Shown: in pieces, positions 1 to 43,265 of the stretch | Position numbering within the stretch: the first letter of the stretch is position 1 | Layout: each line of letters starts with the position of its first letter | Source: Bacteroidota bacterium | GTDB taxonomy: Bacteria; Bacteroidota; Bacteroidia; B-17B0; Aurantibacillaceae | Length of the DNA: 43,265 bases | Assembly (NCBI GenBank): GCA_021323535.1 | Contig: JAJONO010000038.1 | Span: forward strand, 1-43,265 | Direction: 5' to 3' | Notes under the pieces: model-generated | What the model saw: only the letters and a program-made list of their open reading frames with translations | The model's database searches: none | Told to the model about the DNA's origin: nothing | Program-made: the position numbers and the translations under genes

Positions 1-52
1 CAGCGGGGTCGGACATGTATCAATAACATAAAATGCTTAAATTCGTGATATC

Positions 53-613
53 ATGGCGTTTAAGATTTACACAAAAACAGGCGATAAAGGGTTGACTTCA
101 CTCATAGGCGGAACAAGACTTCCAAAACATCATATACGTATTGAAGCTTACGGAACAGTGGATGAACTTAATTCGCACATTGGTTTACTCCGTGATGTGA
201 TCACCGACGATTCAACAACAGAACTTCTTGTTTCTATCCAGGATCGTTTATTCACCATGGGCTCGCATCTTGCTGCCGACCCTGAAAAAAATAAAATGGA
301 GCTTCCCGATCTTCATGAAGAAGATATTACCATGCTTGAAAAAGCAATTGACCACATGGATGGACTTGTTCCTGAAATGAAATCGTTTGTATTACCAGGA
401 GGCCACGTAAATGTGTCCTATTGCCACATTGCGCGCTGTGTTTGCCGCAGGGCTGAACGCGCCGTTCTTCGCCTGGCTGAAAACGAAAAAGTAGAAGACA
501 TCCATTTCAAATATCTTAACCGTCTCTCGGATTACCTGTTCATGTTGTCGCGTTGGCTTACCGCTCATTACAAAGCGGAAGAAATTCCCTGGAAACCGAA
601 AAAACAAAAATGA
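53..613 (+). CDS. ATP:cob(I)alamin adenosyltransferase, PduO/MMAB type
   Basis: This enzyme transfers the adenosyl group of ATP to cob(I)alamin, making coenzyme B12 in the cytoplasm. The 186-aa length is typical of the PduO/MMAB family. The N-terminal ATP-binding motif TGDKG (residues 9-13) is followed by GGTR (19-22) and the AYGTVDELNS block (32-41). The C-terminal signature HIARCVCRRAERAV (125-138) holds the arginines and Glu that contact ATP in family structures. The stop overlaps the ATG of the next gene (ATGA, 610-613), so the two are probably translationally coupled. No B12-dependent mutase is visible nearby, so the user of the cofactor must lie elsewhere. The assignment is firm. Confidence 0.96.
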   Translation: MAFKIYTKTGDKGLTSLIGGTRLPKHHIRIEAYGTVDELNSHIGLLRDVITDDSTTELLVSIQDRLFTMGSHLAADPEKNKMELPDLHEEDITMLEKAIDHMDGLVPEMKSFVLPGGHVNVSYCHIARCVCRRAERAVLRLAENEKVEDIHFKYLNRLSDYLFMLSRWLTAHYKAEEIPWKPKKQK

Positions 614-1023
614 AAGCTACTGACATTGTAGATAAAATGATGGACAAAGACTATTTCAGTCAGTGGCTCGGCATTCAGTTAATTGATGTTAAGGAAGGAT
701 ATTGCAAATTAAAAGCTACGGTCAGGAAAGAAATGCTGAACGGATTCGGAATAGCGCACGGAGGAATTACTTATTCGGTGGCCGACAGTGCATTGGCATT
801 TTCTTCCAATTCAAAGGGCAGAAAAAGCGTAAGCATTGAAACTTCCATTTCACATATTGTAAGTCTTACGGAAAATGATGTGATTACCGCGGAAGCAATC
901 TGCGAAACAGAAACAGAAAAACTCGGACATTATAAAATCTCTGTTTACGTGAATAATGATCCGCAGAAAATTGTGGCCCTTTTTAAAGGAATCGTTTATA
1001 AAACTTCAAAAAACTGGGATTAA
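610..1023 (+). CDS. PaaI-type hotdog-fold thioesterase
   Basis: This is a 137-aa single hotdog domain of the PaaI/YdiI acyl-CoA thioesterase type. The family motif is NGFGIAHGG (about residues 38-46), followed by the catalytic-region helix ending ADSALAF. The ATG at 610 is preferred over an upstream in-frame codon at 553 because it gives a normal-length domain and the ATGA overlap with the adenosyltransferase gene. The natural substrate cannot be read from sequence. Related proteins hydrolyse phenylacetyl-CoA intermediates or other aryl/acyl-CoAs. The thiolase at 1564 resembles 3-oxoadipyl-CoA thiolases, which makes an aromatic-acid link possible but unproven. Confidence 0.88.
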   Translation: MKATDIVDKMMDKDYFSQWLGIQLIDVKEGYCKLKATVRKEMLNGFGIAHGGITYSVADSALAFSSNSKGRKSVSIETSISHIVSLTENDVITAEAICETETEKLGHYKISVYVNNDPQKIVALFKGIVYKTSKNWD

Positions 1024-1064
1024 ACCTTTAGCTTTTCCCGGCGTCAAAACAATAAATTACCATT

Positions 1065-1493
1065 ATGAAAACTATAAGATTATTATTACTTGTTACTTTT
1101 CTGTTCAGCCTAAAAGGTTTTTCACAGAGAGGCCACGGGCATGGGCACGGCCATAACCACGGGCACCGTCACGGTAAAAAAGTGGTGGTTGTGAAACGTA
1201 GTCCTTACCGTCCAAGAAAAGTAGTTGTTTATCATCCTGTATGGCATCCAAAATATGCCTGTAATCGCCGCTGGGTATTTTTTCCGAAATACAATTTATA
1301 TTGGGACAACTGGAGAAACCATTACATGTTCTGGAACGGAACCATCTGGATATCTCAGCCAACTCCTCCGCCGGTTATCGTGAACGTAAATCTTGAAAGC
1401 GAAAAACACTACGAGCTCAAGGAAAAAGAAGATGACGAAGACGACGTTTATAAAGGGAACGATTCCCATAAAACAGAATACAAAACAGAATAA
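1065..1493 (+). CDS. Exported His-rich conserved protein
   Basis: A signal peptide (MKTIRLLLLVTFLFSLKGFSQ, 1-21) is followed directly by a run of alternating Gly and His (about residues 24-36), then a Lys/Val basic patch. A Trp/Tyr-rich core has the pattern RWVFFPKYNLYWDNWRNHY, and the tail is acidic (KEKEDDEDD). The core and the VIVNVNLE segment resemble uncharacterised Bacteroidota envelope proteins I recall, but I know no assigned function. The His run could bind transition metals such as Ni, Zn or Cu in the periplasm; this is inferred from composition only. It lies 41 bases after the thioesterase gene and is followed by a strong hairpin terminator at 1519-1560. Confidence 0.8.
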   Translation: MKTIRLLLLVTFLFSLKGFSQRGHGHGHGHNHGHRHGKKVVVVKRSPYRPRKVVVYHPVWHPKYACNRRWVFFPKYNLYWDNWRNHYMFWNGTIWISQPTPPPVIVNVNLESEKHYELKEKEDDEDDVYKGNDSHKTEYKTE

Positions 1494-1518
1494 TTCTAAA
1501 TTTGTTTCATTACTAAAT

Positions 1519-1560
1519 TAAACCCTGTATTTTTACCGCGAAATACAGGGTTAATTTTTT
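1519..1560 (+). terminator. Rho-independent terminator abutting the thiolase start
   Basis: A perfect stem of about 13 bp (TAAACCCTGTATTT, 1519-1532, against AAATACAGGGTTA, 1541-1553) has a short loop and is followed by six T residues. It would end transcripts of the His-rich gene. The T-run stops only three bases before the thiolase ATG at 1564, leaving almost no room for a separate promoter or ribosome-binding site. Confidence 0.85.
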
Positions 1561-1563
1561 ATT

Positions 1564-2769
1564 ATGAAACAAGCATATATTGTTAATGGCGTAAGAACCG
1601 CTATCGGAAATTTCGGAGGAACTCTATCCGCTGTGAGGACAGACGATCTCGCAGCATTTGTACTTAAAGAACTGGTAAAGAAAAATCCGGGAGTTGATTT
1701 CTCGCAGGTAGGCGATCTTATTATGGGCTGTGCTAACCAGGCTGGCGAAGATAACCGAAATGTGGCCCGAATGGCACTTCTTCTCGCCGGGCTGCCAATA
1801 ACTGTTCCGGGACAAACTGTAAACAGATTATGCGCAAGCGGGCTAAGCGCCTCCATTGATGCCGCAAGAGCCATACAGGTTGGTGACGAAGACCTGATGA
1901 TAGCTTCAGGAGTTGAAAACATGACCCGTGGGCCCTGGGTGATGAGCAAGGCTTCTTCAGCTTTTGGTCGCGACCAGCAACTATTCGATAGTAGTTTCGG
2001 GTGGAGATTTATTAACCCCAAAATGAAAGAACTTTATGGTGTTGACGCCATGGGAGAAACCGCTGAAAATGTAGCGGAAAAATATAATATTAACCGTAAA
2101 GACCAGGATCAGTTCGCCTTGTGGAGCCAGCAAAAAGCGGCGAAAGCAAAGGAAAGCGGACGTTTCGAAAAAGAAATCGTTGCGCTTGAAATACCTCAGA
2201 AAAAAGGTAATCCTGTTATTTTTTCCAATGACGAATTCGCTAAGGCAAATACGAGTCTTGAAGGACTTTCCAACTTAAAAGCATCCTTTAAAAAAGAGGG
2301 AACCGTTACAGCCGGCAATGCAAGCGGGTTGAATGATGGTGCCGCTGCCTTACTTATGGCCAGTGAAGAAGGATTAAAAAGAAATAATCTTAAACCTCTC
2401 GCAAGAATTGTTTCAAGCGCGGTGGTTGGTGTTGAGCCTCGTATCATGGGCATTGGTCCTGTTGAGGCCGCTAATAAAGCCCTCAAGCGTGCCGGATTAA
2501 CATTCAAGGATATTGAACTTATAGAGCTGAACGAAGCTTTTGCGGCACAGAGCCTTGCCTGTACGCGCACATGGGGGCTGGCCGATAACGACCCGAGAAT
2601 TAATATTAACGGTGGGGCCATAGCATTGGGCCACCCTCTTGGAATGAGCGGCGCCCGTATTCTCAATTCAGCTGCTATTGATCTTCAGTTACACAATAAA
2701 AAATACGCTTTGGTTACTATGTGTATTGGCGTTGGACAAGGTTATGCAGTGATCATTGAAAAGTGCTAG
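1564..2769 (+). CDS. Thiolase (acetyl-CoA acyltransferase, 3-oxoadipyl-CoA thiolase-like)
   Basis: This 401-aa thiolase has a complete catalytic set: nucleophilic Cys90 in NRLCASG, His357 in GHPLGMSGAR and Cys387 in CIGVGQG. The block EDNRNVARMALLLAGLP (62-78) and the stretch MTRGPWVM are like those of PcaF/PaaJ 3-oxoadipyl-CoA thiolases. In Bacteroidota such proteins are also annotated as general acetyl-CoA acyltransferases of beta-oxidation. No other paa/pca or fad gene is adjacent, so the substrate stays open. The start follows a terminator hairpin immediately, and no clear promoter is seen between them. Confidence 0.93.
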   Translation: MKQAYIVNGVRTAIGNFGGTLSAVRTDDLAAFVLKELVKKNPGVDFSQVGDLIMGCANQAGEDNRNVARMALLLAGLPITVPGQTVNRLCASGLSASIDAARAIQVGDEDLMIASGVENMTRGPWVMSKASSAFGRDQQLFDSSFGWRFINPKMKELYGVDAMGETAENVAEKYNINRKDQDQFALWSQQKAAKAKESGRFEKEIVALEIPQKKGNPVIFSNDEFAKANTSLEGLSNLKASFKKEGTVTAGNASGLNDGAAALLMASEEGLKRNNLKPLARIVSSAVVGVEPRIMGIGPVEAANKALKRAGLTFKDIELIELNEAFAAQSLACTRTWGLADNDPRININGGAIALGHPLGMSGARILNSAAIDLQLHNKKYALVTMCIGVGQGYAVIIEKC

Positions 2770-2809
2770 TTTTAATTTTTTTCGTAACTTCGTTTTCCCC
2801 TTGTAAAGA

Positions 2810-4384
2810 ATGAAAAGAAGTGTCACATTAAGTATTGTTTTTTGTTTTGTTTTTTCTGCCATTTTCGGACAGGGAAAAAAAGACATTAAAGCATTAACAG
2901 CCTCGGCCGAAGCCAAACTGAAAGTCGAGAATTATGAAGACGCCCTGGAAGATTATCTTCAGCTTATAACACTTGATCCAAAAAACGAACTTTATAATTA
3001 CAACACCGCGGTTTGTTATCTCAATACAAACATCAATAAATCAAAAGCGGTTCCTTATCTTGAAATTGTTGTTAGAAATGAAAAACATAATCCCAATGCT
3101 GATTATCTTTTAGGACGTGCCTACCAGTACGCCAACCGTTTTGACGATGCCATGGCTTCTTTCGAAAAGTTTAAAAATAACGCTAAAGGTACCGAAGACA
3201 ATCTTCAGAGTGTAGAGCAACAGATACAACATTGCATTAACGCAAAAGAACTCGTGAAATATCCGGTCGATGTCGTGTTCCAGAATTTAGGGAAAAACAT
3301 TAACTCACAATTTCCGGATTACTATCCTTTCGTTAACGAGAATGAAGCGTACATGATGTACAACACCAAACGCCCTTTAGATAAAGAAATAACCCGTCTT
3401 GAAAACGGCCAATATCTTAATACGATCCAGGTTTCCAAAGTGGTCAATGGTCAATACATGGAAAGCAGTATTGTTGGAGAACCTATCAGCAAGGGAAATT
3501 CGGGAACCGAAATTATTGGCATGAACTCTAAAGGGAACATCATTCTCATAAACAAACATAATCTCCGTGGTGAAAGCAAACTCTATCAATCCGAAATGCA
3601 GAGTAATGGCGAGTTTTCAAAACCGGAAGAACTTCCTGCAACCATTAATGGAAGCGGTGATGTGATTGCTGCAACAGTTAACTCCGAAGGAAACATCATT
3701 TATTTTGCCAGCAATCGTAAAGGTGGTTTTGGTGGCACAGATATTTATTCATGCAATAAACTTCCAAATGGTAAATGGAGTGAGGCAAAAAACATGGGTA
3801 AGGAAATCAATACAACATCTGACGAAGACTTTCCAAATCTTTCACCAGATGGAAGATCGCTTTATTTCAGCAGTAAAGGGCACAGCAGCATGGGAGGTTA
3901 CGATATTTTCAAAGCTTCTTACAATGAAAGCACTCAGCAATTCGGGAAGGTTCAGAATATCGGTTACCCAATCAATACTTCCTATGACGATCTTAATTTC
4001 AGGATCTCAAAAAACGGACGTTATGGATATGTAGCTTCTTTACGCGGCGGCGGCTTAGGAGATTTTGATATTTACCGCGTTTCATTCAATGAGGTGGAAA
4101 TTGATTATACCGTTCTTATCGGGCAGCTTGGCTCAAAAGATACAACCGCAAAAGTAGATTTCAGAAACACGTTTATCACCTGCAACGATAACATTACCAA
4201 TGAAATTGTGGGCACTTATATTCCGAATCCTGTAACAGGAAGGCTCATTATTATTTTACCTCCGGGAAAGTATACGGTACTTGTAGAATCACCAGGATTT
4301 AAAGATTATAAATATCCTATAGAAGTATTCGACAAGGTGTCGTACCAATCGGAAATCAATTTAAATATCTCTTTAACCAAATAG
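2810..4384 (+). CDS. PorE-like TPR and PD40 beta-propeller protein without OmpA domain
   Basis: The 524-aa protein begins with a signal peptide (cut near FSAIFGQ, about residue 21). TPR-like helices follow at roughly 25-150, then WD40-like PD40 propeller blades at about 170-435 (IYFASNRKGGFGGTDIY, LYFSSKGHSSMGGYDIF, GYVASLRGGGLGDFDIY). The C-terminal domain of about 85 residues resembles a carboxypeptidase regulatory-like fold (PPGKYTVLVESPGF). This order matches PorE, a T9SS-associated periplasmic lipoprotein, but the terminal OmpA peptidoglycan-binding domain is missing and no lipobox Cys is present. Two bases separate it from upp. A weak promoter-like TAACTTCG lies at 2785-2792. It is probably an envelope scaffold protein. 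Confidence 0.78.
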   Translation: MKRSVTLSIVFCFVFSAIFGQGKKDIKALTASAEAKLKVENYEDALEDYLQLITLDPKNELYNYNTAVCYLNTNINKSKAVPYLEIVVRNEKHNPNADYLLGRAYQYANRFDDAMASFEKFKNNAKGTEDNLQSVEQQIQHCINAKELVKYPVDVVFQNLGKNINSQFPDYYPFVNENEAYMMYNTKRPLDKEITRLENGQYLNTIQVSKVVNGQYMESSIVGEPISKGNSGTEIIGMNSKGNIILINKHNLRGESKLYQSEMQSNGEFSKPEELPATINGSGDVIAATVNSEGNIIYFASNRKGGFGGTDIYSCNKLPNGKWSEAKNMGKEINTTSDEDFPNLSPDGRSLYFSSKGHSSMGGYDIFKASYNESTQQFGKVQNIGYPINTSYDDLNFRISKNGRYGYVASLRGGGLGDFDIYRVSFNEVEIDYTVLIGQLGSKDTTAKVDFRNTFITCNDNITNEIVGTYIPNPVTGRLIIILPPGKYTVLVESPGFKDYKYPIEVFDKVSYQSEINLNISLTK

Positions 4385-4386
4385 TT

Positions 4387-5037
4387 ATGATCCACAATTT
4401 AGCTCAGCAAAATTCTATCTTCAACCAGTTTATTTCGGAAATAAGGGATGCAAATGTCCAGAAGGACAGTATGCGTTTCAGGCGGAACATGGAACGCATG
4501 GGAGAAATTTTCGCTTACGAAATCAGTAAAACCATTGCATATAACGATGTTAAGGTAACAACTCCGCTTGGTGAAGCAGACTGTAAACAAGTGAAGGAAC
4601 AACCCGTGATCGCAACTATTTTAAGAGCGGGACTTCCTCTTCATTTAGGACTTTTAAATTATTTTGACCAGGCTCAGAACGCTTTTGTGAGCGCTTACAG
4701 AAGACATCATAAGGATAATTCCTTTGAGATTGCATTGGAGTATGTGGCTTGTCCAGACCTCAACAATAAAATATTAATTCTTTGTGATCCTATGCTTGCA
4801 ACAGGATCGTCGATGGTTCTCACCTATAAATCGCTTATGTCGAAAGGAACACCAGCTCATACACATATTGTAACTACAATCGCAAGCCAGCAAGGTGTTG
4901 ATCATTTAAAGGCACACATGCCTAATACCAACTTTACCTTATGGTGTGGCGCCATTGACGAAGAACTTACTGCACACGCTTATATTGTTCCCGGACTTGG
5001 CGATGCAGGCGATCTTGCTTTCGGAAGTAAACTTTAA
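4387..5037 (+). CDS. upp: Uracil phosphoribosyltransferase
   Basis: This enzyme makes UMP from uracil and PRPP in pyrimidine salvage. The 216-aa length fits. The PRPP-binding loop is CDPMLATGSS (133-142), with Asp134 and the A-T-G segment in place. The upstream block ATILRAGLPL (76-85) and the C-terminal uracil-binding segment GLGDAGD are also present. The gene starts two bases after the PorE-like stop and ends six bases before bshC, so the three are probably co-transcribed. Confidence 0.95.
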   Translation: MIHNLAQQNSIFNQFISEIRDANVQKDSMRFRRNMERMGEIFAYEISKTIAYNDVKVTTPLGEADCKQVKEQPVIATILRAGLPLHLGLLNYFDQAQNAFVSAYRRHHKDNSFEIALEYVACPDLNNKILILCDPMLATGSSMVLTYKSLMSKGTPAHTHIVTTIASQQGVDHLKAHMPNTNFTLWCGAIDEELTAHAYIVPGLGDAGDLAFGSKL

Positions 5038-5043
5038 TCACAG

Positions 5044-6639
5044 ATGTTTCGTTTTCAAAACACGTCATTAAAAACTGCGGACGTTCTTAATCCGTTGGTA
5101 CAGGATTACATTGACAAAAAAGAAAATCTTTTGCCGTATTATGGAGAATTTCCGGATATAAAAGGCTTCGGGAATATTCTTAAAAAGGACCCTTACACTT
5201 CTTTGAACCGCGCTGCGCTGCATGAAATACTCATGACGCAGGCCAAAACAGTTGGCAATGCAAATGCAAAGAGCATTTCCAATATTGAACTTTTAAAGGA
5301 AAAGAATTCATATACCATTACAACCGGACATCAGTTGTGCCTGTTCACCGGTCCACTTTATTTTATTTACAAAATATTTTCGGTGATTAACCTCGCCGAA
5401 GAATTAAGCAAAACATTTCCTGAAAATAAATTTGTTCCTGTTTACTGGGCCGCTTCCGAGGATCATGATTTTGAAGAAGTGAACCATTTCCGCTTATTCG
5501 GAAAAACCATAACCTGGGAAAGTAAACAAACAGGCGCCGTAGGAAATTTTAAAACGCAAGAGCTTGAAACATTACTTCCGCAGGTAAAAGAAATCCTGGG
5601 TGCCGGAGCTAACAGCGATTACCTGGTTTCTCTTTTCGAAAAAGCTTATTTAAGTCACAGCTCTCTTGCCCAAGCCACACGCTTTTTGGTGAACGAACTT
5701 TTTGGTGAGTACGGTTTAATTACTGTTGACGGAAATGATAAACAATTCAAGCAGCAATTTAAAGCTACCTTAGGTAAAGATATTTTTGAAAATGTTTCCT
5801 TTGACCGGGTTAATAAAACCATTTCGGAACTGGAAAACATGGCTTACAAAGCGCAGGTAAATCCAAGACCCATTAATTGTTTTTTTATGGAAGGCGATTT
5901 GCGCGCGCGGATTGAAAAGGAAAACAATAATTATAAACTTGTTGGAACAGATCGTTCATTTACCAGGGAACAACTTGAATCTGTAATCGAAAATGAAACA
6001 GAGAAGATAAGTCCTAACGTTGTACTTCGTCCGCTTTACCAGCAACAGATCCTTCCTAATCTTGCTTATGTTGGCGGCCCGGGTGAATTAGCTTATTGGC
6101 TCGAGTATAAAAAAATGTTTGAAGCTTACAGTACTTTTTTTCCTTTGCTTGTACCACGTTCGTTTGTTACACTTATTGATAAAAACACAAAAAACAAGAC
6201 TGAGAAACTGGAATTGTCTTTTGATGATCTTTTTAAAACTGATGCCGAACTTGTCAAACTTTTCCAGGTGAGGTCCAACAATGTGTTTGATGTGGACACT
6301 GAGAAAAAACAAATAGAAAGTCTTTTTGCTGAACTCTCACAAAAGATCGGCGTTATTGATAAAACGCTTGTTAATTCGGTTTCTGCTGAACAGCAGAAGG
6401 CGATGAATAGTCTTGACACTATCAACGCCAAAGCTAACAAAGCGTTAAAGCAACGTTCTGATACGGAAATGAACCAGTTAAAGGCTATTAAGGAAAAACT
6501 GTTTCCGGGAAATGGTCCGCAGGAGCGTTACGATAATTTTTCGGCTCATTATTTAAAATGGGGGGGCGAACTATTTACGGCACTGAAAGAAAACATACAA
6601 CCCTTGTCGCTTCAGCATTCTTCGTTGATTGAGGAATGA
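5044..6639 (+). CDS. bshC: Bacillithiol synthase, putative cysteine-adding enzyme BshC
   Basis: BshC adds cysteine to GlcN-malate in the last step of bacillithiol synthesis. The 531-aa protein carries the family blocks TTGHQLCLFTGPLYFIYKI (93-111), PVYWAASEDHDFEEVNHF (132-149) and YVGGPGELAYWLEY in the second half. The coiled-coil-prone segment near residues 420-485 is usual for BshC. Bacillithiol is the main low-molecular-weight thiol of many Bacteroidota as well as Firmicutes. BshA and BshB are not in this window. The start lies six bases after upp. Confidence 0.95.
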   Translation: MFRFQNTSLKTADVLNPLVQDYIDKKENLLPYYGEFPDIKGFGNILKKDPYTSLNRAALHEILMTQAKTVGNANAKSISNIELLKEKNSYTITTGHQLCLFTGPLYFIYKIFSVINLAEELSKTFPENKFVPVYWAASEDHDFEEVNHFRLFGKTITWESKQTGAVGNFKTQELETLLPQVKEILGAGANSDYLVSLFEKAYLSHSSLAQATRFLVNELFGEYGLITVDGNDKQFKQQFKATLGKDIFENVSFDRVNKTISELENMAYKAQVNPRPINCFFMEGDLRARIEKENNNYKLVGTDRSFTREQLESVIENETEKISPNVVLRPLYQQQILPNLAYVGGPGELAYWLEYKKMFEAYSTFFPLLVPRSFVTLIDKNTKNKTEKLELSFDDLFKTDAELVKLFQVRSNNVFDVDTEKKQIESLFAELSQKIGVIDKTLVNSVSAEQQKAMNSLDTINAKANKALKQRSDTEMNQLKAIKEKLFPGNGPQERYDNFSAHYLKWGGELFTALKENIQPLSLQHSSLIEE

Positions 6640-6671
6640 TTATTATTGGATTTCTATTCGTTTCAAAAGCG

Positions 6672-6786
6672 ATTTCGTCATCCTTACGAAGGAAGGATCT
6701 GTTCTTTAACACTGTCAAAAGCCCAGATCCCTCCTGCCTCCTTCGGACGCTGAAGCTTTAGCGAAGGCGCTGCGGGATGACATTTC
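6672..6786. repeat. Intergenic inverted repeat, GTCATCC...GGATCTG type
   Basis: The left arm (6672-6701, TTTCGTCATCC ... GGAAGGATCTG) is matched by the reverse complement of the right arm (6724-6786, CAGATCCCTCC ... GGGATGACATTTCG). The right arm contains a nested hairpin around CTTCGG...CGAAGG. The element sits between bshC and the next gene and has no ORF. Palindromic GTCATCC/GGATCT elements of this kind are, as I recall, dispersed repeats in many bacterial genomes. Confidence 0.7.
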
Positions 6787-6897
6787 GTATTGTAATTACC
6801 TTTCTAAAACAACCCTGTCATTTTTCCACCCTCAGGATGTTAAAATCGTGCAGGAAATATCAAAATTTTCGCTATTTTTATTACTTAATTTTAAAAT

Positions 6898-7911
6898 ATG
6901 AGAAAACTTTTACCTGCTTTATTATTTCTTTTCGCAATTAAAGCTAATGCACAGTTGGTGCTTACGCAAGCCGCCAATGAACCAATAATCGGCGACACCT
7001 CAAGAGTACACGTTCTTGATACTACCAACTTTTCTTCAGGAATGCCTATTGGTGTTACGGGAACAAATGCGGTTTGGAATTTCACAAGCATGATTACCAC
7101 TACAGCTGTTATTACCTCGGCTTATGTTTCAACCACTGCGGTTTCGGGAGCCAGCGCTTACCCCGGATCGAATTACGTTCAGAAACAGGGAGCTTTAAAT
7201 ACTTACTTTAAATCAACCACTACTCCAACTACGCAAACCGAATTTCTTGGAATAGGTTCAAGTTCACTGAACATGAACTTCAGTAGTAATTCAGCTATCG
7301 GGGCGGTTTATCCAATGACCTTTGGAAACAATATTTCTGACAATTTCTCGGGCTCGTTCTCATTCTCTGTTTCAGGAAATGTGAATGGAAATGTGGTGAC
7401 CACTGCCGACGGAACAGGTACCTTAAATTTAATGGATAATATTTCGTTGACGAATGTGCTGCGTGTAAAAAGCGTTCAGAACATGACCATGACAACCGGA
7501 CCTTTCCCTGTTGGAACCATCAAACAAACCACTTATAACTACTACCATTCTACTGAAAAATTTCCTGTGCTCACAATTAATTACACATCGATTGCTTTAA
7601 CCGGCCAATCGCCAACGGTTACAGCCGGGGCCACAGGAAACAAAAACTATTTTGTTGTGGGCATGAAAGAAAATTCGCTGGCCGACGCGCAGTTATCTGT
7701 TTATCCTAACCCGGTAAAAGATATTTTAACGGTTAATGTAAGCGAAGCCTTTAAGCCAGGAAAAATTTCGGTTTACACCCAACTCGGACAGCTTATTTAC
7801 AGTACTAGTTATGAAAGAAACATAAATGTAAACAACCTTTCAAAAGGAATTTATTTTGTGGAGATCAGTGGTGAAAAGGGAGTAGTACATAAGAAGTTTC
7901 TAAAGGATTAA
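6898..7911 (+). CDS. T9SS type A sorting-domain protein, paralogue 1
   Basis: A signal peptide ends near KANAQ (residue 19). A beta-rich Ser/Thr-rich domain with no family I recognise spans about residues 20-260. The C-terminal T9SS type A sorting domain (about the last 75 aa) has the classic opening SVYPNPVKDILTV and the GIYFVEISG strand. The product should cross the outer membrane by the type IX system and be anchored or released after CTD cleavage. The next gene is a paralogue with the same N-terminal motif LTQAANE.IIGD and the same layout. Its function is unknown. Confidence 0.85.
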   Translation: MRKLLPALLFLFAIKANAQLVLTQAANEPIIGDTSRVHVLDTTNFSSGMPIGVTGTNAVWNFTSMITTTAVITSAYVSTTAVSGASAYPGSNYVQKQGALNTYFKSTTTPTTQTEFLGIGSSSLNMNFSSNSAIGAVYPMTFGNNISDNFSGSFSFSVSGNVNGNVVTTADGTGTLNLMDNISLTNVLRVKSVQNMTMTTGPFPVGTIKQTTYNYYHSTEKFPVLTINYTSIALTGQSPTVTAGATGNKNYFVVGMKENSLADAQLSVYPNPVKDILTVNVSEAFKPGKISVYTQLGQLIYSTSYERNINVNNLSKGIYFVEISGEKGVVHKKFLKD

Positions 7912-7968
7912 TGAAACAGAAGTGCTCTATTATTTTAAATGTATAAACCAAATAAAAACAAATAACCA

Positions 7969-8958
7969 ATGAAAAAAATCTACCTTACACTTTTGAGCGG
8001 ATTGTTCATCAGTCAGCTGTCTACAGCACAAACATTAACACAAGCTGCCAACGAAGCTATAATTGGCGATTCATGGACCAACAAAGGATGGGATTCAGTA
8101 GGAACTGTTCCTAAAACTACCGGAGCCGGACAATTGTGGGACTTTTCAGCGTTTACACAAAATACGGTTGTTATTAATTCAACTTATCAGGCTACAACTT
8201 CTGTGGCCGGAGCTTCTTCTTTTCCTGGAGCTACTATTGCTGAAAATCTGGGTGGCGGTAATTATAACCTTTATAAATCAGCTGGATCAAACTGGGAAAT
8301 GTTAGGATCTATCACGTCTGCAGGTAATATTACTTACACCAACTCATCAATTATGGCTCAGTGGCCTATTGCAATGGGGTATTCTGTTACAGATCAATTC
8401 GCCGGTTCTCTTGCTGGAGTTGCTGCATTGAACGGAACTATCACTACAGAAGGTACAGGTACAGGAACTGTTAACTTCCCGGGAGGAACAACGCTTTCTA
8501 ACGTACTTCAGGTTAGAGTTAAAAACAATGTGAGCGTTCCTTCTATTTTCACAACTATCGTTTCTACGGAATACTACTATTATCATGCTTCATTAAAATT
8601 CCCTATCGTAAGAGTTATTTATCAGCTTACCAGCGGAGCGCAGAATTCTAATGTTAAAACCATTGATATCAATCAGGCTATTGTGACCGGATTAAACGAT
8701 AAAAACTTCGAAGCTACATTCCAGATCTTTCCTAATCCTGCAAAAGATAATTTCAATGTAAATCTTTCAAACCCTTCTAACGAGAACGGCGTTATTGAAA
8801 TTTACAATGCAATTGGCCAGGTTGTAAACACTATCAACCTGGGTAACGATTCTCAATTAAAAACCAACGTTTCAATCTCAGGATTAAACAGCGGTATTTA
8901 CATCGTTAAAACATCTTTAGGAGCTAAAACTTCTTCAAGAAGACTAATTGTTGAATAA
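7969..8958 (+). CDS. T9SS type A sorting-domain protein, paralogue 2
   Basis: This 329-aa protein has a signal peptide to about STAQ (residue 21), the LTQAANEAIIGD motif shared with paralogue 1, and a Gly/Ser/Thr-rich beta domain. The type A sorting domain starts at FQIFPNPAKDNFNV and ends RRLIVE. Both paralogues also share a segment of the form YYYHASLKFPI/YNYYHSTEKFPV near residue 210. It lies 57 bases after paralogue 1 and is closed by a strong terminator at 8977-9011. The pair looks like a tandem duplication that has diverged considerably. Confidence 0.85.
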   Translation: MKKIYLTLLSGLFISQLSTAQTLTQAANEAIIGDSWTNKGWDSVGTVPKTTGAGQLWDFSAFTQNTVVINSTYQATTSVAGASSFPGATIAENLGGGNYNLYKSAGSNWEMLGSITSAGNITYTNSSIMAQWPIAMGYSVTDQFAGSLAGVAALNGTITTEGTGTGTVNFPGGTTLSNVLQVRVKNNVSVPSIFTTIVSTEYYYYHASLKFPIVRVIYQLTSGAQNSNVKTIDINQAIVTGLNDKNFEATFQIFPNPAKDNFNVNLSNPSNENGVIEIYNAIGQVVNTINLGNDSQLKTNVSISGLNSGIYIVKTSLGAKTSSRRLIVE

Positions 8959-8976
8959 TAACATTATTCTTTAAAT

Positions 8977-9011
8977 AACCCCGTAGTACAATATGACTAC
9001 GGGGTTTTTTT
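8977..9011 (+). terminator. Rho-independent terminator after the T9SS pair
   Basis: An 11-bp perfect stem (AACCCCGTAGT, 8977-8987, with ACTACGGGGTT, 8996-9006) has an 8-base loop and runs into a T tract. It ends the tandem T9SS transcription unit. Confidence 0.92.
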
Positions 9012-9035
9012 ATTAGTAAAACCAGCGTATCTTTG
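9005..9035 (+). promoter_or_regulatory. Candidate Bacteroidota promoter for the SCO pair
   Basis: A perfect -7 element TATCTTTG (consensus TAnnTTTG) lies at 9028-9035, with a T-rich -33 region about 19 bases upstream that overlaps the preceding terminator's T tract. The ATG of the next gene at 9042 is only six bases after the element. The transcript would therefore start at or next to the start codon. Confidence 0.5.
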
Positions 9036-9041
9036 TCCCCG

Positions 9042-9704
9042 ATGAAAAACAAAAAGTGGTTGTTGGTTCTTATTATCCTTCTTCCTTCCCTGATGTGGGT
9101 CCTGCTTGAAACGAGCACCATTAATTCACACAAGCTCTATTATTATGGTCCTAAAAAGGCGATCGCTAAAAACGATACGTTGTATTACAGGGCCCCTGAT
9201 AAGCACTTTAAACTTATTTCAGCCTACACGCCTACCCTTTCTCCTTTTTCTATTGACTCTGCCGACTTTCCTTTATACGGTATCATGTTTGTAAAAGATG
9301 CTTACAGTAATGATTCGTATCGTATCGCCGGTTTGTGGGAATATCTCAATTACAAAAAAGAAAACATTGAACATATTCCGCTGTTTGTAGTGACAGAATT
9401 AAAAGACAGTGTATCGCAAGTGGCAACAAATCTTAAAAAATTTTCTGAGTATAAAAATGTTCGTTTTCTCGGGCTTGAACAACCAAAATTCGACAGCATT
9501 AACCGTGCTTTCTTTTTAGAAAAACCCATTCACATCGATTATAGCTTCTTCACTCTGATTGATGCCAATCGCAACATACGTGGTTACTACGACGCGCGGT
9601 ATGTGGCCGAAGTAAAACGTATGATCGGTGAATACAAACATTTACGATTAAAAGAAGAAAAACAAAAACTGATCAAAGACAATGAAATTAAAACCAATTC
9701 TTAA
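9042..9704 (+). CDS. SCO-like membrane-anchored protein lacking copper ligands
   Basis: This 220-aa protein has an N-terminal membrane anchor (about residues 5-23). Its C-terminal third reads like the end of SCO1/SenC proteins (FFTLIDANRNIRGYYDARYVAEVKRMI, in two parts), but the CxxxC and His copper ligands of SCO are absent. I infer a degenerate thioredoxin/SCO fold. The ATG at 9042 is chosen because a GTG at 9033 would add only three residues and lies inside the promoter-like element. It overlaps the true SCO gene by 23 bases, which implies a shared transcript and possibly a partner role in cytochrome oxidase assembly. Confidence 0.7.
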   Translation: MKNKKWLLVLIILLPSLMWVLLETSTINSHKLYYYGPKKAIAKNDTLYYRAPDKHFKLISAYTPTLSPFSIDSADFPLYGIMFVKDAYSNDSYRIAGLWEYLNYKKENIEHIPLFVVTELKDSVSQVATNLKKFSEYKNVRFLGLEQPKFDSINRAFFLEKPIHIDYSFFTLIDANRNIRGYYDARYVAEVKRMIGEYKHLRLKEEKQKLIKDNEIKTNS

Positions 9705-10302
9705 ACTGCTTGCTCTCTCTGTAATTTTCATTTCGTCATGTAACAATCATCCGAAATTATTGTTCCCCGTGATGGGCCCTAAAAGTGAAAATAATGGAGA
9801 TACGCTTTATCATCAGATAGGTAGTTTTAAGTTTACTAACCAGTTTGGCGAAGAAGTTTCGAACATCACAGTTCAGAATAAAATTTATGTGGCCGATTTT
9901 TTCTTCGCTACCTGCCAGAGTATTTGTCCTGTTATGAGTGGCAATATGAAAGACGTTCAGAAAGAATTTGAAAATGATCCAAACTTTCTTATCCTTTCTC
10001 ACAGTGTAAATCCTTTACACGATACTGTTGAAGTTCTTAAAAATTATGGTGAAACGTATGGCGCTAAAAAAGGTAAATGGCACCTGCTTACCGGAAATAA
10101 AAAACAGATTTACGATCTCGCTAAATCAAGTTATCTTGTAAACGCCCTTGAAGATGATGGTAGTGAAGAGGGTTTTTTACACAGCGAGTTATTTTTATTG
10201 GTAGATACAAAGGGCCGTATTCGCGGCATGTATGATGGAACTGATAAAGCTGCGATTACGAAACTGATTGCGGATGTTAAACTACTGAAAACAGAACATT
10301 AA
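9682..10302 (+). CDS. SCO1/SenC-family copper chaperone lipoprotein
   Basis: SCO proteins deliver copper to, or reduce the thiols of, the CuA site of cytochrome oxidase. This 206-aa protein has a lipoprotein signal with a lipobox ending at Cys20 (FISSC). The copper site is complete: CQSIC (Cys78, Cys82) and His167 in FLHSELFLLVD. The region DFFFATC is a strong family marker. It overlaps the Cys-less SCO-like gene by 23 bases. No oxidase subunit genes are in the window. Confidence 0.92.
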   Translation: MKLKPILKLLALSVIFISSCNNHPKLLFPVMGPKSENNGDTLYHQIGSFKFTNQFGEEVSNITVQNKIYVADFFFATCQSICPVMSGNMKDVQKEFENDPNFLILSHSVNPLHDTVEVLKNYGETYGAKKGKWHLLTGNKKQIYDLAKSSYLVNALEDDGSEEGFLHSELFLLVDTKGRIRGMYDGTDKAAITKLIADVKLLKTEH

Positions 10303-10307
10303 CAGGG

Positions 10308-10420
10308 TTTCTCGCGGATGCGCGCTGACGTTCCGCAGAAGAACGCAGAGAAATTCCTGGCTAAAGCTAAATTTGTCTAAAGTCTTCCGCGATGACTTCT
10401 GCGGACCTCTGCGAGAAAAA
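10308..10420. repeat. Intergenic inverted repeat, TTTCTCGC...GCGAGAAA type
   Basis: The left arm (10308-10345, TTTCTCGCGG ... TCCGCAGAAG) pairs imperfectly with the right arm (10393-10418, CTTCTGCGGA ... GCGAGAAA). The centre includes GGCTAAAGCTAAA. It lies between the SCO gene (+) and the redoxin gene (-), which converge here, so it may also act as a bidirectional terminator-like structure. Confidence 0.65.
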
Positions 10421-10432
10421 TGCGATTCTGAA

Positions 10433-11935
10433 TTATTGAACTCCCTCAAGCATCTTCAACATACCTGCTGTTTGCTCGGCGCTTAAACGCTTTCCTTTAA
10501 TTCTTTTGTCTTTGTCGAGTACATAGATCACCGGCGTTGAATAAATATCGAAACGCTCTTTCAGGTTATTGAGGTGAATTGGATCAAACACGTTAATGAA
10601 TCCTATTTTTTTATCGATAATGAACTTTCTCCATTCTTCATAATCGTCTTTCGTTTGAACAGCGTAAACCTTGTAGTCAATTTTACCGTTAAGTTCTTTG
10701 AGCCCCTCCTGGAGTTTCGGGAGCTCCGTCTGGCAATGCCCGCAGTCAGACGCCCAGAATACAAGCACCGTATATTTTGCCTTTACCTGGTAAAGCGTTT
10801 TGAACATTGGCGTAAGCTTCTCAAGATTTTTATAATACAGATCGGTAACGCTTTTGCTCGACTTGCAGGTATCAAATCCCATTTTCTTCACCTGTTTTGC
10901 GTATGTTGTATCAATCATGTAGAGCTCAGAAACTTTTGCTTCGAGTAATAAACCCCGAAGAATATCTACGCGTTCTTTAATTTTCTGAATGGTTTCCGGT
11001 GAGTATCCCAGTTTTTTTGAAGCGCCATTGGTAATGTATTTATCGGCCATATGCACAAATACCTTATCAAATCCCATGATCTTACTTTGCTCATATTTGT
11101 ATGTAAAGTATACAACAAGACTATTATAGATCAAACTATCTTTGTTGCAACGCGCGAGAACTTTGTCGATTTCAGCAATGACAGTATCCGGATGTTGAAC
11201 AATAACGCCCTCATAATATTTTTTGATACGCTTATTGAAGAACGGAGTGCGAATGATGCGGTCGTCTTTAAAATCAATTCCATCGAAGTAATGTGATTTG
11301 TAATAATAGTACTGGTAAACACTGTCGGGACGGCCATTACTCGCCTTTGGAACATTGACAGCGTCTTTCTCCGTTTTTAAATTTAGTACGTCGTAAACAA
11401 AAGTTCCTTTTACTTTATTCATGAAATCGGCATCAAATTTTTTAACCCCATCGTTCAGTTCTTTATACTTTGTAGTAATAAAATTGATGCTATCGGCTTT
11501 GCTCATGCCTTTTGATTTGTCACGTATCTTTCCGAATTCCTGATTTTTATTGGTAATGTACTTAATGTATGAAAAGAAATTTTCGTTCTCTTTGCTTCCA
11601 ACAGATTTTAAGGTGTTAACAATATCAGTCATATCGGTATTGATGCCGAACTTCTGTGTTTCATTTACAAAAAAATCGAAGTAGATCGACTTTTCCTGGC
11701 TAACCAAAGTATAAACACCTTTGTCGAGCGGTTTTTTTCCTTTAAAAACAACCAGTCCGCTTTTTACCTTTTTGCAGGTATCAACAATATATTGCTGGTC
11801 CCAGGTATATTTTACAAGGTACATAGTTGTATCCTTGTTGTTTTTAAAATTAACGGTTATTTCATAGCCATTTTGCGATACCGCAGCTGCAGCAAATGCA
11901 ATAATAAATGAAAGGGAAAAAAGAAGCTTTTTCAT
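10433..11935 (-). CDS. Exported thioredoxin-fold protein, DUF4369/DUF5106 type (paralogue A)
   Basis: This is a 500-aa exported TlpA/ResA-like protein. It has a signal peptide to about AAVSQ (residue 21). A DUF4369-like beta domain covers about 22-120 and a long helical DUF5106-like region about 120-370. The C-terminal thioredoxin domain has CGHC (398-401) in FWASDCGHCQTE and a cis-Pro segment STPVIY. The upstream TTG at 11941 is rejected in favour of ATG at 11935, which starts a clean MKKLLFS signal. The family is thought to handle periplasmic disulfides or resemble peroxiredoxins. It is a tandem paralogue of the next gene, 15 bases apart. Confidence 0.88.
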   Translation of the reverse strand: MKKLLFSLSFIIAFAAAAVSQNGYEITVNFKNNKDTTMYLVKYTWDQQYIVDTCKKVKSGLVVFKGKKPLDKGVYTLVSQEKSIYFDFFVNETQKFGINTDMTDIVNTLKSVGSKENENFFSYIKYITNKNQEFGKIRDKSKGMSKADSINFITTKYKELNDGVKKFDADFMNKVKGTFVYDVLNLKTEKDAVNVPKASNGRPDSVYQYYYYKSHYFDGIDFKDDRIIRTPFFNKRIKKYYEGVIVQHPDTVIAEIDKVLARCNKDSLIYNSLVVYFTYKYEQSKIMGFDKVFVHMADKYITNGASKKLGYSPETIQKIKERVDILRGLLLEAKVSELYMIDTTYAKQVKKMGFDTCKSSKSVTDLYYKNLEKLTPMFKTLYQVKAKYTVLVFWASDCGHCQTELPKLQEGLKELNGKIDYKVYAVQTKDDYEEWRKFIIDKKIGFINVFDPIHLNNLKERFDIYSTPVIYVLDKDKRIKGKRLSAEQTAGMLKMLEGVQ

Positions 11936-11950
11936 AAACAATCTTAACTC

Positions 11951-13492
11951 TTATTTTTTGTTTAATTCTTTTTCTGTCTTCTCAAACAATTCAAGAAGTT
12001 CGATTACTTGTTCTGTGGAGATCTTTTTAGCTTTAATACGTTTGTCTTTATCTAAGATATAAATGATCGGTGTAGAATTAATATCGAAGCGTTCTTTGAG
12101 ATTATTCAGATGCATTGGATCGAATACGTTAATGAAATCGAGTTTTTTCTCCCTGATGAATTTTATCCACTCGTCATAGTCTTCTTTTGTCTGCACACCA
12201 AATACCGAGAAATCGATTTTACCTTTTACTTTATCGAGCGCTTCTTTCAGTTTAGGAATTTCAGTTTTACAATGTCCGCAATCCGACGCCCAGAAAACAA
12301 GAACAGTGTATTTTGATTTTACACTATATAACGTTTTGTACATAGGTTTAAGCTCAGCTTCCTTTTTGTAATAAAGATCGCTGATACTCTTACTCGATTT
12401 ACAGGTATCAAAGCCCATCTTAGCAACTCTTTTTCCATAAATGGTATCAATCATAAACAGATCATCCACTTTTGTTCCAGGCAGCAACCCTCCAACAATT
12501 CTGGCTCTCTCGCAGATCGCTTTTACAGTTTCTTCGGTATAAACGCCTTTTGCTCTTCCGCTGCAGATATATTTATTGGCAAGATGAACGAACACTTTTT
12601 CAAACGTGATGGAATTTCCGAATTTATCGAACATCATGTTTTTGTTCGACTCATATTTATAAGTGAAATGACCCAACATTAAATTATAAACCATACTTCC
12701 TTCTGTAGTTCTGGCAAACAATCTGTCAAGTTCCACGATCATGGTATCGGGATGCTGAATGATTATGCTTTCATAATAACGTTTAACCCTATCGCTAAAG
12801 AAAGGCGTACGTACAATTTTTTCGTCTTTGAAATTCATTCCGTCAAAGTAATGTTCTTTGTAATAGTAATACTGTTGTATTCTGGCAAGACTATCGCTTA
12901 CGCCAGCTGCAGCCGGTCCCATTTCTTTTTCGGTACGAAGATTAACCACATCGGCAATGAAACTTCCTTTATGTTTAATCATAAAGTCTGCGTCGTGCTG
13001 CTTTGCCTGTTTCGCAAACTCCATCGCTTTTTCATTCATGAGTTTAGTACTGTCGGCTTTATTCAGGCCCTTGGTTTTTTCATCGCGGAATTTACCGAAC
13101 TCCAGATTTTTAGCGGTAATAAATTTGAGGTAATTAAAAAACGTTTCGTTTTCTTTATTGGTTGCTTTTAATGTGCCAACCAGGTCGGTCATATCTGCCG
13201 TAATAGTAAAATTCTGACTCTCATTCACGAACATATCAAAGTAAATTCCCATACCCTGGCTCACAAGAACGTAAACACCTCTTTCAAGTTCTTTTTTTCC
13301 TTTGAACTGGGCCAGGCCATTCTTCACTTTTTTACAGGTATCGGCTATATACTTTTGATCCCACTGATACTTTACAAGATACATGACGGTATCTTTACAA
13401 CCCTTAAGGTTCACTTTAATATCATATCCCGACTGGGCCTTTGAAAACACTGAAAACAGAAGGAAAAATACGAGGCAAATAGATTTTTTCAT
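11951..13492 (-). CDS. Exported thioredoxin-fold protein, DUF4369/DUF5106 type (paralogue B)
   Basis: This 513-aa protein has the same layout as paralogue A: signal peptide to about FSKAQ (residue 20), DUF4369-like and DUF5106-like regions, and a thioredoxin domain with CGHC (405-408). Conserved blocks shared with A include DTCKK near the N-terminus, QYYYYK.HYFDG in the middle, GFDTCKSSKS before the thioredoxin domain, and FINVFDP.HLNNLKERFDI near the end. Two extra Cys residues outside the CGHC motif are conserved in both copies. It is the promoter-proximal gene of the pair, starting about 25 bases after the metallopeptidase gene. Confidence 0.88.
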   Translation of the reverse strand: MKKSICLVFFLLFSVFSKAQSGYDIKVNLKGCKDTVMYLVKYQWDQKYIADTCKKVKNGLAQFKGKKELERGVYVLVSQGMGIYFDMFVNESQNFTITADMTDLVGTLKATNKENETFFNYLKFITAKNLEFGKFRDEKTKGLNKADSTKLMNEKAMEFAKQAKQHDADFMIKHKGSFIADVVNLRTEKEMGPAAAGVSDSLARIQQYYYYKEHYFDGMNFKDEKIVRTPFFSDRVKRYYESIIIQHPDTMIVELDRLFARTTEGSMVYNLMLGHFTYKYESNKNMMFDKFGNSITFEKVFVHLANKYICSGRAKGVYTEETVKAICERARIVGGLLPGTKVDDLFMIDTIYGKRVAKMGFDTCKSSKSISDLYYKKEAELKPMYKTLYSVKSKYTVLVFWASDCGHCKTEIPKLKEALDKVKGKIDFSVFGVQTKEDYDEWIKFIREKKLDFINVFDPMHLNNLKERFDINSTPIIYILDKDKRIKAKKISTEQVIELLELFEKTEKELNKK

Positions 13493-13517
13493 AGAGAGAT
13501 TTTATAGGTATCCAAAT

Positions 13518-14546
13518 TTAATAATTACTGAGGTTTTGCTTCAAATCTTGTACCATTTTTTTAAGGTTTCTCCTGTAAATATTGTTAAAAACCTTTTCAA
13601 GACTATCCTGCATGCTGTCGTATTGTTCAAAATCAATAAAATAAGCGTTTTTATCAGCTAAAATACGGTTCTTGCGGGCCTCAAAAATTTTAGGATCGCG
13701 TACAGGGAATGTTCTTAAACTATCTATTATTCTCAATAAAAATTTCTGTTTCAGAATAAACTTTCCAGGTTTGTTTTTAATGGCCGTATATTCATGTTGC
13801 AGCAAATCTTTCTGTCGCAGCATAAATTCCTTATACCTTTTGTTATCTTCCATACTGAAAAGATATTCGTTCAGCGCTGTTGTATCCCTGGCCAGAAACT
13901 GAATGGTGGCCTTGTGCGCCACAAAACTGGCAATGTTCTCGTTGAAATTCACGGAGCTTTTTCCGTAATACGTAGCGTGAAATAATTCATGAAACAGCAA
14001 GTTACAGATGCTTCCTTTACTGCGCTTTAACATACTGCTCAGTACAGGATCTTTGAACCAGCCCAGCGTGCTCCATGCCGAAACGCTTCTCAGCTCCACG
14101 TCATAACCATTCGCTCTATAATGATTATATTCTTTTTCAGCGAGATCCTTCCTGAAAAATCCTTTGTAACTAACACTTCCAACCAGGGGAAAATTCCATT
14201 GAATCGCTTTGAGTTCGTAAGGTTCGCATACTGTGATCACCCATAAAATAGGTGCGTTTTTCTGATCGTAAATCGTTGTAAAATTATCTGTGGTTTTATA
14301 GGAGAGACTATCCACCGAATATTTTTTCACCGTTTCAATAAGAGCGAGATTCTGTTCTTCGGTAGGGCTTAACCTGTTACTCTGTCTGAATTCCTCAATA
14401 AATGTGGTGTTAGCGAGCACCTTAAATTGCCCCGAAGCCTGATAGCAGAGGTAAATAACCGTACCCGAATTAAAGGCCAGAATGATAAATAATGTAAATA
14501 AACCGTAGCTAAGGAATAACCTTATCCACCTGATCGCCGCATTCAT
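13518..14546 (-). CDS. Membrane-anchored putative aminopeptidase, PF10023-like
   Basis: This 342-aa protein has one N-terminal membrane segment (about residues 9-34) and a zinc metallopeptidase site HELFH (186-190), with the likely third ligand Glu203 in NENIASF. Blocks such as FPLVGSVSYKGFF (119-131) and SAWSTLGWFKDPVLSSML (156-173) fit the family annotated as predicted aminopeptidase (COG4324/PF10023), whose substrates are poorly known. The catalytic domain should face the periplasm. It is divergent from the gene at 14591, with only 44 bases between the starts, and heads a probable minus-strand unit with the two redoxins. Confidence 0.85.
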   Translation of the reverse strand: MNAAIRWIRLFLSYGLFTLFIILAFNSGTVIYLCYQASGQFKVLANTTFIEEFRQSNRLSPTEEQNLALIETVKKYSVDSLSYKTTDNFTTIYDQKNAPILWVITVCEPYELKAIQWNFPLVGSVSYKGFFRKDLAEKEYNHYRANGYDVELRSVSAWSTLGWFKDPVLSSMLKRSKGSICNLLFHELFHATYYGKSSVNFNENIASFVAHKATIQFLARDTTALNEYLFSMEDNKRYKEFMLRQKDLLQHEYTAIKNKPGKFILKQKFLLRIIDSLRTFPVRDPKIFEARKNRILADKNAYFIDFEQYDSMQDSLEKVFNNIYRRNLKKMVQDLKQNLSNY

Positions 14547-14590
14547 AGCTTAATTTGTATCTTAGTCGCTCATTTGGAGTTATAAAATTA

Positions 14591-15523
14591 ATGTTTAAAC
14601 TGATCACATCTTATTCTTTTATTTTTATTTCTGTCGCGCTTTCTGCACAAAAGTCCGACACCTCCCTGGCTGTTTTCCGTGAAGCAGAAAAAGAACTGAA
14701 ACTTTTACAACAGGAGGCTTTTTACAGTAGGAAAGAAGCGGATCGTGTTGCGGGAAACAAAAAATTTATTTCGGTATGGGATGGCATTGTGAGTAATGGT
14801 AAAATTCTTCAATATCCATTTGATAGTCTAAAAGAGGTTTCAGTACTTGCCCCAAAGGACAAAAAATTTAAACTTATTACCTGGAACCTTCACAAAGATG
14901 ATGGAACCCATGCATACTTCGGTTATTTGTTGGTGAACAACAGTAAACGCATTAAGAAAGGTTTATTCAGACACGAGACCATTGAAGCTTACGAATATTT
15001 TAAACTCATAGACAATTCAGGCGCCATCAGAAATCCCGAAACACATATAGGCTCACCTGCAAAATGGTACGGCATGCTGTATTATTCACTGGTTGAATGC
15101 GATGGTTTTTATACACTATTGGGATACGATCCTAATGATAATCTTACCCGAAAAAAATTTGTGGATGTTCTGTATTTCAAAACGGACGGAACGCCGGTAT
15201 TCGGAAAAGATGTGTTCAGGTTTCCACGTAAAAATCCAAAACGCCTGATGTTCGAATACAGTAGCGAGGTAAGCATGAGCCTTAAGTATAACGAAAAACG
15301 CGGGCAGATCGTTTACAGCCATCTTGCACCAAAAGATCAGAGCGATATGCTTATTGGCCAGTATCAGTATTATGGTCCCGACGGAAGTTTCGACGCGCTT
15401 GAACTGAAAAAAGATAAATGGATTACGATTGAAGCCATTGATATTAAACAGGACAAAAACAAAAACGATAAGGCCGAAAAACCCGATCCTGATAAAGAGA
15501 AAACTCTTTATAAACCAAAATAG
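14591..15523 (+). CDS. Exported conserved hypothetical protein
   Basis: This 310-aa protein has a signal peptide (MFKLITSYSFIFISVALSAQ, 1-20) and a mature part rich in Lys, Tyr and Asp. Recognisable stretches are VWDGIVSNGKI, PAKWYGMLYY and FYTLLGYDPNDN. I recall similar uncharacterised proteins in Bacteroidota but no function. The tail is a charged Lys/Asp linker. An in-frame TTG at 14555 would add 12 residues ahead of the signal peptide, so ATG at 14591 is preferred. It is divergent from the metallopeptidase gene. Confidence 0.75.
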   Translation: MFKLITSYSFIFISVALSAQKSDTSLAVFREAEKELKLLQQEAFYSRKEADRVAGNKKFISVWDGIVSNGKILQYPFDSLKEVSVLAPKDKKFKLITWNLHKDDGTHAYFGYLLVNNSKRIKKGLFRHETIEAYEYFKLIDNSGAIRNPETHIGSPAKWYGMLYYSLVECDGFYTLLGYDPNDNLTRKKFVDVLYFKTDGTPVFGKDVFRFPRKNPKRLMFEYSSEVSMSLKYNEKRGQIVYSHLAPKDQSDMLIGQYQYYGPDGSFDALELKKDKWITIEAIDIKQDKNKNDKAEKPDPDKEKTLYKPK

Positions 15524-15529
15524 CTACTA

Positions 15530-15690
15530 AGCAAAGCGCCACTTAGGTTTTAACCACACTTCGGCTATGCTCAGTGCAAACTCCTCACGCATAAATTCTA
15601 TTTTGATTACGCAGAAAGGAAAATGAACTCTGTCTTGCTCCTTCGCTAAAGCTAGGGCGGTACGCGTACGACAGAATGTTCAGAAGCACT
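15530..15690. repeat. Intergenic structured repeat-like segment
   Basis: The 286-base gap between the exported protein and the giant T9SS gene holds ACTTCGGCTATGCTCAGTGC and, at about 15628-15678, an imperfect inverted repeat from TCTGTCTTGC to TACGACAGA around CCTTCGCTAAAGCTAGGGC. The TCGCTAAAGC core also occurs, inverted, in the 6672-6786 element. There is no coding signal. The rest of the gap holds the terminator at 15754-15787. Confidence 0.5.
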
Positions 15691-15753
15691 TTATATATAT
15701 CCTTTAAACATCTTGAAACTAAAAACTATATGTCCTGTAAGGTTAAGCATAAA

Positions 15754-15787
15754 ATAAAAACCCGCAGTTCTAACCGCGGGTTTTTAT
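15754..15787. terminator. Bidirectional rho-independent terminator
   Basis: A 12-bp perfect stem (ATAAAAACCCGC, 15754-15765, with GCGGGTTTTTAT, 15776-15787) has a 10-base loop and A/T tracts on both sides. It serves the giant minus-strand T9SS gene ending at 15810 and probably the plus-strand gene ending at 15523. Confidence 0.88.
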
Positions 15788-15809
15788 TTTTTATGTTGTT
15801 AAACTGTTT

Positions 15810-18800
15810 TTATCTCAGCAAACTCACGTGTCCTGTTTTATTGTAGATCTTGCCTTCAGCATCTTTGTATTTCACTTTGTAAATGTAGATGTCTTGTTTT
15901 AAAGGTTCTTCTGTTCCTTTAGCAAAACCGTTCCATCCCTGAAGCGGATCTTTTGTTTTGAAAAGTGAATGACCCCAGCGATCAAAGATTTCCAAATCAT
16001 AAACTTTAAGGTCTAATCCATAAGGAGAGAACACTGGTGAAAAAATATCGTTTAATCCATCAAAGTTAGGAGTAAATGAACTAGGGATATACACACCATG
16101 ATCGTTCTTCACAGTTATTACCTGCGATACCTGATCTTTACAGCCATCCGGGGTTGTTGCAGTAAGTGTGATATTATAATCACCCGCAACTTCAAATTTC
16201 ACTTTAGGATTCACATCATTCAATTGGTACATGTTGTGAATCTGCCACTGATAAGTATTTCCGCCAAGCACTGTGCTTAAATTCGTGAATTGAACTTCAG
16301 GATTTACAAGCGAAATATCATCAGGACTGAAAGAGAATCCGGCGTGCGGCATTGGGAATGCATTGATAGCGTACGGTAGCACAGTTTGTGTTTTACAACC
16401 GATCTCATCCTGGTAGCTGAAGCTTACAGTAAATGAACCAGGGTTTGTATACATGTGTGTTATATTTAATCCTGTTTGAGGTTCTGTACCATCGCCAAAG
16501 TTCCATGTTCCTGTTCCGTTGTTGGCGCTCGGTGTATTGAAAAGAACTTCAAGAGGTAAACATCCTTTTTCCATGTTGCTTACAATACTCACTTCCGGAA
16601 TTTCATTGATCTGAATTCTGATAGCGGAACTATCAGGACATAAACTTTGAGTAGGTGATGAATGTGTGAAATAAGTAATTACATTATTGTTCCCGATATT
16701 GGCATTTGCAGGTGTGAAAATGCTTCCCACCAATCCAGGACCAGACCATGCTCCACCGGGGTTCTGAACGATACTGTTCATGTTAATAGGCGCGTCGTTT
16801 CTGCAATAAGGGCCCGCATAACTTGAGAAATCAGCTGACACGAATGCTTCTACATTAATTGTTGTTTGTCCGAATGCAACACAAGGACCTGCTGTTACAC
16901 TATAGTTAATATAATTAGCTCCGATATTTGCCTGTGCAGGGCTAAACACACCCTGTGAATTAACCGCGTTTGTATTTACTCCACTGAACACACCACCTAA
17001 TGGTGTTACAGGGATCTGCGAATTTGCATGCGCGTTACAGAACGGGCCAACGTTTGAAAGAACAGGCACAGCAAGAGAATATACATTTACTGATGTTACA
17101 TCCTGATCAGGGCATAATCCTGTTGGGGAAGAGTTGGTGTTATATGTTAAGGTAATAACTCCTGTTCCTGAAACTGCAGGATCGAATACGGTTCCTACAA
17201 CACCAGGGCCAGCCCAGGTTCCAAGATTGTTTGAGGTAAATGGCTGTAAGTTCACCTGTGGATTACTAACACATTTATCGCTGATGGTTCCTGTTATAGT
17301 TGCAGGAACAAACGCTTCGATATTAATAGTTGAAGTGTGCTGTGTCATACATGTAAATGTTCCAATAACATACTGCACGGTGTTTACACCAATGGCTGCC
17401 AGTGAGGGGCTAAATACCCCGATCGCATTCTGGTATGAAACAGGTGTCCAGGTTCCGGTATTAGGCGTTACCGCCATCTGAACGTTACCTGCAGTATTAC
17501 AATATGGTCCTATTGCCGTAATAGTCGGACTCGGAGGATTTAATACAGAAACTGCGATTGAATTTGCATCCGGACAAACAGTAGCATTAGGAGTAGACAC
17601 TGTATTATAGTTCAGAGTGTAAATGTTAGTATTTAAACCGGAAGGGTTAAAGCTGTATGTGCCGCTAACCCCGGTTCCTGACCATACACCTGTTAATGTG
17701 TTGGCAACGATACCGTTTAAGTTAACCGCAGGACTTGTAACACACATAGGGGCTATTGAACTTGTAAATGCTGCTGAGTTAAATTGGGACACCTGAATGG
17801 CGGCAGTTTGCGTAGCAATACAAGAACCCATACCAACCGCGTAGAGAACGGTACTTGTTCCTATTGTTGCGAGGGCAGGGTTCAATGAACCGGTAGCTGT
17901 AATGGCCGCGTTTGTTGTCCATACACCACCCGCAGGAGTTGCAGTCATGTTAACAACAGGGAACGTATTACACATTGGATTCATTGGTGTAATTGTTGGC
18001 GATAAAGGATTAACAATTGTTACTGTTAACGTTTGAAGTGTTGGACAACTGTATACCGTAGGAGTTACAACAACACTATAAACCACAGTTGCAATTGTAC
18101 CTGTAATAGGTTGTGTAGTAATCTGCGTGCTGGTTGCTGTTGGAGCAGCGATACCAGGACCAGGCGACCACTGGTAGTTATACCATTGTGGTAGCACTGA
18201 AACACAGTTACCCCAGCGTGTATTAGGACGATCGCTTGAGCTGCCCATGCTTCCTGTGTTACCACAGCTTGATTGACCAGGGCCAAAAACACCGTTCCAG
18301 ATCATAGCTGTATAACCAACATTATTCATGAACACGGATGAGTTTACGAATGTCCATGGAGAATTTCCACGACAGATATCAATAAGAATGTTTGATGCCC
18401 CATCCCAATAGTAAGGTGTAGCGAAGGTGTGCGTGTTCCAGCCATTTACAGGAGAAAAGTTAGCAGCCTGGAAAACCGTAGTTAAACCGGCGTTATCAAA
18501 AGTATTTGCAGTAGTTGCGGCTGTACACTTAATTTTTATTGTGTAGTTAGGCATGTTGGCAACACCGTTTGTAGCAGCAACGTTAAATCCTATGCTTGTA
18601 AGATAACCAGCCTGAACACCTGCTGCCATTAATTCAGTGGCGCGGTAAATAATTTGTGTATGCTGATCATAGTAATATTTTTCATAAGGTGAAGGAGCCT
18701 GCCATGATGGATTAGATGTGGTTCCGTTACCAACAATAATAAGCGGCGGTGCAGCACATGCCGGACCAACACCTACTGTTGAACATGGTGTTCCTGGTAA

Positions 18801-19760
18801 TGTTCCAAGAATTACGGAAGGAGTTAGCACACCACCATTACAAACAGTTGCTGTTAGAGGGGTTACAGTATATGTAGGATAATTTGTTACCTGTACGTTT
18901 ACAGTTTTTGTAACAGGACAAACACCGGCAGAAACTGTAACGCTGTAAACACCACTCATCGTAGCAACTCCAACTGCAATTGTAGGATTCTGCTGCGTGC
19001 TTGTAAATCCTCCCGGCCCAGACCATGTATAAGTTACCGCAGTTGTTGCGGAAGAGTTTACTGTTAAGTTAATTGGGTTACCTGAACAAATTGGAGTGTT
19101 GCCTGTGGCTGTAGCCGTGATAATTCCTGCTGGAGCTGCTGGAGTAATGTAAAGGTTATAATCTTCAGTTTCGCCATAACCATAATTAGAACAAGGGTCA
19201 ATGAAATTTCCTGAGGTGGCATAAGCGCAACGAACACGCATCCTGTAAACACCCGATGCCTGTGCGGCAGGAATGGTGAAATTTGAACTTGACCAGGAAG
19301 CAGCAGGAGGAACACCCGGAACGGATGTTACCCTTTCATTTGTTAGGTTAAAGATACCGTTCTGATCCCAATCCACGAATACGGTAAATCCTTGAGAGTA
19401 AACGTTACCCGACTGAAAGTTACAGGTAATTACCTGGCCGGGTTGTGTAATAAGGTAATGTGTACAACCAAAATAGAAATAGTTTCTGATACCCTGACCA
19501 GCAAAAGTCTGCGCATTGCAACCCGATGCATTATTGGTGATATTATTTAAAGCTCCTGTTGTATTGAAGCTATGAATAAAGTCATTAATAAAGTTACCGC
19601 CAGCATTAGAAGGACCCGGCTGATTACATGGTAATGTTGAATATAGAGGAAAACAATATGGTGCTGGACCAACGCCTGCACCCTGACCAGAAACTTTTGC
19701 TGTTCCGAACATCAACACTGCTGCTAATGCTATTCCAACTTTATTGATTATATTTTTCAT
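15810..19760 (-). CDS. Giant secreted adhesin-like protein, GEVED, Ig-like/PKD repeats, T9SS type B
   Basis: The 1316-aa protein has a signal peptide to about residue 26 and a GEVED domain near 60-210 (VFVDWDQNGIFN, YGYGETEDYNLYI). An Ig-like domain lies at about 211-300, followed by a lectin-like or jelly-roll region to about 520. Three divergent repeats of about 155 aa come next, each with CN..GN.Q/V...TP..G.W and ...CPD... blocks. Two PKD-like domains follow (WNFGDGT, YQWQIHN). The end is a type B (gliding-motility) sorting domain with IPSSFTPNFDGLNDIF and IFDRWGHSLF. It should be a cell-surface or released adhesin, although the ligand is unknown. It lies 28 bases after the small exported gene. 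Confidence 0.92.
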   Translation of the reverse strand: MKNIINKVGIALAAVLMFGTAKVSGQGAGVGPAPYCFPLYSTLPCNQPGPSNAGGNFINDFIHSFNTTGALNNITNNASGCNAQTFAGQGIRNYFYFGCTHYLITQPGQVITCNFQSGNVYSQGFTVFVDWDQNGIFNLTNERVTSVPGVPPAASWSSSNFTIPAAQASGVYRMRVRCAYATSGNFIDPCSNYGYGETEDYNLYITPAAPAGIITATATGNTPICSGNPINLTVNSSATTAVTYTWSGPGGFTSTQQNPTIAVGVATMSGVYSVTVSAGVCPVTKTVNVQVTNYPTYTVTPLTATVCNGGVLTPSVILGTLPGTPCSTVGVGPACAAPPLIIVGNGTTSNPSWQAPSPYEKYYYDQHTQIIYRATELMAAGVQAGYLTSIGFNVAATNGVANMPNYTIKIKCTAATTANTFDNAGLTTVFQAANFSPVNGWNTHTFATPYYWDGASNILIDICRGNSPWTFVNSSVFMNNVGYTAMIWNGVFGPGQSSCGNTGSMGSSSDRPNTRWGNCVSVLPQWYNYQWSPGPGIAAPTATSTQITTQPITGTIATVVYSVVVTPTVYSCPTLQTLTVTIVNPLSPTITPMNPMCNTFPVVNMTATPAGGVWTTNAAITATGSLNPALATIGTSTVLYAVGMGSCIATQTAAIQVSQFNSAAFTSSIAPMCVTSPAVNLNGIVANTLTGVWSGTGVSGTYSFNPSGLNTNIYTLNYNTVSTPNATVCPDANSIAVSVLNPPSPTITAIGPYCNTAGNVQMAVTPNTGTWTPVSYQNAIGVFSPSLAAIGVNTVQYVIGTFTCMTQHTSTINIEAFVPATITGTISDKCVSNPQVNLQPFTSNNLGTWAGPGVVGTVFDPAVSGTGVITLTYNTNSSPTGLCPDQDVTSVNVYSLAVPVLSNVGPFCNAHANSQIPVTPLGGVFSGVNTNAVNSQGVFSPAQANIGANYINYSVTAGPCVAFGQTTINVEAFVSADFSSYAGPYCRNDAPINMNSIVQNPGGAWSGPGLVGSIFTPANANIGNNNVITYFTHSSPTQSLCPDSSAIRIQINEIPEVSIVSNMEKGCLPLEVLFNTPSANNGTGTWNFGDGTEPQTGLNITHMYTNPGSFTVSFSYQDEIGCKTQTVLPYAINAFPMPHAGFSFSPDDISLVNPEVQFTNLSTVLGGNTYQWQIHNMYQLNDVNPKVKFEVAGDYNITLTATTPDGCKDQVSQVITVKNDHGVYIPSSFTPNFDGLNDIFSPVFSPYGLDLKVYDLEIFDRWGHSLFKTKDPLQGWNGFAKGTEEPLKQDIYIYKVKYKDAEGKIYNKTGHVSLLR

Positions 19761-19788
19761 TCTTAGGAGAAATTTAGTTGTATAAAAA

Positions 19789-20178
19789 TTACGGTTTGTA
19801 GATTAAGTTTTTACCAGGTAACAACACGATAACATCTTTGAAACCAGGAAGAGAAACAGTAACTTCTTCGTTATCTTTTCTTTGTGCCTCAAAGCGGCTA
19901 ACGTCGATGATCTCTTCATTTAAAGTGATACCTTCGTTTAATGCGTTACGTTTTACGTAAAATGATTCGCTGTAGTACCACATTTCTTGTGTGTACTGTA
20001 ATTTATTATTTTGTTTCCAGGTTGGGAAACCTGAAGGCCCCCCATGTTTGAATTCTAAATAAGGTGTAAACTTTTTTACTTTCTCAGGATTAAGTTTTAA
20101 CTGATCAAGTTGTGCAACAGAGAAAAATGATATCCCTAAAAATGCGGCGAGAAAAAGTAGTCTAAAATTTGCTTTCAT
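19789..20178 (-). CDS. Small exported protein of unknown function
   Basis: This 129-aa protein has a signal peptide ending near FSVAQ (residue 23). The mature part is about 106 aa, with an aromatic segment (MWYYSESFYVKRNAL) and a hydrophobic end (KDVIVLLPGKNLIYKP). I do not recognise a domain. It is 28 bases upstream of the giant type B T9SS protein on the same strand, so it is probably co-transcribed and may be a periplasmic or surface helper for it. The 243 bases upstream (20179-20421) show no clear promoter motif or gene. Confidence 0.7.
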   Translation of the reverse strand: MKANFRLLFLAAFLGISFFSVAQLDQLKLNPEKVKKFTPYLEFKHGGPSGFPTWKQNNKLQYTQEMWYYSESFYVKRNALNEGITLNEEIIDVSRFEAQRKDNEEVTVSLPGFKDVIVLLPGKNLIYKP

Positions 20179-20421
20179 GAGTTATTTTTTAGTCTTGAAA
20201 TTGGCGCCTTAAAATGCTTACAATTCCATTCCATAAAATTACAATGAGAGCCTTGTAAATGCGGCATTTTTCACTCATTCAAATCGCCTCTCCACTAAAT
20301 TTAGTCCCTAATAAAACTGCGGTTTGTATAAAAAAGAAGACGTTTTGTCCGATTTTAACATTTCGAACGGGTCTAAAAGCCGTGATAAACAGCTTATTAA
20401 GCAACTTACTAAAATAGATTG

Positions 20422-21297
20422 TTAAAAGTAAAGATCGCTGGTTTTTAACCTCAGATATCGTAAAACGGCCAGCATGGCGCTTAACGCAGAAATGATAACG
20501 CCAATAAGAACCAGGGCTGTAAAAAGGACTATAAGAACGTTTTCGTCCTGCAGTTGAAGAAGATCAGGTATAAAACGCGTGCTTAATATAAGAAATCCCG
20601 CCAGCAGGCCCCCGGCAATAATTCCGGCAATAATTCCCTGCCTCACTCCTTTAAATATAAAAGGTTTGCTTATAAACGTACGCGTGGCTCCAACAAGATA
20701 CATGGTACGGATCAAAAAACGCTGCGAATAAATTGATAATCGAATGGTGTTGTTAATAAGCGCAATAGCCACCACCAGCAGGGCTCCGCTGAATATCAGA
20801 ATAAAAAAAGCAATCGCGTTGGCATTTTTATTCAGGCTGTTGATCATGTCTTTCTGGTAAACAATTTCCTTTATAATCGACTGATGTTTCTGAAGTAAAT
20901 TCTTCTCCACGTTCACGAGCGTATCTGTATTTGCATACGCCGCGTTGAGTTTTACATCAATGGAATTAAGGAGCGGATTACTTCCTAAAAAACTCACAAA
21001 ATCTTCACCCAGATCGGCTCTTAATTTTTCGGCGGCTTGTTCCTTATTAATAAGAATTACGTTTTTAGCGTAACGCGAATTGGTCATTTCCTGAATAAGA
21101 CCATCTGTTTGCGCCGAAGAAGCGGTATCTTTCAGGTACACCTGGAAACCCACATTTTCTTTAAAGTGCTGACTCAGTTTATTGGCATTGATGACCAGTA
21201 AACCCAGTGTTCCAAGCATGAACAGCACCAGTGAAAGGCTGATCACTACAGTGATGCCGGAAGTTCGTAGACGTTTTTTGGTAAGATTGTCGCTCAC
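20422..21297 (-). CDS. ftsX: Cell-division ABC transporter permease FtsX
   Basis: FtsX with FtsE forms the ABC-type complex that activates septal peptidoglycan hydrolases. The 291-aa length, one N-terminal membrane segment (about 14-35), an extracytoplasmic loop to about 160 and three further membrane segments match FtsX. The NNTIRLSIYSQRFLIRTMYLVGAT region, read in two halves, is the family's conserved cytoplasmic loop. ftsE is not adjacent, which is common in Bacteroidota. It is the last gene of the DUF3098-uppP-ftsX group. Confidence 0.93.
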   Translation of the reverse strand: MSDNLTKKRLRTSGITVVISLSLVLFMLGTLGLLVINANKLSQHFKENVGFQVYLKDTASSAQTDGLIQEMTNSRYAKNVILINKEQAAEKLRADLGEDFVSFLGSNPLLNSIDVKLNAAYANTDTLVNVEKNLLQKHQSIIKEIVYQKDMINSLNKNANAIAFFILIFSGALLVVAIALINNTIRLSIYSQRFLIRTMYLVGATRTFISKPFIFKGVRQGIIAGIIAGGLLAGFLILSTRFIPDLLQLQDENVLIVLFTALVLIGVIISALSAMLAVLRYLRLKTSDLYF

Positions 21298-21369
21298 AGT
21301 AAGGCGAAATTATTTTTTTTATTGCCTCGCTTTTCGCGCAGGTGAGGTTTTATATTAACACGGAGTTGT

Positions 21370-22164
21370 TTACACGATGGCAATCTTTGCTCCCATTGTA
21401 AAAAGAATAAGAAGCACACCTCCCACAATTATCCTGTAAATACCCCATACTTTAAATCCGTGTTTATTCAGAAGAGCTATAAATGTTTTAATAGCGATCA
21501 TAGCAACAATAAACGCCACTACATTTCCAAAAGCGAGTATTTTTATTTCGTCTGAATTAAGAGTGATTCCTTCCTTATAAAAATCGAGCAATTTTTTTGC
21601 GGTAGCAGCGAACATAGTTGGTACTGCAAGAAAAAACGAAAACTCCGCGGCAGTTTGCCTGGTGAGTTTCTGGCTCATTCCTCCAATAATTGTAGAAGCG
21701 CTGCGGCTCACACCGGGGAATAAGGCAAGACATTGGAATAAACCGATCTTCAGCGCCGTAAAATAATTGATCTCTTCATCGTCATTAATTTTCCCGTCTT
21801 TAAACCATTTATCTACAAACAATAAAATAATTCCTCCTACAAAAAGCGCAATGGCAACGCCCTGTATATTTTCTAAATATTCATCGATCTTATCTCCTAA
21901 TAAAATACCCACAATGGCGGCGGGAATAAAAGCTACGATCAATTTGATGTAAAAATTTACAGATTTGAAAAATCTCCTGAAATATAACACTACAACACTG
22001 AGGATGGCTCCGAGCTGGATGCAGATCGTAAATAGTTTTACAAAGGGAGTTGATTCAATTCCAAGAAGAGCAGAAGTAATGATCATGTGCCCCGTTGATG
22101 AAATTGGAAGGAACTCGGTCAATCCTTCTACAATAGCAATAATAAATGCTTCAAAATACGTCAT
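21370..22164 (-). CDS. uppP: Undecaprenyl-diphosphatase UppP (BacA)
   Basis: This integral membrane enzyme dephosphorylates undecaprenyl diphosphate to regenerate the lipid carrier for peptidoglycan and surface glycans. The 264-aa sequence has the signature [14 protein letters not shown] (14-27) and the second motif [10 protein letters not shown]. About eight hydrophobic segments are present. It sits between DUF3098 and ftsX, a neighbourhood typical of Bacteroidota. Confidence 0.96.
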
Positions 22165-22251
22165 GAAACTGTTTTACGGCAAAAATAAGTGGGTTTGCGT
22201 TCCGGAAAACTTCAGGCAGGTTTATCTGCAAACAAAAGAATGTGAATTGAA

Positions 22252-22488
22252 TTAGCCGGCCGTTTCTTCCTTGCTTTTTGGTCGCCACATGATGGCAACA
22301 ATAATGCTTACAAAGCCAACAAGACAAACGATAGGCGCGAGAGTTATTCGCTGGAAATTGAAAAGCTCAGGACTGAACACATTAGGATCCTTACTGCCTC
22401 CACCTACCATCAGGAAATATCCCAGGCAAATCAAAGCCAAGCCGACAACTAAAATAATGTAATTCTTTGTGGTGAATGTTTGTTTCAT
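22252..22488 (-). CDS. DUF3098 small membrane protein
   Basis: This 78-aa protein has two membrane segments (about 9-29 and 49-67) joined by a loop with GGGSKDPNVFSPELFNFQRI. That loop is characteristic of DUF3098, a short protein found almost always beside ftsX and uppP in Bacteroidota. The function is unknown; the context suggests cell envelope or division. It is the first gene of this minus-strand unit. Confidence 0.9.
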   Translation of the reverse strand: MKQTFTTKNYIILVVGLALICLGYFLMVGGGSKDPNVFSPELFNFQRITLAPIVCLVGFVSIIVAIMWRPKSKEETAG

Positions 22489-22519
22489 AATACTAATAGT
22501 GTCCCGGTTAATTTTGGTT

Positions 22520-22549
22520 CAAATATAGCAAAAATAAATCCGTATTAAA
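22520..22549 (-). promoter_or_regulatory. Candidate promoter of the DUF3098-uppP-ftsX unit
   Basis: Read on the minus strand, TATATTTG (22527-22520) matches TAnnTTTG exactly. A TTTA at 22549-22546, 18 bases upstream, can serve as the -33 element. The leader to the ATG at 22488 would be about 25 bases. Confidence 0.5.
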
Positions 22550-22607
22550 GCCCCGCTGGCTTAAGCATTATCCGGTAATTTTCCGTAATATTGTTGATTA
22601 TTGTTTT

Positions 22608-23696
22608 ATGGCAAAAATAGCTTTAATCACTGGTGTAACAGGGCAAGACGGCGCTTATCTGGCAGAACTATTATTATCCAAAGGATATATTGTTCACGGC
22701 ATTAAACGTCGTAGTTCTCTTTTTAATACCGACCGTATTGACCACCTTTACCAGGATCAGCACGAAAAAAACGTGAACTTCAAATTGCATTACGGCGATC
22801 TTACCGATAGCACCAATCTTATTCGTATTGTACAAGAGGTTCAACCCGATGAAATTTACAACCTCGCCGCGCAATCGCACGTAAAAGTAAGTTTCGAAAC
22901 CCCCGAATATACCGCCAACTCTGATGCCTTAGGAACCCTGCGTATTCTTGAAGCCATCCGCATTCTTGGTCTCGAAAAGAAAACGCGGTTTTACCAGGCC
23001 TCAACTTCTGAGTTGTACGGACTGGTTCAGGAAATCCCACAGAAAGAAACCACGCCTTTTTATCCTCGTAGTCCATACGGCGTTGCTAAACTTTACGGTT
23101 TCTGGATCACTAAAAATTATCGCGAAAGTTATGGCATGTACGCGTGTAATGGTATTCTATTCAATCATGAAAGTCCTTTACGCGGCGAAACATTCGTAAC
23201 CCGAAAAATTACCCGCGGTGTTGCAAAGATAAGCCTGGGTATGCAGGAAAAATTGTTCATGGGAAATATTGATTCGGAGCGCGACTGGGGCCATGCGAAA
23301 GATTATGTGGAAGGAATGTGGCGCATGTTGCAGCAGGATCAGGCCGATGACTTTGTTCTTGCTACCGGAATAAAAATTACAGTTCGTGAATTTATTAATC
23401 TCGCTTTTTCCGAAGTGGGGATTACACTTAAATGGGAAGGTAAAGCTGAAAATGAAAAAGGAATTGATGTTGCTACCGGAAAAGTGTTAGTAGAAATTGA
23501 TCCTAAATATTATCGTCCCGCCGAAGTGGAACTACTGGTTGGAGACGCCAGCAAAGCCAAAGAAAAACTGGGCTGGACACCAACTTACACCGTTCAGTCA
23601 TTATGTAAAGAAATGGTTGCAGCCGATCTTGAACTGTTCAGGAGAGATAAATATCTTCTTGACGGTGGACACAAAATTCTGAACTACAAGGAATAA
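22608..23696 (+). CDS. gmd: GDP-mannose 4,6-dehydratase
   Basis: This enzyme converts GDP-D-mannose to GDP-4-keto-6-deoxymannose, the first step to GDP-L-fucose. The 362-aa short-chain dehydrogenase has the NADP-binding TGVTGQDG (8-15), the catalytic Thr/Glu pair in STSELYG (132-138) and Tyr157/Lys161 in SPYGVAK. The [16 protein letters not shown] block is specific for Gmd. It begins the fucose-nucleotide group and is followed by a repeat element and then fcl. Confidence 0.97.
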
Positions 23697-23710
23697 TCAT
23701 TTACGTTTTA

Positions 23711-23781
23711 AGCCGCAGATTTCACGGATTCCCACAGATCCATAATCTGCGTAATTTGTGTAATCTGTGTAATCTGTGGCT
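23711..23781. repeat. Intergenic inverted repeat built of 9-base units, before fcl
   Basis: The outer ends AGCCGCAGATT (23711-23721) and AATCTGTGGCT (23771-23781) are inverted copies with one mismatch. The right arm consists of four degenerate 9-base units of the form AATCTGTGT. The element fills the gmd-fcl gap and ends seven bases before the fcl ATG, so it lies in the fcl translation-initiation region. Confidence 0.8.
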
Positions 23782-23787
23782 AAAAAA

Positions 23788-24729
23788 ATGGAGCTTAATT
23801 CGAAAATATACATTGCCGGCCACAAAGGAATGGTAGGCTCTGCCATCCTGAGAAATCTCCAGCAAAAAGGATATAAAAATTTTGTACTTAAAAGTTCATC
23901 CGAACTCGATCTTAGAAATGCCCAGGCTGTTTCTGATTTTTTTGAGAAGGAGAAGCCTGAATATGTTTTTCTTGCCGCCGCGAAGGTAGGAGGTATTCAG
24001 GCCAATAACATTTACCGCGCCGAATTTCTGTATGATAATTTAATGATACAGAACAATGTGATTCATTCTGCTCACCTCAATAATGTGAAAAAGCTAATGT
24101 TCCTTGGTTCTTCCTGCATTTATCCTAAACTGGCCCCTCAACCTTTGAAGGAAGAATATCTGCTCAGCGGCTATCTTGAAGACACCAACGAACCTTACGC
24201 CATTGCTAAGATATGTGGAATAAAAATGTGCGAAAGTTATCATCGTCAGTACGGAAGCAATTTCATAAGTGTAATGCCAACGAATCTGTACGGACCAAAC
24301 GATAATTACAACCTTAACAATTCACACGTTCTTCCTGCCCTCATTCGCAAATTTCACGAGGCCAAAGAACAAAACGCACCTTCTGTTGAAATGTGGGGAA
24401 CAGGTTCGCCTCTCCGTGAATTTCTTCATGCCGATGACATGGCTGACGCCTGCGTTTACCTGATGTTAAATTACAACGGTCAGCAACATGTTAACATTGG
24501 AACCGGAACCGATCTCAGTATAAAAGATCTTGCATTACTCGTTAAGAAAATTGTTGGTTACACCGGCGAAATACAACATGACCTGAGCAAACCCGATGGC
24601 ACACCAAGAAAACTGATGGATGTAAGTTATCTTCATAGTCTTGGCTGGAAACATAAAATTGAACTGGAAGCCGGAATCCGATTGGTTTATGATGATTTTA
24701 AGAATAAACAAAACGTAAAGGTGTGGTAA
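23788..24729 (+). CDS. fcl: GDP-L-fucose synthase
   Basis: This bifunctional epimerase/reductase turns the Gmd product into GDP-L-fucose. The 313-aa sequence has GHKGMVG (11-17) for NADP, Ser108/Ser109 and Cys110 in GSSCIYP, and the Tyr137-x3-Lys141 pair in EPYAIAK. The ATG at 23788 gives [15 protein letters not shown] at 23776 would add four residues encoded by the repeat and is less likely. Its stop overlaps by a few bases the earliest possible start of the next reading frame. Confidence 0.96.
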
Positions 24730-24738
24730 TACCTGTAG

Positions 24739-24821
24739 ATCCAAGACGCAAGATCCAAGGCACAAGATTGAAGAAACCATTCGCTTCGCTTCTTGTTTCT
24801 TGGCTCTTGTTTCTTGGCTCT
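24739..24821. repeat. Inverted repeat of 14-base units that enters the next gene
   Basis: The left arm (24739-24775) holds two units of the form AGATCCAAGACGCA. The right arm (24790-24821) is the inverted counterpart with two units of the form TGTTTCTTGGCTCT. The spacer between the arms reads ACCATTCGCTTCGC. The right arm lies inside the reading frame of the RemB/Wzi-like gene and encodes the hydrophobic core of its signal peptide. Confidence 0.8.
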
Positions 24822-26318
24822 CCGATAAAAGGTCAATTCTACAACCTGCCCAACGAATACTCCTTCTCGCTTCTTACCGAAAGAAAATTAGCAGCTAAAG
24901 ATTCAGCTACACATACAGGGTTAAAACCCTACATTCATTTCTTTTCCGATAAATATGTTCATGTTGCCGATACGCATCGTATTTTTAAATTCATTGTAGA
25001 TGATCCAGCTCTTGACATTGCTTTTATTAAGCATGTGATCACCATTAAACCGCGCAATCAGAATTTTAAACTTACGCTTGATCCCCTTCTGAATTTTGAA
25101 CTTGGCAGCGATTATTATAACGACACTGTAAAAACACAAACGCAAACCAATACCAGGGGCTTTATTGGCTGCGGCTATGTTGGCGATAAAGTATATTTTG
25201 AAACCATGTTCGCCGAATCACAAAGTTTTTTTCCGCAATATTTAAAAAAATCGTCCCTTGCAACAGGTATTATTCCCGGACAAGGCAGATGGAAAGCTTT
25301 TGAAGGAAATGGATTTGATTACGCTTTTTCTTCGGGCTTTGTTTCTTATCAGCCAGTAAAAAATCTGAATCTGCAATTCGGACATGGAAAACAAAAAATC
25401 GGGTATGGTTACAGGTCCTTATTGTTAAGTGATAATTCTTTTAATTACCCTTATGTAAAATTTACCCAGCAATGGTGGAAGGGCAGAATTCAATACAGCA
25501 ACATTTACGCGTTGTTAATGAACCTTGAACCAGCAACAGCAATTCCTGTTCCCAATACCGAACGCTTGTTTCAGAAGAAAGCAGCTTCGTTTCAGTATTT
25601 AAGTGTAAATCCTGTGAAATTTCTAAACATAGGTTTATTTCAGGGAATGATCTGGCAGGCGGCCGACAAAAAGAACAGGCAACACCTGCACTGGCAATAT
25701 TTTAATCCCGTTATTTTCACCAATCTTCCTGAGTATGGCCTCAACAATCAAAACAACATCCTTGTCGGAGGGGATATCCGATTTAAAATTACCAATAAAC
25801 TAAATGTGTATGGCCAGCTAATGGCCGATGATCTTAGTGGGATAAAGAGCACAGGCAATGGCTTTGGTTACCAGGCAGGAATAAATTATTTTGACGCGCT
25901 TGGCTTAAAAAATCTTTTTCTACAGGCTGAATACAACTCAGTAAACGAAGGAAGTTATACCGGCCCCATAGGCGCCACTACCAACCAATCATATTCTCAT
26001 TACAGTCAATATTTAGCTTATACTCCCGGCCATGGAAATGAATTCATCTTCATGGCAAATTATAAAATAAAACGTCTGCATTTCAACGCGAGTTATAATT
26101 ACCAGGATGTTCCTCGTGATGGAGATTATTATTACAATAACCAGATTATAGGTCTTAGAACAGGTTTTTTGCTTAATCCTTCATACAATCTTCAGCTTTC
26201 TCTTGGCTATACACATCGTGTCCAGAATTTTCCTAATTTTAAGAACCTGAGCAATGAGACAAATTTTATTTATCTTGGTCTCAGAACTAATTTTTATAAT
26301 ATTTATTCCGACTTTTAA
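24768..26318 (+). CDS. Outer-membrane beta-barrel protein, RemB/Wzi-like
   Basis: This 516-aa protein is predicted to be a beta-barrel, from alternating amphipathic strands and aromatic-ended segments throughout. Blocks such as GFIGCGYVGDKVYFETMFAESQ (in two parts), IPGQGRWK and LQFGHGKQKIGYGYRSLLLSDN (in two parts) resemble the gliding-motility protein RemB and Wzi-type capsule proteins. There is no in-frame ATG near the 5' end. TTG at 24768, preceded by AAGG, gives a textbook signal peptide starting MKKPF and ending near SPIKGQ. A GTG at 24723 would overlap fcl and add 15 charged residues. The next gene starts on the base after its stop. Confidence 0.72.
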   Translation: MKKPFASLLVSWLLFLGSPIKGQFYNLPNEYSFSLLTERKLAAKDSATHTGLKPYIHFFSDKYVHVADTHRIFKFIVDDPALDIAFIKHVITIKPRNQNFKLTLDPLLNFELGSDYYNDTVKTQTQTNTRGFIGCGYVGDKVYFETMFAESQSFFPQYLKKSSLATGIIPGQGRWKAFEGNGFDYAFSSGFVSYQPVKNLNLQFGHGKQKIGYGYRSLLLSDNSFNYPYVKFTQQWWKGRIQYSNIYALLMNLEPATAIPVPNTERLFQKKAASFQYLSVNPVKFLNIGLFQGMIWQAADKKNRQHLHWQYFNPVIFTNLPEYGLNNQNNILVGGDIRFKITNKLNVYGQLMADDLSGIKSTGNGFGYQAGINYFDALGLKNLFLQAEYNSVNEGSYTGPIGATTNQSYSHYSQYLAYTPGHGNEFIFMANYKIKRLHFNASYNYQDVPRDGDYYYNNQIIGLRTGFLLNPSYNLQLSLGYTHRVQNFPNFKNLSNETNFIYLGLRTNFYNIYSDF

Positions 26319-27437
26319 ATGGCTGTATTGATCCTTGTTTTCCTGACTGCCTTTATTGTAGTGCTCTACTCCACTCCTGCGCTCATTAAAGTTGCTGTAC
26401 TGAAGCGTTTGATCGATTCGCCTACCGAAGAACGTAAAATTCATAAACGATCGGTTCCAACCATTGGAGGAATTATCATTTTTGCCGGGACACTTTTTGC
26501 CTACGCACTCTGGTACAACATAGACGATATGAGGTACTATGATAAAATTTTTCAGTCGGTAAAAGAATTTAAACTCATTATTGCCACAAGCCTCATTCTC
26601 TTTTTTGTTGGCGTAAAAGACGATATTATAGGAACCGCGCCGGTAAAAAAATTATTCGCGCACATCATCGTGGCGCTCATTCTTGTGTTAATGGGTGAGA
26701 TCCGTATCACAAGTCTTCATGGTATTTTTGGTGTATATGAAATTCCTATCTGGGGATCGGTATTCCTTTCCATTTTTACATATGTAGTGGTTGTAAACTC
26801 GTTTAACCTCATTGACGGAGTTGACGGCCTTGCCGCTGGCGTTGGCTTTCTCAGTTGCTGCGCTTTCGGAACATGGTTCATTTTCGCCAATGAATTTCCT
26901 TATGCCGCTTTGTCTTTTTCACTTGCGGGGGCATTGTTGGGTTTTCTTATTTTTAATTTTTCTCCCGCGAAAATTTTTATGGGCGACTCGGGTTCCCTTG
27001 TTATAGGAATGTTTGTGTGCGTGCTGGCCATTAAAATGATCGAGTACCCGATTCAATCCTTAAATCCTTTCTGGGTGCACATCAGTAAACCGGTGTTTGC
27101 TGTTGCAGCGCTTATCTATCCACTGCTCGACACCTTGCGCGTGTTTATTATCCGCGCATTAAAAGGCCAATCTCCTTTTATGGCCGACAGGAACCATCTT
27201 CATCACAAGCTTATAGATTGCAAGTATAGTCATGCTAAGGCGGTTATTATCATTTACATTTTTACAGTACTTACCATTGGCGCCTCAATGCTTTCATATT
27301 TTATAAGTGAAGCCACATTCGGATTGCTGACTGTTCTTGTTACCAGCCTCGTTTTCCTCGCGATTGTTATATCCATTAACCGCCATTCTAAAAACAAACG
27401 TGTTTCAAAGGAAGAAAACCAATCGGGCCTGGCCTGA
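26319..27437 (+). CDS. MraY/WecA-family undecaprenyl-phosphate sugar-1-phosphate transferase
   Basis: This polytopic enzyme of 372 aa and about 11 membrane segments transfers a HexNAc-1-phosphate from a UDP-sugar to undecaprenyl phosphate, starting surface glycan synthesis. The catalytic aspartates are visible in VGVKDD (97-102) and NSFNLIDGVDGLAAG (160-174), followed by FMGDSGSLVIG. The carbohydrate-recognition HxHH-like segment DRNHLHHKL is typical of WecA rather than MraY. It starts immediately after the RemB/Wzi-like gene, which supports a common operon. The sugar specificity cannot be assigned. Confidence 0.92.
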   Translation: MAVLILVFLTAFIVVLYSTPALIKVAVLKRLIDSPTEERKIHKRSVPTIGGIIIFAGTLFAYALWYNIDDMRYYDKIFQSVKEFKLIIATSLILFFVGVKDDIIGTAPVKKLFAHIIVALILVLMGEIRITSLHGIFGVYEIPIWGSVFLSIFTYVVVVNSFNLIDGVDGLAAGVGFLSCCAFGTWFIFANEFPYAALSFSLAGALLGFLIFNFSPAKIFMGDSGSLVIGMFVCVLAIKMIEYPIQSLNPFWVHISKPVFAVAALIYPLLDTLRVFIIRALKGQSPFMADRNHLHHKLIDCKYSHAKAVIIIYIFTVLTIGASMLSYFISEATFGLLTVLVTSLVFLAIVISINRHSKNKRVSKEENQSGLA

Positions 27438-27518
27438 TAAACTTTTATTTTACCGCTTGTGTAAGATTTTAAAAGTTACATTTTTGATCCGTTAAAATCA
27501 CTAATTTTATGCAGGCAA

Positions 27519-28949
27519 ATGACATTCGGACTTAAATACTTAAAGCTGTTTTTTCTATCGGGCCTTCTCACTATATGTACTTTTTCAAAAGCACAATCAG
27601 CATGGGACCTTCAGCAATGTATCAATTATGCCATTGCGCATAATATTAGCCTGAAACAAAGCGCGCTCAGCAATGAGATCAATAAAGTAAATACAGATCA
27701 GAGCAAGGGGCAGGCACTTCCAAGCGTTAACCTTGGAGCATCGCACACATACAACTTCGGAAAAAACATTGACCGTTTTACTAATACATTCGCTAATACG
27801 CAGGTTCTTTCGCAAAACTTTTGGGTTAGCAGTAATGTAGTTTTGTGGAGCGGATTGAGCCAGTACAATACTATCAGGTCAAATGAATACCGTTACCTCA
27901 GCGGTGTAGAAAACCTGAAACAACAAACCAATGATCTTTCTTTAAATGTTGCCAACGCTTATATAAGTGTTGTGTTTGCCGACGAGCTGCTAAAAATTTC
28001 TCAGAATCAATTTGATATTACCAAGGAGCAACTTGAAAGAACACAGAAATTAGTAACCGCCGGCGCTCTTGCCAAAAGCGTTGAATATGACATCAAGGCT
28101 CAGCTTGCCAATGAAGAAGTAAATGTAACCACCGCCGATAACAATTACCAGCTATCGTTACTTAACCTAAGGCAATTGATGAATCTTGACAGTGTCGCAA
28201 ATTTTTCGGTATTGAAACCAAATGTAGATATGCAGGGAGAACAGTTGCTTAATAATAACATTTCTGGTATTTACGAAATGGCTTTAAAAAATCAGCCTGG
28301 TATCAAGAGCGGAGAATACTCGATCATGAGCGCTGAAAAAAATCTTCAGGCAAATAAAGGAAGGATTAGTCCTACCATTAGTTTAAATGCCAGTTTGGGT
28401 ACAGGAACATCGGGACTAGCGAAAGATATTGTTGGCGTAAATTTTACAGGTTATCAATTAAGCGGGATCACTAACAAAGGCGACAGTGTTTATTCGCCTT
28501 TAACAGAAATTGCAACAAGGAAAACCCCGTTTGCCGATCAGTTTAAAGACAACGTAAATAAAAGTATTGGTTTCACGTTAACCGTACCTTTATTCAACGG
28601 GTTATCTACGCACTCGGCTGTAAAAACGGCAAAGATCAATACCCTTAATGCCAGATTAACTCAGGATCTTGCAAAACAAAATTTATATAAAACCATTGCA
28701 CAGGCTTATGCTAATGCAAAAGCGGCGTTGAATAAATATAATGCTACAAAGGCAAGTGTTGAAGCAGCATCTGAATCGTTTAAATATGCGCAACAGAAAT
28801 TTAACGCGGGCGCCATCAGTGCTTTTGATTTCAGTACAGCTAAAAATCGTTTATTCGCTTCGGAAAGTAATCTGCTTCAGAGCAAATACGATTATCTTTT
28901 CAAATTAAAAGTTCTGGATTATTACCAGGGAAAACCATTGGGGTTTTAA
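27519..28949 (+). CDS. TolC-family outer-membrane efflux protein
   Basis: This 476-aa OEP family protein has a signal peptide to about FSKAQ (residue 26), the AWDLQQCINYAIAHN start (28-42) typical of Bacteroidota TolC proteins, two long helical repeats and a C-terminal EKNLQANKG-type helix. It should form the trimeric outer-membrane duct of a tripartite exporter. No membrane fusion protein or inner-membrane pump is adjacent, so the partner is elsewhere. The 82-base gap before it has a weak inverted repeat (AACTTTTA/TAAAAGTT). Confidence 0.92.
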   Translation: MTFGLKYLKLFFLSGLLTICTFSKAQSAWDLQQCINYAIAHNISLKQSALSNEINKVNTDQSKGQALPSVNLGASHTYNFGKNIDRFTNTFANTQVLSQNFWVSSNVVLWSGLSQYNTIRSNEYRYLSGVENLKQQTNDLSLNVANAYISVVFADELLKISQNQFDITKEQLERTQKLVTAGALAKSVEYDIKAQLANEEVNVTTADNNYQLSLLNLRQLMNLDSVANFSVLKPNVDMQGEQLLNNNISGIYEMALKNQPGIKSGEYSIMSAEKNLQANKGRISPTISLNASLGTGTSGLAKDIVGVNFTGYQLSGITNKGDSVYSPLTEIATRKTPFADQFKDNVNKSIGFTLTVPLFNGLSTHSAVKTAKINTLNARLTQDLAKQNLYKTIAQAYANAKAALNKYNATKASVEAASESFKYAQQKFNAGAISAFDFSTAKNRLFASESNLLQSKYDYLFKLKVLDYYQGKPLGF

Positions 28950-28962
28950 TCGTTTTTCAATT

Positions 28963-29002
28963 AACCACAAAGAACGCGAAGGAATCACAAAGTTTACACG
29001 AA
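28963..29002. repeat. Single-arm degenerate repeat, CACAAAG/CGAAG type
   Basis: ACCACAAAG, AACGCGAAG, ATCACAAAG and TACACGAAG follow each other as degenerate units about 9-11 bases long in the gap between the converging TolC and DUF4349 genes. No inverted arm is seen. Confidence 0.55.
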
Positions 29003-29024
29003 GTACATTCGGATGATAGCAGAT

Positions 29025-29729
29025 TTACCCTCTCACAAATAACCACTTCACACCCTTATACAAACCAACAAAAACATAACCAAGGATTCCAGGTTTTACT
29101 TTTTTCTCCATGTGAATGGTAATAGTGGAATATTCGGATAAATGCGCGAGACGTTTTATTTTTCCTTCCAGTACATCTATTTCTCTGTTGAGGCGTTCCA
29201 GTTCTTTTTCTACTTTTAAAGCAGCTTCTACATTTTCGGCTTTCGCTAATAATTCGAGATAACGCACGCGTGCTTTGTTACAATTATCGAGTCGTATCTT
29301 TGAATCGTAATATTCTTCGGTAACATCTTCGCCATAAACCGATTTTCGTTTCAGTTTTCCAATCGGATAAATTTCTCCCATAGCTTTATCAAGATAAATA
29401 GCTTTAACTCTTATGGTTGAACTTTCGGTTCCAATAGTGAGAATATACCCTTCGTATTTTGCCGCCACACGGCTTAAATGCGCGTTCACTGAATCTGCAT
29501 TTTTTACAACCAACGTCATCGACCCATTATAAATAACAACCCGTTCTTCCTGCTTAATATTTTCTTTTTTTGATTCGAATCCTCCGTTATTTCCTTCCGA
29601 CCAACCGGTAGAAGGATTGATTTTTCTTACTTTATAACTTCCTCCGCCACCATAAGCCGGAGCATATGAACGGTGTGAACAACTGCAGAAAGCAATCGTT
29701 ACTGTTAAAAGACAAATAATATTTTTCAT
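29025..29729 (-). CDS. DUF4349 lipoprotein
   Basis: This 234-aa protein has a short hydrophobic lead and Cys17 as a probable lipidation site (AFCSC). The DUF4349 core has RVVIYNGSMTLVVKN, a long helical hairpin near residues 150-195 (EKELERLNREIDVLEGKI) and a C-terminal hydrophobic segment (GILGYVFVGLYKGVKWLFV) that could be a membrane helix. The role of DUF4349 is not established. It ends downstream of the response regulator gene but is separated from it by a terminator. Confidence 0.85.
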   Translation of the reverse strand: MKNIICLLTVTIAFCSCSHRSYAPAYGGGGSYKVRKINPSTGWSEGNNGGFESKKENIKQEERVVIYNGSMTLVVKNADSVNAHLSRVAAKYEGYILTIGTESSTIRVKAIYLDKAMGEIYPIGKLKRKSVYGEDVTEEYYDSKIRLDNCNKARVRYLELLAKAENVEAALKVEKELERLNREIDVLEGKIKRLAHLSEYSTITIHMEKKVKPGILGYVFVGLYKGVKWLFVRG

Positions 29730-29782
29730 GATTGTTTGATTTTACCGAATATAATGAATTTTTAATGCGGAGGTGACACAAA

Positions 29783-29809
29783 TAAAAAAGCGCCTCATTT
29801 CTGAAGCGC
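29783..29809 (-). terminator. Rho-independent terminator after the response regulator
   Basis: On the minus strand GCGCTTCA, loop GAAA, TGAGGCGC forms an 8-bp stem with one G-U pair and a stable tetraloop, followed by TTTTTT. It ends transcription of the response regulator gene 26 bases upstream. Confidence 0.85.
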
Positions 29810-29835
29810 CCTTAATAATATTGTTTCGGTAACTA

Positions 29836-30537
29836 TTAGTTGTTAACTAATAACTTAAAACCTTTCCCATGAATATTAATGATCTCTACTTTAGAATCTT
29901 CTTTCAGGTACTTACGGAGTTTGGCAATGTAAACATCCATACTTCTTCCGTTAAAGTAGTTATCATCGTGCCAAATCGTTTTTAAAGCAAAATTCCTGTC
30001 GAGCACATCGTTTTTATGAACGCACAGCAATCTCAATAACTGGCTTTCCTTTGTGGTAAGCTTTTGTTCCTGGCCCCCATGCTGCAACACCTGTTTTTCG
30101 GAATTGAACTGGTAATCGCCTACTTTAAAGTTCACTTCTTCACTTTCAGTTGAACGTACTTTATTGGTGCGGCGTAACACAGCAGTTACACGCGCCAACA
30201 GTTCTTCCATGCTGAAAGGTTTTGTGATATAATCATCGGCGCCGGCATTGAAGCCTTCGATGGTATCTTCTTTCATGCTTTTAGCTGTTAAAAAGATAAT
30301 TGGAACGTTTTTGTCCACCACCCTGATTTCTTTCGCGAGCGTAATCCCGTCTTTTACAGGCATCATCACATCGAGCAATAAAAGATCGAATTGACCTTTA
30401 AAGAACATGTCCGCGCCTTTTTTACCATCGTTAGCTAATTTGGTTTCAAAACCTTTAGCTTCGAGGTACTCTAATAAAAGAGGTCCTAAGCTATCGTCGT
30501 CTTCTACAAGGAGAATTTTTGTTTTAACAGCATCCAT
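29836..30537 (-). CDS. OmpR-family response regulator, RprY-like
   Basis: This 233-aa protein has a receiver domain (1-120) with acidic residues 13-15, the phosphoacceptor Asp56 in LLLLDVMMP, Thr84 and Lys106 in ITKPF. It is followed by an OmpR/PhoB winged-helix DNA-binding domain (about 138-232). The histidine kinase 78 bases upstream is its evident partner. Sequence and order resemble the RprX/RprY pair of Bacteroidota. The intervening sequence carries TTAAC-rich repeats that could be an autoregulatory site. Confidence 0.95.
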   Translation of the reverse strand: MDAVKTKILLVEDDDSLGPLLLEYLEAKGFETKLANDGKKGADMFFKGQFDLLLLDVMMPVKDGITLAKEIRVVDKNVPIIFLTAKSMKEDTIEGFNAGADDYITKPFSMEELLARVTAVLRRTNKVRSTESEEVNFKVGDYQFNSEKQVLQHGGQEQKLTTKESQLLRLLCVHKNDVLDRNFALKTIWHDDNYFNGRSMDVYIAKLRKYLKEDSKVEIINIHGKGFKLLVNN

Positions 30538-30540
30538 ATT

Positions 30541-30612
30541 AATTAAATGTTAAATGTTAAATTTTAACTTAAAGGTAATCATTAACCGTGCCAATTTTAA
30601 CAGTTTTAACAA
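30541..30612 (-). promoter_or_regulatory. TTAAC-rich repeats upstream of the response regulator
   Basis: Read on the minus strand, GTTAAAA occurs three times and TTTAACA twice in tandem (7-base period) just before the response regulator ATG. OmpR-type regulators bind tandem direct repeats, so an autoregulatory operator is possible. AT-rich chance repetition is the alternative. Confidence 0.35.
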
Positions 30613-30615
30613 ATG

Positions 30616-32157
30616 TTAAGAAATGGGCAGGTGTACTTTAAAGGTGCTGCCTTTACCTGGGTCGCTTTCAACGGCTATGGTTCCGTTGTGTTTTAATACC
30701 ACCGCCAAAACGTACGAAAGCCCTAAACCAAAGCCTTTTACATTGTGTACGTTACCTGTTGGTACCCTATAGAACTTATCGAAGATCTTACGCTGGTTTT
30801 CTTTGCTGATGCCTATGCCATTATCCTTTACCTCTATCAAAATGCCTTCGGCTGTATTTGAAGTAGTGATAACAATTTCGGGAACCCCGCGGGTATATTT
30901 TATAGCATTATCTATCAGGTTGAAGATAATATTGGTCAGGTGCACGCGATCGGCCTGAAGCTTAAATTTTTGTGCCTTTAAGAACGTCTGGATATTTCCC
31001 TGTCTCTGGCTGATTAAAAGTTGGGTATTATTAATAGCGCTATTAATAATGTCGTGCACATCCACTTCGCTCAGCTTCAACTTAAATTCGCCTTTATCGA
31101 GAATAGATGTCTGAAGAATACTTTCAACCAACACGCTCAAACGCTTATTCTCGTCGCGGATCATTTTTAAGAATCGCTGCTGTTTTTCGGGCGTTTGAGA
31201 AATACTACTATCGCTCAACATTTCGCTTGCTAATGATATTGTACTGATTGGCGTTTTAAACTCATGCGTCATGTTACTGATGAAATCATTTTTGATAACA
31301 GACAGTTTCTTCTGCTTGAGATTGCTCGCCATGATGTAATAGAACGAAAAGATGAGGATGGCAATTACGGCCGACGACATAGTGAGCAACATCCACATGC
31401 TACGGAACACTGTTCTGTCCTGGTCGGGAAAACGTACAATTAAAAACTGCGGCTCAACAAAACGGTTGCTCGGCGATAAACACACTTTATATCCTTCACC
31501 TAACGAATCAGAGAAGTTTTCTGCCATTTTAAGATCGCCATGATTATGCCCGCCAGGATTAAGCGACGTAACCATGTAATAAAATTTCGATCTGATCTTC
31601 TGTTTCTTCAATTCAGACCTCAGAATAGAGTCAAGTAAAAGCGTATCTACTTTTTGTTTGTAGTTCTTATAAAAATTCTGCTCTATCGTTTCGTCAAAGA
31701 TATCGTCGCCTGCAGGAATTCCCTGGAAAAGATCATTGCTTTTAGATTGTAGTTTTTGTTTCGGGTTTTTAAAACTATTGAAGAATGTTTTTGCAAGGGG
31801 TGAAAGATTGAGCGAATCTACTGGAAGTACCTTTGAAGAATACTGGCTGGAATGCACGCCATTACTGTCAATACTAAGGGTAGTAAACACATCGAAAGTG
31901 TATCCGATCTTTTTGCCATCAAACAAAACAGGTTGCCTGATACCCTGTATCCTTTTCTTGATTTTTTTGTAAGAAGTAGTGGTATCAAAACGCTCAAGTT
32001 TAGAAGATGTATTATCAAGCGCGTCGTTTACGTTTTGTATGAATAGTTCCTCGTTTGCCCTGAAGTCGCCTTTAATAAGGTAAACCTGGATTAAAATAAG
32101 AGCAAGCAGGGCTACGGAAAACAACGAAATGATTATGGTTAAAACACGTTTATTCAC
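30616..32157 (-). CDS. Membrane sensor histidine kinase, RprX-like
   Basis: This 513-aa kinase has two membrane segments (about 7-28 and 254-277) bounding a periplasmic sensor of about 225 aa. It continues with a HisKA domain with His298 in MTHEFKTPIS and a HATPase_c domain with the N-box LIDNAIKYT, the G1 box VKDNGIGIS and the GLGLSYV G2 box. There is no HAMP domain. The start is GTG, because an in-frame stop lies just upstream. It pairs with the response regulator 78 bases downstream. A -7 element TACCTTTG ends eight bases before the start codon. Confidence 0.94.
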   Translation of the reverse strand: MNKRVLTIIISLFSVALLALILIQVYLIKGDFRANEELFIQNVNDALDNTSSKLERFDTTTSYKKIKKRIQGIRQPVLFDGKKIGYTFDVFTTLSIDSNGVHSSQYSSKVLPVDSLNLSPLAKTFFNSFKNPKQKLQSKSNDLFQGIPAGDDIFDETIEQNFYKNYKQKVDTLLLDSILRSELKKQKIRSKFYYMVTSLNPGGHNHGDLKMAENFSDSLGEGYKVCLSPSNRFVEPQFLIVRFPDQDRTVFRSMWMLLTMSSAVIAILIFSFYYIMASNLKQKKLSVIKNDFISNMTHEFKTPISTISLASEMLSDSSISQTPEKQQRFLKMIRDENKRLSVLVESILQTSILDKGEFKLKLSEVDVHDIINSAINNTQLLISQRQGNIQTFLKAQKFKLQADRVHLTNIIFNLIDNAIKYTRGVPEIVITTSNTAEGILIEVKDNGIGISKENQRKIFDKFYRVPTGNVHNVKGFGLGLSYVLAVVLKHNGTIAVESDPGKGSTFKVHLPIS

Positions 32158-32164
32158 GGGAGAT

Positions 32165-32172
32165 CAAAGGTA
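32165..32172 (-). promoter_or_regulatory. Candidate -7 element just before the histidine kinase
   Basis: TACCTTTG on the minus strand fits TAnnTTTG exactly and lies 8-15 bases upstream of the GTG start. No convincing -33 element is seen at the usual spacing, so this is tentative. If used, the mRNA would be nearly leaderless. Confidence 0.35.
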
Positions 32173-32303
32173 GTTTTAAATGCCAAAGTTCATAGCTAAT
32201 AAATGTAAAAAATACTTAATAGGGCCCTAAAAACAGCTTATTGATATTTTTTATTTAATTTTACGAATGCTTTACGGGACCATTTTTAAAGCTGTTGTGT
32301 AGA

Positions 32304-33749
32304 ATGAAAAAATCTCCCGCTAATATCAAAGACCTTAAAGCAGAAGTCGCACGCCTAAAGCGGGAAAACGAACGTTTAAAAAAGGAAAAGAAATTTACTG
32401 TTGACAAACCAACTGTTAAAGTTCCAAAGCCGATAAAACCCATTTTTGATAAGGCACAAATTACAGTAGGAAAGTATTTCGATTCATTAAAATTAAATCC
32501 ATCTAAAGGCAGTATTGAAATAGGAGGCGAACGTTACATTCTTGTACGTGCTTCGGCCCTGTCAATGGAATTTTTAAACTCCTTTAGTCAGTTTTACAGC
32601 GACCGTGGGGAAGAAGAAGCTTTAAACATTGGGAAGAACATGTTGTTTGATCTTGCCCACGTTTTAGGAATTGAGGATGCCAACAACTTCCACCGTAAAA
32701 TGAATTTGCAGGATCCTATCAGTAAATTATCAGCGGGTCCTGTTCACTTCGCATATTCCGGCTGGGCCTTTGTAGATATTCTGAAAGAAAGCAAACCCAG
32801 TCCTGACGAAAATTTTTTCATCAAATACAATCATCCTTATTCGTTTGAAGCAGACAGTTGGGTAAAAGCTAAGAAAAAATCGAAGACAACGGTGTGTATT
32901 ATGAACGCCGGTTACTCAAGCGGCTGGTGCGAAGCCAGTTTTGGAATTCCTTTAACCGCGGTGGAGATCAGCTGCAAAGCAAAAGGAGATAAGTGTTGTA
33001 CGTTTATCATGGCACCGCCTCACAAGATCGATCATTATCTGCAACAGGAAAAAACTTATTCCAAAGAAGCGGATGTTAGTATTCCTGCATTTCTTGAACG
33101 TAAGAAAATTGAAGAAAAGGTAAAATCTTCATTGGTAGAAAAAGAAGTTTTACTCAAAGAAATTCACCATCGGGTAAAAAATAATTTACAGATCATTTCA
33201 AGTCTTCTTAATCTTCAGGCCGAAAAAATTGAAGATGAAACGGCGAGGGAAAAATATATTGAAAGTATAGGCCGTATAAAATCCATGGCCATTATACATG
33301 AATTGTTATACCGTTCTAAAAATCTTTCCACCATTCAAATACGCGAATACCTGGATGAATTGGTAAGTTTTATCTCTCAGACATACAACCTTAGAAGCGC
33401 CATTAAAGTTGATCTTCAATTCGACATTAATAAAGAAAGTATAGATATTAATAAAGCGATTCCATGTGGCATCATTATCAATGAGCTTTTATCCAACGCG
33501 TTCAAATACGCTTTCCCTGATGAAAAAAAGGGAACCATTACTGTAGAGTTTACAGGCACGGGAAAGAAACATTATAAACTAAAAGTTTCTGATGATGGTG
33601 GAGGAATAGCGGATAACGTTAATCTCGACAATCCCGAAACACTGGGCCTTCAGCTCATCTATTCCCTCGTTGAGCAGATCGACGGAAAAATAAAAGTTAT
33701 TTCTTCTTCGAGAGGAACAGCATTTACGATTGTTTTCTCTGCAGATTAA
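32304..33749 (+). CDS. Soluble histidine kinase with N-terminal V4R domain, HisKA_2 type
   Basis: This 481-aa cytoplasmic protein has an N-terminal coiled coil (8-32). A V4R (4-vinyl reductase) domain spans about 70-240, with the terminal Cys cluster CKAKGDKCC (224-232) preceded by GWCEASFG. After a linker come a HisKA_2 dimerisation domain with [12 protein letters not shown] (285-296) and a HATPase_c domain (DDGGGIAD). V4R domains bind small hydrophobic molecules or metals in other proteins. There is no membrane segment, and no response regulator is adjacent. A TTG at 32295 is rejected in favour of ATG 32304. It converges with the PAS kinase at 33868. Confidence 0.9.
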
Positions 33750-33760
33750 ACCTTCTATTG

Positions 33761-33868
33761 GTTCTCGCTGAAGGCGCAAAATGAGCCGAGTTCGCAGAAT
33801 ACTATTATTAATTGGCATTTCGAACTATCTCCTCGAACTCAGCTTATTCTGCATTTTCCTGCGAGAAC
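33761..33868. repeat. Long imperfect inverted repeat between convergent kinases
   Basis: The left arm (33761-33793, GTTCTCGCTG ... GAGTTCG) matches the reverse complement of the right arm (33834-33868, CGAACTCAGC ... GCGAGAAC) over about 34 bases with several mismatches. It fills the gap and touches the stop codon of the minus-strand kinase. As a hairpin it could act as a bidirectional transcription barrier. Confidence 0.72.
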
Positions 33869-35274
33869 TAAACAACCGGCACATTAATAGTTATGGCAGT
33901 TCCTTTATTATTGGAGGAAATTTTCATGTCGCCATTTAACAATGCTACCCGGTTTTTGATATGCTGCAACCCAATGCCTTTTAAAGAGGCTTGCGACGAA
34001 TCAAATCCTTTTCCATTGTCTCTTACTATAAGTTCGAGTTCTTTTTTTGTAAGTTTTATTTTTATTTGCCCGTCCTTTGCTTCAGAATGTTTTATGATAT
34101 TATTCAGTAATTCCTGCACGATTCTAAAAATGGAATACTCAAATTTTTCAGGTAATCTTTTTTCCAGTCCTTCTATCTTGATCTGAATAGAAGGTTTGCT
34201 GTCAACTATAATTTTTGCGATAAGGCTTTCAAGAGCAACAGCAACACCATGGTCGCGTAAAGAACTTGGTACCAATTCATACGAAACAGTTCGTGCATCT
34301 TTTATAGCTTGTTGCAGGATCGAATAAACATTGTCTTTCTTTTCCTGATCCTGTTCAGTAGCCACATTGATCATATCAAGTCTTGTATGCATGGCATAAA
34401 GCAGTTGCGCAACACCATTATGCAAAGCTTCGCCAATGCGTTCACGCTCCTGTTCCTGTGCAAGAATAATAGCATTAAGAGTTTCTTTTTGTTGTTCGAG
34501 TAAAGTTTGTTGCGCCTTTTTATGTTCGGTGATATCTTCAGAACTTATCAGTAATCCGTCATCCAGTTTTACAACCATTAGCCGGAACCAGTAATCTGTA
34601 TTTTCATGAGGATAATGGGTTTCGAATTGCTGAGGCTCGCCCCCTTCCGCGATGATCACGTAGCGTTCAAATAAACCAAGTTCTTTAATGTGTGGGTAAA
34701 CTTCAAGATACCGGTTTCCTTCCTTAGCAATATTGTAACGGTATTCCTTTGCTTTCTTGCTTATCAGCAACCATTCAAAATCAACTATTTTGTTTTCGGT
34801 ATTGCGAATAGAGCGCAAGACGGTTAATCCGGTTAACGAAGTGTCAAAAGCAGTCTGAAGCGTTTCCTTACTTCTTTGTAACTCGAGCTCTGTTCTTTTT
34901 ATTTCTGTAATATCTTCCCAGGTATGAACTAAACGATTTTCATCAAGGGGCGCGTTTGACAAGAGCACCCAATGTTGGCTCCCTGCAAATTCAGCGTGCT
35001 TCACATAACTATTAGGTTTTCCGCTTTCGAGCGCTTCTACGAAACTTTTTATTTGTGAAATGCCGTCATCTCCATGATCACTTAACAGTTTACCTGTCAT
35101 GTCTTTTCCAAGTGCCTCAAGTGTTCGTTTATTTATAAACTCATGAATAAAATCAATTACTTTTCCTTCTTCATTACGAACTGCTTTGTATACAGCGATC
35201 CCAATATTGGGTGCGTCCAGTATTCTTTGTAGAAGTTCTTTTTCAAATAATGTATTTTCTCCTTCTGTTACCAT
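33868..35274 (-). CDS. Soluble PAS-PAS histidine kinase, NarL-partner type (HisKA_3)
   Basis: This 468-aa kinase has two PAS domains (about 11-128 and 140-255), each followed by EDITE-type ends, then a HisKA_3 domain with His285 in ERIGEALHNGVAQ and a HATPase_c domain (DNGKGFD, GIGLQHIKNRV). It has no membrane segments. ATG at 35274 is preferred: the reading frame stays open to 35409, but that would overlap the flavoprotein gene and add 45 residues that do not fit the family. The partner LuxR/NarL-type regulator is not in the window. Confidence 0.9.
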   Translation of the reverse strand: MVTEGENTLFEKELLQRILDAPNIGIAVYKAVRNEEGKVIDFIHEFINKRTLEALGKDMTGKLLSDHGDDGISQIKSFVEALESGKPNSYVKHAEFAGSQHWVLLSNAPLDENRLVHTWEDITEIKRTELELQRSKETLQTAFDTSLTGLTVLRSIRNTENKIVDFEWLLISKKAKEYRYNIAKEGNRYLEVYPHIKELGLFERYVIIAEGGEPQQFETHYPHENTDYWFRLMVVKLDDGLLISSEDITEHKKAQQTLLEQQKETLNAIILAQEQERERIGEALHNGVAQLLYAMHTRLDMINVATEQDQEKKDNVYSILQQAIKDARTVSYELVPSSLRDHGVAVALESLIAKIIVDSKPSIQIKIEGLEKRLPEKFEYSIFRIVQELLNNIIKHSEAKDGQIKIKLTKKELELIVRDNGKGFDSSQASLKGIGLQHIKNRVALLNGDMKISSNNKGTAITINVPVV

Positions 35275-35335
35275 AATTAAATAAAAAGGAACCGATAAAA
35301 TTAATGGCGCCAGTATTTTAAATAAACGCCTATAA

Positions 35336-36811
35336 TTAGTGTAAACTCTCAATAGGTGTACAAACTCCGTTCTCGCAGACATAACATTTGAGTCTGTCTT
35401 TGAACACATAAGGTTTGTAGATGGATTTATTCAGCAGCATTCTCAAACATTCCTGAACACCTTCAATGATACTTGGATGTGGGTGCATCATATCGGCCAG
35501 TTCGCGGATGCCCTGATTGGTATAAATGAGATAGGCCACGCCTTGTATTGCGCTGCTGGCATGCTCGCCAACCACACGCATACCCAGGATGCGCATACCG
35601 TTATCGTTCGTAACTATAATTTTAAAAAAACCTTTGGTTTTGCGCATTGCAATAGCGCGTGCGTTGGTAGTATAATCCAGCTTCACCACTTTATGCGCAA
35701 TTCCTTTCGTACGGCATTCCAGTTCGCTCATGCCCACTGCGGCAACTTCAGGATTTAAAAACATAATGGTGCTAATGTTCTTGTAAGAAAGCGGTTTTAC
35801 AGTAGGGCCAAACATACGAACAACAGCATGACGCGCTTCACGTTCGCCAACATTTACCAGGGCTACTTCGGTAGTAACATCGCCGGCTACGTAAATATTA
35901 CTTACGTTAGTTTGCGTATCATCGTCCCACACCGAACCTCTTTCGTTCAGTTTTACACCTACGTTTTCAAGTCCGAGGTGTTCAACATTTGCACAGCGAC
36001 CAATGGAAACAAGCGCTTTATCAACTGTAAGAATCTCTGTTTGTCCGTTCTTATATTCCAGTTCATATTCTACCTTACCATTCCTGATCTCCATTCGTTT
36101 GAGTGACGCACCATGATGAACATGCGCGCCATGGGCTTCAAGATTATTTTTTACGACGTTGGCCACATCTTCATCTTCGAAAGGAAGAATACGATCGGCT
36201 TTATCAATAAGGTATACCTTTGTTTTTCCGAAAGCCGAGAAGATCGTAGCAAATTCGCAACCGATAACACCGGCGCCAAGCACCACCATGCTTTCGGGCC
36301 ATTCGGTAAAATTCCGGATGCCATCACTGGTTACTATTACTTTTTCATCTACAGTAATATTTGCAGGGGTACGCGGACGACTACCCGTTGCAATAAGAAT
36401 ATTTTCGGCGGTAACTCTTTTTACAGAACCATCGTCTTTCTTGATCTCAACAGTTTGTTTATCGATTACCTGCGCCCTGCCTTTTTCATAAAAGAATAAT
36501 TTTTTAGGAAGTTTCTGAAGCAACTGCAGATGAACTGTCATTTGCGTTTTACGTTCGAAAACTGCTTCGTTTACAATCCTGGCAATATCATCGAATTTAA
36601 CTTCGTAACCAGGAATCATTTCGCGGATGGACGCTACTTTAAGGGCCTGTTCCCAGAGGGTTTTTGATGTAAGAACCCCATCATAAACACCCGCGCCGCC
36701 AATCCTTTTCTTTTCAACCAGTAATACTTTTTTGCCAAAATCAATGGCACGCATGGCGCCCGCATATCCACTGGGGCCGCCGCCTATTACCACAAGGTCG
36801 TAATGTTCCAT
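35336..36811 (-). CDS. Dihydrolipoamide dehydrogenase-like flavoprotein lacking the redox disulfide
   Basis: This 491-aa protein has the two-dinucleotide fold of the pyridine nucleotide-disulfide oxidoreductases. The FAD site is GGGPSGYAG (10-18), the NAD(P) site VLGAGVIGCEFA and the second FAD motif NIYVAGD. The C-terminal dimerisation domain has His445 and Glu450 in HPHPSIIE. Where the family has CLNVGC, this protein has Gly41 and Val46 (GGAGVYDGVLTSK), so no active-site disulfide can form. An extra C-terminal tail has CYVC (476-479) and Cys484. It may be a transhydrogenase-like or electron-transfer flavoprotein; the function is unassigned. Confidence 0.85.
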   Translation of the reverse strand: MEHYDLVVIGGGPSGYAGAMRAIDFGKKVLLVEKKRIGGAGVYDGVLTSKTLWEQALKVASIREMIPGYEVKFDDIARIVNEAVFERKTQMTVHLQLLQKLPKKLFFYEKGRAQVIDKQTVEIKKDDGSVKRVTAENILIATGSRPRTPANITVDEKVIVTSDGIRNFTEWPESMVVLGAGVIGCEFATIFSAFGKTKVYLIDKADRILPFEDEDVANVVKNNLEAHGAHVHHGASLKRMEIRNGKVEYELEYKNGQTEILTVDKALVSIGRCANVEHLGLENVGVKLNERGSVWDDDTQTNVSNIYVAGDVTTEVALVNVGEREARHAVVRMFGPTVKPLSYKNISTIMFLNPEVAAVGMSELECRTKGIAHKVVKLDYTTNARAIAMRKTKGFFKIIVTNDNGMRILGMRVVGEHASSAIQGVAYLIYTNQGIRELADMMHPHPSIIEGVQECLRMLLNKSIYKPYVFKDRLKCYVCENGVCTPIESLH

Positions 36812-36821
36812 AATACAGCTG

Positions 36822-36851
36822 CAAATGTATTATTTATAGCCGGAATTTAAA
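36822..36851 (-). promoter_or_regulatory. Candidate promoter of the flavoprotein gene
   Basis: TACATTTG (minus strand, 36829-36822) matches TAnnTTTG exactly, with TTTA 18 bases upstream. It leaves a leader of about 6 bases before the ATG at 36811. Confidence 0.45.
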
Positions 36852-36888
36852 TAATTTGCAAAAGATTGACTATCAATATAGTTGAGAA

Positions 36889-36919
36889 TTTTCAAATTAC
36901 AGGAAAATTCCTATTTTTG
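36889..36919 (+). promoter_or_regulatory. Candidate promoter of the pyrophosphatase gene
   Basis: TATTTTTG at 36912-36919 fits TAnnTTTG, with a TTTT -33 region 19 bases upstream. The ATG at 36942 follows after about 22 bases. It is divergent from the flavoprotein promoter in the same 130-base intergenic region. Confidence 0.5.
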
Positions 36920-36941
36920 CACCCCTATAATTGAAATTTAT

Positions 36942-39710
36942 ATGAACGAAAGTGTTATTTATTTAGTCCCTGTTCTTGGGATAATCGGATTGATAGTAAT
37001 GGCCATTAAATCGGCCTGGGTTAGTAAACAGGATGCAGGAGAAAAGAACATGCAGGAATTAGCAGGTTATATTGCTGATGGCGCAATGGCTTTCTTAAAA
37101 GCCGAATGGAAAGTGTTAAGTATTTTTGTTGTGTTTGCAGCAGCTTTACTCGCTTATTCAGGAACAATTCATGAAATTAATGGTAAGCATATCCACTCCA
37201 GCTGGATTATTTCCATAGCATTTATTATTGGTGCCGTGTTTTCTGCAACAGCAGGATATATTGGTATGAAAGTGGCTACCAAAGCTAACGTTCGTACAAC
37301 TCAGGCTGCGCGTACCAGTTTAAAACAGGCATTAAAAGTTTCTTTTACCGGTGGAACCGTGATGGGACTTGGTGTAGCAGGTTTAGCTGTATTAGGACTG
37401 GGCGGTTTATTCATTGCTTTTCTTGCCATCTTTGCCGGCCTTGGTGAAAATCAGGTAAAGACCGCGATTGAGGTATTAACCGGTTTCTCTTTAGGAGCTG
37501 AATCAATTGCGTTATTTGCACGTGTTGGTGGTGGTATTTATACCAAAGCTGCCGATGTTGGAGCTGACTTAGTGGGAAAAGTTGAAGCGGGAATTCCTGA
37601 AGACGATGTTCGTAACCCTGCTACTATTGCTGATAATGTAGGTGATAATGTAGGTGACGTTGCCGGTATGGGGGCCGACTTATTTGGTTCATACGTGGCA
37701 ACAATTCTTGCTACCATGGTATTGGGCCAGGAAATTGTTGTGGCTGATAAATTCGGCGGAATGTCGCCAATTCTTTTACCAATGGTTATCTGCGGTTTAG
37801 GAATTCTTTTCTCTATTGTTGGAACATGGTTCGTGACTATTAAAGATGAAAAATCAAATGTTCAGAATGCATTGAACATGGGTAACTGGTCATCGATGAT
37901 ACTTACCGTTATTGCTTCTTATTTTGTTGTTGATTATATGTTACCTGATGGAGAGATCACATTAAGAAGCTTCCATTTCACAAAAATGGGCGTGTTCATG
38001 GCTATTTTAGTTGGAACCGTTGTAGGCGCCATCATGAGTATCATTACTGAATATTATACAGCTATGGGTAAAAAACCTGTATTGTCTATCATTCAACAAT
38101 CTTCTACCGGTCATGCTACAAACATCATTGGAGGTTTATCAGTAGGTATGAAATCTACCGTTATTCCTATCCTTACTTTAGCAGGTGGTATTATGGGTTC
38201 TTATTATTTTGCAGGATTATACGGTGTGGCTATCGCAGCTGCGGGTATGATGGCAACAACAGCTATGCAATTAGCAATTGACGCTTTCGGACCAATTGCT
38301 GATAACGCGGGTGGTATTGCAGAAATGAGCCAGTTACCTCCGGAAGTACGTGAGCGTACCGATAACTTAGATGCTGTAGGTAACACAACCGCTGCTACAG
38401 GAAAAGGATTCGCTATTGCTTCGGCCGCATTAACTTCATTAGCTTTATTTGCAGCCTTTGTTGGAATTGCAGGAATTGACGCTATTAACATTTACAAAGC
38501 ACCAGTATTAGCGGGTTTATTTGTAGGTGGAATGATTCCGTTTATTTTCTCTGCACTTTGTATCCAGGCTGTTGGTAAAGCGGCAATGGACATGGTTCAG
38601 GAAGTTCGTCGCCAGTTCCGTGAAATTCCTGGAATTATGGAATACAAAGCAAAACCTGAATACGAAAAATGCGTTGCTATTTCAACCAAGGCTTCTATCC
38701 GCGAAATGATGATGCCGGGCGCTATTGCTTTAATTACGCCTGTAATTGTAGGATTTGTTTTTGGTCCTGAAGTATTAGGAGGTTTATTAGCAGGTGTTAC
38801 CGTATCGGGTGTGTTAATGGGAATTTTCCAGAGCAATGCCGGTGGTGCATGGGACAATGCAAAAAAATCATTCGAAAAAGGTGTTGTTATTAACGGAGAA
38901 ACATTCTACAAAAAATCGGAACCACACAAAGCATCTGTTACAGGTGATACAGTAGGTGACCCTTTCAAAGATACTTCTGGTCCTTCTATGAACATCCTCA
39001 TTAAATTAATGAGTATCGTTTCATTGGTAATTGCGCCTTACATTGCGTTGAATACAGCAGGCGGACATGATACTGTTGTAACTCAGGAAGTAATCAAATT
39101 AAACATTAACGGAACCGAATATTCTTTCAACTCAAAAGCACAGGCTGATAGCGCGATGGCTGCTATGACTGCTGCAAAAGATGTGAGTGAATTAAAAGGA
39201 AATTTCAAAGTTGACGGGGCTCACAGTTCAGTTGCATTCAGCATTAAACACATTGTAACAGATACACGTGGTACCATTAACATTGACAGCGGTTTTGTAA
39301 ACCTTGATAACGCTAACGGTCCTAAGATTTTTGTTCAGATGGATATGACCAGCTTAAACACTCAAAATTCATACCGCGACGATCATTTAAAGAAAGCTGA
39401 TTTCTTTGATGTTGAGAAAAACAAAAAAGCAAGCTTTACTGCTACTACAGTTGAGAAAAATCCTGAGCCAGGTAAATATGCTTACTTAGCAAAAGGAACT
39501 TTAACTATGAAAGGTATTACCAAAGACGCGGTTGTGAAATTTAACTACATTGGATTATCGCCACAGGAGTGGGAAGGTAAAAAAACAGATGTGGCAGGTT
39601 TTGAAGGTGAAACTGTTATTGACAGAACACAATTTAACATTGGCGAAGGCGGTGGATTAGGAAACGATGTAAGAATTGAAATTACATTAGAAGCAGGTCA
39701 GGCCAAATAA
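36942..39710 (+). CDS. hppA: Membrane-bound ion-translocating pyrophosphatase fused to a YceI domain
   Basis: The first 710 residues or so are a membrane pyrophosphatase that couples PPi hydrolysis to Na+ or H+ export. They hold the catalytic loop [11 protein letters not shown] (205-215), [17 protein letters not shown] (231-247) and about 16 membrane segments. Ala484 and Gly487 in [10 protein letters not shown] point to the K+-dependent class. After the last membrane helix (about 686-708) and a 45-residue linker comes a YceI-like lipid-binding domain (753-922: [28 protein letters not shown]). In family structures the C-terminus is periplasmic, which suits YceI. ATG at 36942 is chosen; the 20 codons upstream overlap the promoter. 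Confidence 0.9.
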
Positions 39711-39771
39711 CCATAAAGCAGACCCGATATTCATAGGGACGCTTCATGATTATTCAAAAATATAATGGAAG

Positions 39772-39798
39772 CCCTCGCAGAAATGCGGGGGTTTTTTT
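39772..39798 (+). terminator. Rho-independent terminator after the pyrophosphatase-YceI gene
   Basis: CCCTCGCA, loop GAAA, TGCGGGGG forms an 8-bp stem with one G-U pair, followed by a run of seven T. It ends the hppA transcript before the next gene. Confidence 0.92.
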
Positions 39799-39831
39799 AT
39801 GAATTTAATTCATTAAATTCGTTATATACAA

Positions 39832-42800
39832 ATGAAAAAGATCATTCTTCTTATTCTTGTTATTGCTTTAAGTGAAACAAAAGCACAGCCCACTTTGTGG
39901 GGAACAACTCTTAACTCTTCCGGAGGTTTTGGAACTATTTTCAGTGTTCCTACTTCGAGTGTAAATTTAAGCACCCAATACACGTTTACTTATACCTCGC
40001 AGGGCGCGGAACCTGCTTATGAAAAACTGGTTCAAACACCTAATGGAAAATTTTACGGTGTAACATTTAGTGGCGGCAATAATGGCGTTGGAGTTCTTTA
40101 TGAATATGATGCTGTAGCGAATATCTATATTAAAAAAGTAGATTTTGGCGGCATTAGCAACGGAAATTATCCGGCTGGCCATCTGTTTCTTGCTTCGAAT
40201 GGAATGATATACGGGATGACCACGAATGGCGGGCTTAACAATTCAGGAATTTTATTTGAATACAATCCAACTACAAGCGTATTTACTAAGAAGATTGATT
40301 TTAATAACACACCTACAGGAAGTTTTCCGAACGGAGCTCTTATGCAAGCTACTAACGGTTCGCTTTATGGCATGACCGCTTACGGTGGAACCAATGGCAA
40401 CGGAACCTTATTCGAATATAATATTATCACTAACACGCTTACTAAACACATTGACTTTAACGGTGCCGCCATAGGTGCAGTGCCTTACGGAACATTAATG
40501 CAGGCGAGCAATGGTTTTATCTATGGCTTAACCACCAGCGGCGGAACCAGCGGCAATGGAACACTGTTTCAGTTTGATCCTACTAATAACACACTGCTTA
40601 AAAAATTTAATTTCAACGGTTCGGTAAGTCAGGCAAAAGGAAGTTTACCTTATGGCGCACTCGTGGAAGCTTCGAATGGAAAACTATACGGCATGGCTAA
40701 AAACGGAGGCATAAATAATTTCGGAACCTTGTTTGAATACAATCCTGCCAACGACAGCTGTTTAAAAAAACTAGACTTTAACGGCGGCAATGGCAAGTGG
40801 CCATTTGGTAGCCTGATTAACGCTACTACAGGGAAACTTTACGGAATGACCTGGCAAGGTGGAAACAGCAACAAGGGCCTGTTGTATCAATATGATGTTG
40901 CTACGAGCACTTATTCTGTGATTTACAATTTTGGTGCGGTTGGAGAATATCCCAATGGAACACCTATGCAGGCGCTAAACGGAAAACTTTACGGAGTTAC
41001 CGCCACAGGCGGATTAAAAAACAAAGGCGTGTTCTTTGAGTTCGATCTTACGCTGGGCACGTACGCCAAAAAGTTTGACTTTAACCATGCGCTTCATGGC
41101 GCCAATCCTTTTGGAGTTTTGTGTATGGCAAACAACAACAAAATGTACGGACTTACTTATGCCGGAGGAGAATATAACAACGGTGTATTGTATGAATACG
41201 ATTATGTTACACAAACATTTGCCAAGAAAGCCGACTTTAATGGAACACTTACAGGGATTAACCCTTCTGAAGGAGTTATACAAGCAGGAAACGGAAAACT
41301 TTATGGTTTAACCTATATGAGCGGAACAAATAATGGCGGTACTATTTTTGAATATGATATAAGCACGAATACACTCACAAAAAAAATTGACCTTGCAGGG
41401 GCAAGTGGTTCTAATCCGTATGGCAATTTACTGGAAGCGAGCAACGCGAAATTATATGGCCTTACCGTAGTTGGTGGAACAGCCAATGCGGGCGTTTTAT
41501 TTGAATATGATCCTGCAACGAATGTTTACACCAAGAAAATTGATTTTAATGGGGCTGTGAATGGCAGTGGTCCGCAGGGATCGTTAATGCAAGCTAGTAA
41601 TGGTAAACTGTATGGTATGACTTCGGCAGGAGGAAGCAATAATTTCGGAACTATTTTTGAATACAATATTACCGCCAATACACTTACCAAAAAGCTGGAT
41701 TTTAACGGAGCCGCCAATGGAAAACAACCATTTAATGACCTTGTAGAAGCCGGGAACGGAAAGTTATACGGACTAACTTATACAGGAGGGATAAACAACC
41801 ATGGGGTGTTATTTGAATTTGATCCCTCCAATGACGTTTACACAAAAAAATTTGATTTCAATAACAGCGTTACAGGTGGTTTCCCCACGGGAAAAATGAC
41901 ACTTGCCAGCAACGGTAAATTATATGGTAACACAGAAATTGGCGGATTAAACAACGCGGGCGTGCTGTTTGAATTTGACCCGGGCACGAGCGTTTATACC
42001 AAATTGATTGACTATAATACCAGCAACCCGGCAAACAACCTGATTGAATTCTGTGCAAATCCTTTAAGTGCAGGAACCATTACCGGAAGCACACAAATAT
42101 GTTCAGGATCAGGAGCCACCGTAAGTTTAGTAACTACCACAGTAAGCGGTGCCACATCTTATACATGGGGCCTGCCAGCAACAGCCAGTATTAGCGCCGG
42201 CGCGGGAAGTAACAGTATTACTATTGATGTGAGCACAACCGCGGCAGGAATTTACAGCATTACTACTGCAGGAACAAATACCTGCGGCGCTGGAACTCCA
42301 TCGCAAATTATTTTTACCATTAACCCTACTCCTACTCTGGGTATAAACAGTGGAAGCATTTGCATGGGCCAAAGTTTTACTTTACAAGCAACGGGTGCAA
42401 ATTCCTATACTTTACAGGGAGGGCAAACGGTTGTGAACCCAAATACTACCACATCTTATTCGCTGACTGGAGAAAGCTCTGAAGGATGTATTGCAGCAAG
42501 TACTGTGACTGCTACTGTTACCGTGAACGCTTTACCAACATTAACAGCAACATCAAACCAGTCTATCATTTGTGCCGGACAGAGCGCTACCCTTGAGGTG
42601 AATGGAGCCAATACTTATACATGGAGCAATGCGGTACAGGGAAACAGTATTGTTATTTCGCCGGCTGCCACTGTTATTTATACTGTAACAGGAACCGACG
42701 CGAATGGTTGCGAGGATACAACACAAATTACGCAAGCGGTTTCGCCTTGTACAGGAATCGAAACAAATTCAAATTCAGAAAATATTGTGAAACTATTTCC

Positions 42801-43005
42801 TAACCCTACTTCAGGAAAAATAATTATTGAGAGTCATAAAACATGTAAACTTGAAATTTATAACACAGTTGGAGAATTGATTTATACAGCAAGTATACAC
42901 GAAAAAATTAATGAGGTTGATCTGGGAGAAAAAGCTAAAGGACTTTATTATTTCAAAATGTGTGGAGGTTTTGGAACGAAGATTTTCAAAGTAGTTAAAG
43001 AATAG
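39832..43005 (+). CDS. Secreted 13-repeat GloVer-type protein with T9SS type A sorting domain
   Basis: This 1057-aa protein has a signal peptide to about TKAQP (residue 19). It carries 13 tandem repeats of about 50-52 aa between residues 55 and 735, each with the pattern NGKLYGMT..GG..N.G.LFEYD....Y.KK.DFNG. This matches the GloVer (TIGR03803-like) repeat found in secreted proteins. Two or three Ig-like or PKD-like domains follow (about 745-970, each with QICSG/SICMG/IICAG), then a type A sorting domain (KLFPNPTSGKIIIES ... GLYYFKMCGG). It is probably a surface-exposed repeat solenoid or propeller. The role is unknown. Confidence 0.9.
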   Translation: MKKIILLILVIALSETKAQPTLWGTTLNSSGGFGTIFSVPTSSVNLSTQYTFTYTSQGAEPAYEKLVQTPNGKFYGVTFSGGNNGVGVLYEYDAVANIYIKKVDFGGISNGNYPAGHLFLASNGMIYGMTTNGGLNNSGILFEYNPTTSVFTKKIDFNNTPTGSFPNGALMQATNGSLYGMTAYGGTNGNGTLFEYNIITNTLTKHIDFNGAAIGAVPYGTLMQASNGFIYGLTTSGGTSGNGTLFQFDPTNNTLLKKFNFNGSVSQAKGSLPYGALVEASNGKLYGMAKNGGINNFGTLFEYNPANDSCLKKLDFNGGNGKWPFGSLINATTGKLYGMTWQGGNSNKGLLYQYDVATSTYSVIYNFGAVGEYPNGTPMQALNGKLYGVTATGGLKNKGVFFEFDLTLGTYAKKFDFNHALHGANPFGVLCMANNNKMYGLTYAGGEYNNGVLYEYDYVTQTFAKKADFNGTLTGINPSEGVIQAGNGKLYGLTYMSGTNNGGTIFEYDISTNTLTKKIDLAGASGSNPYGNLLEASNAKLYGLTVVGGTANAGVLFEYDPATNVYTKKIDFNGAVNGSGPQGSLMQASNGKLYGMTSAGGSNNFGTIFEYNITANTLTKKLDFNGAANGKQPFNDLVEAGNGKLYGLTYTGGINNHGVLFEFDPSNDVYTKKFDFNNSVTGGFPTGKMTLASNGKLYGNTEIGGLNNAGVLFEFDPGTSVYTKLIDYNTSNPANNLIEFCANPLSAGTITGSTQICSGSGATVSLVTTTVSGATSYTWGLPATASISAGAGSNSITIDVSTTAAGIYSITTAGTNTCGAGTPSQIIFTINPTPTLGINSGSICMGQSFTLQATGANSYTLQGGQTVVNPNTTTSYSLTGESSEGCIAASTVTATVTVNALPTLTATSNQSIICAGQSATLEVNGANTYTWSNAVQGNSIVISPAATVIYTVTGTDANGCEDTTQITQAVSPCTGIETNSNSENIVKLFPNPTSGKIIIESHKTCKLEIYNTVGELIYTASIHEKINEVDLGEKAKGLYYFKMCGGFGTKIFKVVKE

Positions 43006-43020
43006 AACCTCGCACGCACG

Positions 43021-43145
43021 CCGCGGCGGATCATGAATTAACATGAATCTGTGCGTCCAGGTTCTGACGCGAATGGCGCGGATTGACGCAAATCTGTGTA
43101 GTTAGGTTAGACACGAATTTCACGAATTGACACGAATCTGCGCTT
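43021..43145. repeat. Three degenerate tandem units of about 44 bases
   Basis: Units start near 43021, 43066 and 43110. Copies two and three read GACGCGAATGGCGCGGATTG and GACACGAATTTCACGAATTG at their 5' ends, and all end in AATCTGTG or AATCTGCG. The copies differ mostly by A/G exchange at the same positions. They lie between convergent genes and contain no ORF. Confidence 0.75.
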
Positions 43146-43148
43146 AAC

Positions 43149-43265
43149 TTATTCCTTACATTCCATCACTTCGTTATTCAATAATCCAATGTTTGCTTTT
43201 ACAATAGCCTCTACCTGATTGTTATTATAAAACACAAATTTGTTTTCATAGCCAAGGAACTTGAG
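43149..43265 (-). CDS. 3' end of an unidentified minus-strand gene
   Basis: The minus strand is open from the window edge to a TAA at 43151-43149 and encodes 38 residues (ending NNEVMECKE). The composition is protein-like and the reading frame is compatible with a gene starting outside the window. The fragment is too short to identify. Confidence 0.45.
   Translation of the reverse strand, partial: LKFLGYENKFVFYNNNQVEAIVKANIGLLNNEVMECKE

Follow-up and report, generated by a model that had tools for sequence, protein, structure and literature searches.

The window, that is, the whole 43,265-nt stretch of DNA analysed, carries an inverted repeat downstream of the fcl stop codon (24729). It ends before the mature part of the following gene, which encodes a predicted outer-membrane beta-barrel protein. 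The features at this site are as follows:

23776..24729, + strand: fcl, GDP-L-fucose synthase (NCBIfam NF047922, 503.7 bits against a cut-off of 500), directly upstream
24737..24821, no strand assigned: whole inverted repeat, an imperfect hairpin with one mismatch at about every seventh base
24737..24767, + strand: left arm, CAAGA units, non-coding if the start is TTG 24768
24768..24770, + strand: TTG, the most likely start codon, with ATG absent in frame before codon 162
24768..24833, + strand: putative signal peptide of 22 aa, LKKPFASLLVSWLLFLGSPIKG (first residue read as M), with predicted cleavage before Q
24789..24821, + strand: right arm, TCTTG units, coding for the hydrophobic core LLVSWLLFLG
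24834..26318, + strand: predicted mature outer-membrane beta-barrel without a Pfam or NCBIfam family, whose fold matches include Wzi

The neighbours of the barrel gene are gmd, fcl and a Glycos_transf_4 sugar-phosphate transferase gene, and a single promoter-like site near 24632-24659 scores at chance level. The AlphaFold2 model of the barrel protein (pLDDT 68, pTM 0.71) is a predicted beta-barrel, and a structure search returned outer-membrane barrels (porins and exporters) as the best PDB matches. Wzi (2ynk) matched with Z 17.4 over 335 residues; the OccD/OccK and AlgE barrels, however, score equally, and the search does not put Wzi ahead of other barrels as the specific identity of the protein. 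Pfam and NCBIfam searches of the protein gave no family, and a sequence search for a solved relative found none at E up to 1. An outer-membrane barrel protein needs a signal peptide.

The open reading frame of the barrel gene spans 24723-26318 and is open from GTG 24723. As the initial annotation had noted, there is no in-frame ATG near the 5' end; the first one is codon 162, at 25206. Among the first 40 codons, the only ATG, GTG or TTG codons are GTG 24723, which overlaps the end of fcl, TTG 24768, which lies in the left arm of the repeat, and TTG 24807, which lies within the hydrophobic core. This list agrees with the earlier choice of TTG 24768 as the only sensible start, and translation most likely begins there. 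Relatives that begin at the same place back this start by analogy: by eye, an ATG stands right behind the left arm in G021, G019, G006 and G007, and TTG-AAA-AAA occupies the matching position in G014 and L095 (G000 denotes the window's own 5.3-Mb genome, other G numbers denote other genomes, and L numbers denote loci). The right arm does encode the signal core, as proposed, and LLVSWLLFLG stops just 5' of SPIKG, which precedes Q. A Q-(F/Y)-Y mature start is conserved across orthologues and reads Q-F-Y in the window protein. This conservation suggests that the 22-aa peptide is cleaved before Q; by its sequence, the peptide may work as a Sec signal.

The layout at 24737-24821 is (CAAGANN)n, a short loop and (NNTCTTG)n. 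The inverted repeat after fcl was thus correctly recognized in the initial annotation, but its unit is 7 bases, and the 14-base unit given there corresponds to two 7-nt units. Direct duplications of 14 nt stand at 24737-24764 and 24791-24818. A search allowing up to one mismatch located heptad runs at 24742-24767 in the left arm and 24791-24816 in the right arm, and inverted-repeat arms were detected at 24751-24777 and 24795-24821. RNA folding of 24726-24840 yielded -39 kcal/mol (z -5.4), which none of 200 shuffles equalled.

The heptad unit occurs throughout G000. Three exact units were found at 25+36 sites (61) against 0+0 for the reversed control, with one mismatch allowed at 70+75 (145) against 4+2 (6), and with two mismatches at 122+133 against 33+27. 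We read 33 G000 loci, comprising all exact sites plus the one-mismatch sites among the matches listed, and then 20 of 23 further sites among the matches listed, which with the window makes 54 loci. The G000 sites read are tandem heptanucleotide repeats of 3 to 17 in-phase units, mismatches allowed. The 54 loci hold 71 runs, only 18 of which overlap a called ORF though 85% of bases are coding; the reversed control gave 1 match. Single arms make up 45 of 58 elements; in the others the second arm is strong in 11 and weak in 2. Heptad runs are 19-117 nt long and mostly single-armed.

Beyond G000, the distribution is very uneven. Matches with at most one mismatch are present in 25 of 40 same-genus genomes, with 158 in G011, 145 in G000, 93 in G017, 85 in G010 and 0 to 41 in the other 36. 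Across a phylum-wide sample, exact matches occur in 42 of 395 genomes, which belong to 25 of 171 genera. We also read 80 loci from 12 other genomes, taken from among the matches listed. In the combined reading (114 loci in 13 genomes, 34 of them from G000), 128 of 152 runs are intergenic. The genes flanking these 128 runs are co-directional in 44 + 43 cases, convergent in 22 and divergent in 10, and the remaining 9 runs lie at contig or locus ends.

The two strands differ sharply in what they can encode. Three TCTTG-sense units make seven codons, TCT TGN NTC TTG NNT CTT GNN, which read S-[CW or stop]-[FLIV]-L-x-L-[VADG], and the CAAGA strand reads Q-[DE]-x-R-x-K-x. Since 7 is not a multiple of 3, the same peptide cycle appears in every frame, and the TCTTG cycle can contain the lipobox L-[VAG]-S-C. 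Measured over three frames on 39 real intergenic arms of 26 nt or more, mean Kyte-Doolittle hydropathy is 1.69 for TCTTG and -2.52 for CAAGA, against -0.14 for random genomic 48-mers, and 93% of CAAGA frames and 61% of TCTTG frames are stop-free. Simulated 48-nt TCTTG arms are stop-free in 47% of frames, which does not exceed the 49% of random DNA. Shuffling the TCTTG strand at constant composition lowers its hydropathy only slightly (1.79 vs 2.03 for the simulated 48-nt arms), so base composition supplies most of the hydropathy. What the 7-nt order mainly adds is the lipobox, which is found per frame in 57% of simulated 48-mers, 6% of shuffled ones, 18% of the shorter real arms and 1% of random DNA. 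In frames 0, 1 and 2, simulated period-7 arrays have Kyte-Doolittle values of 1.80, 2.15 and 2.14, and period-6 arrays 0.40, 2.75 and 3.66.

The window gene is one of six genes found in G000 with TCTTG-sense heptads as the signal-peptide core. The other five are:

L058, TPR lipoprotein: ...LLVFCVLCLVSC, followed by KS; heptad signal-peptide core
L065, TPR_6 lipoprotein: MKHSPIISCFLFPGSCLLLLVSCFLSLASC, followed by SN; heptad signal-peptide core
L069, FKBP lipoprotein: ...FWFLFLGSCFLALISC, followed by GP; heptad signal-peptide core
L321, 300-aa protein: MPRKTLRTLLFLGSWLLALGSFGQ; heptad core, with units that include TCCTG variants
L328, LysM protein: ...LSCLLVLVSCFYFGQ; heptad core, with units that include TCCTG variants

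All five have one arm only, so these copies need not share an origin with the window copy. In L058, L065 and L069 the array ends exactly on the S-C codons of the lipobox, and in the window gene, L321 and L328 it ends shortly before the putative cleavage site. G019 contributes two more heptad signal-peptide genes, L166 (Amidase_3) and L167 (LysM), the latter resembling the L328 protein. In the eight genes together, the best 12-residue core has a Kyte-Doolittle value of 2.1-3.1, and the lipobox Cys is present in 3 of 3 lipoproteins, as judged from sequence alone.

Comparison of 5' ends with and without the repeat showed that the signal peptides differ. The repeat-free orthologues of the barrel gene have unrelated signal peptides that end at the same site, before the conserved Q-[FY]-Y, which argues that the repeat replaced an older signal peptide and did not create secretion. 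For the three lipoproteins, same-genus orthologues inspected by eye have ordinary signal peptides unlike those of G000 and have the lipobox Cys in common with them. Of 42 same-genus rows, 37 were scored and 5 skipped (lipobox not located or contig edge), the G010 row of the L065 gene being left out as it is cut by the contig end. The orthologue of L058 in G003 (L288 and its neighbour, G003:C38) is broken in two close to a stretch of N in the assembly. For L321, no more than 9 of 23 genomes gave any match at all, and identity to the distant homologues in the genus is at most 39%; the heptads were not found in those that were readable. The heptads of L328 are common to G006, G007, G012 and G019; by eye, the orthologues in G001, G002, G004, G009 and G014 have no heptads, the one in G003 has a single-unit trace and the one in G008 has an array of another sequence.

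For the window gene we scored 85 orthologue 5' ends, representing 64 distinct proteins. Significance in both arms (P < 0.02 for each) is reached in 8 of the 64, namely two clades plus L107, and on a tree of the 64 tips these 8 two-armed tips need 5 changes, with decayed copies such as G003 and G016 falling below the threshold and counted as absent. Such a pattern does not demonstrate a single ancestral insertion at the barrel locus. A decayed repeat is present in the sister G003 (combined P 0.07) and in G016 (0.03), and this decay implies a history of several gains or losses. Sequence comparison thus points to replacement of an older signal peptide, with copies that decay afterwards.

A period of 7 is weakly supported as a general property of the barrel signal peptide: lag 7 is the best of 11 lags in 7 of 86 orthologues and lag 14 in 18 of 86. 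At the fcl-barrel site, L087, L107, L111, L120 and L127 have signal peptides with 7-nt arrays of other sequence, and L339, the L328 orthologue of G008, likewise has a 7-nt array of neither CAAGA nor TCTTG. The units of these other arrays are TTTTTCA, TCTTYTA, TTTTTAC, TTTTTAA and ACTTTTG. We considered TTTTTCA and WCTTTTR as genome-wide sources in other lineages and found at most a slight excess over the control: TTTTTCA has 0-5 matches per genome in 13 genomes (18 in total vs 11 for the reversed control), and WCTTTTR 0-4 per genome in 39 genomes (29 vs 15). With so slight an excess, assigning the period-7 signal peptides of L087, L107, L111 and G008 to a dispersed family is not justified.

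The position of a run inside a gene depends on its strand. With positions labelled by manual reading of the loci, 6 of 7 TCTTG-sense in-gene runs in G000 are N-terminal, as against 0 of 9 CAAGA-sense runs (P = 0.0009); counted by gene, the figures are 6/7 and 0/6 (P = 0.005). Pooled with other genomes they become 8/11 vs 0/14 (P = 0.00015), or 8/11 vs 0/11 by gene (P = 0.001), a count that is not fully independent because L328 (G000) and L167 (G019) look like orthologues. These counts omit five TCTTG runs that start before the called ORF start and look to lie upstream of a later ATG (L175, L189, L190, L192 and L229). They also omit the left arm of the window repeat and the window run at 37029-37047, and restoring both gives 6/7 vs 1/11 (P = 0.0025). 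The latter run consists of three degenerate CAAGA/CAGGA units in a 942-aa ORF (36882-39710) and is probably a chance occurrence.

In G000, CAAGA-sense runs separate domains in a lipoyl E2 enzyme and in LigD, and also occur in a DUF4175 protein, where the tract is hydrophilic, and in the C-terminal tail of Lgt; in other genomes they lie within EPSP synthase, a LysA-like decarboxylase and leucyl-tRNA synthetase. The reading frame stays open through the runs in leucyl-tRNA synthetase, EPSP synthase, the LysA-like decarboxylase and the LigD and lipoyl E2 linkers. Lgt (L324:2120-3016, + strand) is the enzyme that lipidates lipoproteins, and its heptad-derived hydrophilic C-terminal tail reads KQETGNRKQETTS. 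The TCTTG runs that are not N-terminal are those of L060 (C-terminal), L172 (a CDP-alcohol phosphatidyltransferase, where the run probably lies in a membrane segment) and L213 (internal).

Taken together, these data make it very probable that a copy of a dispersed heptad repeat took over the signal peptide of an outer-membrane barrel gene while the mature protein was kept. In this model, (CAAGANN)n and (NNTCTTG)n would have been dispersed mainly between the genes of G000, as single arms or hairpins. A two-armed copy would have fallen between fcl and the barrel gene, its left arm supplying the likely start and its right arm the hydrophobic core, and an older, unrelated signal peptide would have been replaced with the cleavage site and the mature protein unchanged. 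Replacement would be easy because, with a 7-nt unit, the TCTTG strand is hydrophobic in every frame; the CAAGA strand, whatever the frame, would read as hydrophilic and basic with hardly a stop codon. Selection may then retain TCTTG-sense copies at signal peptides and CAAGA-sense copies in linkers and tails. The initial annotation had proposed that a non-coding repeat was exapted as a secretion signal. The use of the repeat holds up, given a genome-wide unit, unrelated peptides in the orthologues and five more genes, but a gain from nothing does not, an older peptide having been replaced. Neither of the two outcomes that the initial annotation named as refuting was obtained in the form given there: the repeat-free orthologues do not share the signal peptide, and the unit recurs elsewhere in the genome.

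Could the heptad match simply be a by-product of the leucine, valine and serine codons of ordinary signal peptides? The peptide does strongly limit the DNA, and a chain-length version of a codon test, in which random synonymous codons are drawn with the peptide fixed, is weak in two genes (P = 0.02 for the window gene and 0.07 for L058). The best-three-unit match, however, has P = 0.0001-0.0027 in each of the six genes tested (the window gene, L058, L065 and L069 of G000, and L166 and L167 of G019; L321 and L328 stood outside the test), all of which reach 15/15. By contrast, none of the 37 scored lipoprotein orthologue signal peptides has at least 13/15 matches to three heptads (the highest is 12), as against 15/15 in all three G000 lipoproteins, and the left arm of the window repeat lies outside the coding sequence if the start is TTG 24768. 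We consider this explanation highly unlikely. It is also unlikely, if slightly less so, that the repeat covers the initiation region as a regulatory hairpin, acting in translation control or attenuation, with an incidental coding fit. The fold in G000 is strong (z -4.4 over the 140 nt that precede the mature start) and its stem takes in part of the TTG, and some two-armed orthologues beat shuffles moderately: L074 over 140 nt (-2.7), and G021 (-2.7) and G006 (-3.2) over a 110-nt region that can cut the left arm, where two or three of seven two-armed orthologues reach z <= -2. Over 140 nt, hairpin strength is nevertheless uneven, from -2.7 to +1.2 (G006 -1.6, G021 -1.4, L107 -1.4, G019 -1.1, L077 -0.9, G007 +1.2), which leaves the earlier suggestion of translational regulation with little support. 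Moreover, the repeat contains no terminator-like site, Rfam gives no family at the gathering score (two miRNA matches fall far below the cut-off), and the other five heptad genes of G000 have one arm and no hairpin.

For the lipoproteins, local growth from a lipobox codon pair is a serious rival. Here the heptads would have grown in place by tandem duplication from codons such as GTT TCT TGT (V-S-C of the lipobox), and the intergenic copies would have arisen separately by the same slippage-prone process. The exact end of the array on the S-C codons in all three lipoproteins fits such growth, the repeat-free L065 orthologues of G001 and G002 spell GTTTCTTGT at the lipobox, and some relatives carry 7-nt signal-peptide arrays that are not dispersed, such as TTTTTCA of L087, for which all 3 genome matches are one site. 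Signal-peptide codons cannot, however, seed the complementary CAAGA arm that stands upstream of the likely start in the window, and the unit's presence in 42 of the 395 genomes sampled from the phylum, with 128 of 152 runs intergenic in the 114 loci read, also argues against it. As a general account, in-place growth is possible but rather doubtful. Takeover by a dispersed copy, our preferred reading for the window gene, may extend further. In some Bacteroidia, the intergenic heptad may be a standing supply of frame-independent signal peptides, often with a lipobox, that repeatedly replace ancestral ones across the genome and clade, with the opposite strand supplying disordered linkers. We propose this tentatively, as a generalization that could well hold but is just short of probable.

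The heptad family belongs with the coding-competent intergenic repeats, of which single precedents are known (Rickettsia palindromic elements, RPE, and Yersinia RU-2). The RU-2 (YPAL) element of Yersinia forms part of the signal peptide of YPO1552, and proteins similar to YPO1552 in other genera have unrelated signal peptides (Delihas 2007, PMC2759123), as seen here. RU-2, however, is described there as a 168-bp element with its own reading frame and one main example, whereas G000 has a 7-nt unit readable in all frames, with six genes found. RPE (Ogata 2000, as described in the review PMC2229807) occurs in frame inside conserved protein genes and between genes, and the heptad copies are likewise both in frame in protein genes and intergenic. 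RPE are stem-loops of 105-146 bp in that account, whereas heptad runs measure 19-117 nt, are mostly single-armed and have strand-specific fates; the repeat thus resembles RPE in its in-gene behaviour but lacks the long stem-loop. REP sequences (PMC12306157; PMC3733652) are palindromes by definition and seldom overlap genes, and are like the heptads in being short, multi-copy, mostly extragenic and able to pair. Only 11 of 58 heptad elements have two strong arms, and the family lacks the palindromic, stem-loop-forming unit of a REP or REPIN. TAACTGA heptamers are intergenic 7-nt direct repeats of sporadic distribution, also found in a few Bacteroidetes and often near start codons (MacGregor 2015, PMC4679880); their unit differs from CAAGANN, and that article nowhere uses the term "signal peptide". 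Among the matches listed, a search of the open-access literature found no description of the heptad family or of frame-independent repeat-derived signal peptides, and a literal 12-mer search of that literature gave titles that look unrelated among the matches listed.

A unit length that is not a multiple of three offers a mechanical reason for repeats to become parts of proteins, and strand, not frame, would decide the fate of such a repeat. Signal-peptide turnover can be tested directly in this system, in which one genome offers several cases and orthologues free of the repeat allow comparison. Arrays at gene starts may also be clipped by gene callers that prefer ATG.

Two further observations concern heptad arrays elsewhere. 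An array about 280 nt long, consisting mainly of minus-strand CAAGA units, occupies G041:C1:1700790-1701071 (inside L228), where 3-10 units are usual. The reversed control AGAACNN occurs in high numbers in certain genomes from other families (33+18 in G336, 9+23 in G285 and 19 in G108) and is also frequent in G217, G093 and G203; these repeats are probably another heptad family.
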